Source of the DNA: Achromobacter denitrificans NBRC 15125
GTDB lineage: Bacteria > Pseudomonadota > Gammaproteobacteria > Burkholderiales > Burkholderiaceae_B
DNA: 64,000 bases
NCBI RefSeq assembly: GCF_001571365.1
Contig: NZ_BCTQ01000033.1
Coordinates: forward strand, 1-64,000
Direction of reading: 5' to 3'
Shown: piece after piece, positions 1-64,000 of the stretch
Layout of the letters: every line of letters starts with the position of its first letter
How positions within the stretch are numbered: the first letter of the stretch is position 1
Made by a program: the position numbers and the translations under genes
The notes under the pieces: generated by a model
Databases searched by the model: none
Seen by the model: only the letters and a program-made list of their open reading frames with translations
Told to the model about the DNA's origin: nothing

Positions 1-570
1 TACCTTGACCTTCTTGATGTCCTTGCCCACGACCTTCAGGCCGTTGATGAAAGCCGCCGAAACCGTAATGGCCGTGCCGTGCTGGTCGTCGTGGAAGACG
101 GGAATCTTCATGCGCTCGCGCAGCTTGCGCTCGACGATGAAGCACTCAGGCGCCTTGATGTCTTCGAGGTTGATGCCGCCGAAAGTGGCTTCCAGGCCGG
201 CGATGATCTCGACCAGCTTGTCCGGGTCGGTCTCGTTGATTTCGATGTCGAACACGTCCAGGCCGGCGAATTTCTTGAACAGCACCGCCTTGCCTTCCAT
301 CACCGGCTTCGACGCCAGCGCGCCGATATTGCCCAGGCCCAGCACCGCCGTGCCGTTGGTGATCACGCCCACGAGATTGCCGCGGGCGGTGTAACGGAAC
401 ACATTGGCCGGATCGGCCACGATTTCTTCACAGGCCGCCGCGACGCCGGGGGAGTACGCCAGGGCCAGGTCGCGCTGGTTGGTGAGCTGTTTGGTCGGCG
501 TGACCGAGATTTTGCCGGGGCGGCCGTGCTCGTGGTATTCGAGGGCGGCTTTGCGAAGGTTGGCATCCAT
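1..570 (-). CDS. maeB: NADP-dependent malic enzyme, N-terminal part (truncated by window start)
   Basis: This is the first 190 residues of a malic enzyme, which oxidatively decarboxylates malate to pyruvate; the rest lies outside the window. The reverse-strand reading begins [16 protein letters not shown] and contains the malic-enzyme active-site features: Tyr39 in [10 protein letters not shown], Lys94 in the [18 protein letters not shown] block, and metal-ligand acidic residues in [11 protein letters not shown] (about 135-143) and FHDDQHGTA (about 159-167). The short DDQHGTA form is typical of the bacterial MaeB type, which often carries a C-terminal phosphotransacetylase-like domain; that part cannot be seen here. 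The NADP preference is inferred from the family. Identification is secure. Confidence 0.93.
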
Positions 571-689
571 ATGGGCGGCTACTTGCTAGAGTGGAAACAC
601 AGGGAGGGAGGAATTCTATTCCGATGGCGCACGCCGCGATACCTCCGAAGCGCCCGCCGGCCCTTGCCCTCCAAGTTTACAAATTGTCG

Positions 690-1562
690 CTATTGCGCGG
701 TGAAAAAAACCGGAAATCGTCCGTCCGGATCGAACAGCCCCTTGACCCGCGCGTCCAGCCGCGTCGTCGCCAGCCCCGGCGCCTCGGGGGCGGGCGGCTG
801 CGGCGCCACGGGGGGAACCGCCGTCAGCGTAACGCTCTGCACCCAGGCCAGCGTGCCGCCATGGCCCAGCAGCAGGTGGGCCAGGTTTACGGTGGCGGGG
901 GCTTCGGGCTTGAGCGCGTCCAGCCGGTAGCGGCCCAGCCAGCGCTCGCCGTCCCGGGTGGCGAAGGCATCGCCGCCCGAGGCCAGCTGAAACAGCGCCG
1001 GCACCAGGCGCTGCACGGTGACGGAACGCAGGGGCTGGACGTCGGCCTCGCCAAAGGGACCCAGCGTTTCCTCGATGCCGTCCGCCAGCATCACGTCCAC
1101 CGTCAGCACGCCCGAATCGGCGCACCGCCCCGCCGCCCAGCGGGCGGGCGCGGCCAGCCATTCAGCCAGCGTCATCGCGTCGGGCAGGCCCGCGAACTGG
1201 CGCAGGCCGGCGTGCGCCAGCGCCGCCACCGGCACCCCGGGTTGGGCGCGCCAGCGCGGGGGCTCGCCCGCCAGGCGGACCAAACCCGCCAGCGCGGACG
1301 GATCCACGCTCAGGACCGGTCCGGAAGCGGCCTCGAAGGGCCCTTCGGCTCCCTCCAGCGCCAGGGCCACCCGGTACTCGGCGCACAGGGCGCGCGCGTG
1401 CGCCACGTCGGCGTCGCGCGCGGGGACGAGGACGGCGCGGCCGCCCTCGCCCAGGTCGCGGACGGTCCCCTGGCAGAGCAGGCCCAGGCGCTGCAGGAAC
1501 GCCGCCCAGGGGCTCTGGGCCGGCCGACGGCCGAGGAGGAAAGCGCGCCGGGATGGCTGCAT
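690..1562 (-). CDS. FAD-binding oxidoreductase-like protein
   Basis: A 290-residue protein. Residues about 35-65 resemble the opening of the PCMH/GlcE-type FAD-binding fold (AVLVPARDADVAHARALC), and the rest is compatible with a short GlcE-like subunit, but I see no clear catalytic motif. The start at MQPSRRAFLLGRR is chosen because the longer frame would run through the aminotransferase start region on the other strand. The N-terminus has an SRRAFL string resembling a Tat motif, but no hydrophobic stretch follows, so export is doubtful. It lies 119 bp upstream of maeB on the same strand and is divergent from the aminotransferase. Family assignment is tentative. Confidence 0.6.
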   Translation of the reverse strand: MQPSRRAFLLGRRPAQSPWAAFLQRLGLLCQGTVRDLGEGGRAVLVPARDADVAHARALCAEYRVALALEGAEGPFEAASGPVLSVDPSALAGLVRLAGEPPRWRAQPGVPVAALAHAGLRQFAGLPDAMTLAEWLAAPARWAAGRCADSGVLTVDVMLADGIEETLGPFGEADVQPLRSVTVQRLVPALFQLASGGDAFATRDGERWLGRYRLDALKPEAPATVNLAHLLLGHGGTLAWVQSVTLTAVPPVAPQPPAPEAPGLATTRLDARVKGLFDPDGRFPVFFTAQ

Positions 1563-1605
1563 GACTACAATTCCTTTTTCGCTACGAAACGCCTTCGAGA
1601 ATCCA

Positions 1606-2766
1606 ATGCCCCGCCTTGCCACTCGCACCAACGATTTCCTGACCTTCCAGGTAATGGAACTTTTCAAGCAGGCGCAAGCACTGCAGGCGGCCGGCAAGGA
1701 CATTATCAGCCTGGGCATCGGCGAACCGGACTTTACCGCGCCCCCCCAGGTCGTGGAAGCGCTGGAGCGCGCCGCCCGCGCCGGGCAGAGCGGCTACAGC
1801 CCGTCCGCCGGCCTGACCCCGCTGCGCGAAGCCATCGCCGGGTTCTACCATGAACAGTTCGGCGCCCGCGTCGATCCGTCCCGGGTCATCGTGACCGCAG
1901 GGGCCTCCGGCGCCCTGACGCTGGCCTGCGCCGCGCTGGTCAACAGCGGCGGCGAGGTGCTGATGCCCGACCCCTCCTACCCCGCCAACAGCAATTTCGT
2001 GCTGGCCGCGGGCGGCGTGCCCCGCTTGATCCCCAGCTCGGCGGAAAAGCGCTTCCAGCTGTCCGCCCAGGACGTCGCCCGACACTGGACGCCGGCCACC
2101 CAGGGCGTGCTGGTCGCCTCGCCCAGCAACCCGACCGGCACCTCCATCGACCATGGCGAGCTGGCCGAGCTGCTGGCGCAGGTCCGCGCCCGCGACGGCT
2201 TCGCCATCGTCGACGAGATCTACCTGGGCCTGTCCTATGAAGGGCAGCCGCGCTCGGCGCTGACGCTGGACGACGACGTCATCGTCATCAACAGCTTCTC
2301 GAAGTATTTCCACATGACGGGCTGGCGCCTGGGATGGATGATCGTGCCCCAGGACATGGTGGCCCCGGTGGAGAAGATCGCGGCCAGCCTGGCGATCTGC
2401 GCGCCCACGCTGGCCCAGCATGCCGCGCTGGCCTGCTTCACGCCCGCCGCCATGAAAACCTTCGAGCACCGCCGCGAAGCGTTCAAGCAGCGCCGCGACT
2501 ACCTGCTGCCGGAATTCGAGCGCCTGGGCATCCAGGTGCCGGTCAAGCCGGACGGCGCGTTCTATATCTACGCCGACATCGCCAACCTGGGAATGGACAG
2601 CGCCGCCTTCTCGCAGCGCCTGCTGCTGGAAGCGGGCGTGGCCGCCGTTCCCGGCCTGGACTTCGGCCCGGCCCACGGCCGGCACACCATGCGGTTCTCG
2701 TATGCAACGGGCCTGGACCGCCTGGAAGAAGCCGTGGCCCGCATGGGCAGCCTGTTGAAGCGCTGA
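1606..2766 (+). CDS. PLP-dependent class I/II aminotransferase
   Basis: A 386-residue fold-type I aminotransferase. It opens MPRLATRTNDFLTFQVMELF and shows the family's markers: SLGIGEPDF near the N-terminus, the ASPSNPTGT loop, DEIYLGLSYEG carrying the Asp that contacts the pyridine nitrogen, Lys233 in NSFSKYFHMTGWRLGW as the Schiff-base lysine, and a C-terminal MRFSYATG with the carboxylate-binding Arg. The subfamily resembles aspartate/aromatic or alanine-type aminotransferases; the amino-acid substrate cannot be told from sequence. An in-frame ATG at 1561 would add 15 residues; 1606 is preferred because homologous proteins of this type normally begin MPRLA. The upstream ATG would lie immediately on the divergent gene's start. 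Confidence 0.88.
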   Translation: MPRLATRTNDFLTFQVMELFKQAQALQAAGKDIISLGIGEPDFTAPPQVVEALERAARAGQSGYSPSAGLTPLREAIAGFYHEQFGARVDPSRVIVTAGASGALTLACAALVNSGGEVLMPDPSYPANSNFVLAAGGVPRLIPSSAEKRFQLSAQDVARHWTPATQGVLVASPSNPTGTSIDHGELAELLAQVRARDGFAIVDEIYLGLSYEGQPRSALTLDDDVIVINSFSKYFHMTGWRLGWMIVPQDMVAPVEKIAASLAICAPTLAQHAALACFTPAAMKTFEHRREAFKQRRDYLLPEFERLGIQVPVKPDGAFYIYADIANLGMDSAAFSQRLLLEAGVAAVPGLDFGPAHGRHTMRFSYATGLDRLEEAVARMGSLLKR

Positions 2767-2781
2767 GGGCCGGCAAAAGCA

Positions 2782-2810
2782 AAGGCGCGTCCCCGGGGGG
2801 AACGCGCCTT
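2782..2810. terminator. Hairpin between convergent genes
   Basis: Nine-bp arms AAGGCGCGT (2782-2790) and ACGCGCCTT (2802-2810) with a C/G-rich loop sit between the aminotransferase and the lytic transglycosylase stops. On the - strand the hairpin is followed by a short T-run (TTTTGCC), so it could end the transglycosylase transcript; on the + strand there is no T-run. Confidence 0.55.
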
Positions 2811-2832
2811 GCGGCCGCGGCATCGCAGCGGA

Positions 2833-3651
2833 TCAGTCGCGCGCCAGCGCGATTCCGGAAGCCAGCGCCAGGCGGCGGCGTTCGGCCTGCACCTTGGCGC
2901 CGTAGCCGTTGTCGTCCGGCCCGGTGGAGCCCACGTAACAGGCCAGGCCGCCATCCACGGAACCGCGGCGGTTGATGCAGTCGCGCAGGATCGTGGCGCC
3001 CACGCCGATGTTGGCGGCGGGGTCCAGCGCGGTCTTGCCGACGGCGTCGAACTTCTCCTGGTGCACGCTGGTCATCACCTGCATCAAGCCCTGGGCGCCC
3101 ACGTGGCTTTCCGCCAGCGGGTTGTAGCGGGATTCGATGGCGATCACGGCCAGAACCAGCAACGGATCCAGCTGCTTGTCGCGGCTGACCTTGTATACCG
3201 TGTTCAATAGCGGGCCGGTCGCGTCATAGGCAACCTTGTACTTGCGCGAGATATAGTTGCGCAGGGCTTCGGCCTGGGGGCCGGTCGCGGCATTGGCGAC
3301 GGGCTGCCTGGGCGGCGGGGCGACGCGCGCCGGCCCCAGCATGCCGGTGGCATTGCTGGCGGGAGCTTCGGGTATGGCCATGGCAATGGCCGACGACATG
3401 TCGGTACCCAGATCGGAACCCATATCCAGATCGGTACCGGCTTGCATGGACGAAGGCGCTAGGGCGGTCAACAAGGCTTTGTGCACCTGCAATGCCTGGT
3501 CGCGCAGTCCAGGCAGGGCAAATCCCATGCTTACCGTCACAATGACCGCAATGCCCAGATAAACGGAGCAAATGCGCAGGGATTCGGCAAGATATTGGTG
3601 CACTCCTTGGGCCATGCTCCTGAAGAGACTGGCCACTGACGCATCGGGCAT
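2833..3651 (-). CDS. Membrane-anchored lytic transglycosylase (SLT domain)
   Basis: A 272-residue protein predicted to cleave peptidoglycan in the periplasm. It has an N-terminal membrane segment (about residues 25-48, [20 protein letters not shown]), a low-complexity linker, and a C-terminal soluble-lytic-transglycosylase domain from about residue 130. The catalytic Glu lies in [14 protein letters not shown], followed by the family's GAQGLMQV and the [10 protein letters not shown] helix. It is divergent from ubiD, sharing a short intergenic region. No partner gene indicates a specialised role such as a secretion-system transglycosylase, so general wall remodelling is the default reading. Confidence 0.85.
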
Positions 3652-3732
3652 AAAACCTCCTGCGTAAAAAAGAGGGAGTCAATGTTAACCTCTCTTTCTC
3701 CCCAAAATGTAACCAAATCGCCGGGATCTGTA

Positions 3733-5277
3733 GTGAAATACCGCGACCTTAGAGACTTCCTCGCCCAACTCGAACGCATGGGCGACCTCAAACGCATCGC
3801 CCCGCCGGTGTCCACCCGGCTGGAAATGACCGAGATTTCCGACCGCGTCCTGCGGGCGGAAGGCCCGGCGCTGCTGTTCGAGAACGCCGTGCACGACGGC
3901 CAGCAGGCGCAGATGCCGGTGCTGACCAATCTGTTCGGCACGCCGGCGCGCGTGGCGCGCGGCATGGGCGCGGACAACGTCAGCGCGCTGCGCGACATCG
4001 GCGAGCTGCTCGCCTCGCTGCGCGAACCCGAAGCGCCCCGCGGCCTGCGCGACGCGCTGGCCAAGGTGTCGATGCTGAAGTCGGCGCTGTGGGACATGAG
4101 CCCCAAGACCATCAAGAGCCCCGCGTGCCAGGAGATCGTCTGGGAAGGCAAGGACGTGGACCTGACGCGCCTGCCGATCCAGACCTGCTGGCCGGGCGAC
4201 GTGGCGCCGCTGCTGACCTGGGGCCTGGTGATCACGCGCGGCCCCAACGCCCGCCGCCAGAACCTGGGCATCTACCGCCAGCAGCTGCTGGGCCCCAACA
4301 AGCTGATCATGCGCTGGCTGTCGCACCGCGGCGGCGCGCTGGATTTCCGCGACCATGCCCTGGCCCATCCGGGCACGCCCTTCCCCATCGCGGTCGCGCT
4401 AGGCGCGGACCCGGCCACCACGCTGGGCGCGGTCACGCCCGTGCCGGACAGCCTGTCCGAATACCAGTTCGCCGGCCTGCTGCGCGGCTCGCGCACCGAA
4501 GTCGCGCAGGCGCTGGGCAGCAATCTGTCGGTGCCGGCCTGGGCCGAAATCGTGCTGGAAGGCCATCTGCTGCCGTCCTCCGACCCGCGCGCCATCCCCC
4601 CCGCGGTGCCCGAGGGCGTCAACCCGCCAGCCAACACCGATTACGAAATGGCGCTGGAAGGCCCTTACGGCGACCACACCGGCTACTACAACGAGCAGGA
4701 CTGGTTCCCCGTCTTCACGGTGGAGCGGATCACGATGCGGCGCAACCCCATCTACCACTCCACCTACACGGGCAAGCCGCCGGACGAACCCGCCGTGCTG
4801 GGCGTGGCGCTCAACGAGGTCTTCGTTCCCCTGCTGCGCCGCCAGCTGCCCGAGATCGTGGACTTCTACCTGCCGCCCGAGGGCTGCAGCTACCGCCTGG
4901 CCGTGGTGTCCATCCGCAAGCAGTATGCCGGCCATGCCAAGCGCGTGATGTTCGGCCTGTGGAGCATCCTGCGGCAGTTCATGTACACCAAGTTCATCGT
5001 GGTCGTGGACGAGGACATCAACCCGCGCGACTGGAAGGAAGTGGTGTGGGCCATGACCACCCGCATGGACCCGGTGCGCGACACCCTGCTGGTCGAGAAC
5101 ACGCCCATCGACTACCTGGATTTCGCTTCGCCGGTCTCCGGCCTGGGCGGCAAGATGGGCATGGACGCCACCAACAAGTGGCCCGGCGAAACCAATCGCG
5201 AATGGGGCACGCCCATCACGATGGACGCCGCGGTCAAGCAGCGCGTGGACGAACTGTGGGGGCAGCTCGGCCTGTAG
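3733..5277 (+). CDS. ubiD: 4-hydroxy-3-polyprenylbenzoate decarboxylase UbiD
   Basis: UbiD removes the carboxyl group from octaprenyl-hydroxybenzoate in ubiquinone synthesis, using prenylated FMN supplied by UbiX. The product is strongly conserved along its length with Escherichia coli UbiD, including [54 protein letters not shown] and the C-terminal [20 protein letters not shown]. The GTG at 3733 gives the usual [10 protein letters not shown] start (514 aa). An in-frame ATG at 3682 adds 17 residues and has a better Shine-Dalgarno (AGAGGGA five bases upstream), so the true start is uncertain. An intrinsic terminator follows at 5323-5355. Confidence 0.95.
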
Positions 5278-5322
5278 GCCCGGCAGCCCGGCGCCCCGGC
5301 CGCATGCCGCCGGGATGCCCGC

Positions 5323-5355
5323 AAAAAAAAACCGCCGAAATGAAGGCGGTTTTTT
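5323..5355. terminator. Bidirectional intrinsic terminator
   Basis: The stem ACCGCC/GGCGGT (5331-5336 and 5345-5350) is flanked by an A-run on the left and a T-run on the right, so it reads as a Rho-independent terminator on both strands. It separates ubiD from the convergent yqjK-like gene. Confidence 0.85.
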
Positions 5356-5372
5356 GCTTGCCGGACGCGGAC

Positions 5373-5729
5373 TTACCGCGAGTCGCCGTCGCGGCGGGCG
5401 CCCTGCCAGGCCTTGAACAATTGCCAGCCGACAAAAGCGCCGCCGGCGATCTTCAAGAGCTTGGAGCGCTTCCCGCCGCGCATGATCATGGCGGACAGGG
5501 AAGAGCTGACGATGGGATAGCGCCGCGCCAGGCTGATCGCCTGCAAGGCCCAGCGGGACGCGTTGCCCGACGCGAGGCCGGGCAACAGGCTCCGGATGAG
5601 CGATGCCGGCTCCAGCTTGCGGCCGGTGGAGGCGATGCTCTGCGCCAGCGATTCGCGCTCGATGGCGGCGCGGGCGCGCAGCAGTTCGATGCGCACGGCC
5701 CGGTCGATGGTGGGAGACCTTTTCACCAT
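5373..5729 (-). CDS. YqjK-like small protein, last gene of a yqjD/E/K-type operon
   Basis: A 118-residue basic protein with a short hydrophobic stretch near the C-terminus (IAGGAFVGWQLFKAW). I do not recognise a domain with certainty; the YqjK-like label rests mainly on position. It starts 3 bp after the phage-holin-family gene, in the same order as yqjD-yqjE-yqjK in enterobacteria. The three genes are almost certainly co-transcribed. The function is unknown. Confidence 0.65.
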   Translation of the reverse strand: MVKRSPTIDRAVRIELLRARAAIERESLAQSIASTGRKLEPASLIRSLLPGLASGNASRWALQAISLARRYPIVSSSLSAMIMRGGKRSKLLKIAGGAFVGWQLFKAWQGARRDGDSR

Positions 5730-5732
5730 GCT

Positions 5733-6152
5733 TCAGCCCTCCTCGCGCCGGCGCGCCAGCGCTTCGTCGTCGTCGCTTTGCGCGTCGCGGACCCGTTCCA
5801 GCAGTTCCGCGTCGCGCGCCAGCTCTTCAAGCGTGGCGGAAAACGGCGGCGCGCCATAGACCAGGCCATGGCGGACGACCAGCAGCAACGCCACGCCGAC
5901 GATGCCGTAGAAGGCCGCCAGCAGGCCCAGGGCCAGGTAGCGGTCTTCGGTGGGCCAGAAGGCCACCGCCACCGTGACGGTGAAGACCAGGACGGCCAGC
6001 GTCAGGAAGAGCAAGGCGGCAAACGCCATGCCCAGGAGTTTGAGCAGGCGCGCCTTTTCGTCCGCGGCTTCCAGAGCCAGGAGTTCCAGGCGCGTGCGCA
6101 GCAGCCCGACCAGGCTGGACGCGATGCCGAATACGGATTTTCGTAGACCCAT
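5733..6152 (-). CDS. Phage holin superfamily (YqjE-like) membrane protein
   Basis: A 139-residue protein with two hydrophobic segments (about residues 37-61, LLGMAFAALLFLTLAVLVFT, and 72-94, LALGLLAAFYGIVGVALLLV). The N-terminal SLVGLLRTRLELLALEAADEK is characteristic of the YqjE/holin-3-6 family. The C-terminal tail is charged. It lies between a DUF883 gene and a yqjK-like gene. Despite the family name, there is no phage context; these proteins are chromosomal inner-membrane proteins of unclear role. Confidence 0.82.
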   Translation of the reverse strand: MGLRKSVFGIASSLVGLLRTRLELLALEAADEKARLLKLLGMAFAALLFLTLAVLVFTVTVAVAFWPTEDRYLALGLLAAFYGIVGVALLLVVRHGLVYGAPPFSATLEELARDAELLERVRDAQSDDDEALARRREEG

Positions 6153-6211
6153 GGCGCAATGGACGCCGGGCGGAAGACGGCAAGCGTCGTCCGCCCGGGT
6201 GTCCTGCCCTA

Positions 6212-6529
6212 TCAGCGGCGGCTGATCAGCAAGCCGAGCAGCAGGCCGGTCACGCCTGCAATGCCGATGGCTTGCCAGGGATTGTCATGCACGTAGTCGT
6301 CGGTGGCGCGGGCGGCCTTGCGGCCGCGCTCCAGCACGGCGTCCTGCGCTTCGTACAGGGCCTCGCGGGTGCGCTTCAGGGAAGACAGGGCGCGGTCGCG
6401 CAATTCGTTTGCCTTGTCGCCCGTGCTGCTGGCGGCTTCGCGCAGCAGGCTTTCCGCATCGTTCAGGCTGGTCTTGACACTGTCGATGAGTTTTTCTTTT
6501 GCGACGTCTTCGGATTTTCTCGTGGCCAT
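6212..6529 (-). CDS. DUF883 (YqjD/ElaB-like) membrane-tethered protein
   Basis: A 105-residue protein: a long amphipathic, probably coiled-coil helix (about residues 10-80), then a conserved VHDNPWQAIGIAG motif and a C-terminal membrane segment ending in GLLLGLLISRR. This is the DUF883 pattern. E. coli YqjD and ElaB, members of this family, sit in the inner membrane and bind ribosomes in stationary phase. It is the first gene of the operon with the holin-family and yqjK-like genes. A ribosome-linked role is transferred from the family and not shown here. Confidence 0.85.
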   Translation of the reverse strand: MATRKSEDVAKEKLIDSVKTSLNDAESLLREAASSTGDKANELRDRALSSLKRTREALYEAQDAVLERGRKAARATDDYVHDNPWQAIGIAGVTGLLLGLLISRR

Positions 6530-6612
6530 TTCTTGAGCTCCTGTTGTGTGTCCATGACGGAATCATCATACCAGCCGCCCTTTCCGCGGCATGGCGTGCT
6601 TGCTACCGGGTG

Positions 6613-7338
6613 CTACTTGATTTGCGTAATCTCAACGGCGGACTTGACGCCGCCCTGGTCGATGTCCTGCTTCATCACGAGGTTGACCGCCGGACAGTAC
6701 CAGTCCGTCACGGTGGTGTTCATGCCCGGGATGGGAATGGTCAGCCCCTGGAAGGTGGCCATGGTGGGATCGGAATTGCGGGTGTAGGTGATCGGATGGC
6801 AGGACTGCTTGCCCAGCGCCGTGTTCATCGAGGCTTTCTGCCCCACCGTCTTTTCGCCGATGCGCACCGTGGTGCTGGGCTGGCCGCCCACCGGCGCCTC
6901 CTTGCCGATCTTCAGGCGGAACGACGAGCCGGGCAGCTTCTGCCCGCTGTTGAGCTTGCCGTCATAGGCGAACAGGCCCAGCATGCGCAGGTCGAACTGG
7001 CCCTCGGAGGGGCGCGGCGCCTCGCCGGCGCTGGCATAGCGCAGGAAGGTGGCCTGGCCGCTCTTGACGGTCATGAGGTAGTCCAGCTTGGACTTGCCCG
7101 GGGGCAGGCCCGCGTAGCTGAAACTGGCGACGCCCTGGACGCGCGCGCGGCAGTTGTCCCCGTTCGTCTTGGTCACTTCGGCGAAGGTCAGGTCGGCGCC
7201 CAGCGCCAGGTTGCCCGTGCCGGTCAGCTGGACCGCGCCGCCGTCGTGCATGAACTGGGCGTCGCACACGCCGGCCTGCGCCAACGAGGCCGCCCCCAGC
7301 ATGCCCGCCGCCAAAACAAAGGATGCCGTTTTTCGCAT
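6613..7338 (-). CDS. Secreted hypothetical protein
   Basis: A 241-residue protein starting MRKTASFVLAAGMLGAASL with a signal peptide probably cleaved after LAQA (about residue 22). The mature part has four Cys residues (in GVCDAQ, DNCRAR, QSCHPI and DWYCPA), which could pair in the periplasm, and looks beta-rich. I recognise no family. An upstream in-frame ATG at 7356 would add six residues before the signal peptide; the shorter start gives a normal n-region. It is divergent from cysG, with about 245 bp between them. Confidence 0.7.
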   Translation of the reverse strand: MRKTASFVLAAGMLGAASLAQAGVCDAQFMHDGGAVQLTGTGNLALGADLTFAEVTKTNGDNCRARVQGVASFSYAGLPPGKSKLDYLMTVKSGQATFLRYASAGEAPRPSEGQFDLRMLGLFAYDGKLNSGQKLPGSSFRLKIGKEAPVGGQPSTTVRIGEKTVGQKASMNTALGKQSCHPITYTRNSDPTMATFQGLTIPIPGMNTTVTDWYCPAVNLVMKQDIDQGGVKSAVEITQIK

Positions 7339-7583
7339 CGTCACAAGCCACTCCATGAATCCGGAAAAAACCGTCCGCGCCTGGCGGGCGGCGGATGGTG
7401 GCTTGATACTACACCGTTGCCGCCCCCGGCGTATGTCGGAACGTGTCGGCCCGCGGGCTCGGAAAGCCGCGCTTGCCTAATAATTTCTGGGCATATGGAA
7501 TAAAGAAATCAAAAGTTGTGGGGATGAGGGCCCGTCCCTATGATCGAACGACATTTTCCCGGGCACGCCCGACGCTGGCACTC

Positions 7584-8999
7584 ATGAAGCTTTTCCCGAT
7601 TTTTGCCGATTTGAAAGACCGGCTCGTCCTGGTGGTGGGCGGCGGCGCGGTCGCCGAGCGCAAGACGCTCGCCCTGCTGGAAGCCTCGGCCGAGGTGGTC
7701 GTGGGCGCCCCGGACCTCACCCCGGCCCTGGCCGCCTTGGCCGCCGAGGGCCGCATCCGCCATCGGCCCGGCCGCTTCGATCCCGCCTGGCTGGACGAGG
7801 CCTGGCTGGTGGTCGCGGCCACCGACGACCGCGACGCCAACGCCGCCGTGTCCGAGGCGGCGCGGGCCCGGCGCATTTTCGCGAACGTGGTGGACGACCC
7901 GGAACTGTCGTCCTTCCAGGTGCCCTCCATCGTCGACCGCTCGCCGGTCATCGTGGCCATTTCCTCCTCCGGCGTGGCGCCCGTGCTCGCGCGCCGCGTC
8001 AGGGAACGCATCGAATCCCTGTTCGACCACACGCTGGGCCAATTGGCCGCCTTGGCCGCCCGCTACCGCAAGCCCATCCGCGCCAGCCATCCCGACCTGG
8101 GCGCGCGCCGCCGCTTCTACGACTGGCTGCTGGACGGCCCGGTGGCCGGCTTCCTGCGCCAGCAGCAGCCCGCCCAGGCGGAAGACGCGCTGGCCGCCGC
8201 CCTGGCGGCCCCGCTGGCGCCCGACGCCGGCAGCGTGGTGCTGGTCGGCGCCGGCCCCGGCGATCCCGGGCTGCTGACGCTCAAGGCCTTGCGCGCGCTG
8301 AACGAGGCCGACGTGATCCTGCACGACCGCCTGGTGAGCGACGAGATCATGTCGCTGGCGCGCCGCGACGCCGAGCGCGTGCCGGTGGGCAAGCTGCCCG
8401 GCGAAAACCATCACGCCACGCAGGCGCGCATCCACGGCCTGCTGGTAGAGCACGCGCGCGCCGGCCGCCGCGTAGTGCGGCTGAAGGGGGGCGACGCCTT
8501 CATCTTCGGCCGGGGCGGGGAGGAACTGGAGTATCTGCGCGCCCACGGCGTGCGCTACGAGGTGATCCCGGGCATTACCGCCGCGCTGGCCTGTGCGGCC
8601 TACGCCGGCATCCCGCTCACGCACCGGGAGCATGCCCAGTCCGTGCGTTTGATCACGGCGCATTGCCGCGAAGACGAGGACAACCTGGACTGGCCCGCCC
8701 TGGCGCGGGAAAAGCAGACCCTGGCCTTCTATATGGGCGTGGGGCAGCTGGACCTGCTGACCGGGCGCCTGCTGCGCCATGGCCGCGCGCCCGACACGCC
8801 GTTCGCGCTGATCGAAAACGGCAGCCGGCCCGAGCAGCGCGTGCTGTCCGGCCCGCTGGAGCGGCTGCCGGCGCTGGCCGCCGAACACGCCATCCGCTCC
8901 CCCGCCCTGCTGATCGTGGGCGAGGTCGCCGGGCTGGCGCCGCGGCTGCGGTGGTTCGGCCGGCACATCGACGGCGCGCCCGAGACCATCACGGCGTGA
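7584..8999 (+). CDS. cysG: Siroheme synthase (uroporphyrinogen-III methyltransferase / precorrin-2 dehydrogenase / ferrochelatase)
   Basis: A 471-residue fused enzyme making siroheme, the cofactor of sulfite and nitrite reductases. Residues about 1-205 form the NAD-binding dehydrogenase/ferrochelatase module ([19 protein letters not shown] near the start, then [18 protein letters not shown]). Residues about 218-460 form the SAM-dependent uroporphyrinogen methyltransferase ([51 protein letters not shown]). The length matches E. coli CysG (457 aa). [20 protein letters not shown] is the standard start; the frame is open further upstream but with no family similarity. No cys reductase genes are adjacent. 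Confidence 0.96.
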
Positions 9000-9000
9000 G

Positions 9001-9022
9001 GGGCGGCGCGTTCCGCGCCGCC
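9001..9022. terminator. U-poor hairpin between cysG and upp
   Basis: GGCGGCGCG and its complement (about 9002-9010 and 9013-9021) make a strong GC hairpin two bases after the cysG stop and just beyond the upp stop. Neither strand has a proper T-run, so it may act as a 3' end stabiliser and not as a classical terminator. Confidence 0.4.
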
Positions 9023-9029
9023 GCCGGCT

Positions 9030-9668
9030 TTATTCCGTCTTCTGCGTGGTGCCGAAGATGCGGTCGCCGGCGTCGCCCAGGCCCGGCATGATGTAGCCGT
9101 GTTCGTTCAGGCCGTCGTCGATGGACGCGGTATAGATATGCACGTCCGGGTGCTTGGCCAGCACGGTATCGATGCCGACCGGGGCGGCCACCAGCACCAG
9201 CGCGCGGATTTCCTTGCAGCCGGCGCGCTTCAGCAGGTCGATCGCGGCCACCATCGAGCCGCCGGTGGCCAGCATCGGATCCACGATCAGCGCCAGGCGC
9301 TGGTCCAGTTCGCCGACCAGGCGCTCCAGGTAGGTATGCGCCTCCAGCGTTTCCTCGTTGCGGGCCACGCCGACCACGCTGACCTTGGCGCCGGGGATCA
9401 GGCTGAGCACGCCGTCCAGCATGCCGATGCCGGCGCGCAGGATGGGCACCACGGTGACTTTCTTGCCGGCGATCTTCTCGACCTCGACCGAACCGCACCA
9501 GCCTTCGACCGTGGCGGGCGCCAGCGGCAGGTCCTTGGACGCCTCGTAGGTGAGCAGCGCGCCGACTTCCTGCGACAGTTCGCGGAAGCTCTTGGTGCTG
9601 AGGTCGGCGCGGCGCATGATCCCGAGCTTGTGGCGGATCAGCGGATGGCGGATTTCGTGCACGGGCAT
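9030..9668 (-). CDS. upp: Uracil phosphoribosyltransferase
   Basis: A 212-residue salvage enzyme that converts uracil and PRPP to UMP in the cytoplasm. Family markers are [12 protein letters not shown] at the N-terminus, [16 protein letters not shown], the PRPP-binding [11 protein letters not shown] (about 130-140), and the C-terminal [21 protein letters not shown] that closes over uracil. The start [16 protein letters not shown] has a GGAG about ten bases upstream. The gene is convergent with cysG and transcribed in the same direction as dacB upstream; the 172-bp gap to dacB suggests its own promoter. Confidence 0.97.
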
Positions 9669-9840
9669 GTGCGTAACACTCCAGAATATTGATGGACAGG
9701 GTTTTCGCCTCGGGCGGAACCGCAGCGGCGCGGCGCATCGGCGCCGCCCGCGTCGAGCCACACCTGAGGATCGTAATCGGGTTTGGGGCCGCTGCGTAGT
9801 TCCTTTTGGCGCGCGGCCCCGGATGGGAGGCGGGTTCCTT

Positions 9841-11289
9841 CTATTGCTCGGCCAGCCAGGCGATGAGCGCGTCGTCGAAGGCCCGGACGGCGCCCGCCTG
9901 TTCGTGGTTCACGATGCTGACGACCACGTAGCGCTTGCCGCTGGCGCCCAGCACGTAGCCGGCGATCGAGCGCACGTCGCGCAGGGACCCGGTCTTGAGG
10001 TGGGCCATGCCCAGCGTGCCGTTGCCCTTGAGGCGGCGGCGCACCGTGCCATCCACCCCGGCGATCGCGAAGGACGAAATGTACTCCGGCATCACGGGCG
10101 AGTTCCAGGCCAGCGTCAGCATCGAGGCCAGGCTGTCGGCCGAGACCCGGGCATCGCGCGACAGGCCGGCCCCGTTGTCGATGACCAGCTCCGGCATGTC
10201 CAGCCCCTGCTTGGCGAGCAGGCCCTTGGCCACTTCCTCGCTGCTGGAGACGGTGGCGGGACGGCGGCCGCGCTCGGCGCCCAGGGTCAGCAGCAGCGTG
10301 CGGGCCATGACGTTGTTGCTGCGCTTGTTGATCTGGCGAATCGCCTCGGCCAGCGTGGGCGAATCGTGGGTGGCCAGCACCACCGCGTCGGGCGGCACCA
10401 TGCCGGAACGGACCTGCCCCTTGAACGTGCCGCCCAGCTCCTTCCAGAGCATGCGGAACACCTCGGTGGCGTAGTCGGGCTGCGACAGCGCCAGGCGGTA
10501 CAGGCTGAATTCGCCGCAGGAACCGGCCACCTTGCCGTTCACGCGGATGGTCACGCCCTGCTGGGTGATCACCGGATCCGTGGTCACCACGGGCGGGCCG
10601 GGGCAGCGGACTTCGCTCCATTCGACGCGGCCCTCGATCTTGAGGCCCGGCAGCGGCGGATCGATCAGCGGCACCCACTTATTGGCGACCGGGTCCGGCG
10701 TGAACACCAGGCGCAAGGCGCCGAAACCCACCATCAGCGCGTCCGGGCTGGCGTTGTAGGCGCGGTCGGGCGCGCCGTCGAAGGCGCCGGGGTCGGTCGC
10801 GACCTGGCCGAAGATGCTGCGGTCGATGACCAGGTCGTTGATCTGCTTGACGCCCTTCAGGCGCAGCTCGCGCAGCAGCACCCAGAGATCCTGCAGCAGG
10901 AACTGGGGATCGCCGCCGGCCCTCAGGTAGAGGGGGCCGGCCAGCACGCCCTTGGCGTCGGGCCGCGCGCCCGGCGCGGTCATGAATTCGGTGCGCCAGA
11001 CGTAATTGGGCCCCAGTTCGGAAAGCGCCGCCCAGGTCGTCACCAGCTTCATGACCGAGGCGGGGTTGCGGGATTCCTTGGCGTTCAAGGCCGCCAGGCG
11101 CGGCCCGCCGACTTCCTGCACCACCAGCGACAAGGCGCTGTCGGGCAGCTTGGTGGCCTTCCAGGCGTTCACCACGTCGGGCGGCAGGCCGGGCACCTGG
11201 GCGCAGGCAGCCCCCGCGGCCAGGGCCAGCAGCCCTCCCGCCAGCCACCGCTTCAGCCCGCCCTTATGCTTGTTCGCTTGTCCCGTCAT
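9841..11289 (-). CDS. dacB: D-alanyl-D-alanine carboxypeptidase/endopeptidase (PBP4 type)
   Basis: A 482-residue class-C penicillin-binding protein (peptidase family S13) that trims or cuts peptidoglycan cross-links in the periplasm. A signal peptide is visible ([17 protein letters not shown]). The three active-site motifs are present: SVMK at about 78-81, SNN in [10 protein letters not shown], and KTG in AHLKTGSL. The long insertion between the first two motifs is typical of PBP4. The start [10 protein letters not shown] gives a normal signal peptide; in-frame ATGs at 11334 and 11385 are possible but extend before the n-region. A strong terminator lies just upstream, so it has its own promoter. 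Confidence 0.93.
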
Positions 11290-11343
11290 GCCACGCCCGT
11301 CCGCTTGCTCGTCCAGCAAAACCGAGAGCATACAAAACCTGGA

Positions 11344-11372
11344 GGGCTTGCGGGCGAGCGGCCCGCAAGCCC
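11344..11372 (-). terminator. Intrinsic terminator of the ABC binding-protein gene
   Basis: Perfect 12-bp arms at 11344-11355 and 11361-11372 with a 5-nt loop form a very stable hairpin 35 bp beyond the binding-protein stop. A TTTT run follows about eight bases later on the - strand. It should insulate dacB from the upstream gene. Confidence 0.65.
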
Positions 11373-11407
11373 AAGGCGAAATCACCGCCCCGGACAGCCG
11401 CCGGCGC

Positions 11408-12565
11408 CTACTTCTGCAGCTTCCACTTGCCGCCGGCCACGGTGGCCATCACCAGCGCGCGCTCGTCCAGGCCGTTGTGGTCGGTCGGGCTCATCGAGAC
11501 CACGCCGGTCGCCGTCGGCAGGTTCTTGACGTTCTCCAGCGCGTCGCGCAGCGCCGCCCGGAATTCCGGCGTGCCGGGCTTGGCCGTCTTCAGCGCGACG
11601 GGGATCGCCTGTTGCAGCAGCAGGCCGACGTCCCAGGTATAGGCTGCGAACAGGGACACGCTGCCCGGGCCGTTGGCCGCCTCGTACTTCTTGGCGAAGG
11701 CCTGGGCCGTGGCCTTGACGGGATTGTCGCCGGGCAGCAGGTCCGCCACCATGACCGGGCCCACCGGCACCCAGGCGCCGTCGCAGGCGGTGCCGCAGAC
11801 GCGCAGGAAGTCGTTGTTGGCCACGCCGTGGTTGAAATAGATCTTGCCCTGGTAGCCGCGCTCGCGCAGCGCCCGCGCCGGCATGGCGGCGGGCGTGCCC
11901 GAGGCCCCCACCACCACGGCGTCCGGCGACCCGCCGATGATCTTCAGCGTCTGGGCCACGGCCGAGGTATCGGTGGGCGCGAAGCTCTCCTTGCCCACCA
12001 CTTCGATGCCGTGCTTCTTCGCGGCCTTCTCGACTTCCACCCAGAAGGTCTCGCCCAGCGCATTGTTGAAGCCGATGAAGGCCAGCTTCTTCACGCCGTT
12101 GGCCGCGGCGTGGCGCGCGATGCCCTCGGCCATCAGGGAATCGGAGTGCGGCGTCTTGAAGATCCAGCGCCGCTTGTCGTCCACCGGTTCGATCAGCCGG
12201 GCCGAGGAGGCCAGCGTGATCACCGGGGTGGCGCCGGTGGCCACCGTGTCCAGCATCGCCATGGTATTGGGCGTGGTGGTGGACCCGACGATCAGGTCGA
12301 CCTTGTTCTCGGAGATCAGCTTGTGGGAATTGCTGACGGCCCGGGTGGTGTCCGAAGCATCGTCCAGCACCACGTACTCGACCTTGACGCCGCCGATCTC
12401 GGTGGGCAGCAGGCTGATGGTGTTGCGTTCGGGGATGCCGAGGGAGGCCTGGGGGCCGGTGGTGGACAGGGTGGCGCCTATCTTTACTTGCGCCAGCACG
12501 GGCGAGGCGCCCAGGGCCAGCAGGGCCGCCACGGCGGCGGCGGTCAGGGTGCGGCGAGGGGTCAT
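11408..12565 (-). CDS. Branched-chain amino-acid type ABC transporter substrate-binding protein
   Basis: A 385-residue periplasmic binding protein of the LivJ/LivK-like family. It has a signal peptide (LTAAAVAALLALGASPVLAQ) and the typical opening VKIGATLSTTGPQASLGIPERN, then VDLIVGSTTTPNTMAM and the LAFIGFNNALGE segment. No permease or ATPase genes are adjacent, so it must work with components encoded elsewhere. The ligand cannot be told; relatives bind amino acids, aromatic acids or amides. It is divergent from an IclR regulator, which is a likely controller. Confidence 0.85.
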   Translation of the reverse strand: MTPRRTLTAAAVAALLALGASPVLAQVKIGATLSTTGPQASLGIPERNTISLLPTEIGGVKVEYVVLDDASDTTRAVSNSHKLISENKVDLIVGSTTTPNTMAMLDTVATGATPVITLASSARLIEPVDDKRRWIFKTPHSDSLMAEGIARHAAANGVKKLAFIGFNNALGETFWVEVEKAAKKHGIEVVGKESFAPTDTSAVAQTLKIIGGSPDAVVVGASGTPAAMPARALRERGYQGKIYFNHGVANNDFLRVCGTACDGAWVPVGPVMVADLLPGDNPVKATAQAFAKKYEAANGPGSVSLFAAYTWDVGLLLQQAIPVALKTAKPGTPEFRAALRDALENVKNLPTATGVVSMSPTDHNGLDERALVMATVAGGKWKLQK

Positions 12566-12772
12566 GCGCAGTCTCCTTGGGTACGCGGATGTCTTATGCT
12601 TTGCGCCGATCCGCTACGGCGTTGAACTCTGTTTATACGGCCGGAAAGGCCGCCGGCGCGCACGCGCGACGGCCCGTTGCGGGTTTGTCCGCACGGGTGG
12701 GCCACGGGGCGCGGCTTGGGGATGGTCTGTCTCCGCGTTGCCGGCTTGCGGCAACAGCTGTATTTTTTAGTG

Positions 12773-12782
12773 ATACGCGTAT
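12773..12782. promoter_or_regulatory. Candidate operator in the IclR/ABC intergenic region
   Basis: The perfect 10-bp palindrome ATACGCGTAT lies 20 bp before the IclR gene start, within an AT-rich island in otherwise GC-rich DNA. IclR regulators bind short palindromes near their own promoter. This is a positional guess only. Confidence 0.35.
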
Positions 12783-12801
12783 TCTAATAAGAGACAAATC
12801 G

Positions 12802-13635
12802 ATGTCAACACACAGCAGTACGGGGATCCAGTCCGCCGAAATCGCGTTGGACGTCCTGACCCGACTGGCCGAGCTGGGCGGCGCCCTGTCGGTATCGGAG
12901 CTGGGGCGCAGCCTGGACATGCCGCGCGCCAAGGTGCACCGCTATCTGGTGTCGCTGGAGCGGCGCGGCTATGTGGAACAGGACGCGGCCAGCGCCCGCT
13001 ACCGGCTGGGCCCGCAGGCGCTCCACACCGGGCTGGCCGCGCTGGCCGAGGTGGATTTCGTGAAGCTGGCGGCCGGCGGCCTGGACGGCCTGAGCGCCGC
13101 CATCGGCCAGACCGTGTTCATTTCGGTGTGGGGCCAGCACGGCCCCACCATCGTGCAGTGGCGCGACGCGCGGCTGCCGGTCACCGTCAACGTGCGGGTG
13201 GGTTCGGTGCTGCCGCTGCTCAATAGCGCCACCGGCCGGGTCTATGCCGCCTGGCTGCCGGAAACCCTGGCCCTGCCCCGGGCGCTGGCCGAATGGGACG
13301 CGCTGCTGGGCCAGGACGCCGACGCCGAACGGCGCCGGGACGCGGCCCGGGCGCTGGGCGCCGCGGAACCGCCCCGGGATCCCGCCGCCGCCTTGCGGCA
13401 GCAATGGCAGGCCACCCGCCAACGCGGCTACGCCAGCGTCAGCGGCCACCTGCTGCACGGCATCGACTCGGCCGCCGTGCCGGTGCTGGACGCCCAGGGC
13501 CGGCTGGCGGGCGCCATCACCGGCCTGGGGCTGCATGGCGGATTCGACCTGGCGCCCGAAGGCGAACCGGTGCGGGCGCTGGTGGCGGCCGCCGCCGACT
13601 GCTCTCGCCGGCTCGGCTGGAATGCCGCCGCCTGA
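12802..13635 (+). CDS. IclR family transcriptional regulator
   Basis: A 277-residue regulator: a winged helix-turn-helix at about residues 10-70 (LSVSELGRSLDMPRAKVHRY, then LERRGYVEQD) and a C-terminal IclR ligand-binding domain, with HGIDSAAVPVLDAQG near the end typical of the effector fold. The ATG at 12802 follows GAGA seven bases upstream; longer in-frame starts have no similarity. It is divergent from the ABC binding protein, 236 bp away, and probably controls it in response to a catabolic or transported substrate. The effector is unknown. Confidence 0.9.
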   Translation: MSTHSSTGIQSAEIALDVLTRLAELGGALSVSELGRSLDMPRAKVHRYLVSLERRGYVEQDAASARYRLGPQALHTGLAALAEVDFVKLAAGGLDGLSAAIGQTVFISVWGQHGPTIVQWRDARLPVTVNVRVGSVLPLLNSATGRVYAAWLPETLALPRALAEWDALLGQDADAERRRDAARALGAAEPPRDPAAALRQQWQATRQRGYASVSGHLLHGIDSAAVPVLDAQGRLAGAITGLGLHGGFDLAPEGEPVRALVAAAADCSRRLGWNAAA

Positions 13636-13651
13636 GCGCGGCGAGCCGCGC
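13636..13651 (+). terminator. Weak hairpin after the IclR gene
   Basis: GCGCGGC and GCCGCGC (13636-13642 and 13645-13651) directly follow the stop codon and are followed by CTTTAC. The loop is tight and the T-run is poor. The following TTTACAATAAT may be the -10 region for queA. Confidence 0.35.
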
Positions 13652-13732
13652 CCTTTACAATAATGGGTTGCCCCGGGTGCGCCCGGCTCGCTTTTGCTTT
13701 CTTTCGCCGCCCTTTTCCGAACGGATACCCGC

Positions 13733-15924
<2,192 letters not shown>

Positions 15925-16108
15925 AATTTCAGAAGTCCGCCGGCCGGGCGGCGGCGCCCCGGCCGTGCCGCCCCTCCGCGATGCGCGCCCCGGCGGGCCG
16001 CGGAACCTATATACAATAGTCGGCTTGCCCTATCCATGGCTCGCGCGGGGATGGGCGCAGAAAAACATAAACACGACCTCCCAAACATACTAAACGCAGG
16101 AGAATTCA

Positions 16109-16450
16109 ATGTCCCTTATCGATACCGCCAGCCTCGTCGTGGCCCAGGCCGCCCCCGAAGGCAATGCGCTGATGGGCATGCTGCCCATCATCCTGATGTT
16201 CGTGATCCTCTACTTCCTGATGATCCGTCCCCAGATGAAGCGCCAAAAGGAACACCGCAACCTGATCGCCGCCCTGGCCAAGGGCGACGAAGTGGTCACC
16301 GCCGGCGGCATGCTCGGCAAGGTCACCAAGGTGAACGACAGCTACGTCACGGTGGAAGTTTCGGAACTGGCCGACAAGCCGGTCGAAGTGATCATGCAGA
16401 AGTCTTCGGTTTCGACCGTGCTGCCCAAGGGAACCATCAAGGCCCTGTAA
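16109..16450 (+). CDS. yajC: Preprotein translocase accessory subunit YajC
   Basis: A 113-residue inner-membrane protein that associates with SecD and SecF. One membrane segment is visible (MLPIILMFVILYFLMI, about residues 24-40), followed directly by the conserved RPQMKRQKEHRNLI and a small cytoplasmic domain with LAKGDEVVTAGGMLGKVTKV. A GGAG lies eight bases upstream of the start. A terminator-like hairpin separates it from secD, so it may be expressed in excess of secD/secF. Confidence 0.97.
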   Translation: MSLIDTASLVVAQAAPEGNALMGMLPIILMFVILYFLMIRPQMKRQKEHRNLIAALAKGDEVVTAGGMLGKVTKVNDSYVTVEVSELADKPVEVIMQKSSVSTVLPKGTIKAL

Positions 16451-16497
16451 GCGTCCCAACGGAGCCCTGAACGGGCTCTTGCGCTTGATGGCTCCCC

Positions 16498-16533
16498 GCC
16501 GCCCGCCGCGCTTGGCGCTCGGGCGGCCCTTTT
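16498..16533 (+). terminator. Terminator-like hairpin between yajC and secD
   Basis: Eight-bp GC arms (16498-16505 and 16520-16527) with a 14-nt loop are followed by CCTTTTAT. A smaller hairpin GAGCCC/GGGCTC precedes it at 16462-16478. This would reduce transcription of secD/secF from the yajC promoter unless a second promoter exists in the 27 bp that follow. Confidence 0.5.
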
Positions 16534-16559
16534 ATCACTCTCACATGAAGTAGCCGGCA

Positions 16560-18440
16560 ATGAACCGCTATCCTCTCTGGAAGTACATTACGGTCCTGGT
16601 CGCGGTCATTATCGGCCTGCTGTACACGCTTCCCAACTTCTACGGCGAGTCCCCCGCCGTCCAGGTTTCCAGCGCCAAGGCCACCGTAAAGGTCGACACC
16701 GCCATGCTGGGCCGGGTCGAGCAAGTGCTGGCTGACGCCAAGATCCCCAACGAAGGGGTCTACTACGAACAGAACGGCACGCTCGGCACCGTGCGCGCCC
16801 GCTTCACCTCGACCGACCTGCAATTGCAGGCCCGCGACCTCCTCGACAGAACCCTCAACACCGTCGCCGGCGACCCTCACTACACGGTGGCGCTGAACCT
16901 GCTGCCCGCCTCGCCCGCCTGGATGCGCGCGATGGGCTGGTTCGCGCCCAAGCCCATGTACCTGGGCCTGGACCTGCGCGGCGGCGTGCACTTCCTGCTG
17001 CAAGTGGACATGCAGGGCGCGCTCACCGCCCGCTACGACTCCCTGGCCGCCGACGTGCGCTCCGTGCTGCGCGACCAGAAGGTCAACGTGGCCGGCGTGG
17101 AACGCTCCGGCATGGCCATCGCCGCCACCTTCGCCAACGACGACGACCGCGACCGCGCCATCTCCACCCTGCGCAGCCGCCTGCCCGACCTGGAATTCAC
17201 CGAGCGCGTCGAAAACGGCAAGCCCCTGCTGATCGGCGCCCTGAACCCGGCCGCCGTCACCCGCGTGCAGGATTCCGCGCTGAAGCAGAACATCAATACG
17301 CTGCACAACCGGATCAACGAACTCGGCGTGGCCGAACCGGTCATCCAGCAGCAAGGCGGCGACCGCATCGTGGTGCAACTGCCCGGCGTGCAGGACGTGG
17401 CCAAGGCCAAGGAACTGCTGGGCCGCACCGCCACGCTGGAAATCCGCATGGTCGACGACTCCCCCGCCGCGCAGGCCGCGCTGCTGGGCGGCACCGTGCC
17501 TTTCGGCCTCGAACGCTACAACGACCGCGACGGCCGCCCGATCCTGGTCCGCCGCCAGGTCATCCTGACCGGCGAAAACCTGCAGGACGCCCAGCCCGGC
17601 CGCGATTCGCAGACCCAGCAGGCCGCCGTGCACCTGACGCTGGACTCCAAGGGCGCCCGCATCTTCCGCGACGTGACCCGCGACAACATCGGCAAGCGCA
17701 TGGCCATCCTGCTGTTCGAGAACGGCAAGGGCGAAGTGGTCACGGCCCCGGTCATCCGCAGCGAAATCGCCGGCGGGCAAGTGCAGATCTCCGGCAGCAT
17801 GAGCTCCGAAGAAGCCGCCGACACCGCGCTGCTGCTGCGCGCCGGCGCCCTGGCCGCGCCGATGTCCATCATCGAAGAACGCACCATCGGCCCGAGCCTG
17901 GGTGCCGACAACATCGCGAAGGGCTTCTATTCGACGCTCTACGGCTTCCTCGCCATCGCCGTGTTCATCATCCTGTACTACCACCTGTTCGGCGTGTTCT
18001 CGACCATCGGCCTGACCCTGAACGTGCTGCTGCTGCTGGCGCTGCTGTCCATGCTGCAGGCCACGCTGACGCTGCCGGGCATCGCGGCCATTGCGCTGAC
18101 ACTGGGCATGGCCATCGACTCGAACGTGCTGATCAACGAGCGGATACGCGAGGAATTGCGCGCGGGCGCCAGTCCGCAGCAGGCCATCCATCACGGCTTC
18201 GAGCGCGCCTGGGGCACCATTCTCGACTCCAACCTGACCACGCTGATCGTGGGCCTGGCGCTGCTGGCCTTCGGTTCGGGCCCGATCCGGGGCTTCGCCG
18301 TGGTGCACGTCCTGGGCATCCTGACCTCGATGTTCTCGTCGGTCGTGGGCGTGCGCGCGCTGGCCAACCTCTGGTACGGCCGCAAGAAGAAGCTCACGAC
18401 GATCTCCATCGGTGAAGTCTGGAAGCCGAAGACCAACTGA
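16560..18440 (+). CDS. secD: Protein translocase subunit SecD
   Basis: A 626-residue inner-membrane protein that uses the proton gradient to complete protein export through SecYEG. The N-terminal membrane segment is YITVLVAVIIGLLYTLPNFY; a large periplasmic region follows (LGLDLRGGVHFLLQVDM at about 140-157), and the C-terminal half has five membrane helices. The RND-type helix GFLAIAVFIILYYHLFG and the conserved LTLGMAIDSNVLINERIREE lie in the proton-relay region. Length is close to E. coli SecD (615). It is followed by secF after 53 bp containing a stable hairpin. Confidence 0.98.
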   Translation: MNRYPLWKYITVLVAVIIGLLYTLPNFYGESPAVQVSSAKATVKVDTAMLGRVEQVLADAKIPNEGVYYEQNGTLGTVRARFTSTDLQLQARDLLDRTLNTVAGDPHYTVALNLLPASPAWMRAMGWFAPKPMYLGLDLRGGVHFLLQVDMQGALTARYDSLAADVRSVLRDQKVNVAGVERSGMAIAATFANDDDRDRAISTLRSRLPDLEFTERVENGKPLLIGALNPAAVTRVQDSALKQNINTLHNRINELGVAEPVIQQQGGDRIVVQLPGVQDVAKAKELLGRTATLEIRMVDDSPAAQAALLGGTVPFGLERYNDRDGRPILVRRQVILTGENLQDAQPGRDSQTQQAAVHLTLDSKGARIFRDVTRDNIGKRMAILLFENGKGEVVTAPVIRSEIAGGQVQISGSMSSEEAADTALLLRAGALAAPMSIIEERTIGPSLGADNIAKGFYSTLYGFLAIAVFIILYYHLFGVFSTIGLTLNVLLLLALLSMLQATLTLPGIAAIALTLGMAIDSNVLINERIREELRAGASPQQAIHHGFERAWGTILDSNLTTLIVGLALLAFGSGPIRGFAVVHVLGILTSMFSSVVGVRALANLWYGRKKKLTTISIGEVWKPKTN

Positions 18441-18448
18441 ACATCCGC

Positions 18449-18469
18449 GCGGGCGGCATAGCCGCCCGC
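18449..18469 (+). other. Stable hairpin between secD and secF
   Basis: A perfect 9-bp stem (18449-18457 with 18461-18469, loop ATA) lies between the secD stop and the secF ribosome-binding site, with no T-run. It probably stabilises the upstream mRNA or tunes the secD:secF ratio; this is inference. Confidence 0.4.
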
Positions 18470-18493
18470 CACCGATAAAGCCGAAGGCGAAAA

Positions 18494-19429
18494 ATGGAAT
18501 TTTTCCGTATTCACCGCACCATCCCGTTCATGCGCCACGCGCTGGTGCTGAACATCATCAGTCTCGTCACCTTCGTGGCGGCGGTCTTCTTCATCCTGAC
18601 CCGCGGTTTCCACCTGTCGATCGAATTCACCGGCGGCACGGTCATGGAAGTCAACTACGCCCAGACGGCGCAGCTTGAAAACGTGCGCGGCGTCGTCTCG
18701 AAGCTGGGCTACACCGACTTCCAGGTGCAGAACTTCGGCACCTCGCACGACGTCATGATCCGCCTGCCCCTGCAGGAAGGCCAGACCTCGGCCACCCAGA
18801 GCGAAACCGTCATGGCCGCGCTCAAGGCCGCCGATTCCGGCGTCGAGCTGCGCCGCGTCGAGTTCGTGGGCCCGCAGGTGGGCCAGGAACTGCTGCACAA
18901 CGGCCTGATGGCGCTGCTCGTCGTGGTCATCGGCATCATGGTGTACCTGGGCTTCCGCTTCGAATGGAAGTTCGCCGTCGCCGGCGTGATCGCCAACCTG
19001 CACGACGTGGTGATCATCCTGGGCTTCTTCGCCTTCTTCCAGTGGGAATTCTCGCTGTCGGTGCTGGCGGGCGTGCTGGCGGTGCTGGGCTACTCCGTGA
19101 ACGAATCCGTGGTCATCATGGACCGGATCCGCGAAAACTTCCGCAAGTACCGCAAGGCGGACGTGCATGAAGTCATCAACAGCGCCATCACGCAGACCAT
19201 CTCGCGGACCATCATCACCCACGGTTCGACCCAGATGATGGTGCTGGCCATGCTGTTCTTCGGCGGCCCCACCCTGCACTACTTCGCCATGGCGCTCACC
19301 ATCGGCATCTGGTTCGGCATCTATTCGTCGGTGTTCGTCGCCGCGGCGCTGGCCATGTGGATGGGCGTCAAGCGCGAAGACCTGGTCAAGCCGGTCAAGA
19401 AGGAAGGCGAGGAAGGCGAAGTCGCCTGA
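18494..19429 (+). CDS. secF: Protein translocase subunit SecF
   Basis: A 311-residue partner of SecD. It starts MEFFRIHRTIPFMRHALVLN, has an N-terminal membrane helix, the SIEFTGGTVMEV motif in the periplasmic domain, and five C-terminal helices with VLGYSVNESVVIMDRIREN and GSTQMMVLAMLFFGGPTLH. Length matches the family (about 310-320). It is the last gene of the queA-tgt-yajC-secD-secF run and is followed by a strong T-rich terminator. Confidence 0.98.
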   Translation: MEFFRIHRTIPFMRHALVLNIISLVTFVAAVFFILTRGFHLSIEFTGGTVMEVNYAQTAQLENVRGVVSKLGYTDFQVQNFGTSHDVMIRLPLQEGQTSATQSETVMAALKAADSGVELRRVEFVGPQVGQELLHNGLMALLVVVIGIMVYLGFRFEWKFAVAGVIANLHDVVIILGFFAFFQWEFSLSVLAGVLAVLGYSVNESVVIMDRIRENFRKYRKADVHEVINSAITQTISRTIITHGSTQMMVLAMLFFGGPTLHYFAMALTIGIWFGIYSSVFVAAALAMWMGVKREDLVKPVKKEGEEGEVA

Positions 19430-19463
19430 TTTTCCGCCGCCCCGCGAAAACCCGCCCTCTCTT

Positions 19464-19514
19464 TGAACTGACCCCCGAAAGTTGGACTAGATCCAACCTT
19501 CGGGGGTTTTTTCA
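19464..19514 (+). terminator. Intrinsic terminator of secF with IS3-end-like arms
   Basis: Arms at about 19472-19486 and 19492-19506 pair with one mismatch and are followed by six Ts, a convincing Rho-independent terminator 40 bp after secF. The outer ends also pair (TGAA at 19464, TTCA at 19511). The left arm (TGAACTGACCCCCGAAAGTT) strongly resembles terminal repeats of IS3-family elements as I remember them; no transposase lies between the arms. Confidence 0.8.
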
Positions 19515-19556
19515 TGCCCGGCCGCAACGCGGCCGACGCATCTCGGACGATGTCGC

Positions 19557-19590
19557 TTGCCCTACACATAAGTATCCGCTAATGTGTAGG
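19557..19590 (+). promoter_or_regulatory. arsR promoter with overlapping inverted-repeat operator
   Basis: TTGCCC (19557-19562), a 17-bp spacer and TAATGT (19580-19585) form a sigma-70-like promoter. A perfect inverted repeat CCTACACAT / ATGTGTAGG (19561-19569 and 19582-19590, 12-bp spacer) covers both elements and ends one base before the ATG. This is the expected layout for autorepression by an ArsR protein. The predicted transcription start falls at or next to the ATG, implying a leaderless mRNA. Confidence 0.65.
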
Positions 19591-19591
19591 C

Positions 19592-19906
19592 ATGATCGAA
19601 AACGACATCTTCAAGGCCCTGGCCGACCCGACCCGCCGCGCGATCTTCGAGAAGCTCGCCGCCGGCGGCATGAACGCCAGCGCCTTGCGCGAGGGCATGG
19701 AGATCAGCCAGCCCGCCATGTCCCAGCACCTTGCGGTCCTGCGCAAGGCCCGGCTGGTGCGCGAGGCGCGGCAAGGCCGCTACGTCAATTACCAAGTCGA
19801 CCCGGACGGCCTGGCGCTCATTGCCGGCTGGCTGGCGAAGTACCGCGCCTACTGGCCCGCCCGCGTCGACGCCCTGAACGCCTTGCTCAAGGACATGGAC
19901 CAATGA
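19592..19906 (+). CDS. ArsR family transcriptional regulator
   Basis: A 104-residue winged helix-turn-helix repressor: [17 protein letters not shown] at the N-terminus, recognition helix around [19 protein letters not shown] and wing [11 protein letters not shown]. There are no Cys residues, so it is not a classic metal sensor; it belongs to the subgroup paired with SRPBCC proteins. The ATG has no good Shine-Dalgarno and sits directly against the promoter/operator. Its stop overlaps the start of the SRPBCC gene (ATGA), so the two are coupled. The inducer is unknown. Confidence 0.93.
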
Positions 19907-20262
19907 CCGACTCCGCCCTCGACGATCCGCGGCAGGACATCCTGCTCGAATACGAACTCGACGCGCCTCCCGAAAAAGTCTGGCGCGCCCTCAGCATCCC
20001 GGAATTCCGCGAACAGTGGCTGCCCGGCCTGGACCTGGCCAGCCCCGACCCCGTGGACGCGACGCCCCAGGAAGAAGTGCGCTACCGGATGCGCGACGAC
20101 GAACCGCCTTTCCTCGAAAGCGTGGTGACGTTCCAGCTGCGCCCCGCCGCCGACGGGCGCAGCCTGTTGCGGATCATCCATGTCCTGGCCGACGAGCGCC
20201 TCGAACGCCGCGGCCGCGACGCCGCGAACGACGCCGGCCCCTTCCTCATGCGCGCCGCCTGA
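19903..20262 (+). CDS. SRPBCC (AHSA1/START-like) domain protein
   Basis: A 119-residue protein with the Bet-v1/AHSA1-type ligand-binding fold: [20 protein letters not shown] at the N-terminus, the family's strand-helix opening, and EQWLPG following it. The pair ArsR plus AHSA1-like protein in one overlapping operon is common in proteobacteria, but the ligand and purpose are generally unknown. At 119 aa it is shorter than the usual 140-160, ending soon after the [15 protein letters not shown] strand. No cofactor or catalytic residues can be named. Confidence 0.8.
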
Positions 20263-20306
20263 GCCCGGCGCCGCTCGCCAAGCTTCCGCAACACAGGAGT
20301 CAGTCC

Positions 20307-20912
20307 ATGCAGGACGTCATGCATTACGTGCCGATGGTCGTCGAGCAGTCCGGCCGCGGAGAACGGTCCTTCGACATTTATTCGCGGCTGCTGCGAGACC
20401 GCATCATCTTCCTCAACGGCGAGGTCAACGATGCCGTGTCCGCGCTGGTCTGCGCGCAGTTGCTCTTCCTGGAATCCGAGAACCCCACCAAGCCCATCCA
20501 CCTGTACATCAACTCGCCCGGCGGGGTGATCACCAGCGGCCTGGCCATGTACGACACCATGCAGTACATCACCGCCCCGGTGCACACGCTGTGCATGGGA
20601 ACCGCCCGCTCCATGGGTTCGTTCCTGCTCATGGCGGGCGAACCCGGCGAACGCTGCGCGCTGGCCAACGCCAGCCTGCACGTCCACCAGCCGCTGGGCG
20701 GCTTCCAGGGCCAGGCGTCGGACATCCTGATCCACGCCGAGGAAATGCAGCGCACCAAGGACCGCGTCATCCGGGTCTACGCGGAACACTGCGGGCGCAG
20801 CTACGAGGAAGTCGAGCGCACGCTGGACCGCGACCGCTACATGACCGCGGAGGAAGCGCTGGAATGGGGGCTCATCGACCGAGTCCTGAAACGGCGCGAC
20901 TTCGGCGGCTGA
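20307..20912 (+). CDS. clpP: ATP-dependent Clp protease proteolytic subunit (probable second ClpP)
   Basis: A 201-residue serine protease subunit that assembles into the ClpP barrel. The catalytic triad is visible: Ser in [13 protein letters not shown], His in [15 protein letters not shown] and Asp in [38 protein letters not shown] is also typical. ARSMGS in place of the usual AASMGA, and the absence of clpX or tig next to it, suggest a paralogue and not the housekeeping clpP of the tig-clpP-clpX-lon cluster. AGGAG lies eight bases before the ATG. Confidence 0.93.
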
Positions 20913-20942
20913 AGCGCCATGCTGGGCTACCATAGCCGCATC

Positions 20943-21620
20943 ATGAAACTTGCCATCGATCATCTCGTCATCGCCGCCGCCGACCTCGACAGCGGCACCG
21001 AATACGTCGCCCGGCTGCTCGGCGTCGCGCCGGCCGGCGGCGGCGCCCACCCGCGCATGGGCACCCACAATCGGGTGCTGGGCATGGCCGGCGGCCTCTA
21101 CCTGGAAGTCATCGCCATCGACCCGAACGCCGAGGCGCCCAGCAGGCCGCGCTGGTTCGGACTGGATCAGGGCGCCGTGCGCGCCCGGCTGGAACAGGGC
21201 CCCTACCTGGCTCACTGGGCGGCCCGGGTGGAAGCCCCGCTGGACCTGACGCAAATGCAGGCCGAGCACCCCGACCGCCTCGCCCCCGCCATTCCCATGT
21301 CGCGCGGCGACCTGCGCTGGCGGCTGACCGTGCCCGAAGACGGCAGCCTCCCCGCCTGGCGCGAGGCCGGCCACGCCGCCGGCGACGGCCTCCTGCCCAC
21401 GCTGATCCAATGGGACGTGCCGAACTATCCCGGCCTGAGCCTGGCGCGCCCGGACCTGGCGCTCGTCGAGCTGTCCGGCCGGCATCCCCAGGCGGGCCTG
21501 CTGCGCCAGGGCCTGGCCTGGATGGGCGCCGATCACCTGATCCATCTGGAACAGGCCGACGGCCCGCCTCGCCTCTCCGCCCGCATCCAGACGCCGCGGG
21601 GCGAGCAGGTCCTGGCCTGA
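20943..21620 (+). CDS. VOC / glyoxalase-like domain protein
   Basis: A 225-residue protein with the opening MKLAIDHLVIAAADLDSGTE, the first His and strand of a vicinal-oxygen-chelate fold, then HNRVLGMAGGLYLEVIAIDP. It resembles the glyoxalase-3-like subfamily, whose members have no assigned reaction. Metal-ligand residues beyond the first His are not certain. It follows clpP by 30 bp and precedes the alanyl-tRNA editing gene, so the three may be one transcript. An in-frame ATG at 20919 is less likely. Confidence 0.8.
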   Translation: MKLAIDHLVIAAADLDSGTEYVARLLGVAPAGGGAHPRMGTHNRVLGMAGGLYLEVIAIDPNAEAPSRPRWFGLDQGAVRARLEQGPYLAHWAARVEAPLDLTQMQAEHPDRLAPAIPMSRGDLRWRLTVPEDGSLPAWREAGHAAGDGLLPTLIQWDVPNYPGLSLARPDLALVELSGRHPQAGLLRQGLAWMGADHLIHLEQADGPPRLSARIQTPRGEQVLA

Positions 21621-21674
21621 CCGCCCCGTCGCGCCGGCGCTTCCCCCCGCATCCATCCCTAACGGAGACCGTTC

Positions 21675-22385
21675 ATGTCCGCCCCCCGCAAGCGATTCGA
21701 CGAAGACCCCTACCTGGAACGGTGCGAGGCCACCGTGGTGGCGGTCGGCCCCGACGGCATCGAGCTGGACGAAACCGTCTGCTATGCGCGCAGCGGCGGC
21801 CAGGCCGGCGACAGCGGCCGGCTGACCCTGGCCGACGGGCGCGTGCTGGAACTGGCCGACACGCTGTACGCGGACGACCGCCAGCGCATCCTGCACGTGC
21901 CGGCCGGCGACGCGCTGCCGCAAGTGGGCGAGCGCGTGTCCGTGGCTATCGACTGGCCGCGGCGCCACCGGCTCATGCGCCTGCATACCTGTCTGCATTT
22001 GCTGGGATCGCTGGTGCCCGCGCCCGTGACGGGCTGCAATATCTCGCCCGACTCCGCCCGCATCGACTTCGACCTGCCCGAATCCACGCTGGATAAGGCC
22101 GACCTGACCGAGCGCCTGAACGCGCTGATCGGCGCCGGCATCGCGGTCGGCATCGACAGCATCACGCCGGATCAGCTGGCCGCGGAACCCGAGCTGGTGC
22201 GCACCGTGGGCGCGGCGCCGCCGGCCGGCACCACCCATATCCGCATCGTCGGCATTCCGGGCGTGGACCGGCAGCCCTGCGGCGGCACCCATGTGGCCAA
22301 CACGGCCGAGATCGGCCCCGTGGTCGTGACGAAGATCGAGAAGAAAAGCCGCACCAACCGGCGGGTGGTGGTCAGCTTCGCCTGA
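21675..22385 (+). CDS. AlaX-type alanyl-tRNA editing hydrolase
   Basis: A 236-residue free-standing relative of the editing domain of alanyl-tRNA synthetase, expected to hydrolyse Ser- or Gly-mischarged tRNA-Ala. The zinc site is complete: the HTCLH pair in RLHTCLHLLGSL (about residues 98-109) and the second pair in PCGGTHVANTAEIG (about 200-212). The RSGGQAGDSGRL segment near the N-terminus is also typical. An ACGGAG site lies eight bases upstream. Two tRNA-Ala(GGC) genes occur elsewhere in the window, but there is no direct link. Confidence 0.92.
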   Translation: MSAPRKRFDEDPYLERCEATVVAVGPDGIELDETVCYARSGGQAGDSGRLTLADGRVLELADTLYADDRQRILHVPAGDALPQVGERVSVAIDWPRRHRLMRLHTCLHLLGSLVPAPVTGCNISPDSARIDFDLPESTLDKADLTERLNALIGAGIAVGIDSITPDQLAAEPELVRTVGAAPPAGTTHIRIVGIPGVDRQPCGGTHVANTAEIGPVVVTKIEKKSRTNRRVVVSFA

Positions 22386-22393
22386 AGCCTGCG

Positions 22394-22419
22394 GGCCCGC
22401 GCGCTCAGCCGCGCGGGCC
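22394..22419. terminator. GC hairpin at convergent alaX-type/PAP2 ends
   Basis: A perfect 10-bp stem (22394-22403 with 22410-22419, 6-nt loop) spans the stop codon of the PAP2 gene and lies nine bases after the editing-protein stop. There is no T-run on either strand. Confidence 0.4.
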
Positions 22420-23181
22420 GGCGCGCCACCACTTCCACGGCGCGCGCAGCGGCCATTGGTACTGGGCGTCCAGCACGCGCGGCGCCAGCACATGCCCGAC
22501 CAGCACCGCGATGCCCGCGGCCGTCATCACGTCGGACAGATAGTGGTCCAGGTTGACCAGCCGGCTGACGGCCACCAGCGCCGCCAGCAGCAGGAAGACC
22601 CAGCGCCAGCGCGGCGCCAGGATGCCCAGCACCACCGCCACGGCGAACGCCGCGTAGGTATGGCTGGACGGGAAGGAATTGAAGAGCTGCGAGCGCGAGA
22701 ACGATTCGCCCAGCCCGTAGATGCCTTTTTCGAAGTAGAGCTCGGGCCGCGCCCGCGCCACCGAACGCTTGAGCACCAGCACCACGAGCCCGCCGACCGC
22801 CATGGTCGAGAGCATCAGCAGGCTGCCGCGGGCCATGCTGGCGTAGCTCATGCGCACGGGGTTGCGCCAGCCGCGCGCCAGCCCGACCAGGCCGATGACG
22901 TAGAACGCCAGCGCCACGCCGATGTAGCGGCCGCTTTCGCCCATTTCCCCGACCCACTCGAACGATTCGTTCACGCCCTCGGATACCGACTGCTTGATCC
23001 AGACGGCCAGGGGCAGGTCGATCCACAACGCGCTGGCGCCCGCGGCCAGCGCCAGGGCGCAGCCCAGCAGCAGCCAGGTCAAGGGCGAAAAGGGGTTGTG
23101 ATAGCGGTCGGCCGAAAGCGTGCCCGGCGCGGCAGCATGCGCGGGAGCGGCTACCGGAGGCGTCAGGGGATTCGTGTTCAT
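22405..23181 (-). CDS. PAP2-family membrane phosphatase
   Basis: A 258-residue integral membrane protein with the three acid-phosphatase motifs: KRSVARARPE (KX6RP), PSSHTYAAF (PSGH type, with Ser in place of Gly) and SRLVNLDHYLSDV (SRX5HX3D). About six hydrophobic segments are visible. Members remove phosphate from undecaprenyl pyrophosphate, phosphatidic acid or lipid A; which applies here cannot be told. The start MNTNPLTPP is chosen because the longer frame adds 34 residues without hydrophobic or family character. Confidence 0.88.
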   Translation of the reverse strand: MNTNPLTPPVAAPAHAAAPGTLSADRYHNPFSPLTWLLLGCALALAAGASALWIDLPLAVWIKQSVSEGVNESFEWVGEMGESGRYIGVALAFYVIGLVGLARGWRNPVRMSYASMARGSLLMLSTMAVGGLVVLVLKRSVARARPELYFEKGIYGLGESFSRSQLFNSFPSSHTYAAFAVAVVLGILAPRWRWVFLLLAALVAVSRLVNLDHYLSDVMTAAGIAVLVGHVLAPRVLDAQYQWPLRAPWKWWRAGPRG

Positions 23182-23351
23182 CGGTGCCGCTTCATGGAAA
23201 TGAGAAAGATTACTGGGATCTGAAACCCAGTCCGGTCGATATCGTAACGGGCACCGGCCGTCAGACCAAGAAACAAATTTCACGCAAGGGTTAAAATTCG
23301 CGGTTTCCCATCCTTCAGCCCCCGGGATCTACACCCGTCACGGCGACCATC

Positions 23352-24782
23352 ATGCAAGAAATCTCCCTCAAACGCGCGGACGCCCCGCGCGACGGCGCAA
23401 GCGCCGCCCCGGCCGCGGGCACCGGCTCCCCCCGCAAGCTGTACATCCGCACTTTCGGGTGCCAGATGAACGAGTACGACTCGGACAAGATGGCCGACGT
23501 GCTGCGCGGCGACCAGGGGCTGGAACTGACCAACGACCCGGAAGAAGCCGACGTCATCCTCTTCAACACCTGTTCGGTGCGCGAGAAGGCGCAGGAAAAA
23601 GTCTTCTCCGACCTGGGCCGCGTGCAGCACCTGAAGAAAACCAATCCCAACCTGGTGATCGGCGTGGGCGGCTGCGTGGCCAGCCAGGAAGGCGAGGCCA
23701 TCGTCAAGCGCGCTCCCTACGTGGACGTGGTGTTCGGCCCGCAAACGCTGCACCGCCTGCCGGAGCTGATCCAGCGCCGCCGCGAGGAAGGCCGCTCGCA
23801 GGTGGACATCAGCTTCCCCGAGATCGAAAAATTCGACAACATGCCGCCGCCGCGCGTCGACGGCGCCACCGCCTTCGTCTCGATCATGGAAGGCTGCAGC
23901 AAGTATTGCAGCTTCTGTGTGGTGCCCTATACGCGCGGCGAGGAAGTCTCGCGCCCCTTCGAGGACGTGCTGGTCGAGGTCGCGGACCTGGCCGACCAGG
24001 GCGTGAAGGAAGTGACGCTGCTGGGCCAGAACGTGAACGCCTACCGCGGGCGCATGGCCGACACCAGCGAGATCGCCGACTTCGCCATGCTGCTGGAATA
24101 CGTGCATGAAATCCCGGGCATCGAGCGCATCCGCTACACCACCTCGCACCCCAAGGAAATGACCCAGCGCATGGTGGACGCCTACGCCCGCCTGCCCAAG
24201 CTGGTGTCGTTCCTGCACCTGCCGGTGCAGGCCGGCAGCGACCGCGTGCTGGCCGCCATGAAGCGCGGCTACACCACGCTGGAATTCAAGTCCGTCGTGC
24301 GCCGCCTGCGCGCCGCCCGGCCCGACCTGACGCTGTCCTCGGACTTCATCGTCGGCTTTCCCGGCGAAACCGAGGAAGACTTCGAAAAGACCATGAAGCT
24401 GATCGAGGACGTGGGCTTCGACACCTCGTTCTCGTTCGTGTATTCGCGCCGCCCGGGCACCCCCGCGGCCGACCTGCACGACGACACGCCCCAGGACGTG
24501 AAGCTGCGCCGCCTGCAACGCCTGCAGGCGCTGATCAACGAGCAGGCCGCGCAGATCGCCCGCAACATGATCGGCACGCGCCAGCGCCTGCTGGTGGAAG
24601 GCCCCTCGCGCCGCGACCCGAACGAACTGATGGGCCGCACCGAGAACAACCGCATCGTGAACTTCGCCGCGCCCGCGCGGCTCATCGGACAAATGGTCGA
24701 CGTCATCATCACCGAAGCGCACACCAATTCGCTGCGCGCCCGGGTGGCCGACGTGGACCGCGTTTCCCAAGAGGCCGAATGA
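23352..24782 (+). CDS. miaB: tRNA-2-methylthio-N6-dimethylallyladenosine synthase
   Basis: MiaB is a radical-SAM methylthiotransferase that adds the 2-methylthio group to i6A37 in tRNAs reading UNN codons. The three N-terminal Cys that bind the auxiliary cluster are in [11 protein letters not shown] (Cys37), NTCSVREKA and GGCVASQEG; the radical-SAM CX3CX2C is in [17 protein letters not shown]-terminal TRAM domain follows [15 protein letters not shown]. The 476-residue length is normal, with a 28-residue variable N-terminus. Its stop overlaps the phoH start (ATGA), heading a miaB-phoH-ybeY run. Confidence 0.98.
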
Positions 24783-25804
24783 CCACTCCCCGCTCCCGCG
24801 CCCGTCGCAGCATGCCCGTCGTCGTCACCCTGGACGGCGACAACACCCATCTGGCCAACCTCTGCGGCCCGCTCGACGAAAACCTGCGCCAGCTGGCCGA
24901 CGGCATGAGCGTCAAGCTCTCGCGCCGCGGCAGCCGGGTCACCATCGAGGGCGAGCTGGCCGAGCTGGCTTCGCGCGTGCTGCGCCGCTTCCATGAGCAG
25001 GCCGTGCACCGCGCGCTGTCGGTCGACGACATCCAGCTGGGGCTCGTCGAGATCGGCGTCGGCCGGCAGGAAGAGAAGCTGAAGGAAGAGCTGGCCCAGG
25101 AAATGGACCCGCTGCCCGCCCTGGACGACGAGAGCGACGGCATCGCGTTGCGCACCAAGCGCAGCGACCTGCGCCCGCGCACGCCGCGCCAGCGCGACTA
25201 CCTGAACAACATCCTCAAGCACGACATCACCTTCGGCGTCGGCCCCGCCGGCACCGGCAAGACCTGGCTGGCCGTGGCCTGCGCCATCGACGCGATGGAG
25301 CGCGACACGGTGCAGCGCCTGGTGCTGACCCGCCCCGCGGTCGAAGCCGGCGAACGGCTCGGCTTCCTGCCCGGCGACCTGGCGCAGAAAGTGGACCCGT
25401 ACCTGCGCCCGCTGTACGACGCGCTCTACGACTTGATGGGCTTCGAGAAGGTGCAGCGCCTGTTCGAAAAGCAGACGATCGAGATCGCGCCGCTGGCCTA
25501 TATGCGCGGCCGCACGCTGAACCATGCCTTCGTCATCCTCGACGAAGCGCAGAACACCACGCCGGAACAGATGAAGATGTTCCTGACCCGGATCGGCTTC
25601 GGCAGCAAGGCCGTCATCACCGGCGACCCGTCGCAGGTGGACCTGCCGCGCGGCCAGGACAGCGGGCTGGCCCATGCGGTGAAGGTGCTGCACGACGTGC
25701 AGGGCATCGCCACCACCCGATTCACCAGCCGAGACGTGGTGCGCCATCCCCTGGTCGCCCGCATCGTCGACGCCTACGACCGCGCCTCCGAAAATGAAGC
25801 CTGA
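24779..25804 (+). CDS. phoH: PhoH-like ATPase (YbeZ)
   Basis: A 341-residue PhoH-family P-loop protein. The N-terminal third is a KH-like region ([19 protein letters not shown]), and the ATPase core has Walker [12 protein letters not shown] (about residues 159-169), [19 protein letters not shown] and a Walker B-like [17 protein letters not shown]. YbeZ acts with the RNase YbeY, encoded next with an 11-bp overlap, in ribosome and RNA maturation. It overlaps miaB by four bases, so the three genes are likely translated as a coupled unit. Confidence 0.95.
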
Positions 25805-26267
25805 TCTGTCCCTGTCCGTGCAGTACGGCGTGCAGGAAGCGCGCCTGCCGCGCTGGCGGCTGCGCCGCTGGGCCGAGCGCGCGCTGGCGGGCGCGGCCGC
25901 GGACGGCCTCGTGGCCTTCTCGGGCGCGGAACTCAGCCTGCGCCTGGTCGGCGCGGCCGAGGGCCGGCGCCTGAACCGCGATTTCCGCGGCCGCGACTAC
26001 GCCACCAACGTGCTCACCTTCGAATATGGCGTGGATCCGCTGGGCGTGGCCCGCGGCGACATCGTCATGTGCGTGCCGGTGCTGGTGCGCGAGGCGCGGG
26101 AACAGCGCAAGGAACTGCTGGACCACGCCGCCCACCTCACCATCCACGGCGTGCTGCACTCGCTGGGCTACGACCACGTCAAGGCCCGCGACGCCCGCCG
26201 CATGGAAACCCTGGAAACCGCCACCCTGGCGGCCATGGGCATCGCCGATCCCTACGTCGAGGCCTGA
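25794..26267 (+). CDS. ybeY: Endoribonuclease YbeY (rRNA maturation factor)
   Basis: A 157-residue zinc RNase involved in 16S rRNA 3'-end maturation and 70S quality control. The metal-binding H3XH5XH signature is intact in HLTIHGVLHSLGYDHV (about residues 114-129), and the family motif RDYATNVLTFEY lies before it. The start lies inside the end of phoH. The conserved phoH-ybeY-corC-lnt order follows. Confidence 0.97.
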   Translation: MKPDLSLSVQYGVQEARLPRWRLRRWAERALAGAAADGLVAFSGAELSLRLVGAAEGRRLNRDFRGRDYATNVLTFEYGVDPLGVARGDIVMCVPVLVREAREQRKELLDHAAHLTIHGVLHSLGYDHVKARDARRMETLETATLAAMGIADPYVEA

Positions 26268-26270
26268 TCC

Positions 26271-26301
26271 CCCGCGGCCTCGGCCCGAGGGGCGCTTTTT
26301 T
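26271..26301 (+). terminator. Putative intrinsic terminator after ybeY
   Basis: A short CCTCG/CGAGG stem (26278-26282 and 26286-26290) in a GC-rich context is followed by GGCGC and six Ts. The stem is short, so readthrough into corC is likely; 147 bp without a gene follow before corC. Confidence 0.5.
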
Positions 26302-26447
26302 CTTAGGGTTGATCCCAGGGAAAACGCCGAAATTGGCGTGCAGCAAGGCGCAGATGGCGGCGGTTCACCTCATTTTGGACCCCGCGGTTACATTCTGGAA
26401 GCCAGTATCGGTTATGCTGACTCTTCCCCAACTTGTCCTCCCGGACG

Positions 26448-27338
26448 ATGTCTGACCCTTATCCTGCCCCCGAAGCGACGCCTGCTCGCTCATCCAAACC
26501 CGCCACCAAATCCCTTCTAGACCGCCTGCTTTCCCTCGTGCGCCGCGAGCCCGAGGACCGCGAAGGCATCAAGGCCGTTCTGGAAGCCGCGCACGACCGC
26601 CAGTTGCTCGACGCGGAGTCCTACAAGATGATCAAGGGCGCGCTCGCCGTGTCCGAGGGCACCGTGGGCGACATCATGGTCCCGCGTTCGCGCATGGATC
26701 TGCTGGACGTCACGCAGCCCATTCCCTACCTCGTGGCCTCGGTGATCGAAACCGCCCATTCGCGCTTTCCCGTCTACGAAGGCGACCGCGACAACATCAT
26801 CGGCATCCTGCTGGCCAAGGACCTGCTGCGCTGCATGCTGGAGCCCGGCATCGAAGTGCGCACGCTGGTGCGCCCGGCCGTGTTCATCCCGGAGTCCAAG
26901 CGCCTGAACGTGCTGCTGCACGAGTTCCGCGCCAGCCGCAACCACCAGGCCATCGTCATCGACGAGCATGGCGGCATTTCCGGCCTGGTCACGATGGAAG
27001 ACGTGCTGGAGCAGATCGTCGGCGACATCGAAGACGAATTCGACGAAACCGAGGAAGACTCGATCTTCCCCGAGGGCGAGAACCAGTGGCGCGTGCTCGC
27101 GGCCACCGACATCTCGCACTTCAACGAAGTGTTCGGCTGCCAACTGCCCGACGACGAATACGACAGCGTCGGCGGCTGGATGGGCGGCCAGCTGGGCCGC
27201 ATCCCGCGCCGCGGCGATACCGCCGAGTTCGACGGCCTGCGTCTCGAAGTGGCCCGCGGCGACGCGCGCCGCGCCATCTGGCTGCGCGTCAAGCGCAACG
27301 CCCCTTCCCCAGCCTCCCAGTCTTCTTCCGACGCATGA
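26448..27338 (+). CDS. corC: CorC/HlyC-family CBS-domain protein
   Basis: A 296-residue soluble CBS protein: paired CBS domains from about residue 60 ([36 protein letters not shown], then [20 protein letters not shown]) and a C-terminal transporter-associated CorC/HlyC domain ([20 protein letters not shown]). There is no DUF21 membrane domain. CorC/YbeX is classically linked to magnesium/cobalt efflux and more recently to ribosome maturation, which fits its place after phoH-ybeY. The start MSDPYPAPE is preferred over the ATG 15 bases upstream. It overlaps lnt by four bases. Confidence 0.92.
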
Positions 27339-28963
27339 CGAGTTCCCCGCGCGGCCGTTTCCTGCGCGGCGTCGCCGGCCTCCTGCTGGCCGGCGCCGTG
27401 CACGCCCTGACCTTCTCGCCCGGCCCCCTGCCCGACTGGGCGCTGGCCGCGACCCAGATCCTGATGCTGGCCGTCGCCGCGCGCGTGACGCTCTACGCGC
27501 CCTCGGCCCGGCAGGCCTGGGCGCGGGGCTGGCTGTTCGGCTTCGCCACCTATGCGCTGGGCCTGTACTGGATCTTCATCAGCCTGCACCGCTACGGCGA
27601 CCTGTCCGCGCCGCTGTCGGTGGCCGCCGTGCTGGCCCTGTCGGCATTCCTGGCGCTGTTCCCGGCCTGCGCCAGCGCGCTGGCGCGCCGCTACGCGCCG
27701 CTGTCGGCCGACGCCTCGCCGTCGCGCATCCTGTCGGGCACGCTGGCCTGGGCCGCCATGTGGGCCGCGTTCGAATGGCTGCGCGCCGTGCTGCTCACGG
27801 GCTTTCCCTGGCTCAACATCGGCTACGCGCAGATCGACGGCCCGATCGCCGGCTGGGCGCCGCTGCTGGGCGTGCACGGCATGGCGTTCCTCTCGGCCTT
27901 CGTCGCGGCCGCGGTCGCCAGCCTGTGGCAACCCGCCAGGAAAACCGGCCCCGGCTCGCGCCACGCCCTGGCCGCCGGCATCGCGCTGGCGCTGGCCGCG
28001 GCCGGCTGGCCCCTGTCCCGCATCGACTGGTCCGCGCCCTCGGGCGATCCGCTGAACGTGCGGCTGGTCCAGGGCAACATCGAGCAATCGCAGAAATTCG
28101 ATCCCGCCCTGCTTGAACAAAGCCTGGTCCGCCACCTCGACCTGACCTCCATGGCGCCGGCGCCCGGCGTGCCCGCGCCCCAGCTGGTCATCCTGCCCGA
28201 AACCGTGCTGCCCATCTTCCAGGACCAGCTCGATCCGCGCATCTGGGATACCTGGCGCAGCGTGGCCGCGCAGCGCAACACCGTCATCGCGATGGGCGTG
28301 CCGCTGCACGACCGCGTCGACGGCCGCGACCGCTACACCAACAGCGTCATGGGCTTCGACGGCAACACGCCGGTCGAGCAGCTCATGACCGGCACCACCG
28401 CGATGCGCTACGACAAGCGCCACCTGGTGCCCTGGGGCGAATACGTGCCGCCGGGCTTCCATTGGTTCGTGGACATGCTGAACATCCCGCTGGGCGATTT
28501 CGACCGCGGCGCCCCGCGCCAGACGCCCTTCCCCGTGGGCGGCCAGCACATCGCGTTCAACATCTGCTACGAAGACCTGTTCGGTCCGGACCTGCTGCCC
28601 GCGCTGCAGCCCGGCCCCAACGGCGAACCCGGCGCGACCATCCTGGTGAACGTGAGCAACCTAGGCTGGTTCGGCGACACCTGGGCGCTGCGCCAGCATC
28701 TGCAGATCGGCCGCCTGCGCACCATCGAGACCGCGCGCCCCATGCTGACCTCGACCAACACCGGCATTACCGCCGCCATCGACGCCCGCGGCCGCGTGGC
28801 GGCGCAGCTCGCGCCGCTGCAGGCCGGCGTGCTGCCGGTGTCGGTGCAGGGCATGAGCGGCCTTACGCCCTATGCGCGCTTCGGCGACAAGACGGCCCTG
28901 GCCCTGATCGGCCTGGCGCTGATCGCGGCCGTCGGCAGCGGCCGCCGGACCCGTCGGGGCTGA
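27335..28963 (+). CDS. lnt: Apolipoprotein N-acyltransferase
   Basis: Lnt adds the third acyl chain to the N-terminal Cys of lipoproteins at the inner membrane. The 542-residue product has several N-terminal membrane helices (about residues 8-220, including [20 protein letters not shown]) and a nitrilase domain with the catalytic Glu in [12 protein letters not shown], Lys in [17 protein letters not shown] and Cys in [10 protein letters not shown]. The C-terminal [14 protein letters not shown] is a final membrane helix. Start and stop overlap with corC (ATGA) indicates coupling. Confidence 0.97.
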
Positions 28964-28993
28964 ACCGCCGGCCTCGCCGGGGCGAAGTCCGCC

Positions 28994-30049
28994 TCAGGCG
29001 AACAGATTGGCCGGCAGCGCGCCGCTCTCCTCGGGCGGCCGCAGCGGCCCCGTTCCGGCGCCCGTCTCCTCGATCGCCTCGGCGATGGCGTCCATGTCGT
29101 CGCCGTCCAGCTCCAGTTCGGCGGCGCCCAAGAGCCCGTCCACCTGGGCCGCGTTGCGCGCCCCCACGATGGCGCCCGTCACGCCGGGCCAGGCGAGCGT
29201 CCAGCCCGCCGCCACGGCGGCGACCGTCGTGCCATGGCGCTCCGCGATCGGCTTGAAGGCTTCGGCCAGCGCCAGGTTGCGTTCGAGATTGGGCGATGCG
29301 AATTCCGCGTGGCGTGAGCGCCAATCGTCCTGCGGCAGCGCGCGGGCCCGGTCCGCGCTGAAGCGGCCGGTCAGCAGGCCGGACTGCATCGGGCTATAGA
29401 CGATGACGCCGGTGCCGTTGCGGGCGCACCACGGGATCAGGTCGCCGCCGGCGGCGCGCTGGATGGCCGAGAACGGCGGCTGCAGCGTGTCCACGTGGCC
29501 CAGGGCCTCGGCATCCTGCAATTGCGCGAGATTGTGGTTCGACAGCCCCACCGCCCCGACCTTGCCTTCCCGCTTCAGGTCCAGCAGTTCCTGCCAGTAC
29601 GCCTCCAGCGGCGTGCCGTCGCCGGCGGGCCAGTGCATCTGGTAGAGATCGATGCGCTCCACGCCCAGGCGCCGCAGCGAGCCGTCGATTTCCCGGCGGA
29701 TGCTGGCCGGCGCGCCCGTGCGGCGAGGCATGGCCCGAGGCTGCTCGGCCGACCAGGTCAGGCCGCACTTGGTGAACACGTACGGCCGCTCGCCGGGCGC
29801 CATCTGCGCCAGGGCTTGCCGCAGGATTTCCTCGGAATGGCCCAGCCCGTACACCGCCGCCGTATCGATCCAATTGATGCCGCGCTCCACCGCGCGACGG
29901 ATCGCGGCGATCGAATCGGCATCGTCCTGCGGCCCCCAGCCCACGGCCCAGCCGTTGCCGCCCATGGCCCAGGCGCCCAGGCCGATGCGCGTGATCGCCA
30001 TGCCGGTACGGCCCAGCGGGCGAGTGGGAAAAGAGGTTTTGCTGCTCAT
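28994..30049 (-). CDS. Aldo/keto reductase
   Basis: A 351-residue NADPH-linked oxidoreductase of the AKR superfamily. The fold's markers are present: GLGAWAMGGNGW near the N-terminus, WIDTAAVYGLGHSEEILRQAL with the catalytic Asp and Tyr, VFTKCGL with the catalytic Lys, and IDLYQMHWPAGDG with the His. The C-terminal VTGAIVGARNAAQVDG binds the cofactor. The substrate is unknown. Start MSSKTSFPTRPLGRTG is chosen over an upstream ATG with no AKR similarity. It is convergent with lnt and divergent from the tRNA cluster. Confidence 0.92.
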   Translation of the reverse strand: MSSKTSFPTRPLGRTGMAITRIGLGAWAMGGNGWAVGWGPQDDADSIAAIRRAVERGINWIDTAAVYGLGHSEEILRQALAQMAPGERPYVFTKCGLTWSAEQPRAMPRRTGAPASIRREIDGSLRRLGVERIDLYQMHWPAGDGTPLEAYWQELLDLKREGKVGAVGLSNHNLAQLQDAEALGHVDTLQPPFSAIQRAAGGDLIPWCARNGTGVIVYSPMQSGLLTGRFSADRARALPQDDWRSRHAEFASPNLERNLALAEAFKPIAERHGTTVAAVAAGWTLAWPGVTGAIVGARNAAQVDGLLGAAELELDGDDMDAIAEAIEETGAGTGPLRPPEESGALPANLFA

Positions 30050-30313
30050 CGCGCGATATCCCTGTCGGAAGTCCGGGCCGGCGCGCCGCTGCCGCGAATG
30101 CCGAGGCCGGCGCGCCACACCGCCGCCGGCCACTCCGGTGCCCGACGGAAAAAATTTTCCGATCACAATAGCATTCCCGCAAGCCTTTGATTTTCCTGGG
30201 CTTGATTCGGGCATTCCGCTTCCGCATTGCGCATGATTTGCGCAAAAAAGGGCTATAACGCACCTCCCGCCCCCTTTTTTTCACAACATTTTCGCTTTTT
30301 GCGGCAAAGCGAC

Positions 30314-30342
30314 TTGCACGCCCCTTTTAGTTCGTGCATAAT
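30314..30342 (+). promoter_or_regulatory. Strong sigma-70-type promoter of the tRNA cluster
   Basis: TTGCAC (30314-30319), a 17-bp spacer and CATAAT (30337-30342) make a near-consensus promoter in an unusually AT-rich stretch, with T- and A-rich tracts upstream (30255-30300) that could act as an UP element. It would start transcription near 30349, about 124 bp before the first tRNA. The rest of the 423-bp gap from 30050 to 30472 holds the aldo/keto reductase leader and nothing else that I can identify. Confidence 0.7.
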
Positions 30343-30472
30343 CTCGTTTCTTCGCCAACGGCACTAAACAAAACCGGCAACGAAAGACGAAAACCTGCTG
30401 AAAACACACGGTAAAACGTGAGCGATCAAACAGGAAATTCGCCAGACGTTGAAGAGGATTGATTAGAGAAAC

Positions 30473-30548
<76 letters not shown>

Positions 30549-30588
30549 GTCCAAAGCGAAGAATGCAGTACCTGTTTTGCAGTTCCAG

Positions 30589-30664
30589 GTCCCCTTCGTC
30601 TAGAGGCCTAGGACATCACCCTTTCACGGTGAGTACAGGGGTTCGAATCCCCTAGGGGACGCCA
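30589..30664 (+). tRNA. tRNA-Glu (anticodon TTC), copy 1
   Basis: Acceptor GTCCCCT pairs with AGGGGAC; the anticodon loop CTTTCAC gives TTC; the T-loop has GTTCGAATC and CCA is encoded. It is identical to the copy at 31025-31100 and lies 40 bp after tRNA-Ala. Confidence 0.97.
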
Positions 30665-30734
30665 GTTCGCTGGCAGCAGTAAATGCAGTACCTAGATGCA
30701 GTTGAAGTGACCAAGTAGTTGAGTAAGCCGCTGC

Positions 30735-30811
30735 GGAGCGGTAGTTCAGTTGGTTAGAATACCGGCCTGTCACGCCGGGGGTCGCGGGTTCGAGCCCCGT
30801 CCGCTCCGCCA
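30735..30811 (+). tRNA. tRNA-Asp (anticodon GTC), copy 1
   Basis: Acceptor GGAGCGG pairs with CCGCTCC; anticodon stem CCGGC/GCCGG with loop CTGTCAC gives GTC; CCA is encoded. It is identical to the copy at 31170-31246. As a G34 tRNA it is a substrate for the queuosine enzymes QueA and Tgt encoded at 13.7-15.9 kb. Confidence 0.97.
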
Positions 30812-30837
30812 AAAGCTCTCGCTAGAGGTCTTTCAAG

Positions 30838-30859
30838 AGCTCCGTATTCGGGGCTTTTT
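30838..30859 (+). terminator. Weak terminator between the two tRNA triplets
   Basis: GCTCCG (30839-30844) pairs with CGGGGC (30849-30854), including a G-U pair, followed by five Ts. It lies 27 bp after the first tRNA-Asp. No clear promoter is visible between it and the second tRNA-Ala, so the second triplet probably depends on readthrough. Confidence 0.6.
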
Positions 30860-30912
30860 GCTTTTTAGGGTGTGAAGCCTGGTTGCCGGCAGTGTGGGCA
30901 ACGAGGATCCTG

Positions 30913-30988
<76 letters not shown>

Positions 30989-31024
30989 GTAAGCAGTACG
31001 GTAGTAAGATTGCTGTTCGTTCAG

Positions 31025-31100
31025 GTCCCCTTCGTCTAGAGGCCTAGGACATCACCCTTTCACGGTGAGTACAGGGGTTCGAATCCCCTAGGGGACGCCA
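31025..31100 (+). tRNA. tRNA-Glu (anticodon TTC), copy 2
   Basis: Same sequence as copy 1. The spacer before it (36 bp) differs from that of copy 1 except for short shared strings such as GCAGTAC. Confidence 0.97.
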
Positions 31101-31169
31101 GTTCGCTGGCATGTGGTACCCGCTGCCTTGACACCGCGGCGTATTGAAGACGTTGAAGCACACCGCTGC

Positions 31170-31246
31170 GGAGCGGTAGTTCAGTTGGTTAGAATACCGG
31201 CCTGTCACGCCGGGGGTCGCGGGTTCGAGCCCCGTCCGCTCCGCCA
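31170..31246 (+). tRNA. tRNA-Asp (anticodon GTC), copy 2
   Basis: Same sequence as copy 1. Only the bases next to the genes are conserved in the Glu-Asp spacers (GTTCGCTGGCA after Glu, CCGCTGC before Asp). It ends the cluster and is followed by an intrinsic terminator. Confidence 0.97.
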
Positions 31247-31293
31247 AGCACCTTGCGCCCCGTCGCAGGTTTCGCTTACAGCCATCATCGAAG

Positions 31294-31315
31294 GCTCCGG
31301 TTTCCGGAGCTTTTT
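31294..31315 (+). terminator. Intrinsic terminator of the tRNA cluster
   Basis: GCTCCGG (31294-31300), loop TTT and CCGGAGC (31304-31310) are followed by five Ts, a clean Rho-independent terminator 47 bp after the last tRNA. Confidence 0.85.
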
Positions 31316-31446
31316 GCATTTCTGCTCCCGGCTTTTGCGCGGGGCACGCCTCCCCGCCGCTAAGACTCGTCCGTTTCGACATCTGGACAGCAAGTCGGCG
31401 CGCCTTCATCCTTTGCGTTCACGCCCCGCGAAACGAAGAGGACTAC

Positions 31447-32937
31447 GTGACAGCGAACGCCGCCCCCCATGCGCACCGCCAGCACCTCCAGAGCATCATC
31501 GCTGGATTGAACGAAGGCATCATCCTGCTGGAAGCCAATGGCGCCATCGCCTGGGCCAACGCCAGCGCGCTCGATCTCCATGGCGTGGACCAGTTGGAAG
31601 ACCTGGGCGACACGCCCGCCGGCTACCGCAAGCGCTACACCTGCACCTACCGCAACCACCACCGCGTGCCCGCCCGCCAGTATCCGCTGGACCGCCTGGC
31701 GGCGGCCGAGCCGTTCGAGGACCTGCTGCTGGACCTGGGCCGCAAGGACGACGAGGAATTCCTGCGCAACGTGCGCGCGCGCGGCCTGAACCTGGAAGGC
31801 AGCGACGGCACGGACTTCCGCGTGCTGATCCTGCACGACCAGACCGAGCAGATCAACGCCGAGCAACGCTTCGAGCGCACCTTCAACGCGAACCCCGCGC
31901 CCGCCCTGATCTGTCGGCTATCCGACCTGCGCTACGTGAAGGTGAACCAGGGCTTCCTCGAAATGACGGGCTACACGCGCGAGGCCGTGCTGGGCAAATC
32001 GGCCTACGAGCTGGACGTGCTGGACGGCGGCGAGGACAAGGACACGGCGGTCGCGCGGCTCGACGAAGGGCAGACCATCGCGCAGCGCGAAGGCGTGATC
32101 AAGCTGGCCGACGGCAACGAGAAATTCGTGATCGTCGCGGGACAGCCCATCGATATGAACGGCGAGCCCTGCATGCTGTTCACCTTCATCGACCTGGAGG
32201 CCCGCAAGCGCACCGAACTCGCCTTGCGCGAAAGCGAAGAACGCTTCTCGAAAGCCTTCCGCCTGGCGCCCGTGCCCATGGCGCTGTGCGAAGGCGACAA
32301 CCTGCGCGTGCTGGAAGTGAACGACGCCTGCGCCGAGGCCGTCGGCGCCAGCGTGGAGAGCTGCGTCGGGCAGGCCCTGACCGATCTGGGATTGCAGCCC
32401 TACGAAGGCATGGCCGCGAGCCTCAAGCGCGGAGAGAGCGCCCGCAACCGGGAGGCCGTGCTGCTCACGCGCGACGGCGGGCAGCTAGATTGCCTGGTGT
32501 CGGCCGAGCCCGTCATGATCGGCGGTGAGCGGCGCGTGCTGATCGTGATGCAGGACATCACCGAGCGCAAACGCTCGGAGACCGAGCTGCTGACCGCCAT
32601 CGAGGCCGTCATGCAGGACACCTCCTGGTTCAGCCGCGGCATCATCGAAAAGCTGGCGCAGCTGCGCCAGCCCGCGCCCGCCACCCGCGACGTGGGCGAA
32701 CTGGCCCAGCTTACGTCGCGCGAACGCGAGGTGCTGGGGCTGATGTGCCAGGGCCACGACGACGACGGCATCGCCAAGGGCCTCAAGCTGTCGCGCAATA
32801 CCGTGCGCAACCACGTGGCCACGATCTACAGCAAGATCGGCGTGCACCGCCGCAGCGCCGCCATCGTCTGGGCCCGCGACCGCGGCATCACCGGCCATGA
32901 AACCAGCCGCAAGAGCGACAAGCGGCGGGCAGAGTGA
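31447..32937 (+). CDS. PAS-domain LuxR-type transcriptional regulator
   Basis: A 496-residue regulator with probably three PAS-like modules (about residues 12-130, 140-262 and 268-385) followed by a LuxR/FixJ DNA-binding domain at about 418-480 (LTSREREVLGLMCQGHDDDG, then LKLSRNTVRNHVATIYSKIG). PAS signatures include RYVKVNQGFLEMTGYTREAV and LFTFIDLEARKRTEL. There is no kinase or receiver domain and no membrane segment, so it looks like a cytoplasmic one-component sensor. The ligand is unknown. The GTG start is preceded by GAAGAGGA. No target gene is obvious nearby. Confidence 0.88.
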   Translation: MTANAAPHAHRQHLQSIIAGLNEGIILLEANGAIAWANASALDLHGVDQLEDLGDTPAGYRKRYTCTYRNHHRVPARQYPLDRLAAAEPFEDLLLDLGRKDDEEFLRNVRARGLNLEGSDGTDFRVLILHDQTEQINAEQRFERTFNANPAPALICRLSDLRYVKVNQGFLEMTGYTREAVLGKSAYELDVLDGGEDKDTAVARLDEGQTIAQREGVIKLADGNEKFVIVAGQPIDMNGEPCMLFTFIDLEARKRTELALRESEERFSKAFRLAPVPMALCEGDNLRVLEVNDACAEAVGASVESCVGQALTDLGLQPYEGMAASLKRGESARNREAVLLTRDGGQLDCLVSAEPVMIGGERRVLIVMQDITERKRSETELLTAIEAVMQDTSWFSRGIIEKLAQLRQPAPATRDVGELAQLTSREREVLGLMCQGHDDDGIAKGLKLSRNTVRNHVATIYSKIGVHRRSAAIVWARDRGITGHETSRKSDKRRAE

Positions 32938-33176
32938 TCTCGAAATTTACAATTTGATTCAAAATAATCGGCCTCGCCGCGTCCCCGAAGATGAGGCCGA
33001 GTTAGCGATCCCCGCTCGCCAAAATCCGTCATTTACATCTAAAAACACCATTATTACCCCCTAATTTCGGCCTTACGGCCTGCATTGCGCAAACCCTGCG
33101 CGGCTTCTTACGATCCGCCGATCCTGCCCTTGCCCAGCAAGCGGCTCGATTCCGCAAGACCGACAGGAGCCCGTTC

Positions 33177-34196
33177 ATGCAGACCGCCTACATCCCCGTT
33201 CCCTCGTCCGCCCGGCCCGGCACGGCCCCCGCCTGGAGCGCCGCCGACATCCTGGCTCTCTACGAACTGCCCTTCATGGACCTGGTGTTCCGCGCCCAGC
33301 AGACGCACCGCGCCCACTTCGACCCGAACGCCATCCAGCTGTCCAGCCTGCTGTCGATCAAGACCGGCGGCTGTCCCGAGGATTGCGCCTACTGCCCGCA
33401 ATCCTCCCACTACGACACCGGCCTGGACGCCGACAAGCTGATGCCGCTGGACGACGTGCTGGCCGCGGCCCGCAAGGCGCAGGCCGGCGGCGCGCAGCGC
33501 TTCTGCATGGGCGCCGCGTGGCGCAGCCCCAAGCCGCACCACCTGGACGCCGTGGCCGAGATGGTCAGTGCCGTCAAGGCGCTGGGACTGGAAACCTGCG
33601 TCACGCTGGGCATGCTGCGCGACGGCCAGGCCGAGCAGCTCAAGCAGGCCGGGTTGGACTACTACAACCACAATCTGGACACCTCGCCCGAGTTCTACGG
33701 CAAGATCATTTCCACCCGGACCTACCAGGACCGCCTGGACACGCTGGACCGCGTGCGCGACGCCGGCATCAACGTGTGCTGCGGCGGCATCGTGGGCATG
33801 GGCGAATCGCGCCGCGAACGCGCCGGCCTGATCGCGCAGCTGGCCAGCATGGAGCCCTACCCCGAATCCGTGCCGATCAACAACCTGGTGCAGGTGGAAG
33901 GCACGCCGCTGTCCGGCGTGGAGGCGCTGGATCCGTTCGAGTTCGTGCGCACCATCGCCGTGGCACGCATCGCCATGCCGCGCGCCGCCGTGCGGCTGTC
34001 GGCCGGCCGCGAGGCGATGGACGATGCGCTACAGGCGCTGTGCTTCATGGCCGGGGCCAATTCCATGTTCTACGGCGATGCGCTGCTGACCACCGCCAAT
34101 CCCCAGATGGAAGCCGACCAGCGCCTCCTGGCGCGCCTGGGCATGCGGATCGACGCGGCCGGCCATGCCGGCCAGGAAGCGGCAGCGTGCCGCTGA
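33177..34196 (+). CDS. bioB: Biotin synthase
   Basis: BioB inserts sulfur into dethiobiotin to form biotin. The 339-residue radical-SAM protein has the CX3CX2C cluster site [14 protein letters not shown] (about residues 63-76), the sacrificial-cluster region around [39 protein letters not shown] and a C-terminal Arg in the [13 protein letters not shown] motif. An AGGAG lies eight bases upstream. No other bio genes are adjacent and I see no convincing BirA operator in the 239-bp, AT-rich upstream gap. Confidence 0.98.
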
Positions 34197-35074
34197 CCCC
34201 GGGCCTCCTGTATCTGCTGGCCAGCGTGGCCTGCAGCGTGACCGTGGCCGTGCTGCTGAAGCTGGCCCGGCGCTGGCAGGTGGACGTGCGGCAAGCCATC
34301 GCCATGAACTACCTGGTGGCCGCCCTGCTCTGCTGGGCCGTGCTGCGGCCCGATGCCGCCGGGCTGCTCACGCCGCGCACGCCCTGGCTGGTGCTGGCCG
34401 CGCTGGGCGTGCTGTTGCCCAGCGTGTTCCTGGCGATGGCCGCGGCCGTGCGCCACGCCGGCATCGTGCGCAGCGACGCCGCCCAGCGGCTGTCGCTGTT
34501 CATTCCGCTCTTGGCGGCCTTCCTGCTGTTCGGCGAGCCGCCCAGCGCCCGCAAGCTGGTCGCGACGCTGCTGGCCGCCGGCGCGCTGACCTGCCTGCTG
34601 CGCCGCGTGGGTCCCGTCCAGGGGCCCGCGAACGCAGCCGCGGATCCCGACCACGGCCGGGCCGCCTGGCTGTGGCCGCTGGCCGTCTGGCTGGGCTATG
34701 GCGTCATCGACATCCTCTTCAAGCAGGTGGCCCGCGCGGGAACCGCCTTCGCCGGCGGGCTGCTCCTGGCCTTCGTCATCGCGGGGCTGCTGATGCTGGC
34801 CTACCTGCTGCTGCGGCGGGTGCGCTGCCAGGCCAGGCACCTGGCGGCCGGCGTGGTGCTGGGGTTGGCGAACTTCGGCAATATCCTGACCTACATCCGC
34901 GCGCACCAGTCGCTGCCCGAGCATCCCGCGCTGGTGTTCGCCTCGATGAACATGGGCGTGATCACACTGGGCACGCTGGTCGGCGCGCTCGCCTTCCGCG
35001 AGCCGCTGTCGCGGCTCAACCTGCTGGGCATCGCCCTGGCGCTGGGGGCCATCGTGCTGATGGCGCCCTGGTAA
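34187..35074 (+). CDS. EamA/DMT-family permease
   Basis: A 295-residue membrane protein with about ten hydrophobic helices in two EamA-like halves (for example [20 protein letters not shown] at the start and [17 protein letters not shown] at the end). The [20 protein letters not shown] motif is typical of drug/metabolite transporters. The GTG start at 34187 overlaps the end of bioB by 10 bp, so it is probably translated with bioB; a role in biotin-precursor movement is possible but not shown. A hairpin spans its stop codon. Confidence 0.82.
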
Positions 35075-35083
35075 GGGCGCCAT
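35060..35083. terminator. Hairpin spanning the stop of the EamA gene
   Basis: Perfect 10-bp arms ATGGCGCCCT (35060-35069) and AGGGCGCCAT (35074-35083) enclose the stop codon, with loop GGTA, between two convergent genes. No T-run follows on either strand. Confidence 0.45.
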
Positions 35084-35090
35084 CGCCGGC

Positions 35091-36464
35091 TCAAGTGCCG
35101 GTGCGGACCTGGCGTTCGGCGTCGGCGTCGTCCTCGGCCTGGGGCGGGTCCTGCGGCACCGGCGCGGGGTCGGCCGCGGGCGGCGCGGCCGAAGGATCGG
35201 GATGCGCCATTTCCATGGCGATGTCGTTCTCGGGATCCACGCGGGGATCCAGCACCGCCGCGGCGGGCGAGCTTTGCAGGGTGTCGGGCATGGGCACGAA
35301 GTGCGTCGGCGCTTCGTCGACCTGGTGGGCGCCGGTGACGCGCGTGGGGCGCACGTGCCAGACCAGGATCAGGGCGCAGGCCGAGATGAACACGTAGTAC
35401 ATGCTGGGGCCGGCGACGGACATCAGCACCCCGGCGATCATGGGGCCCACGCAGGCGCCCACGCCGTAGGTCATGAGCAGCACCGCCGACAGGCTGACCC
35501 GGCGCTCGGATTCGACGTGGTCGTTGGCGAACGCCGCGCCCAGCGGATACAGGGTGAACTGCAGCACGCCGAAGACACAGGACATGGCGACCAGCGCCCA
35601 GTACGGCAGCGTGATCCAGCCCCACATCACGGTGGGCAGCAGCACCAGCAGCAAGGCATTGAAGCGGATCAGGCCGGCGCGGTTGATACGGTCGGACAGC
35701 CAGCCCATGGGCCATTGCGAGAGCAGGCCGGCGGTTACGGCGGCCGCCACGAAGATGGCCGCCTGCGAGGTGGAAAGCCCGTGTTTGGCGCCATAGACCG
35801 CGGCCAGGCCGTAGAAGGCCCCGGACAGGTTGCCCGCCACGAACAGCACCGTCATGGACAGCGGCACGCGCCGCATGAAGAAACGGATGTCCAGCGGCGC
35901 GGGCAGCGGCGTGGGCGGGTGCGAGCGCGCCGTGACGGCGATGGGCACCAGGCACAGCACCAGGCACATCGCCACCAGGGTCAGGGGCCGCAGGTCCAGC
36001 GTGGCGTAGGCGGTCAGGGCCAGCTGCCCCAGCACCGTGCCCAGGCCGGACACGACCATGTAGACGGAGAAGACGCGTCCGCGCTGATGGTTTTCGGTCT
36101 GCTCGTTGAGCCAGCTTTCGATGACCATGAACTCGGTCACCATGACGATGCCGGAAATGACGCGGAACACCAGCCACAAGGGCATGGATTCCACCAGGGT
36201 CTGGGCCAGGATCATGCTGGTGGCGATGGCCGCGCAGGCGACGAACGCCCGGATGTGGCCCACCCGGATGATCAGCTTGTGGCCGAGCCGCGCCCCGCAC
36301 ACCAGGCCCAGGTAGTAGCCGGCGATCAGGGCGCCGATCCACACTTCGCTGACGGACTGCGCCGTCAGCCTGAGGCCCATGTAGGTGTTGAAAAGACCCG
36401 TGCCGATGAGCATCAGCAAGGTCGCGAAATAGAGCGACGAGAATGAGGAGAGGGTGGCGAGCAT
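35091..36464 (-). CDS. Major facilitator superfamily transporter (YcaD-like)
   Basis: A 457-residue permease with twelve predicted helices and a Pro/Asp-rich cytoplasmic tail of about 70 residues (after about residue 385). MFS features include GARLGHKLIIRVGHIRAF in the first intracellular loop, ISGIVMVTEFMVIESWLNEQ and GLLSQWPMGWLSDRINRAG between helices 6-8. The VIESWLNEQ string is characteristic of the YcaD-like subfamily. The substrate is unknown. It is convergent with the EamA gene. Confidence 0.88.
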   Translation of the reverse strand: MLATLSSFSSLYFATLLMLIGTGLFNTYMGLRLTAQSVSEVWIGALIAGYYLGLVCGARLGHKLIIRVGHIRAFVACAAIATSMILAQTLVESMPLWLVFRVISGIVMVTEFMVIESWLNEQTENHQRGRVFSVYMVVSGLGTVLGQLALTAYATLDLRPLTLVAMCLVLCLVPIAVTARSHPPTPLPAPLDIRFFMRRVPLSMTVLFVAGNLSGAFYGLAAVYGAKHGLSTSQAAIFVAAAVTAGLLSQWPMGWLSDRINRAGLIRFNALLLVLLPTVMWGWITLPYWALVAMSCVFGVLQFTLYPLGAAFANDHVESERRVSLSAVLLMTYGVGACVGPMIAGVLMSVAGPSMYYVFISACALILVWHVRPTRVTGAHQVDEAPTHFVPMPDTLQSSPAAAVLDPRVDPENDIAMEMAHPDPSAAPPAADPAPVPQDPPQAEDDADAERQVRTGT

Positions 36465-36550
36465 GGCGTGGGCAACCGCTGCTGGCGGCAGCGCGGCGGG
36501 CCGCGAAGGCGGCCCGCCGCGTTAAGCGGTAAAACGGGAACTGCGTTGGG

Positions 36551-37054
36551 TCAGGCTTGGGAGAGCATCGTGGCGGCGTCGCTGACTTCGAACTTGCCAG
36601 GCGCCTCGATGTTGAGTTGCTTGACCACGCCGTCGACGATCAGGGCCGAGTAGCGCTGCGAGCGCACGCCCATGCCGCGCTGGATCAGGTCCAGCTCCAG
36701 GCCCAGGGCCTGGGTCCACAGGGCGGAACCGTCGGCCAGCATGCGGACCTTGCCGTCGGTCTTCTGTTCGCGGCCCCAGGCGCCCATGACGAACGCATCG
36801 TTGACGGACACGCACCAGATTTCATCGACGCCCTTGGCCTTCAGGGCCGCGGCCTGTTCCACGTAACCCGGCAGATGCTTGGCCGAGCAGGTGGGCGTGA
36901 AGGCGCCCGGCACGGCGAACAGCGCGATGGTCTTGCCGCGGGCCAGGTCGGCGACCTGGAACGCGTTGGGGCCCAGCGAGCAGCCGGCGGTTTCGGTTTC
37001 GATGAATTCGGTCAGGGTGCCATCCGGCACGCGGTCGCCGACTTTGATCGTCAT
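36551..37054 (-). CDS. Peroxiredoxin (Prx5-type)
   Basis: A 167-residue thiol peroxidase that reduces peroxides in the cytoplasm. The active site PGAFTPTCSAKHLPGYVE carries the peroxidatic Cys (about residue 49), with the Thr and the later Arg of the Prx fold (KVRMLADGSALWTQALG). The Prx5 subgroup usually takes electrons from glutaredoxin or glutathione. The start MTIKVGDRVPDGTL is standard; the longer frame upstream is not conserved-looking. GGAG lies upstream of the start. Confidence 0.93.
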   Translation of the reverse strand: MTIKVGDRVPDGTLTEFIETETAGCSLGPNAFQVADLARGKTIALFAVPGAFTPTCSAKHLPGYVEQAAALKAKGVDEIWCVSVNDAFVMGAWGREQKTDGKVRMLADGSALWTQALGLELDLIQRGMGVRSQRYSALIVDGVVKQLNIEAPGKFEVSDAATMLSQA

Positions 37055-37264
37055 GGGGGATCTCCAAGGGTAAAAGGGCAATGCATTGGGGCAGGAGCGC
37101 CCCACAGGCTCCATCATAGTTCCTGCGCGGCCGCCTTGCTGCCAGGCGAGGTCCGGGAAAAGAAGATGAACAGTCTGAAACGACTCCACACCGGCCCCTC
37201 ATGGCGCCGAAACGGCTGATTGCCATAATGTGACGGAAATCCTTGCCGGCCGGCGCCCGGGCCT

Positions 37265-37536
37265 CTAGGGCCTGTTAACACTAAAAGGAGCCTCGCATGA
37301 GTACCCCAATGGGCGGTTATCAAGACGCGAAGCGCAGTCGTGGCGGAACCATGGCGAGCATTCGCAACGCAGAGAGGCGCCCATTGGGGTACTCACCCTT
37401 CGGGCAGGCTCATAATCGGGCGCCTGGCGTCGTTGCAGCCACTTTGCGTGGCACAGCCACGCGGCAGCGTCTGCGCCTAGCCAGGCGCCCGATTACGGGC
37501 CTGTGCGAGGCTCCTTTTAGTGTTAACAGGCCCTAG
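37265..37536. mobile_element. MITE-like element with 33-bp perfect terminal inverted repeats
   Basis: A 272-bp sequence bounded by two perfectly complementary 33-bp arms (37265-37297 and 37504-37536). Each outer end is CTAG, which could be a 4-bp palindromic target duplication, leaving 29-bp repeats beginning GGCCTGTTAACAC. Nested inside are two more inverted repeats: TGAGTACCCCAATGGG (37298-37313) with 37381-37396, and TAATCGGGCGCCTGGC (37414-37429) with 37481-37496. There is no transposase. Size, terminal repeats and lack of an enzyme gene fit a miniature inverted-repeat element moved in trans; an IS5-type parent is a guess from the CTAG ends. It ends 13 bp before the next gene. Confidence 0.75.
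37297..37536 (+). CDS. Possible 79-residue reading frame inside the MITE-like element
   Basis: The left terminal repeat contains AAGGAG six bases before the ATG at 37297, and the frame stays open until a TAG that is the last three bases of the right repeat. The product is Arg-rich (MSTPMGGYQDAKRSRGG at the start) with no recognised domain. The exact fit to the element is striking, but the nested inverted repeats constrain the sequence, and a chance frame in GC-rich DNA is quite possible. Confidence 0.25.
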   Translation: MSTPMGGYQDAKRSRGGTMASIRNAERRPLGYSPFGQAHNRAPGVVAATLRGTATRQRLRLARRPITGLCEAPFSVNRP

Positions 37537-37549
37537 CGGAGATCCACCG

Positions 37550-37972
37550 ATGCGCAAGATCTTGATCGGCCTGGCCTGGATGCTGGGCGCCACCTCCCCC
37601 GCCTGGGCGGCCCCGGACGCCAGCGAGCAGGTCCAGTACGACTCTTTCGTCATGGCCGCCGGCGCCTCCAACGGCGCCGCCCGCGCCTGCGGGGCTTCCG
37701 AACCCGACCTGGCCCAGCACCAGGCCACCTCCCGCAAGAATCTGCTCCAGTACGCCCAGGAATACGGATTTTCCCCGGCCGCCTATGACGCGCTGTTCCA
37801 GAAGGGGCAGGCGGAGGGGAAGGCCATGATGGACGAGATGAAGCGATCCGGCGTGGATGGGTGCCGGGGGGTGCTGGGCGGGTTTCAGAATGAGAGGGTG
37901 ATGGGGTATGAGGAAATGAAGGGGGCGTTGGCGGAGGTCAGCGATGGGTTGCCGGGGGAGAAGGCGCAGTAG
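37550..37972 (+). CDS. Small secreted hypothetical protein
   Basis: A 140-residue protein with a signal peptide (MRKILIGLAWMLGATSPAWA, cleavage probably after residue 20 or 21). The mature part is helical-looking with two Cys (RACGAS and DGCRGV) that could form a disulfide. I recognise no family. GGAG lies about eight bases before the ATG, only a few bases beyond the MITE-like element, so its native promoter may lie on the far side of the insertion. Codons in the last third (37850-37970) become G-rich with many GGG and GTG, unlike the C-rich third positions of neighbouring genes. Confidence 0.65.
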   Translation: MRKILIGLAWMLGATSPAWAAPDASEQVQYDSFVMAAGASNGAARACGASEPDLAQHQATSRKNLLQYAQEYGFSPAAYDALFQKGQAEGKAMMDEMKRSGVDGCRGVLGGFQNERVMGYEEMKGALAEVSDGLPGEKAQ

Positions 37973-38055
37973 GTTTCTTTGAGTGCTTCAGGCGTCCGTC
38001 GCCCCCCGGCCGGCCGTAAGTCGGTGATCGCCAAGCCCGCCTCGACCCGCGACGC

Positions 38056-38934
38056 TCAGAGCCCGTTCTGCTTGAACCAATCCAGCATTCGCGTCCAGGC
38101 CTGCTCCGCCTCGGCCTTCCGGTAGGACGGCCGGTAGTCGGCGTGGAAGGCGTGCGGCGCGTCGGGATAGACGTCGATCCGCGAGCCCTTGGCGGCCGCG
38201 GGGCCTTGCGCCAGCTCCAGCCGCATTTTGTCGACGTCCGCCATCGGAATCCCGGCGTCCTTGCCGCCGTACGCGCCCAGCACCTTGGCCTTCAGCGCGT
38301 TGACCTCGCTCAGCACCGATCGGGGCTTCAGTTCGCTGGGCTGTCCGCCCAGTTGGCCGTACCAGGCGGCGCCGGCCTTCAGCTTCGGGTTGTGGGCGGC
38401 GTACAGCCAGACCTGGCGGCCGCCCCAGCAGAAACCCACGATGCCCAGGCGGTCCGGATCGCCGCCGTTGGCGGCGGCCCAGGCTGCCGTCGTGTCCAGG
38501 TCGCGCTGGACCTGGGCGTCGGGCACTTTGCTGATCACTTCGGCCTGCAGCTTGGGGATGTCGGTGTACTTGGACGGGTCGCCCTGGCGGGCGAACAGTT
38601 CGGGCGCGATGGCCAGGTAGCCCTGGTGGGCCAGCCGCCGGCAGACGTCCTGGATGTATTCGTGCACCCCGAAGATCTCCGACACCACCATCACGGTGGG
38701 CAGGCCCTTCTTGCCCTGCGGCGCGGCGCGGTAGGCGGGGATCTTGCCGTCCTGGGTCGGGATGTCGATCTTGCCGGCCACGAGGCCGCCGGCGTCGGTG
38801 GATATGGTGGTCTGCGCCACCGCCTGGCCGGCCGCCAGCGAAAAACCCGTGGCCACCGTGGTGGCGATGAAACCCCGCCGGTCCAGCCTCAGGGGCGGAA
38901 GCAGGCTGTCGAAGTGCGCGTCCTGGTCATTCAT
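38056..38934 (-). CDS. Tat-exported dienelactone hydrolase family protein
   Basis: A 292-residue alpha/beta hydrolase. The N-terminus has a twin-arginine signal (LDRRGFIATTVATGF, then AAGQAVAQ), so it is exported folded. The DLH triad is visible: Cys in IVGFCWGGRQVW, Asp in GAYGGKDAGIPMAD and His in YPDAPHAFHADYRPSY. Members hydrolyse lactones and esters; no catechol-degradation genes are nearby, so the true substrate is unknown. The start MNDQDAHFDSLL is preferred over the ATG 30 bases upstream. Confidence 0.9.
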   Translation of the reverse strand: MNDQDAHFDSLLPPLRLDRRGFIATTVATGFSLAAGQAVAQTTISTDAGGLVAGKIDIPTQDGKIPAYRAAPQGKKGLPTVMVVSEIFGVHEYIQDVCRRLAHQGYLAIAPELFARQGDPSKYTDIPKLQAEVISKVPDAQVQRDLDTTAAWAAANGGDPDRLGIVGFCWGGRQVWLYAAHNPKLKAGAAWYGQLGGQPSELKPRSVLSEVNALKAKVLGAYGGKDAGIPMADVDKMRLELAQGPAAAKGSRIDVYPDAPHAFHADYRPSYRKAEAEQAWTRMLDWFKQNGL

Positions 38935-38998
38935 CGAGAATCTCCTGGCAAAAAGCTGGCGCAAGGCGGCCTTGCACCGCCATCGGGACCAGCCTGGT

Positions 38999-41900
38999 TC
39001 ACTTCAGGGAGAAGTCCACGCGCGAGGGCAGCCCCTCGTCCTTGATGCCATCGGCGTCCAGTTGCGGCGCAACGATGAACACCCGTTCCGCGAGTCCTTC
39101 CTGGGCTTGCAGCTTCTCATAAACCGCCTGCGCGCGGGCATCCGCCAATTGCCGCAGCTGCTCTTCGCCGACGGGCGCGACGCCGCGCAGCATCTCCTCC
39201 ATCTGCGCGGCCGGGACCGACTTGGCCATGCCGATGAAGTTGCGCGGCTTATCCTTGATATCCGCGTCATCGTAGACCTCTTCGAGGTACTTGGCGCGCT
39301 CGGCGGCCGACACCTGGACGCCGGCCGGGTTCGGCTTCTTGCCGCGCGGCGCCGTGTCGGCGGCCTTGGCGGCGCGGATCTGGTCCTCGATCCAGGCCTG
39401 GCGCAGGCCTTCCATGTCGGTCTTGGGATCGGCGCGGCCGCTGATGTCCATCTTCAGCGCCGGGCGGTCCGTCAGCGCCTTGATCAGCGTATCGATGCGC
39501 TGCTGGCTGTCGTCGGTCAGCGCCGCGCTGCCGGGCGCGAACTCGACGTAGGAGAGTTCCTCGCCGCCGCCGAAGGCCGAGGCCAGCAGGCTGAAGGGCG
39601 AGGTCACGGCCTTAACCACCAGGTTCATCAGCACGCGGACGACGATTCCGCCCACCGAGAACTCGGGATCGTCCAGCGATCCGGAAATCGGGAGGTTGAT
39701 GTCGATGTTGCCGCGCGAGTCTTTCAGCAGGGCCACCGCGAGCAGCACGGGCAGCTTGGTGGCGTCGGGGCTGTTGGTCTTGTCGCCGAAGGTGAGCTGG
39801 TTGAGCACCACGTGGTTGGTGGCCTGCAGCGCGCGGTCCTTGATCTTGTATTCCAGGTCGACCGAGAGCTTGCCGCGCTTGATCGGATAGCCCACGTATT
39901 TGGCGGAATAGGTGTTGAAACGCGGCAGGTCCACGCCCTTGGCCGTGGCCTTCAGGTCCAGGGTGAGGTATTTGGCGAAGGGCTGCACGATGCCGCTGAT
40001 CGACAGCGGCGCCGTGGTGTAGACGCGGCCGGTGACCTTGACCTTGGCGGGCTGGGGATTGGTGGACGAGACCGCCGTGATCGACCCTTCGATGCTGGAC
40101 AGTTCGGCCACGTAGTTGGGCTTCACGAAGCGGTCGGTGAAGGTCATGCGGCCGCGATTCAGGGTGACGCTGTTGACCGAGATGTCGGGCATGGCGCTGC
40201 CGGCGCCGCCCTTGGCGGGAGCGGCCGGCGGCGGCGCGGCGTTGCGGCCCGGGGTCTGCGTGTCCTGCGTGATGGATCCGCCGGCCTGGCCGGGCGCGGC
40301 CACCAGGTCCATGACGTTCAGCCGACCCTGCGCGTTGAGCAGCACGCGGCCGTAGAAGTCTTCCAGCGCGATGTCGCCCAGCTTGGCGCCGATCTTGTCG
40401 CCGGCCACCGAGATGTCCATGCCGGAGAAGCCGAGCCGCTTCCAATTCAGGAAGTCGTCGTTGTTGACCCGGTCCTGGAGGTCCACGCCCGTGATTTCGA
40501 CGCCGCCCTTCCAGCCCGCCTTCATCGGCGTATTGCCGGCCGCGGCCGCGAATTCCGCGTTGCCCTTCGCGCCCAGCGTGATGGCGCGCACGGTGGCGTT
40601 CAGGCTCGACGCCGCGTACGGCGCGAAGGAGGCCACATTCAGTTCCGACAGGTCCACGGAGGTTTTGACCGTCAGCGGCTGCGGCGTGAATGCGCCCTTC
40701 AGGTCCAGCTTGCCGTTGCCCTGGATGCCGGCGGCCGCCAGTGTGAAGTTGCTCTGGCCCGGCCCCATGGCGAGCCGGTCGGCGGTCACGCGCAGGCTCT
40801 GCAAGGCGATGTCCAGCGCGGGCTTGAGGGATTCGTCGCGCGCCTTGAACTGGGTCAGGTCGGCCTGCACCGCGGTCGCGGAGGCGTCCACGGCGCCGTT
40901 CAGCTCGCGCACGTGCACCTGGGCCGCCGCGGCCAGCCGGCCGTCGAGCAACGTGATCGGCGCCGCGCTGCGCACGGCCGGGGCCAGCGGCGCCAGCGCC
41001 ACGTTGCCCAGGCGCACGCCCAGCTCCAGCGACAGCGGCTTCAGGACCAGCGGCCCCTTGGCGCGCAGCCAGCCGCCGTCGGTGCTGTTGTCCATGGTCA
41101 GCCACAGGTTGATGGGCTCGTCCTTGACCTGCGGCAGCGCCACGCCCTCGACCGTGGCGGCCAGGCCGGTGATGACGTAGTCCAGCTTGCTGATCGCGTC
41201 GGTGACGTACAGCTCGCCTTCATGCAGGTTGAAGGCGTCCAGGGTCACCTTCCATTCCCCGGACGCGGGCTCGGGCGCTGGCGCGGCCGGCGCGCCCCCG
41301 TCGGCGGGAGCGGCAGGCGTAGCCGCGCCATCGGCGGGGGCGGAGGGAGTGGTCGGAGCGGCCCCGTTGGCGGGGGCGGCGGGCGCGGTCGCGGCCGGAG
41401 TGGCCGCCTGGTTGGACGCAGCGGGAGCGGTCGCGGACGCAGCAGGCGCAGTCGCGGCGGGAGCAGCCTCCCTGGCGGACGCAGCGGGCGCGGTCGCGGC
41501 AGGAACCGCTTCCTTGGTGGACGCAGCGGGCGCGGTCGCGCCGGGCGCGGCGGGAGCGGCGCCATTGGCAGGCGCGGCGGGCGCCGCCTGGCCCGCGGGT
41601 TTCAGCCCGCTGGCCTTCCTGAGCTTGTCGGCCACCGGCGTGGCGGTCGGCTCGACGCCGCCCAGCTGCTTGAGCTGGGCCACCACGTCCAGCCAGTTCA
41701 AATGCTCGTTGGCGTGGCGCCGCACGTGGATCTGCGGCGCCCAGAGCCCGACCTCGCCCACGTAGACGCGGCGCGCGATGGGTTCCAGTTCCAGGCGGCT
41801 GACGGTCAGCGCGCTCCAGGCCGCCAGGCCCTGGCCCTCGGTATCGCGCAGGTCGAGCCGGCGCAGCCCCAGGTCGCCCACGACGCGGATCTTGGGCGGG

Positions 41901-42730
41901 GCGTCCTTGGGCTGCTCGAAGACCACTTGCAGGTTGGAATCCAGCAGCGCGCTTTCCACCTTGAACGGCAGCGGCATGGGCCAGACGTCGGCCCACTTCT
42001 CCAGCTGCAGGCCGTCGAAGGCCACCCGCAAGGTGGACGACGGCACCACGTCGAACGGACGCGCCACGCCGGTGAGGTCGAAGGGGCTGCCGTTGATCCG
42101 CAGGTGCAGGCGGGGCTGGACGTCGATATCGGTGGCGTACCCGAAGGTGGAGATGAACGGCACGCCCACGCCCAGCTCGTCCACGACCTGCTTGCGGCCC
42201 GTGACCTTGTCGTCGAGCGTGATGGAGCCGTTCTCGATGACCATGTTGTTCAGCGAGAAACGGGGCAGGCCCTCGTCCGGCTTGGGCGGTTCTTCGGGCT
42301 TGGCGGCCGTCAATTCGGCCACGCGTTGCTGAATATCAGAGAAATTGAAGCGCGTGACGTCTTCGCGGACGATGGCGATGTTAGGCTCGCGCAGCGTCAG
42401 TCGATCGACGACTGGCGCGAACCAGAACAGGGAGGTCCAGGCAGCGCTGGCGTCCAGTTCCGCCAGCGTCAGCAGCGGGGTCTGCGAGCCGGGCTGGGCC
42501 ACGGCGAGGTCTCGCGCGCGGATGGTCAGCGTGAAGGGATTGAACGTGATCTTGCCGACGGAGACGTCGCGCCCGATCATCTTGGAGACGTCTTGCGTCA
42601 GGACATTGCCCAGGATCTTGGGGACCTGCCAGGCGGCGACGCCGAAAACAACCAGTATGAATGCCGCGATGCCCAGAAGAATTTTGCCGACCCGGCGTGT
42701 GAACCGAAGTTTTGGCATCCGCAAGGGCAT
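38999..42730 (-). CDS. Giant AsmA-like DUF748 envelope protein
   Basis: A 1243-residue protein with one N-terminal membrane anchor (ILLGIAAFILVVFGVAAWQV, about 17-36) and long repetitive beta-rich DUF748/AsmA-type regions on either side of a low-complexity linker at about residues 380-490, built of Ala/Pro/Thr repeats. The C-terminal 200 residues hold the DUF748 core (VEFAPGSAALTDDSQQRID) with an OmpA-like flavour. AsmA-clan proteins are thought to bridge inner and outer membranes and move phospholipids; this is inferred from the clan. An alternative start lies at MPKLRF, four codons later. It is divergent from moaC. Confidence 0.88.
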   Translation of the reverse strand: MPLRMPKLRFTRRVGKILLGIAAFILVVFGVAAWQVPKILGNVLTQDVSKMIGRDVSVGKITFNPFTLTIRARDLAVAQPGSQTPLLTLAELDASAAWTSLFWFAPVVDRLTLREPNIAIVREDVTRFNFSDIQQRVAELTAAKPEEPPKPDEGLPRFSLNNMVIENGSITLDDKVTGRKQVVDELGVGVPFISTFGYATDIDVQPRLHLRINGSPFDLTGVARPFDVVPSSTLRVAFDGLQLEKWADVWPMPLPFKVESALLDSNLQVVFEQPKDAPPKIRVVGDLGLRRLDLRDTEGQGLAAWSALTVSRLELEPIARRVYVGEVGLWAPQIHVRRHANEHLNWLDVVAQLKQLGGVEPTATPVADKLRKASGLKPAGQAAPAAPANGAAPAAPGATAPAASTKEAVPAATAPAASAREAAPAATAPAASATAPAASNQAATPAATAPAAPANGAAPTTPSAPADGAATPAAPADGGAPAAPAPEPASGEWKVTLDAFNLHEGELYVTDAISKLDYVITGLAATVEGVALPQVKDEPINLWLTMDNSTDGGWLRAKGPLVLKPLSLELGVRLGNVALAPLAPAVRSAAPITLLDGRLAAAAQVHVRELNGAVDASATAVQADLTQFKARDESLKPALDIALQSLRVTADRLAMGPGQSNFTLAAAGIQGNGKLDLKGAFTPQPLTVKTSVDLSELNVASFAPYAASSLNATVRAITLGAKGNAEFAAAAGNTPMKAGWKGGVEITGVDLQDRVNNDDFLNWKRLGFSGMDISVAGDKIGAKLGDIALEDFYGRVLLNAQGRLNVMDLVAAPGQAGGSITQDTQTPGRNAAPPPAAPAKGGAGSAMPDISVNSVTLNRGRMTFTDRFVKPNYVAELSSIEGSITAVSSTNPQPAKVKVTGRVYTTAPLSISGIVQPFAKYLTLDLKATAKGVDLPRFNTYSAKYVGYPIKRGKLSVDLEYKIKDRALQATNHVVLNQLTFGDKTNSPDATKLPVLLAVALLKDSRGNIDINLPISGSLDDPEFSVGGIVVRVLMNLVVKAVTSPFSLLASAFGGGEELSYVEFAPGSAALTDDSQQRIDTLIKALTDRPALKMDISGRADPKTDMEGLRQAWIEDQIRAAKAADTAPRGKKPNPAGVQVSAAERAKYLEEVYDDADIKDKPRNFIGMAKSVPAAQMEEMLRGVAPVGEEQLRQLADARAQAVYEKLQAQEGLAERVFIVAPQLDADGIKDEGLPSRVDFSLK

Positions 42731-42835
42731 TGCGCGTCTCCTGATACGAATTGAAGGCCGTGCGATCCCGTCCTTCTAATGACTACAGGCGCGATTATCG
42801 CGCCCCCTGCACCGCTCGTCTATCATAGGCGTATC

Positions 42836-42870
42836 AGCGGCCGTGCCCGGCCAGCCGGGGCCGCTCTTTT
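42836..42870 (+). terminator. Hairpin with T-run just upstream of moaC
   Basis: AGCGGCC (42836-42842) pairs with GGCCGCT (42859-42865), with an inner CCCGG/CCGGG stem, followed by CTTTT. It lies 31 bp before the moaC ATG. It resembles an attenuator for a + strand transcript starting at the divergent promoter region, or it shields moaC from antisense reading through the DUF748 leader. Confidence 0.45.
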
Positions 42871-42901
42871 CAATCATTAACAATTATCGCTCCCGATCCT
42901 C

Positions 42902-43390
42902 ATGTCCACGTCCACCCCTACCTTGAGCCACCTGGATGAAGCCGGCCAGGTCCGCATGGTCGACGTCATCGCCAAGACGGATACCGAGCGCGTGGCCATC
43001 GCCACCGCCGCCGTGCGCATGAACGCCGTGGCCTACGGCCTGCTGACCCAGCCGGGCCAGGGCAAAGGCGAGGTCCTCAATACCGCCCGCGTGGCCGCCA
43101 TCCTGGCCGCCAAGCGCTGCGCCGAGCTGATCCCGCTCTGCCACAGCCTGCCGCTGTCCTTCGTCGGCGTCGAGTTCGCGCTGGACGACGACGCGCACCG
43201 CATCGACATCCTGGCCACCTGCCGCACCAGTTACAAGACGGGCGTGGAAATGGAAGCCATGACGGCGTGCAGCGTGGCGGCGCTGACCATCTACGATATG
43301 TGCAAGGCCGCCGACAAGGGCATCGTGATCGAACATGTTCGCCTTAAGTACAAGGCGGGAGGAAAAAGCGGTGAGTGGCGCAACGATTAA
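42902..43390 (+). CDS. moaC: Cyclic pyranopterin monophosphate synthase
   Basis: MoaC acts after MoaA to form cyclic pyranopterin monophosphate, the first intermediate of molybdenum cofactor. The 162-residue product has LSHLDEAGQVRMVDVIAKTD, LIPLCHSLPLSFVGVE, the active-site TCRTSYKTGVEMEAMTACSV and AADKGIVIEHVRLKYKAGGK with the catalytic Lys residues. It starts the moaC-moaD-moaE-moaB-moeA run and overlaps moaD by 20 bp. MoaA is encoded in the same island on the opposite strand. Confidence 0.97.
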   Translation: MSTSTPTLSHLDEAGQVRMVDVIAKTDTERVAIATAAVRMNAVAYGLLTQPGQGKGEVLNTARVAAILAAKRCAELIPLCHSLPLSFVGVEFALDDDAHRIDILATCRTSYKTGVEMEAMTACSVAALTIYDMCKAADKGIVIEHVRLKYKAGGKSGEWRND

Positions 43391-43622
43391 TCTTCTCTAC
43401 TTCGCGCGCGTGGCCGAGCTGGTCGGCAAGCGCTCCGAATCCTGGCCCGTGGAAGGCGATTCCACCGGCGCGCAACTGCTCGCGGCCCTGGGCGAACGCT
43501 ATCCCCAGCTGGCCCCGGCGGCGCGCCTGAAGCTGGCCATCAACCAGACGCACGCCAAGCCCTCCGCCCCCATCCGCGCGGGCGACGAGGTCGCGGTTTT
43601 CGAACCCGTCACCGGAGGGTGA
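43371..43622 (+). CDS. moaD: Molybdopterin synthase small (sulfur carrier) subunit
   Basis: An 83-residue ubiquitin-like sulfur carrier ending in the essential Gly-Gly (EPVTGG), which is thiocarboxylated and gives sulfur to MoaE. The core INLLYFARVAELVGKRSE is typical. The GTG start at 43371 is chosen because GGGAGG lies about eight bases before it inside moaC and it gives the normal length; the longer frame from 43335 reads through moaC. Confidence 0.94.
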   Translation: MSGATINLLYFARVAELVGKRSESWPVEGDSTGAQLLAALGERYPQLAPAARLKLAINQTHAKPSAPIRAGDEVAVFEPVTGG

Positions 43623-43627
43623 ACGCC

Positions 43628-44191
43628 ATGATCAGCGTCCAGGAAGCCGATTTCGACGGCGCCGCGCTCACGGCCGCGCTGCGCGAGCGCGCCGGGCCGG
43701 GCGTGGGCGGCATCGTCACCTTCGTGGGCTACGTGCGCGACTACGCGCCCGATTCGCCCACCGACACGCTCTTTCTCGAACACTATCCCGGCATGTGCGA
43801 GCGCGAGCTCGAAGAGATCGCCGCCACCGCCCGGGCCCGCTGGAGCCTCGACGGCACCGTGATCGTGCACCGCGTCGGCGCGCTGCCGCGCAACGCGCAG
43901 ATCGTCTTCGTGGCGGCGGCCAGCGCCCACCGCGGCGACGCCTTCCGCGGCTGTGAATACATCATCGACGCGCTCAAGACGCGCGCGCCCTTCTGGAAGC
44001 GCGAAACCCTCGCGGACGGCGGCAGCTTCTGGGTGGAACAACGCCAATCCGACCAGGACCGCACGCAGTCCTGGGATGAAAAGGCCCCCACGCCGCACGC
44101 TACGCGCTTGCTGCCCCCCGAGGGGGCCGTTTTTGCCTCGGGGCGGCCCAGCGGCAAAAAATCCTCAACGACAAAGAAGGAGCATCCATGA
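43628..44191 (+). CDS. moaE: Molybdopterin synthase catalytic subunit with C-terminal extension
   Basis: MoaE assembles the dithiolene of molybdopterin with MoaD. Family blocks are GGIVTFVGYVRD, LEHYPGMCEREL, IVHRVGALP, AAASAHRGDAF and DALKTRAPFWKRE with the catalytic Lys. The normal family length is about 150; this product runs to 187 because about 40 residues are added after WVEQRQ. The DNA of this extension looks like an intergenic GC repeat and contains an intrinsic terminator (44113-44134). The ATG at 43628 has GGAGG nine bases upstream; a GTG at 43619 is also in frame. Confidence 0.93.
   Translation: MISVQEADFDGAALTAALRERAGPGVGGIVTFVGYVRDYAPDSPTDTLFLEHYPGMCERELEEIAATARARWSLDGTVIVHRVGALPRNAQIVFVAAASAHRGDAFRGCEYIIDALKTRAPFWKRETLADGGSFWVEQRQSDQDRTQSWDEKAPTPHATRLLPPEGAVFASGRPSGKKSSTTKKEHP
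44113..44134 (+). terminator. Intrinsic terminator inside the 3' end of moaE
   Basis: GCCCCC (44113-44118), loop CGA and GGGGGC (44122-44127) are followed by CG and five Ts. It has all the marks of a Rho-independent terminator but lies within the moaE reading frame, upstream of moaB and moeA. While ribosomes translate through to the stop at 44191 the hairpin would be blocked. Confidence 0.7.
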
Positions 44192-44709
44192 GCGACGAAA
44201 GCCCCGTTTCGCTGGCCTGCGCCGTGCTGACGGTCAGCGATACCCGCAGCGCGGGCGACGACACGTCCGGCAACCTGCTCGCCCAGAACCTGGCCCGGGC
44301 CGGCCATCAATGCGTGCGCCGCGACATCGTCAAGGACAACGTCTACCAGATCCGCCGCATCCTGAGCGACTGGATCGCCGACCCCGAAGTCCAGGTCATT
44401 CTCACGACCGGCGGCACCGGCTTCTCGCACCGCGACTACACGCCCGCGGCCGTGCTGCCCCTGCTGGACCGTGAAATTCCCGGCTTCGGGGAGCTCTTCC
44501 GCCAGATTTCCCATACCGAGATCGGCAGCTCCACCATCCAGTCCCGGGCCTTCGCCGGCTCCGCCAACGAAACGCTGATCTTCTGCCTGCCGGGCTCCAA
44601 CAATGCGTGCGAGACCGCCTGGGAGCGCATTCTCCTGGAGCAGCTCGACAGCCGCCATCGGCCCTGCAATTTCGCCACCCATTTCAAGAACCGCGAAGAA
44701 GACAACTGA
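44188..44709 (+). CDS. moaB: Molybdopterin adenylyltransferase-type protein MoaB
   Basis: A 173-residue member of the MogA/MoaB fold that binds molybdopterin and adenylates it. The signature LTTGGTGFSHRDYTPAAV (about residues 71-88) and the LPGSNNACETAWERIL motif are clear. It starts four bases before the moaE stop, with AAGGAG eight bases upstream, and is followed by moeA after three bases. In this lineage it may serve as the functional MogA, since no separate mog gene is seen. Confidence 0.93.
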   Translation: MSDESPVSLACAVLTVSDTRSAGDDTSGNLLAQNLARAGHQCVRRDIVKDNVYQIRRILSDWIADPEVQVILTTGGTGFSHRDYTPAAVLPLLDREIPGFGELFRQISHTEIGSSTIQSRAFAGSANETLIFCLPGSNNACETAWERILLEQLDSRHRPCNFATHFKNREEDN

Positions 44710-44712
44710 CCC

Positions 44713-45918
44713 ATGCTGGATTTCGATCAAGCCCAGACCCTGCTGGCCAACGCCGCCGGCCCGTTGCAGCGCCACGAGGAAGTCAGCCTGGCGGACGCCG
44801 CCGGCCGCGTGCTGGCCGGCGATCTCGACGCGACCGTGGACATCCCCCCGGCCGACAATAGCGCCATGGACGGCTACGCGCTGCGCGCGGCCGACTGGGG
44901 CGCCGGCGTCCGGCTGCCCATCCAGCAGCGCTGCTACGCCGGCGACGTGCCCGAGCCGCTCAAGCCCGGCCATGCCATCCGCCTGTTCACCGGCAGCGTG
45001 ATCCCCGACGGCGCAGACACCGTCGTCATGCAGGAAGACACCACGGAAGCCGACAACCAGGTCGAAATCTCGCGCCCGCCCAAGCCCGGCCAGCACATCC
45101 GCCGGCGCGGCGAGGACACCCTGGCCGGCGCGCCGCTGCTGGCCGCGGGCACGCTGCTCGAAGCCGCGCACGTGGCGTTGCTGGCCTCGCAAGGCCTGGC
45201 CAGCGTGCGCGTCTTCGGCCAATTGCGCGTAGGCATCCTGACCACCGGCGACGAGCTGGTCCTGCCCGGCCAGCCGCGCGCGACCGAGCAGATCTACAAC
45301 TCCAACGGCCCCATGCTGGCCGCGCTCGCGCGCGGCATGGGCGCCCTGCCCGTTCACGTCCTGCACGCTCGCGATACCGAGGAAGACCTGCTGGCCGCCT
45401 TCAAGACGCTGCTGGCCGACTGCGACCTGGTGCTGAGCGTGGGCGGCGTGTCGGTCGGCGAACGCGACCTGGTCAAGCCCGCGCTGGCCGCGCTGGGCGG
45501 CGAGCTGTCGCTGTGGAAGGTGCGCATGAAGCCGGGCAAGCCGGTGGCGCTGGCCAACATCGGCGGCAAGCCCGTGGTGAGCCTGCCCGGCAATCCGGTG
45601 TCGGCCTACGCGGTGTTCGCCATGCTGGTCACGCCCCTGGTGCGCCGGATGCAGGGCCGCGAAACGCTGTTCCCGCCGATCAGCCAGCTGCCCCTGCGCA
45701 CCGAGCATCCGCGCCAGGACGCCCGCGAGGAATTCCTGCGGGTGCAGCGCCGCGTCGCGGACGACGGCAGCGCCGAGCTGGTGCCTTACGGCCATCAGGG
45801 TTCGGGAGTGATCAGTTCGTTGCCCTGGTCCACCGGCCTGGCCCGCCTGGCGGCGGACGTGCTGGTGCAGGACGGAGAGCGGGTCGCTTATTACGACCTG
45901 CGTCACTGGCTGGCGTAG
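44713..45918 (+). CDS. moeA: Molybdopterin molybdenumtransferase
   Basis: MoeA inserts molybdate into adenylated molybdopterin. The 401-residue protein contains the N-terminal PADNSAMDGYALRAAD, the TGSVIPDGADTVVMQED motif, a central MoaB-like domain with LTTGDELVLPG, IYNSNGPML and SVGGVSVGERD, then VRMKPGKPVALANIGGKPVV with SLPGNPVSAYAVF. Length matches E. coli MoeA (411). Its last 16 bp overlap the end of the convergent mobA. Confidence 0.97.
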   Translation: MLDFDQAQTLLANAAGPLQRHEEVSLADAAGRVLAGDLDATVDIPPADNSAMDGYALRAADWGAGVRLPIQQRCYAGDVPEPLKPGHAIRLFTGSVIPDGADTVVMQEDTTEADNQVEISRPPKPGQHIRRRGEDTLAGAPLLAAGTLLEAAHVALLASQGLASVRVFGQLRVGILTTGDELVLPGQPRATEQIYNSNGPMLAALARGMGALPVHVLHARDTEEDLLAAFKTLLADCDLVLSVGGVSVGERDLVKPALAALGGELSLWKVRMKPGKPVALANIGGKPVVSLPGNPVSAYAVFAMLVTPLVRRMQGRETLFPPISQLPLRTEHPRQDAREEFLRVQRRVADDGSAELVPYGHQGSGVISSLPWSTGLARLAADVLVQDGERVAYYDLRHWLA

Positions 45919-46530
45919 CGTTCCGCCGCCGCCAGTTCTTCGGGCGTATTGACGTTCACGAAGGCCTCGGGCGCGTCGTCGAAGCGGGCTTCGACGCCGC
46001 CCATCCTGGCCTGCCACAAACCCACCTTGCGGTCGCCGCCTCTCAGGTAGCCGAGCAGGTCGGGCAATAGCGAGGCGCGCACGGCCATGCAGGCCGAATG
46101 CCGCTGGCCGCCGGCCACGGCATAGACCAGCGGCGCATCCGCGGACCGGGCCGCCGCGACCAGCCTGGCGGCCAGGTCGGACGGCAGGAACGGCGTGTCG
46201 CAGGGCGCCACCACCAGCCATTCCGCACTGCCGGCCACGGCCAGCCCCGCGGCGATGCCCAGCAGCGGCCCTTGCCAGACGCCCAGTTCCGGCTCGCCGT
46301 CGCGCACGACCTCGCCGTAGGGGGCGTAGCGCTCCGTGTGGCGGTTGGCGCTGATGATGAGCCGGCCCACCTGGGGCGCCAGGCGGCGCGCGACGTGCGC
46401 CACCATGGGTTCGCCGCGTAGCATGACCAGCCCCTTGTCCTGCCCGTTCATGCGGGCGCCCTGCCCGCCGGCCAGGATCAGGCCGGCAATGCCGGCCGCG
46501 GCGGACGCCGCGCGGGATTCAGCCGCCGAG

Positions 46531-46538
<8 letters not shown>
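45903..46538 (-). CDS. mobA: Molybdenum cofactor guanylyltransferase
   Basis: MobA attaches GMP to Mo-molybdopterin to give the bis-MGD cofactor that FdsA requires. The 211-residue nucleotidyltransferase has the GTP-binding [18 protein letters not shown] (about residues 18-35), the metal-binding Asp in [15 protein letters not shown] and VNVNTPEEL at the C-terminus. The start overlaps the end of moaA by eight bases, so the two are translationally coupled. Its 3' end overlaps moeA tail to tail. Confidence 0.96.
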
Positions 46539-47669
<1,131 letters not shown>

Positions 47670-47673
<4 letters not shown>

Positions 47674-48749
47674 GGGAACGCCTCTTCCAGGGTTTGCAGC
47701 CGGCCGGTGTCGCGGGCGTCGTAGCCGACGAGCTGGCCGACGTAGCCGACGTAGTCCGGGCTGCGCATGATGGACAGCAGGTCGCGCATGGCGGGCGTTT
47801 CCAGCGAGGACTTGCGGATGGCGAAGAAATACCGTTCGCGCACCAGGGGAATGAAGTCCAGCCCGAAGCGGCAGGCGGCGGTTTCGACCCCCATGCCGGT
47901 GTCCGCCATGCCGCTGGCGATGTGCGCGGCGATGGCCATGTGGGTGAACTCGTTGGTTTCATAGCCCTGGACTTCGCCGATCGAGACCCCGGCGCGTTGC
48001 AGCATCAGCCCTACCAGGTAACGGGTGCTGGAGCCAATCTGGCGGTTGACGAAGCGCACGTCGGGGCGCGCCAGGTCCGCCATGCCGCGTATGCCCTTGG
48101 GGTTGCCGGCCGTGACGAACAGGCCGGCGTTGCGCACCGCCAGGTGGATGAGCATGTATTCGTCCGCGTGCAGCCACTGCGCGTAGCGCTCCATGATGGG
48201 CGCCTCGAAGTCGCCCAGCGGCACCTGGAAACCGGCCAGATCGCATTCGTGGCGTTCGAGCGAGGCCAGCGCCTCGATGGCGGTGCGGTAGCGCAGTTCC
48301 AGGCCGGGCTTGCGGCTGCCCATGTGCTGCATCAGCGATTCCACCGCGAAGCCGTGGCTGGCATGCAGCCGCAGGTGCGGGCCGCTTTCGGGCAGCAGGC
48401 GCTCCAGCTCTTCCTGCAGTTCCGACGCCATGCTGTCCAGCGTGGGCATCAGGCGCGCCTCGATGCGCCGGTTGGCCCACAGCAGGCGCTGCGCGAACGG
48501 CGCGAGCTGGGTGCCCTGGCGGCGGTTGGTGATCAGCAGCTGCGTGCCGAAGATCTCCTCGAAACGGCGCAGCACGCCCCAGGCATGCCGGTACGACAGT
48601 CCGCAGGCGCGGCAGGCGCCGGCGATGTTGCCGGTGGCGTCGATGGCCGACAGCAACGCGAGCATGTCCTGCAAGGGCACGGGCGCCGATTCGCCGTCGC
48701 CGCCCAGCGTCCATTGCGGCCGCAGGCCGATGCGGAATTTATATGTCAT
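47670..48749 (-). CDS. fdsR: FdsR-like regulator (ModE-type HTH plus ligand-binding domain)
   Basis: A 359-residue regulator: an N-terminal ModE/LysR-like winged helix at about residues 25-90 ([20 protein letters not shown], then [20 protein letters not shown]) and a periplasmic-binding-protein-like ligand domain at about 125-350 ([17 protein letters not shown]). This architecture, and its place divergent from fdsG, match FdsR, which controls the fds operon in Ralstonia/Cupriavidus. Formate or a related metabolite is the likely signal, by analogy. It heads an overlapping fdsR-moaA-mobA operon. Its own start codon region contains a TTTATATG half-site like those of the operator candidate at 48814-48841. 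Confidence 0.88.
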
Positions 48750-48759
48750 TTATTTCTTA

Positions 48760-48788
48760 TTGAACGCGTTCATTTACCCCGCTAGAGT
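48760..48788 (+). promoter_or_regulatory. Candidate fdsG promoter
   Basis: TTGAAC (48760-48765), 17 bp and TAGAGT (48783-48788) form a sigma-70-like promoter on the + strand. The perfect 12-bp palindrome TGAACGCGTTCA (48761-48772) covers the -35 element and could be a regulator site. Confidence 0.45.
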
Positions 48789-48813
48789 ACACAAATAACG
48801 CGACGGACGGGCA

Positions 48814-48841
48814 TTTTATATGCACATGAAAACATATAAAA
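48814..48841. promoter_or_regulatory. Inverted repeat upstream of fdsG, candidate FdsR/ModE-type operator
   Basis: TTTTATATG (48814-48822) and CATATAAAA (48833-48841) are perfect 9-bp arms with a 10-bp spacer, an AT-rich island between divergent fdsR and fdsG. The TATAT character recalls ModE boxes, and FdsR has a ModE-like DNA-binding domain. A further TTTATATG half-site lies at 48738-48745 across the fdsR start. Confidence 0.55.
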
Positions 48842-48891
48842 ACCCCAAAAAGCATCCGTCCCAGACAACAGCAACGCAGGAGGAGACCGAC

Positions 48892-49449
48892 GTGCAACAG
48901 CGCGAGGCAACATCCGATCTGGCGTCCAGCGGCGGCGCCCGGGGCGGCCAGATGGCCCTGGACGCGGCCCAGGCGTCCCCCACCCCGGCCATCGCGGCCA
49001 CCGCCCGCATCCTCGCCCGGCTGAAGGATCAGCCCGGCCCCCTGCTTCCGGTGCTGCACGCCGTGCAGCACGAACTGGGCTGTATTCCGGCCCCGGCGGT
49101 GCAGACCATCGCCGAGGCCCTGAACCTGTCCCGCGCCGAAGTCCACGGCGTCATCACCTTCTACCCGCATTTCCGCACCGAGCCGCCGGCGCGCCACAAG
49201 CTGGAGGTCTGCCGGGCCGAGTCCTGCCAGGCCATGGGCGGCGAACGCCTGGCCGAGCATGCGCGCGCGGCGCTGGGTTGCGATTTCCATTCCCGCACGC
49301 TCGACGGCGAGTTCTCGCTGGAGCCGGTGTACTGCCTGGGCCTGTGCGCCCAGTCGCCGGCGGTCATGATCGATGGCCGTCCGCAGGCCCGCGTCACGCC
49401 GGACAAGCTGGACCGCCTGCTGGCCCGGACCCGGGAGGCCAGGTCATGA
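48892..49449 (+). CDS. fdsG: NAD-dependent formate dehydrogenase gamma subunit
   Basis: A 185-residue relative of NuoE (thioredoxin-like 2Fe-2S protein) that passes electrons within the soluble formate dehydrogenase. Cluster Cys residues lie in KLEVCRAESCQAMGG and PVYCLGLCAQSPAVM. The helical part LLPVLHAVQHELGCIPAPAV is typical of the family. The GTG at 48892 is chosen because AGGAGGA lies seven bases before it; an ATG at 48820 is in frame but lies within the operator repeat. It overlaps fdsB by four bases. Confidence 0.92.
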   Translation: MQQREATSDLASSGGARGGQMALDAAQASPTPAIAATARILARLKDQPGPLLPVLHAVQHELGCIPAPAVQTIAEALNLSRAEVHGVITFYPHFRTEPPARHKLEVCRAESCQAMGGERLAEHARAALGCDFHSRTLDGEFSLEPVYCLGLCAQSPAVMIDGRPQARVTPDKLDRLLARTREARS

Positions 49450-51017
49450 GCGCCCCCATCGTCATCTACGTGCCGCGCGACGCGGCCGCCCTGGCCATGG
49501 ACGCGGACGAGGTCGCCCGCGACATCGAGCGCGCCGCCGACGAGCGCGGCCTGTCCGTGCAGATCGTGCGCAACGGGTCGCGCGGGCTGCTGTGGCTGGA
49601 ACCGCTGGTCGAAATCGCCACGCCGCAGGGCCGCATCGCCTACGGGCCGGTGCAGCCCGAGGACGTGGCCGGGCTGTTCGAGGCCGGCTGGCTGACGGGC
49701 GGCGAGCACGCGCTGCGCCTGGGCCCGACCGAAGAGATCCCCTATCTGAAGCACCAGGAACGCCTGACCTTCGCGCGCGTCGGCGTGACCGATCCCCTGT
49801 CCTTGCAGGACTACGCCGCGCACGGCGGCCTGCAGGGGCTCAAGCGGGCGCTGGCCATGGAGCCCGGCCAGATCATCGACGAACTGGTGACCTCCGGCCT
49901 GCGCGGCCGCGGCGGCGCGGCCTTCCCCACCGGCATCAAGTGGAAGACCGTGGCCGCGGCCGCCGCCAGCCAGAAGTACATCGTCTGCAACGCCGACGAG
50001 GGCGACTCCGGCACCTTCGCAGACCGCCTGCTGATGGAAGGCGACCCCTACGTGCTGATCGAAGGCATGACCATCGCCGGCCTGGCCGTGGGCGCGACCT
50101 ACGGCTACCTCTACGTGCGCTCCGAGTACCCGCAAGCCATCGAAACGCTGGAAGCCGCCATCGCGCGGGCCCGCAGCGTGGGCTGGCTGGGCGAGGACGT
50201 GCACGGCAGCGGCCGCCGGTTCGACCTGGAAGTGCGCATGGGCGCGGGCGCCTACATTTGCGGCGAGGAGACTTCGCTGCTGGAGAGCATCGAGGGCAAG
50301 CGCGGCGTGGTCCGCGCCAAGCCGCCGCTGCCGGCCGTCTCGGGCCTGTTCGGCAAGCCCACCGTCATCAACAACGTGATCTCGCTGGCCACCGTTCCCA
50401 TCATCCTGGCCAAGGGCGCGGCGTACTACCGCGACTACGGCGTGGGCCGCTCGCACGGCACGCTGCCCTTCCAGCTGGCGGGCAACCTCAAGCACGGCGG
50501 GCTGGTGGAAAAGGCTTTCGGCCTGACCCTGCGCGACCTGCTCTACGGCTTCGGCGGCGGCAGCGCCTCGGGCCGGCCGCTGCGCGCGGTGCAGGTGGGC
50601 GGCCCCCTGGGCGCCTATCTGCCCGAATCGCAATGGGACGTGCCGCTGGACTACGAAGCCTATATCCGCATCTCGGCCATGATCGGCCACGGCGGGCTGG
50701 TGGCCTTCGACGACACCGTCGACATGGCGCGCATGGCGCGCTACGCGATGGAGTTCTGCGCCATCGAATCCTGCGGCAAGTGCACGCCCTGTCGCATCGG
50801 CTCCACCCGCGGCGTGGAAACGCTGGACAAGATCGCCGCCGGCGGCCCCGACCGCGAGCAGCAGGTGCACCTGCTGCGCGACCTGTGCGACACCATGCTG
50901 GCCGGCTCGCTGTGCGCGCTGGGCGGCATGGCGCCCTACCCCGTGCTGTCCGCGCTGAACCACTTCCCGCAGGACTTCGGCATCGAGTCCTCCCAGCCTG
51001 CCGCGCATGCGGCCTGA
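49446..51017 (+). CDS. fdsB: NAD-dependent formate dehydrogenase beta subunit
   Basis: A 523-residue NuoF-like flavoprotein that reduces NAD+. It has an N-terminal thioredoxin-like region, the FMN/NAD-binding GLRGRGGAAFPTGIKW (about residues 151-166), CNADEGDSGTFADR, GAGAYICGEETSLLESIEG and the 4Fe-4S site CGKCTPCRIGSTRG (about 443-456). Together with FdsG and FdsA it forms the diaphorase side of the enzyme. It overlaps fdsG by four bases and ends 13 bp before fdsA. Confidence 0.96.
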   Translation: MSAPIVIYVPRDAAALAMDADEVARDIERAADERGLSVQIVRNGSRGLLWLEPLVEIATPQGRIAYGPVQPEDVAGLFEAGWLTGGEHALRLGPTEEIPYLKHQERLTFARVGVTDPLSLQDYAAHGGLQGLKRALAMEPGQIIDELVTSGLRGRGGAAFPTGIKWKTVAAAAASQKYIVCNADEGDSGTFADRLLMEGDPYVLIEGMTIAGLAVGATYGYLYVRSEYPQAIETLEAAIARARSVGWLGEDVHGSGRRFDLEVRMGAGAYICGEETSLLESIEGKRGVVRAKPPLPAVSGLFGKPTVINNVISLATVPIILAKGAAYYRDYGVGRSHGTLPFQLAGNLKHGGLVEKAFGLTLRDLLYGFGGGSASGRPLRAVQVGGPLGAYLPESQWDVPLDYEAYIRISAMIGHGGLVAFDDTVDMARMARYAMEFCAIESCGKCTPCRIGSTRGVETLDKIAAGGPDREQQVHLLRDLCDTMLAGSLCALGGMAPYPVLSALNHFPQDFGIESSQPAAHAA

Positions 51018-51030
51018 ACCCGAGACCGCC

Positions 51031-53907
51031 ATGCTAGAAACCGTCATCAAGCGCGATCGCGACCTGGGCACGCCGGCGCGCGAGTCCCTCGAAACCGTCA
51101 CCCTGACCATCGACGGCCAGGCCATCACGGTGCCCGCCGGCACCTCGCTGATGCGCGCGGCCGCCGAGGCCGGCATCAACATCCCCAAGCTGTGCGCCAC
51201 CGACAGCCTGGAACCCTTCGGCTCGTGCCGCCTGTGCCTGGTGCAGATCGAAGGCCGGCGCGGCTACCCCGCCTCGTGCACGACCCCGGCCGAGGACGGC
51301 ATGGTGGTGTACACCGAAACGCCGAAGCTGCACGATCTGCGCCGCGGCGTCATGGAGCTCTACATCTCCGACCACCCGCTGGACTGCCTGACCTGCCCGG
51401 CCAACGGCGACTGCGAGCTGCAGGACATGGCGGGCGTGGTGGGCCTGCGCAACGTGCGCTACGGCTACGACGGCGCCAATCACCTGAAGAGCGAGAAGGA
51501 CGAGTCCAATCCGTATTTCACCTACGACCCGTCCAAGTGCATCGTCTGCAACCGCTGCGTGCGCGCCTGCGAGGAAACGCAGGGCACCTTCGCGCTGACG
51601 ATTTCCGGCAAGGGCTTCGAATCGCGCGTGTCGGCCGGGCAGGACCAGCCCTTCCTGGACAGCGAGTGCGTGTCCTGCGGCGCCTGCGTGCAGGCCTGTC
51701 CGACTTCCACCCTGCAGGAAAAGACCGTCATCATGATGGGCCAGGCCGAGCATTCGGTCGTGACCACCTGCGCCTATTGCGGCGTGGGCTGCGGCTTCAA
51801 GGCGGAAATGAAGGGCCAGGAAGTGGTGCGCATGGTGCCCTGGAAGGACGGCCAGGCCAACCGCGGCCATTCCTGCGTGAAGGGCCGCTTCGCCTGGGGC
51901 TACGCCACGCACAAGGAGCGCGTGACGAAGCCCATGATCCGCAAGCACATCACCGATCCCTGGAAGGAAGTGTCCTGGGAAGAAGCGATCGGCTACGCGG
52001 CCTCCGAATTCCGCCGCATCCAGGGCCGCTACGGCCGCGACGCGGTGGGCGGCATCACCTCCTCGCGCTGCACCAACGAAGAAACCTGGCTGGTGCAGAA
52101 GCTGGTGCGCGCCGCCTTCGGCACGAACAACGTCGATACCTGCGCGCGGGTCTGCCACTCGCCCACCGGCTACGGCCTGAAGCAGACGCTGGGCGAATCC
52201 GCCGGCACGCAGACGTTCGATTCGGTCATGCACACGGACGTGGTGATCGTCATGGGCGCCAATCCCAGCAGCGGCCATCCGGTGTTCGCCTCGCGCCTGA
52301 AGCGCCGCCTGCGCCAGGGCGCCCGCCTGATCGTGATCGATCCGCGCCGCATCGAGCTCGTGAGCTCGCCGCACATCAAGGCCGACTTCCACCTGCAGGT
52401 GCGGCCCGGCACCAACACCGCGCTGCTGTCCTCGCTGGCGCACGTGATCGCCACCGAGGGCCTGATCGACGAGGCCTTCGTGGCGGAACGCTGCGAAGCC
52501 AAGTCCTTCAAGGAGTGGCGCGACTTCGTATCGCTGCCCGAGAATTCGCCCGAAGCGATGGAGGAAATCACCGGCGTGCCGGCGCAGGCCGTGCGCGGCG
52601 CCGCGCGGCTGTATGCCACCGGCGGCAACGGCTCCATCTACTACGGCCTGGGCGTGACCGAGCACAGCCAGGGGTCGACCACCGTCATGGCGATCGCCAA
52701 CCTCGCCATGGCCACCGGCAACGTCGGCCGCGAAGGCGTGGGCGTGAATCCGTTGCGTGGGCAGAACAACGTGCAGGGTTCGTGCGACATGGGCTCCTTC
52801 CCGCACGAACTGCCGGGCTATCGCCACATCTCCGACGACACGGTGCGCTCGCAGTTCGAGCAGGACTGGGGCGTGACCCTGCAGCCCGAGCCCGGCCTGC
52901 GCATTCCCAATATGTTCGAGGCGGCGCTGGCCGGATCGTTCAAGGGCCTGTACTGCCAGGGCGAGGACATCGTGCAGTCCGATCCCAATACGCAGCACGT
53001 GGCGGCCTCGCTGGCGGCCATGGAGTGCATCGTGGTGCAGGACCTGTTCCTCAACGAAACCGCGAAGTACGCGCACGTGTTCCTGCCGGGCTCCTCGTTC
53101 CTGGAGAAGGACGGCACCTTCACCAACGCCGAGCGCCGCATTTCGCGGGTGCGCAAGGTGATGGAGCCCAAGAACGGCAAGTCCGACTGGGAAGTGACGG
53201 TGGCGCTGTCCAACGCGCTGGGCTATCCCATGGACTACCGCCATCCCAGCGAGATCATGGACGAGATCGCCCGCCTGACGCCCACCTTCTCGGGCGTCAG
53301 CTACGCCAAGCTGGACCGGCTGGGCAGCCTGCAATGGCCGTGCAACGACGAGGCGCCGGACGGCACGCCCATCATGCACATCGACGAGTTCGTGCGCGGC
53401 AAGGGCCGCTTCATGATCACCAAGTACGTGCCCACCGACGAGCGCAGCACGCGCCGCTTCCCGTTGCTGCTGACCACCGGCCGCATCCTGTCGCAGTACA
53501 ACGTGGGCGCGCAGACCCGCCGCACCCCCAACGTGGTGTGGCATGGCGAGGATCTGCTGGAGCTGCATCCGCAGGACGCCGAGGACCGCGGCGTGCGCGA
53601 CGGCGACTGGGTGGGGGTGCAGAGCCGCGCGGGCGAGACCGTGCTGCGCGCCACGCTGACCGACAGGGTGCAGCCGGGCGTGGTATACACCACGTTCCAC
53701 TTTCCCGAGTCCGGCGCCAACGTCGTCACGACCGACAGTTCCGACTGGGCGACCAACTGCCCCGAGTACAAGGTCACCGCCGTGCAGGTCACGCGAGTGT
53801 CCCAGCCGTCGGAATGGCAGCGCCAGTGGTCGCGCTTCGCGGACATCCAGCAAAAGCTCCTGCGCGAACGGGCGCGCGAGAGCGAAGCGGCGCTGACCGG
53901 GAAATAA
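51031..53907 (+). CDS. fdsA: NAD-dependent formate dehydrogenase alpha (catalytic) subunit
   Basis: The 958-residue subunit oxidises formate to CO2 at a molybdenum bis-MGD centre. In order: a 2Fe-2S domain (LCATDSLEPFGSCRLCLVQI, about 50-70), a Cys/His cluster segment with DCLTCPANGDCELQ, an 8Fe ferredoxin domain (CIVCNRCVRACEE and CVSCGACVQACP), a fourth-cluster domain starting CAYCGVGCGF, and the molybdopterin domains. The Mo ligand is Cys375 in TCARVCHSPTGYG, so this is the Cys and not the selenocysteine type. The start MLETVIKRDRD is preferred over the ATG 24 bases upstream. Confidence 0.97.
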   Translation: MLETVIKRDRDLGTPARESLETVTLTIDGQAITVPAGTSLMRAAAEAGINIPKLCATDSLEPFGSCRLCLVQIEGRRGYPASCTTPAEDGMVVYTETPKLHDLRRGVMELYISDHPLDCLTCPANGDCELQDMAGVVGLRNVRYGYDGANHLKSEKDESNPYFTYDPSKCIVCNRCVRACEETQGTFALTISGKGFESRVSAGQDQPFLDSECVSCGACVQACPTSTLQEKTVIMMGQAEHSVVTTCAYCGVGCGFKAEMKGQEVVRMVPWKDGQANRGHSCVKGRFAWGYATHKERVTKPMIRKHITDPWKEVSWEEAIGYAASEFRRIQGRYGRDAVGGITSSRCTNEETWLVQKLVRAAFGTNNVDTCARVCHSPTGYGLKQTLGESAGTQTFDSVMHTDVVIVMGANPSSGHPVFASRLKRRLRQGARLIVIDPRRIELVSSPHIKADFHLQVRPGTNTALLSSLAHVIATEGLIDEAFVAERCEAKSFKEWRDFVSLPENSPEAMEEITGVPAQAVRGAARLYATGGNGSIYYGLGVTEHSQGSTTVMAIANLAMATGNVGREGVGVNPLRGQNNVQGSCDMGSFPHELPGYRHISDDTVRSQFEQDWGVTLQPEPGLRIPNMFEAALAGSFKGLYCQGEDIVQSDPNTQHVAASLAAMECIVVQDLFLNETAKYAHVFLPGSSFLEKDGTFTNAERRISRVRKVMEPKNGKSDWEVTVALSNALGYPMDYRHPSEIMDEIARLTPTFSGVSYAKLDRLGSLQWPCNDEAPDGTPIMHIDEFVRGKGRFMITKYVPTDERSTRRFPLLLTTGRILSQYNVGAQTRRTPNVVWHGEDLLELHPQDAEDRGVRDGDWVGVQSRAGETVLRATLTDRVQPGVVYTTFHFPESGANVVTTDSSDWATNCPEYKVTAVQVTRVSQPSEWQRQWSRFADIQQKLLRERARESEAALTGK

Positions 53908-53936
53908 CCGCCAGCCAGAACCGCCAGGACGCCGCC

Positions 53937-54761
53937 ATGCCCACTTCCTCGCTCTCCCCCCGCGCCGACTGCGCGCAGGTCCAGGTCATCCGCCTGCGCG
54001 CGGGCGCGCTCGAACCCGGCGCCGAATCCGACCTGGTGGCCGAGGAAACGCCGGTGGCGCTCGAATTCAACGGCATCAGCCACGCCACCATGCTGGCGAC
54101 CCCGGCCGACCTGGAAGATTTCGCCGTGGGCTTCTCGCTGTCGGAAGGCATCATCGACGGCATCGGCGACGTGCGCGGCATCGATCTGCTGCCGCAGTGC
54201 GACGGCATCGTGGTCCAGGTGGAAATCTCCACGGCCTGCGAGGTTCGGCTCAAGACCCGCCGGCGCGCCATGGCGGGCCGCACGGGCTGCGGCCTGTGCG
54301 GCGTGGAAACGCTGCCCGAGGTCTTGCGGCCGGTGGCTCCAGTGCCCCCTTCCGCGCCGGTGCGCGCCCAGGCCGTGCTGGCCGCCATGCGCGACATGCG
54401 CGCGCGCCAGGCGCTGCACGACCTCACCGGCGCCACCCATGCCGCGGGCTGGGCCGGCGCCGACGGCGTGGTGAGGCTGGTGCGCGAAGACGTGGGCCGC
54501 CACAACGCGCTGGACAAGCTCGTCGGCGCCCTGGCGCGCCAGGGCCTGCGGGCGGGCGACGGCATGTTCGCCGTGTCCAGCCGGGCCAGTTTCGAAATGG
54601 TGCAGAAAACGGCGTCGGCGGGCGTAGGCGTGCTCGCGGCCGTATCCGCGCCCACCGCGCTGGCCATCCGCCTCGCCGATTCCGCCAACGTGGCCCTGCT
54701 GGGCTTCCTGCGCGGCGACGACGCCACGCTGTACTCCCACCCTGAACGCATCACCCCCTGA
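53937..54761 (+). CDS. fdhD: Formate dehydrogenase sulfurtransferase FdhD (FdsC)
   Basis: FdhD transfers sulfur to the molybdenum cofactor before its insertion into FdsA. The 274-residue protein has the conserved CGLCG motif in GRTGCGLCGVE (about residues 117-127), ATPADLEDFAVGFSLSEGI, the VREDVGRHNALDKLVGA block and FAVSSRASFEMVQKTA. The ATG at 53937 was chosen as the first with family similarity. It lies between fdsA and fdsD, the order known for fds operons. Confidence 0.95.
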   Translation: MPTSSLSPRADCAQVQVIRLRAGALEPGAESDLVAEETPVALEFNGISHATMLATPADLEDFAVGFSLSEGIIDGIGDVRGIDLLPQCDGIVVQVEISTACEVRLKTRRRAMAGRTGCGLCGVETLPEVLRPVAPVPPSAPVRAQAVLAAMRDMRARQALHDLTGATHAAGWAGADGVVRLVREDVGRHNALDKLVGALARQGLRAGDGMFAVSSRASFEMVQKTASAGVGVLAAVSAPTALAIRLADSANVALLGFLRGDDATLYSHPERITP

Positions 54762-54779
54762 ACCGGACCTCACGCAAGC

Positions 54780-55037
54780 ATGGAAATTGGCAATCTGATC
54801 CGCATGGCCAACCGCATCGGCCAGTTCTTCGAGGCCATGCCCGACCGGCCGGAAGCGCTGGAGGGCGTGGCCAACCATATCCACAAGTTCTGGGAGCCGC
54901 GCATGCGCAACGAGCTCCTGGGATTCCTGGAGCAGCGACCCGACGGCGACGCCGGCGAGGAACGTCTGCATCCCCTGGTGCTGGAAGCGGTCACGCAGAA
55001 CCGCCAGCGCCTCACCCCGCTCGTCCGCGCGCAGTAG
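54780..55037 (+). CDS. fdsD: NAD-dependent formate dehydrogenase delta subunit
   Basis: An 85-residue protein starting MEIGNLIRMANRIGQFFEAM, with the HIHKFWEPRMRNELLGFL segment characteristic of FdsD. Its precise role is unclear; it is needed for, or associated with, the active enzyme in the family. It follows fdhD by 18 bp and is the last structural gene of the fds operon. Confidence 0.93.
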   Translation: MEIGNLIRMANRIGQFFEAMPDRPEALEGVANHIHKFWEPRMRNELLGFLEQRPDGDAGEERLHPLVLEAVTQNRQRLTPLVRAQ

Positions 55038-55137
55038 CGCGGCAGGCCAGGCAGCACGGCTTCAAACAAGAAAGCGGCGGCCGGATCGTTCCATTTTTGA
55101 TCCGAGCACGCTATAAAGCGCCCCCAAAGGAGACAAT

Positions 55138-56805
55138 ATGGACAGTACCGCCACGCTGGACCTGCCCGGTTCCAAACCGGGTTTTTTCGACAAGGAACGC
55201 ACGATCGCCGGCCCGGGCTTCTCCCGCTGGCTGGTGCCCCCCGCCGCGCTTGCCATCCACCTGTGCATCGGCATGGCCTACGGCTTCTCGGTTTTCTGGC
55301 TGCCGTTGTCCAAGATGGTCGGCGGATCCAAGCCGCTGGCCTGCCCGCCCGACATGAGCCTGGCGGCCGAGCTGTTCACCACCAGCTGCGACTGGAAAAT
55401 CTCGACCATGGGGTGGATGTACACCCTGTTCTTCGTGCTGCTGGGCTGCTCGGCCGCGCTGTGGGGCGGCTGGCTGGAACGCGCCGGCCCTCGCAAGGCC
55501 GGCGTGGTATCGGCCCTGTGCTGGTGCGGCGGCCTGGTGATCTCCGCCATGGGCGTCTACCTGCACCAGATGTGGATGCTGTGGCTGGGATCCGGCGTGA
55601 TCGGCGGCATCGGGCTGGGGCTGGGCTACATCTCCCCCGTCAGCACCCTGATCAAGTGGTTCCCCGACCGCCGCGGCATGGCCACCGGCATGGCCATCAT
55701 GGGCTTCGGCGGCGGCGCCATGATAGGCGCGCCGCTGGCCGACCTGCTGATGCGCCACTTCGCCACCCCGGAGTCGCCCGGCGTCTGGCAGACCTTCCTG
55801 ACCATGGCGGCGGTGTACTTCGTCTTCATGATGTCGGGCGCGCTGGGCTACCGCGTGCCGCCCACCGGCTGGAAGCCCGCAGGCTGGACCGCGCCGGCCA
55901 AGCATGCCGGCAACGCCATGATCACCAAGGGCCACGTGCACGTGCAACGCGTCTGGGGCGTCCCGCAGTTCTGGCTGGTGTGGTGGGCGCTGTGCCTGAA
56001 CGTCACGGCCGGCATCGGCATCCTGGGCATGGCCTCGCCGCTGCTGCAGGAAGTGTTCGGCGGCGGGCTGATCAACCAGCCCGAACTGAGCTACACGCAG
56101 CTGGACAAGAGCCAGCTGGCCGCCATCGCCGCCATCGCCGCCGGCTTCACCGGCCTGCTCAGCCTCTTCAACATCGGCGGCCGCTTCTTCTGGGCCAGCC
56201 TGTCGGACAAGCTGGGCCGCAAGATGACGTACTTCGTCTTCTTCGTGCTGGGCTTCGCGCTGTACGCGGCCATCCCCTGGACCGCGCACATGGGCGCGCT
56301 GGCCCTGTTCGTGGCCGCCTTCTGCGTCATCCTGTCCATGTACGGCGGCGGCTTCTCCACGGTGCCGGCCTACCTGGCCGACCTGTTCGGCACGCAGATG
56401 GTGGGCGCCATTCACGGCCGCCTGCTCACCGCCTGGTCCGCGGCCGGCATTTTCGGGCCGGTGCTGGTGAACTACATCCGCGAATACCAGCTGTCCATCG
56501 GCGTGCCGCGCGCGCAGGTATACGACATCACCATGTACATCCTGGCCGGCATGCTGGTGCTGGGCTTCCTGTGCAACCTGGCGATCCGGCCGGTCAACCC
56601 GAAGTACTTCATGAACGACGAGGAACTGGCCCGCGAAAAGGCGCTGGCGCATGAACGCGCGGCCGCCTCGGAAACGCATGGCGTCGGCGCGTCCACGTTC
56701 CGCACCCCGGCCGCCCTGGTGCTGTTCGCCTGGGCCTGCGTGGGCATCCCGCTGGCCTGGGGCATCTGGATCACGCTGCAGAAGGCCGTGGTGCTGTTCC
56801 ACTGA
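55138..56805 (+). CDS. Oxalate/formate antiporter (OFA) family MFS transporter
   Basis: A 555-residue permease with about twelve helices, including IHLCIGMAYGFSVFWLPLSK, GLGLGYISPVSTLIKWFPDR with the following GMATGMAIMGFGGGAMIG, and YGGGFSTVPAYLADLFGTQ. These are OFA-family signatures (OxlT exchanges oxalate for formate). It is longer than OxlT because of an N-terminal loop insertion and a C-terminal cytoplasmic stretch. AAGGAG lies six bases before the ATG. Position 100 bp after fdsD suggests it brings in formate or an exchangeable acid for the dehydrogenase; the substrate is not proven. Confidence 0.87.
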   Translation: MDSTATLDLPGSKPGFFDKERTIAGPGFSRWLVPPAALAIHLCIGMAYGFSVFWLPLSKMVGGSKPLACPPDMSLAAELFTTSCDWKISTMGWMYTLFFVLLGCSAALWGGWLERAGPRKAGVVSALCWCGGLVISAMGVYLHQMWMLWLGSGVIGGIGLGLGYISPVSTLIKWFPDRRGMATGMAIMGFGGGAMIGAPLADLLMRHFATPESPGVWQTFLTMAAVYFVFMMSGALGYRVPPTGWKPAGWTAPAKHAGNAMITKGHVHVQRVWGVPQFWLVWWALCLNVTAGIGILGMASPLLQEVFGGGLINQPELSYTQLDKSQLAAIAAIAAGFTGLLSLFNIGGRFFWASLSDKLGRKMTYFVFFVLGFALYAAIPWTAHMGALALFVAAFCVILSMYGGGFSTVPAYLADLFGTQMVGAIHGRLLTAWSAAGIFGPVLVNYIREYQLSIGVPRAQVYDITMYILAGMLVLGFLCNLAIRPVNPKYFMNDEELAREKALAHERAAASETHGVGASTFRTPAALVLFAWACVGIPLAWGIWITLQKAVVLFH

Positions 56806-56943
56806 CGCCGGCATCAAGGAGCGCGGCGGGCCAAGCCTGCCGCGACGGGGCGCTAAGCTGCTACATTGGCAGCCCGCGCCCCTTCTTTTTGCTTTCTCCA
56901 TGACCACCCTGCCCCGCGCGCCCCGCCTTGCTGGAGCGACCCG

Positions 56944-58062
56944 TTGACCGCCCCTGAAATCCACTGGGAAGAAAACCAGACCCCGCACTCCGCCCGCTGG
57001 CGTTCCGAATCCGGCGCCGCGCCGCCCAAGCGCGTCGTGGTCGCGGACGACACGATGACCGCGGACATGGCCTACCGCCAGGCCTGCGAAGGCGTCGGCC
57101 TGTTGTGGCGCGGCGACTTCCAGAATGCGCGGCAACTGCTGCAGGCCATGACGCGGCGGGTCGACAAGCGCCCCCGCAAGCCCGTGGACACGCTGCTGGA
57201 CGCGTTCAACCAGCACCGCCAGATCCAGTCGCAACGCGCCCGCATCCTGGGCATGCTGCTGATCCCGTTCGACGCCGGCCACGGCATTCCGCTGCGCCGC
57301 GCGCCCGACGCGAAGCTGGCCTGCGAAGAAGCGCACGGCCCGGCCGCCGAATCCTACGTCGCCTCGCTGCGCGAACTGCTGGGCCTGATCGGCGCGTTCG
57401 AATGGCGCAAGAAGGGCGTGGAGATTCCCGCGCTGAACGCCCGCATCCATCCGCACTACGGCGTGTTCTCGCCGCTGCGCGGCGAGTACGTCGACCTGGT
57501 GGCGCGCACCCCGATGCCGCGCGGCAGCGTGGCCTTCGACATCGGCACCGGCACCGGCGTGCTGGCCGCCGTGCTGGCGCGCCGCGGCGGCAAGCGCGTG
57601 ATCGCCACCGACACGGATCCTCGCGCCCTGGCCTGCGCCCGCGAAAACCTGGAGCGGCTGGGCCTGTCCAAGCAGGTCGACGTCGAACAGACGGACCTGT
57701 TCCCCGAGGGCCGGGTGTCGCTGATCGTCTGCAACCCGCCCTGGCTGCCCGCGCGCCCCAGCTCGCCCGTCGAACATGCCGTCTATGATCCCGACAGCCG
57801 CATGCTGCGCGGCTTCCTCGGCGGGTTGGCGGCGCATCTGACGCCCAACGGCGAAGGCTGGCTGATCCTGTCGGACCTGGCCGAGCACCTGGGCCTGCGC
57901 AGCCGCGAAGCGCTGCTGGACATGATCAGCCGGGCCGGCCTGCGCGTCATCGAACGCATCGACACGCGGCCTACGCACGGCCGCGCGCAAGACCCGAACG
58001 ACCCGCTGCACGCGGCGCGCTCGAAGGAAGTCACTTCGCTCTGGCGCCTGGGCGCGGCCTGA
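56944..58062 (+). CDS. Class I SAM-dependent methyltransferase (HemK/PrmC-like NPPW motif)
   Basis: A 372-residue protein with a C-terminal Rossmann methyltransferase: motif I AFDIGTGTGVLAAVLARRGG (about residues 197-216), acidic IATDTDPRALACARENL, and the catalytic VCNPPWLPARP, an N-methyltransferase motif as in PrmC/HemK and RlmF-type enzymes. The N-terminal half (about 1-180) is a different domain that I do not recognise. The TTG start at 56944 has GGAG seven bases upstream; no ATG in frame is better placed. The target could be protein, RNA or a small molecule. Confidence 0.83.
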   Translation: MTAPEIHWEENQTPHSARWRSESGAAPPKRVVVADDTMTADMAYRQACEGVGLLWRGDFQNARQLLQAMTRRVDKRPRKPVDTLLDAFNQHRQIQSQRARILGMLLIPFDAGHGIPLRRAPDAKLACEEAHGPAAESYVASLRELLGLIGAFEWRKKGVEIPALNARIHPHYGVFSPLRGEYVDLVARTPMPRGSVAFDIGTGTGVLAAVLARRGGKRVIATDTDPRALACARENLERLGLSKQVDVEQTDLFPEGRVSLIVCNPPWLPARPSSPVEHAVYDPDSRMLRGFLGGLAAHLTPNGEGWLILSDLAEHLGLRSREALLDMISRAGLRVIERIDTRPTHGRAQDPNDPLHAARSKEVTSLWRLGAA

Positions 58063-58101
58063 CCTCGCCCCGCGGACGCGGGCAGGCGCCCGCGTCCGGC
58101 C

Positions 58102-58124
58102 AGGGCCTGTTCCGGGCAGGCCCT
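58102..58124. terminator. Hairpin between the methyltransferase and DUF1345 genes
   Basis: AGGGCCTG (58102-58109) and CAGGCCCT (58117-58124) pair perfectly around a 7-nt loop, reaching into the DUF1345 stop codon. There is no T-run. The right edge reads CCCTAG, like the ends of the MITE-like element at 37265-37536. Confidence 0.4.
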
Positions 58125-58809
58125 AGACCCGCCCCGCCGCCACGTTCACGCTGATGGCGATAATGAACACATTGAAGAAAAAGGCGATGACGCTGTGCGT
58201 CAGGGCGGTGCGGCGCAGCCGCCGGTTCACGATCTGCACGTCCGATACCTGGAACGTCATGCCCAGCACCAGCGCGAAATAGGCGAAGTCCCAGTAGTCG
58301 GGATCGGCCGTGCCCGGGAAGTCCAGCCCCTTGTGCATCGCGTTGAGATGGCCGTAGTAGCCATGCGCGTAATGCAGCGCGAAGATCATGTTCATGTAGA
58401 GCCAGGACAGGATGATGGTCGCGGCGGCGGCCAGCACGGCGATGGCGCTGGCCGAACCGCCCACGGTCCGCAGTTCCACCCACAGGGCCATCATCACCAT
58501 GCAGGACAGCGCCACGCTGCTCCACAGCACGCCGGTGCGCCCGACGTCCTGCTCCTGCGCATGCCGGCGCATGGCCGCCGCGCTGGTGCGGCCGAAGACC
58601 CGGACCGTCAGCACCAGGAAGACGAGCGCCCCGGCGTCGAATCCGAGCAGCAGCGCCAGCACCGGCGGCACGCCCGCGGCGTACAGGGCGCCGGCGGCGA
58701 CGAGCAGCAGGCCCGCGCACAGTACCAGGCGGCGGTGGGCGTGGAAGAACGGCAGGCTGGCGACGGATGAAGCGGAGGTCTCGGGCTCGAAGTCCTTGAG
58801 CGGCGGCAT
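58123..58809 (-). CDS. DUF1345 integral membrane protein
   Basis: A 228-residue membrane protein with five to six hydrophobic segments. The conserved DUF1345 stretch [20 protein letters not shown], then [19 protein letters not shown] and [10 protein letters not shown] are clear (about residues 115-185), ending with [18 protein letters not shown]. The family's function is unknown. It stands alone, convergent with the methyltransferase gene and upstream of nothing obvious; U-poor hairpins flank it on both sides. Confidence 0.9.
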
Positions 58810-58875
58810 GGGAGGCTCCTGCGCGGCGCCCCCGGGCCTTGCGCCCGCGGGGCTCCTTTCCGGGTGGCAGGCCGG

Positions 58876-58895
58876 AGGGCCTGTCGACAGGCCCT
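58876..58895. repeat. Perfect 20-bp palindrome, GGGCCTGT family
   Basis: AGGGCCTGTC followed by GACAGGCCCT (58876-58895) lies four bases beyond the stop of the second chromate-transporter gene. It shares AGGGCCTGT with the hairpin at 58102 and with the terminal repeats of the element at 37265-37536. It may act as a 3' hairpin for the chr transcript. Confidence 0.5.
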
Positions 58896-58898
58896 ACC

Positions 58899-59423
58899 CT
58901 AACCGATGCCGAGCAAACCGACCAGCGCGCCGCCGAACAGCAGCCACAGGGGATGGATGCGGGTGACGCTGCCCAGCACCGCCACCGCCGCGGTGATGGC
59001 CCCCAGCAGCCAGGTATGCACCGAGGCCTCGGTGATGAGCGCGGCGCTGGCCGCCACCAGCCCCACCGTCATGGGGAAGATGCCCGCCTGGATGACGCCG
59101 CGCCAGGGGCGGTCCTTGAAGCGTTCCCACAGCCCCAGGGCGATGACGGTGATCACCGACGACGGGCCGAACTTGGCGATGGTGGTGACCAGCACGCCCA
59201 GGCCGCCGGCCACGTGCCAGCCGACCAGCGTGACCACCATCAGGTTGGGGCCCGGGGCGGCCTGCCCCAGGGCGAACAGCGCGGAGAAATCCGCCGCCGT
59301 CATCCAGCCGTGCACTTCCACGACCTGGCGCTGCATCTCGGGCAGGATGGTGTTGCCGCCGCCGAACGCCAGCACCGACAGCTCGGCGAAGATCAAGGCC
59401 AGGGCGATCAGGGTATGGATCAT
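58899..59423 (-). CDS. Chromate transporter, second half-protein
   Basis: A 174-residue ChrA half-domain with about six hydrophobic segments. The family motif FGGGNTILPEMQRQVVEVHG (about residues 18-37) and LGQAAPGPNLMVVTLVGW are present. Bacteria with short ChrA proteins need two different halves, encoded side by side in opposite membrane topology; this is the downstream one. Its start overlaps the stop of the first half by four bases. The real substrate may be sulfate-like oxyanions as well as chromate. Confidence 0.9.
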   Translation of the reverse strand: MIHTLIALALIFAELSVLAFGGGNTILPEMQRQVVEVHGWMTAADFSALFALGQAAPGPNLMVVTLVGWHVAGGLGVLVTTIAKFGPSSVITVIALGLWERFKDRPWRGVIQAGIFPMTVGLVAASAALITEASVHTWLLGAITAAVAVLGSVTRIHPLWLLFGGALVGLLGIG

Positions 59424-59995
59424 CGACGTTGCCTCCAGACCATCAGGATGCTCAGCGGCGTCAGCACCGCCATGGTGGGCAGCAGCGGAATGCGCAGCAC
59501 GGCGATGGCGATGAAACAGGCCGTGGCCACCACGCCGGCCAGCCAGTCCCGGCGCTTGAGCACCGGCGCGCCGATCTTCACCGCCATCGAGATCAGCAGC
59601 CCCGCCGCGGCGGCGGCCAGCCCGGCGAACAGGTGCTGGATGTGCGGATCGTCCTGGTAGCGGTCGTACACCATGCCCAGCATGACCACGATGATCGACG
59701 GCGCCAGGATCAGGCCCATCAGCGCCGCGAAGGCTCCGCGCGGCCCGCGGAACTTCATGCCCAGCGCGACCGAGAGGTTGATGATGTTGCCGCCCGGCAG
59801 GAACTGGCACAGCCCCAGCAGATCGGTGAATTCCTGGCCGCTGAGCCAGCGGTGCTTTTCGACGACCATGCGGCGCGCCAGCGGCAGGGCGCCGCCGAAG
59901 GCGGTCAGGCCCAGCATGAGAAAGCCGTAGAACAATTGCCCGCAAGTGGGCGGAGGCCGCAGATCGGCCTCGGGGGTGGAAGGTGCTGCGTTCAT
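59420..59995 (-). CDS. Chromate transporter, first half-protein
   Basis: A 191-residue ChrA half-domain: LFYGFLMLGLTAFGGALPLA (about residues 21-40) is the amino-terminal ChrA motif, then LLGLCQFLPGGNIINLSVAL, with about six hydrophobic segments. It is the upstream member of a coupled pair and is divergent from a LysR regulator through an 88-bp AT-rich region. Co-expression with the second half is expected. Confidence 0.9.
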   Translation of the reverse strand: MNAAPSTPEADLRPPPTCGQLFYGFLMLGLTAFGGALPLARRMVVEKHRWLSGQEFTDLLGLCQFLPGGNIINLSVALGMKFRGPRGAFAALMGLILAPSIIVVMLGMVYDRYQDDPHIQHLFAGLAAAAAGLLISMAVKIGAPVLKRRDWLAGVVATACFIAIAVLRIPLLPTMAVLTPLSILMVWRQRR

Positions 59996-60050
59996 CGTTT
60001 TTATGGATAAAGAGATTGCAGCCTACTCCTCCCACCAGATAATGTCTAAT

Positions 60051-60074
60051 ATATGACTAGCTTATGAATCATAT
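60051..60074. promoter_or_regulatory. Candidate LysR-regulator binding site
   Basis: ATATGA (60051-60056) and TCATAT (60069-60074) form an inverted repeat with a 12-bp spacer in the AT-rich gap between the chromate-transporter pair and the divergent LysR gene, ending nine bases before the LysR start. The spacing and AT-rich arms are consistent with a T-N11-A-type LysR site. Confidence 0.45.
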
Positions 60075-60083
60075 TGGTTGAAT

Positions 60084-61004
60084 ATGGCATCCGTTGATTT
60101 GCGCCTGCTCCGCTACTTCGTGGCCGTGGCCGAAGAATCCCACCTGACCAAGGCCGCCGCCCGGCTGGGCATCCGCCAGCCCCCACTGAGCCAGCAGATT
60201 CGCGTGCTGGAGCAGGAGCTTGGCGTCACCTTGTTCCACCGGCTGCCCCGCGGCATGGAACTGACCGAGAGCGGCCGCGCGCTGCTGGACGACGCGCGCA
60301 ACATCATCGCGCTGACGGAGCAGGCGGTGGAAGGCGTGCGCCGCGTCTCGCAGGGCGAGGCCGGCCGCCTGACCGTGGGCTTCACCGGCTCGGCCGCCTT
60401 CCACCCCTTCGTGCCTTCGGTCATCCGGCGCTTCCGGGAGACCGCGCCGAACGTGCGGCTGGTGCTGGAGGAAAGCAGCACAGGCGAATTGATGGAGGAC
60501 GTCAGCGAGGGCCGCGTGGACGTGGCCTTCATCCGCGGCGCCTACGGCCCCGACCGCGGCGTGGTGGTGGAAACGGTGCTGGAGGAAACGATGCTGGCCG
60601 CGTTTCCGGCCGACCATCCGGCCGTCAAGGGGCGCGCGCGCAAGCGCATCGCGCTGTCCGAGCTCGCGGACGAATCCCTGATCCTCTATCGCCGGCACAG
60701 CGGCCCCGGCCTGTACGACGCCATCATCGCGGCCTGCAGCGCCGCCGGTTTCAGCCCGCGCGTCGCGCAGGAGGCGCCGCGCATGCTGTCGACGCTGAGC
60801 CTGGTGGCGGCCGGCCTGGGAGTATCGCTGGTGCCGGCGTCGCTGCGCCGAGTGAACATTGAAGGCGTGGTCTACGTCAGCGTGAGCCAGCCCACCGAAC
60901 TGCGCGCTCCCCTGAACCTGATCTGGCGCGACGCGCCGCTGTCAGGCGCGGCCCGCCGGCTGATCGACGAGGCCCGCCTGCATCGGAAGGAATCGCTGGC
61001 CTAG
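60084..61004 (+). CDS. LysR family transcriptional regulator
   Basis: A 306-residue regulator with an N-terminal helix-turn-helix (LRLLRYFVAVAEESHLTKAA, then QPPLSQQIRVLEQELGVTLF, about residues 5-50) and an effector domain from about residue 90 (GRLTVGFTGSAAFHPFVPSV). The effector half resembles the CatM/BenM-like branch with VIRRFRETAPNVRLVLEES. The ATG at 60084 is used; a TTG two codons earlier is possible. Divergent placement implies control of the chromate-transporter pair. The inducer is unknown. Confidence 0.92.
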   Translation: MASVDLRLLRYFVAVAEESHLTKAAARLGIRQPPLSQQIRVLEQELGVTLFHRLPRGMELTESGRALLDDARNIIALTEQAVEGVRRVSQGEAGRLTVGFTGSAAFHPFVPSVIRRFRETAPNVRLVLEESSTGELMEDVSEGRVDVAFIRGAYGPDRGVVVETVLEETMLAAFPADHPAVKGRARKRIALSELADESLILYRRHSGPGLYDAIIAACSAAGFSPRVAQEAPRMLSTLSLVAAGLGVSLVPASLRRVNIEGVVYVSVSQPTELRAPLNLIWRDAPLSGAARRLIDEARLHRKESLA

Positions 61005-61046
61005 GGCGGCGCTACACTGCCGGACACCGCAATCCGCATTCCTTCC

Positions 61047-61850
61047 ATGCATTCCGAATCCCCCATCGGCATCTACGACTCCGGCGTCGGCGGGCTGAGC
61101 GTGCTGCGCGCCATCCGCGACGCGCTGCCCCACGAGTCCCTGCTCTACGTGGCGGATTCCGCCCACGTGCCCTACGGCGAGAAAACGCAGGAGTACGTGG
61201 AGCGCCGCGCCGCCGCGCTGGCCGATTACTTCGTGTCGCGCCAGGCCAAGGCCATGGTGGTGGCGTGCAACACCGCCACCGCGGCGGCCATCGCGCCGCT
61301 GCGCCAGCGCCATCCCGAACTGGTCATCATCGGCGTGGAGCCCGCCATCAAGCCGGCCGCGCACCTGACCCACAGCGGCGTGGTGGGCGTGTTCGCCACC
61401 ACCGGCACCCTGGCCAGCCCCAAGTTCGCCGCCCTGGTCCGGCGCGAGGCGCCGGAGGTGCGCATCCTGTTCAAGCCCTGCCCCGAATGGGTGCGGCTGG
61501 TGGAGCGCGGCGTGCTCGACGGCCCGGAGGCCGAGGCCGCCGTGCGCGCCCCCGTCGCGGAACTGCGGGCGGCCGGCGCCGACGTGCTGGTGCTGGGCTG
61601 CACGCACTTCCCCTTCCTGCGCGACGCCATCGAGGCGGCGGCCGGGCCCGGCGTGCCGCTGCTTGAGACCGGCGCCCCGGTGGCGCGCAGGCTGCGCCAC
61701 CAGTTGCAGGAGCGCGCCCTGCTGCGCGCCGACGGCCCGGGTTCGCTGCGGCTGGAGACCAGCGGCGACGCCGCCGCCCTGGGCGAACTGGCCAGCCGCC
61801 TGCTCGGCCAGGCGCTGGAAGCGGACACCCTGCCCGAACGCTGGCGCTGA
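61047..61850 (+). CDS. murI: Glutamate racemase
   Basis: MurI supplies D-glutamate for peptidoglycan. The 267-residue product has the opening IGIYDSGVGGLSVLRAI, DSAHVPYGEKT, the first catalytic Cys in MVVACNTATAAAI, GVEPAIKPA and the second catalytic Cys in VLGCTHFPFLRDAI. Length is normal. It lies 42 bp after the LysR gene. Confidence 0.97.
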   Translation: MHSESPIGIYDSGVGGLSVLRAIRDALPHESLLYVADSAHVPYGEKTQEYVERRAAALADYFVSRQAKAMVVACNTATAAAIAPLRQRHPELVIIGVEPAIKPAAHLTHSGVVGVFATTGTLASPKFAALVRREAPEVRILFKPCPEWVRLVERGVLDGPEAEAAVRAPVAELRAAGADVLVLGCTHFPFLRDAIEAAAGPGVPLLETGAPVARRLRHQLQERALLRADGPGSLRLETSGDAAALGELASRLLGQALEADTLPERWR

Positions 61851-61954
61851 TCGGCCGCGATTTGATCCGGCGCATTTCGCGGCGGCGGGATTCGGCCAAT
61901 AATTGAGATAAAGTGGACCAATACGCCGCCCGCGGCGCGCACAAGGAGACGCTC

Positions 61955-62380
61955 TTGAAACGCATCCTGATTCCCGTGGACGGCTCGCAGCAGTCCACCC
62001 ACGCCGTCCGGGCCTTGCTCGACGCCCGCCGCTACGACCCCGTCGAGCGCGTGGAACTGCTCACCGTCCAGATCCCCCTGCAGGCCGGCAAGATCGGCCG
62101 CGGCCTGTCGCAGGCCGAGATCGACGCTTATCACCAGGAAGAAGGCCAGGCCGCGCTGCAAGCGGCCAGCGCCCTGCTGACCGACGCCGGCGTGCCCTTC
62201 CAGGCGCGCGTGGAAGTCGGCGCGGCGGCGGACACCATCGTTCGCGTGGCCGACGAATGCGAGGCCGACGAAATCTACATGGGCTCGCGCGGACTGGGTT
62301 CCGTTTCGTCCTGGTTCCTGGGTTCGGTCGCGACCCGCGTCCTGCACCTGACGGAACTGCCCGTCACGCTGGTCAAGTAA
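61955..62380 (+). CDS. Universal stress protein (UspA family), first of a pair
   Basis: A 141-residue UspA-domain protein: ILIPVDGSQQSTHAVRALL at the N-terminus and the nucleotide-binding GSRGLGSVSSWFLGSVATRV near the C-terminus, ending with ELPVTLVK. The G-2X-G-9X-G(S/T) pattern suggests an ATP-binding member. The TTG at 61955 is chosen because AAGGAG lies eight to nine bases before it and it gives the usual start; the GTG at 61913 adds 14 residues before the fold. It lies 17 bp before a paralogous gene. Confidence 0.87.
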   Translation: MKRILIPVDGSQQSTHAVRALLDARRYDPVERVELLTVQIPLQAGKIGRGLSQAEIDAYHQEEGQAALQAASALLTDAGVPFQARVEVGAAADTIVRVADECEADEIYMGSRGLGSVSSWFLGSVATRVLHLTELPVTLVK

Positions 62381-62397
62381 CGCATCGAGGAGCATCC

Positions 62398-62826
62398 ATG
62401 CTGAACATCCTGGTCCCCGTCGACGGCTCCGACAATGCCAACCGCGCCGTGCTTTACGCCCGCCAGCTCGCCCAGGGCGCCGGAACCGCGCGCATCCACC
62501 TCCTGAACGTGCAGACGCCCGTGCAGGGGCGCGCCGGCCTGTCGCGGCTGATCACCCAAGACATGATCGACGACTTCTACGCCCGCGAAGGCCGGGAAGC
62601 CATGGAAGACGCGCGCAAGCTGCTGGACGTGACCGACACGGCCTACGCCAGCCAGGTGGCCTTCGGCCACGTCGCCACCGAAATCGCCGGCTACGCGCGC
62701 GACCACGGCTGCGCCCGCATCGTCATGGGCACGCGCGGCAACGGCTCGCTGGCGAATATCCTGATCGGCTCGGTCGCCAACCAGGTGCTGCAACTGGCCG
62801 ACGTGCCGGTCACGCTGGTGAAGTAG
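62398..62826 (+). CDS. Universal stress protein (UspA family), second of a pair
   Basis: A 142-residue UspA-domain protein: NILVPVDGSDNANRAVLYAR and the ATP-site pattern GTRGNGSLANILIGSVANQV, ending DVPVTLVK like its neighbour. GAGGA lies upstream of the ATG. The two proteins share the ends and the fold but differ in the middle, so this is an old tandem duplication. It converges with a sensor-kinase gene. Confidence 0.93.
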   Translation: MLNILVPVDGSDNANRAVLYARQLAQGAGTARIHLLNVQTPVQGRAGLSRLITQDMIDDFYAREGREAMEDARKLLDVTDTAYASQVAFGHVATEIAGYARDHGCARIVMGTRGNGSLANILIGSVANQVLQLADVPVTLVK

Positions 62827-62840
62827 CCCGGCGCGCCGCC

Positions 62841-64000
62841 TCAGGCCGCCGGCAGCCGCAGCGATACCCTGAGCCCGCCCAGCGGGGAGCGCGCCGCGCG
62901 CACCTCCCCGCCGTAGGTACCCGCCAGGTCGCGCACGATATCCAGCCCCAGGCCCGAACCCGGGCGCTGTTCGTCCATGCGCACGCCGCGCAGGAAGATT
63001 CGTTCGCGCTCGTGATCCTCGATGCCGGGGCCGTCGTCGTCGACGTGGATCAGCAGGTGCGCCGGCCCGTCCTGCCCGGCGGTGACCAGCACCCGTCCGG
63101 CCGCCCACTTGCAGGCGTTGTCCAGCAGATTGCCCAGCATTTCCTGCAGGTCCTGCTGTTCGCCGCGGAAGACCAGGCCGGGCGCGATGTCCGCCTCCTC
63201 CACGTTCAGCCCGCGCTGGGCGTACAGGCGCCGGACCACCCGCAGCAGGCCCTGCGCCGTGTCCCGCAGCGGCGTGCGCCCGTCGCGCGAGTCGGAGGAC
63301 GCGGCGGCCCGGGCGCGCGCCAGGTGGTAATCGATCTGGCGGTTCGCCATGCCGACCTGCTCGCGCACCAGGCCCGCCAGCGCGCCGTCCTCGCGCGCGG
63401 CGGCGTTGGCGAGGATGGTCAACGGCGTCTTGACCGCGTGCGCCAGGTTGCCGGCCTGGGTCCGCGCGCGCTGCACGATCTCGGCGTTCATCGCCAGCAC
63501 CTTGTTGAAGTCGTCGACCAAGGGCTGGATTTCGCTGGGAAAACTGCCTTCGATGCGGTTGCTGTCGCCGGCGTTCTGCGCCGCCAGCTTCCGCCGCAAG
63601 CGGGCCAGCGGCCGCAGGCCGACCAGCACCTGCACGATCGCGGCCACGGTCAGCCCGGCCGCCAGCGTGCCCAGCGCGATCGCCAGCATATGGTTGAAAC
63701 GCCCGATGGGCTCGGCCAGCACGGCCCGGTCGGCCGCCACCAGCAGCCGCAGCGGCGCCGCGTCCTCTTCCGCCGGCTTCAGGACGCGCGCCAGCGCGGC
63801 CAGTTCGCGGCCGGCCGGCCCGGCGATGTCGTACTCCCGGTCGCCCTCGCCGTCCGCACCCGGCGGCACCTCCAGCGTCTGGTCCCAGAGCGACCGCGAG
63901 CGCGCCACGGCGGCCGCCCCGGGCCGCCCGCCCTCGGCCAGCCGGTCGATCTGCCAATACAGGCCGGACAGAGGCTGCTCCAGCCGCGGATCGCTCAGCG
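62841..64000 (-). CDS. Sensor histidine kinase, N-terminus cut by window end
   Basis: The frame is open to the window end, giving the last 386 or so residues. A membrane helix (LAIALGTLAAGLTVAAIVQV) follows part of a periplasmic sensor region, then a HAMP-like linker, the phosphorylated His in NLAHAVKTPLTILAN, N-box LLDNACKWAAG, G1 DDDGPGIED and G2 GSGLGLDIVRDLAG. HAVKTPL in place of HELRTPL marks the PhoQ-like subfamily, which often senses divalent cations or envelope stress. The response regulator would be expected just outside the window. Confidence 0.92.
   Translation of the reverse strand, partial: LSDPRLEQPLSGLYWQIDRLAEGGRPGAAAVARSRSLWDQTLEVPPGADGEGDREYDIAGPAGRELAALARVLKPAEEDAAPLRLLVAADRAVLAEPIGRFNHMLAIALGTLAAGLTVAAIVQVLVGLRPLARLRRKLAAQNAGDSNRIEGSFPSEIQPLVDDFNKVLAMNAEIVQRARTQAGNLAHAVKTPLTILANAAAREDGALAGLVREQVGMANRQIDYHLARARAAASSDSRDGRTPLRDTAQGLLRVVRRLYAQRGLNVEEADIAPGLVFRGEQQDLQEMLGNLLDNACKWAAGRVLVTAGQDGPAHLLIHVDDDGPGIEDHERERIFLRGVRMDEQRPGSGLGLDIVRDLAGTYGGEVRAARSPLGGLRVSLRLPAA

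Follow-up and report, generated by a model that had tools for sequence, protein, structure and literature searches.

An apparently undescribed foldback repeat family in Achromobacter and related Alcaligenaceae

Described repeats and the architecture of the element

ERIC, NEMIS/Correia, RUP and BOX are palindromic intergenic elements of other hosts, and several of them insert at TA. The element that we describe here from Achromobacter denitrificans NBRC 15125 is palindromic as well; its hosts differ from theirs, and the comparison was made by description only. The four families are named in excerpts of the report on BRE, the Bordetella beta-proteobacterial repeat, which resembles our element as a dispersed chromosomal repeat of Alcaligenaceae with possible mobility (PMC3110155). 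In the same excerpts BRE measures about 90 bp, is often arranged in tandem and occurs also in Comamonadaceae, which sets our element apart from it by description alone (PMC3110155).

Similarities were also found to MITEs, which are non-autonomous IS derivatives. Like these, the element is short and multicopy, ends in inverted repeats, carries no transposase and is missing from empty sites in relatives. Unlike for MITEs, no matching IS was found among the transposase loci searched, nearly all bases of the arms and internal hairpins are paired, most of the full copies are equal in length across several genera and a 4-bp duplication was rejected. With REPINs, the REP doublets that depend on RAYT transposases, it shares two hairpins in inverted order within a larger hairpin as well as a non-autonomous spread, as far as the excerpted description goes (PMC3116915). 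However, it is much larger than REPINs, its ends are symmetric and 6 of the 10 genomes tried gave no match to the Y1 transposase. Instead of the GTAG tag at the hairpin foot the arms read CTAGGGCCTGTT, and GTAG occurs in 6 of 241 arms. The element behaves like a MITE or a REPIN, but neither its tag nor the distribution of Y1 among the genomes is that of a REPIN.

A description of the element was not found in the open-access papers searched, either by sequence strings or by subject, and the excerpted text of a MITE review mentions neither Bordetella nor Alcaligenaceae (PMC10969869). The family is apparently undescribed so far; this status is only apparent because tagless REP-like repeats have been reported for Bordetellae in a source available in excerpt (PMC3733652). 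An apparently undescribed repeat family is thereby added for Alcaligenaceae, a group with clinical members. Its signature is unusual, as arms that change in concert are combined with less variable hairpin tips in copies from several genera. Two questions are opened to testing, namely whether it is mutation through template switching or selection that maintains near-perfect palindromes, and by which enzyme the conserved tip is read.

The window, that is the whole stretch of 64,000 nucleotides analysed here (contig NZ_BCTQ01000033.1), carries the element at 37265-37536; all features below are given on the plus strand. The original prediction had described 33-bp perfect arms, and the left arm (37265-37297) and the right arm (37504-37536) of the basal stem are indeed exact complements. 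Extended outward by three bases, they reach 36 nt at 97% complementarity. CTAG stands at each end of the 272 bp as claimed, and the lack of a transposase inside was confirmed. On the reading that we favour, the first two bases of the left arm (CT) and the last two of the right arm (AG) are target sequence, which leaves a core of 268 nt, AGGGCC...GGCCCT (37267-37534). The ends of this core are exactly the junctions of the empty sites, and 51 of the 57 distinct copies of 267-269 nt are 268 nt long.

Between the arms lie hairpin A (37298-37395, with its stem at 37298-37315/37378-37395 and its tip at 37316-37377), the mini-hairpin CCCTTCGGG of 3 bp (37396-37404; seen in fold and alignment) and hairpin B (37405-37503, tip 37429-37479). 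The tip of hairpin B is inverted in three of 64 copies by eye, all three in other genomes. Two nested inverted repeats had been predicted at 16 bp each; both exist and both are slightly longer, with 18 nt at 100% (37298-37315/37378-37395) and 29 nt at 86% (37400-37428/37480-37508). Moreover, the heptamer GGGCCTG is directly repeated, with one copy at 37268-37274 and an inner copy bordering the right arm at 37497-37503.

The multi-hairpin folding foreseen for the element is also found in the predicted fold, in which the 33-bp basal stem carries hairpin A, the mini-hairpin and hairpin B. Folded as RNA, the 272 nt reach -197.9 kcal/mol compared with -106.4 +/- 5.1 for shuffled sequences (z -17.8), while the other strand reaches -190.4 kcal/mol (z -16.0) and the 268-nt core folded as DNA -114 (z -16.4). 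As 0 of 200 shuffles attained an equal energy, the folding of the element is not due to chance. When the consensus tip of hairpin A was aligned with tip B in reverse complement, 4,989 of 5,000 shuffles scored worse and 11 were as good. This alignment is suggestive, though not strong, evidence that both hairpins are inverted relatives and that the element consists of two related halves placed face to face.

The left neighbour of the element is a peroxiredoxin gene (Redoxin in Pfam) that is read divergently, and the other neighbour is a gene without a Pfam match and with a likely start codon at 37550. Elsewhere in the window (30473-31243), six tRNA genes form two triplets whose members match each other pair by pair in model score (62.9, 58 and 68.1 bits), which suggests a tandem duplication of a three-tRNA cluster.

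Copies, hosts and insertion sites

In its own genome (6.7 Mb, 97 contigs) the element gave 44 BLAST matches, among them a second full copy (C31:9525-9796, 96%), a 163-bp copy on C32 and many single arms. Among the loci of the same genome that were measured, ten are solos of 39 nt (L005, L008-L014, L023, L028), counted between the outer AG and CT or decayed forms of these. Matches were present in 16 of 41 compared genomes, its own included. The search for further copies that had been proposed for host and relatives thus revealed a dispersed multicopy family and not a single copy. With up to two mismatches allowed, the arm pattern matched 55 of the 268 genomes from the bacterial family and was represented in 10 of its 43 genera, while a reversed control pattern had 0 matches. 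A scan for the exact hairpin A tip returned 95 stretches from Achromobacter, Bordetella (ansorpii and genomosp. 13), Pigmentiphaga, Candidimonas, Alcaligenaceae bacterium CAII-53 and CAII-56 and the Burkholderiales MAG Prado178. In collections of plasmids, phages and viral contigs neither the element nor the hairpin A tip pattern had a match. Prado178 contributed 15 of the 95 stretches, and the element in most of these 15 is another one, which measures about 160 nt and forms a single hairpin (e.g. L329:6760-6925). It ends in AGAACCTGTGAAG...CTTCACAGGTTCT and is topped by a near-identical tip A, whereas its stems are otherwise different.

The full length predominates among the paired arms. In one locus collection, counted without single-arm solos, 38 of 51 distinct arm pairs span 272 bp end to end, and the remaining pairs span 48, 51, 110, 164, 172, 177 (two), 263, 264, 273 (two), 298 and 1,292 bp. 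The 298-bp pair is a copy beside a half-copy and the 1,292-bp pair consists of two neighbouring copies. At L178 (G048:C15:752400-754000) two full 272-bp copies lie about 1 kb apart with about 750 bp between them. Among the genes next to the copies, the two largest clusters comprise 18 and 16 loci and were judged ordinary by eye only.

One genome, G024, carries identical 268-nt copies at three loci, three further copies that differ by 1, 2 and 3 bases and a seventh that differs by 5, whereas a copy with flanks common to G019 differs by 23. Judged from these sequences, we regard this as a recent spread of the element in G024. At one locus G024 has the full 272 bp, whereas G019 has a form of roughly 145 bp with its join at GGCCTG, which we read as one case of a resident copy shortened in place by deletion at this motif. 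The 39-nt solo is the expected product if a full copy loses the segment from one GGGCCTG repeat to the other. Solo forms could also be mobile themselves, and the one solo common to orthologous loci of two species (L008, L409) is compatible with either reading.

Besides, related strains were searched for sites without the insert, and relatives lacking it at the same places were found. The site of the window copy is empty in L086 (G057), where it reads GGCATCTAGCGGAG. Clean empty sites were also obtained for L003, L053, L055, L063 and L067, and for L002 with a changed base at the junction, while the alignment for L010 reaches only five bases beyond the junction. Less clear sites with indels at or near the junction were found for L008, L011, L014, L023, L028, L048, L065, L116, L166, L167, L168, L172, L176 and L281.

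The element ends in AGGGCCTGT...ACAGGCCCT and inserts at CTAG-like sites, with 156 of 241 arms starting with CTAG and 35 with TTAG. The CTAG at both ends had been considered compatible with a 4-bp target duplication, which is contradicted by two loci and by unequal end pairs. At L055 the empty site of the relative reads TTAG and the occupied site TTAG...CTAG; at L053 the empty sites read TTAA, TTAG or TCAG and the occupied site TTAG...CTAA. Among 76 end pairs, 47 were other than CTAG/CTAG, and identical four-base ends occurred in 0 of these 47. IS5-type elements produce a 4-bp duplication of YTAR, and a direct repeat of this type was rejected for our element on the same observations.

Most sites are compatible with a duplication of TA, since CTA-GGG...CCC-TAG cannot be told from CT-AGGG...CCCT-AG by its letters. 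This, together with the preference for CTAG/YTAR targets, would suit an ordinary MITE of a DDE transposon that duplicates TA and whose autonomous partner was lost or resides in genomes outside the search. IS630/Tc1-like elements prefer CTAG, and autonomous partners are often lost. However, 36 of 241 arms have another base in place of the outer T but only 11 in place of the adjacent A, though both would belong to the duplication. Moreover, L281 (TG^A) and L167 (TA^CA) lack TA at the junction and their inserts still end in A...T; both sites carry small indels relative to the relatives. Since T and A are replaced unequally and these two junctions are not TA, the sequences lean towards insertion with no duplication rather than with a duplication of TA. 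As IS630-type transposases of the DDE_3 family (PF13358) were also found in 0 of 7 genomes tried, we consider the ordinary MITE an unlikely explanation. What stands of the predicted MITE-like character is a short, dispersed inverted repeat without transposase and with empty sites, whereas the 4-bp duplication was discarded and a matching IS was not found among the transposase loci inspected.

The search for a mobilising enzyme

The original prediction had further proposed to look for a full-length IS with matching ends, and among the loci inspected for three transposase families no transposase with paired arms was present. Besides DDE_3, this concerned DDE_Tnp_1 (PF01609), which is present in 3 of 7 genomes and for which the loci of 30 of 54 matches were inspected, none of them bounded by arms. 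The third family, Y1_Tnp (PF01797), was detected in 4 of 10 genomes tried, including that of the window, and not found in the other six (E 0.001). Ten Y1 loci yielded only three single matches to the arm motif, each with up to 4 mismatches. When arms in inverted orientation were paired over distances of up to 3,500 bp, the only pairs beyond 273 bp were those of 298 bp and 1,292 bp. A looser rescan of the named loci with 4 mismatches gave many arm pairs, which were judged to be chance. In G048, a genome of the genus (e.g. L138-L164), a transposase match of equal score was seen at 32 places, and the five copies compared end in GGAACCTCTGAA. This commonest IS of G048 was rejected as a partner; its copies hold one internal arm-motif match with 3 mismatches, which was taken as chance.

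We consider it fairly probable that the element is a mobile foldback element at the DNA level that has no transposase of its own, is moved in trans and decays by deletion between short direct repeats. A trans-acting enzyme would recognise the folded or inverted-repeat ends together with the hairpin tips and move the element, possibly as a single-stranded hairpin. Deletion between the GGGCCTG or GGCCTG direct repeats, of which the locus common to G024 and G019 provides one case, would reduce resident copies to solos of 39 nt and forms of 145 nt.

A more specific proposal, which we regard as improbable in its entirety, is that an undescribed recombinase uses the tips and the AG...CT ends as a code and inserts the element as folded single-stranded DNA, with CT^AG as target and no duplication. 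One arm would then be copied from the other at each move, and pairing would result from the life cycle and not from selection. The Prado178 element would be a second, single-hairpin user of the same type of enzyme.

Movement by a Y1 (HUH) REP-associated transposase that acts on single-stranded hairpins at CT would make the element REPIN-like. The paired inverted hairpins fit such a mechanism, as do the lack of a clear duplication and the position of CT, which immediately precedes the left end and is also present at the right end. According to excerpts of a study on TnpAREP, this enzyme cuts at CT beside the REP hairpin (PMC8266576). Nevertheless, the detection of Y1_Tnp in only 4 of the 10 genomes tried, the poor arm matches near Y1 loci, the missing GTAG tag, the symmetric ends and a length of 272 nt, far above REP size, make this origin very improbable.

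Concerted change of the arms and the open frame

We aligned 36 copies from several genera, all of 268 nt; 51 copies had been thinned at 8 differences to 37, the window copy was added and L223 and L273 were omitted for their inverted tip B, and the alignment is gap-free partly by choice. In this alignment 95.8% of the paired cells are standard pairs. Changes on both sides occur in 59 of 112 pairs, with 343 doubly changed cells compared with 76.5 +/- 6.7 in shuffles and 24-47 in slid structures. On an NJ tree, parsimony over 72 stem pairs counted 143 double changes from one Watson-Crick pair to another but 53 single changes away, of which 21 led to A.C, 19 to G.T and 13 to other mismatches. Another 16 events belong to neither class and are mostly reversions to standard pairs. 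Pairing was also recorded in 52 distinct 268-nt copies, whose 31-bp basal stem is perfect in 27, has one mismatch in 17 and two to four in 8.

Covariation of this strength would also be expected of a structured RNA, such as a regulatory leader, a terminator or a stability hairpin, under selection on the transcript. A selected RNA should tolerate G.U more than A.C. In the standing cells G.T indeed exceeds A.C: the 72 stem pairs hold 46 G.T and 30 A.C cells, and the full set of 112 pairs holds 180 and 44. The excess in the full set comes largely from a small number of fixed G.T positions in the tips (columns 48-113, 167-209 and 178-198 are, for example, mostly G.T across copies); the basal stem has 7 G.T and 12 A.C. 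The loop of the mini-hairpin (alignment columns 130-138) is mostly TNCG, as TTCG, TGCG, TACG or TCCG, and resembles the stable UNCG tetraloops of RNA, which suits an RNA and is odd beside a reading at the DNA level. However, the single-sided changes of the stems show no preference for G.T over A.C (19 to 21). Moreover, hairpin B is probably an inverted relative of hairpin A, so that the two are opposites on one strand, and copies lie on either contig strand at non-orthologous sites. No Rfam family was matched at gathering score, the best match below threshold having an E of 0.05. Strong compensatory change in an alignment is alone no proof of a functional RNA, and a selected transcript is in our opinion a very doubtful explanation here.

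The concerted change of the arms rather points to copying between them at the DNA level. Template switching between inverted repeats homogenises the arms and inverts the spacers (PMC8604942, PMC8794818), the first of these studies having been made in yeast. In the foldback element, template switching during replication or during a transposition that passes through a hairpin would let one arm rewrite the other, and sometimes flip a hairpin tip. Since template switching yields both arm homogenisation and spacer inversion, it may be mutation that preserves the pairing and selection that acts on the ends and tips. Selection on these parts is consistent with column identities of 0.85 in tip A, 0.81 in tip B, 0.92 in the mini-hairpin and 0.86 in the basal stem, compared with 0.73 in stem A and 0.76 in stem B.

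An open frame of 79 codons (37297-37536, plus strand) begins with an ATG after AAAAGGAG and stops with TAG at the junction of element and target. That this frame, with its Shine-Dalgarno-like AAAAGGAG, is a tiny gene for a basic protein helping the element is hardly credible: although its ATG is invariant, the frame is open in 35 of the 36 aligned copies, other frames usually contain stops and the synonymous share of changes (NJ tree, parsimony) is 0.345, above the 0.275 and 0.221 of the two remaining forward frames, the same share is 0.371 in a reverse frame full of stops, insertions break the frame in four CAII-56 copies (L222, L261, L268, L290), stops interrupt it in L265, L267 and L279, and four versions of its product had no match in Pfam, NCBIfam or PHROGs up to E 10. 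The frame is thus probably incidental and not a gene; its weak coding signal counts against a foldback element at the DNA level.

At another locus (L018:1501-1800; G000:C51, near 19012) a single left arm lies directly 5' of a frame with a lipoprotein-like start, MRKSLFTGRTTRLGGAILALAILAGC. There the arm provides AAAAGGAG and the ATG of the lipoprotein-like frame, and this supply of start signals is a possible case of exaptation.
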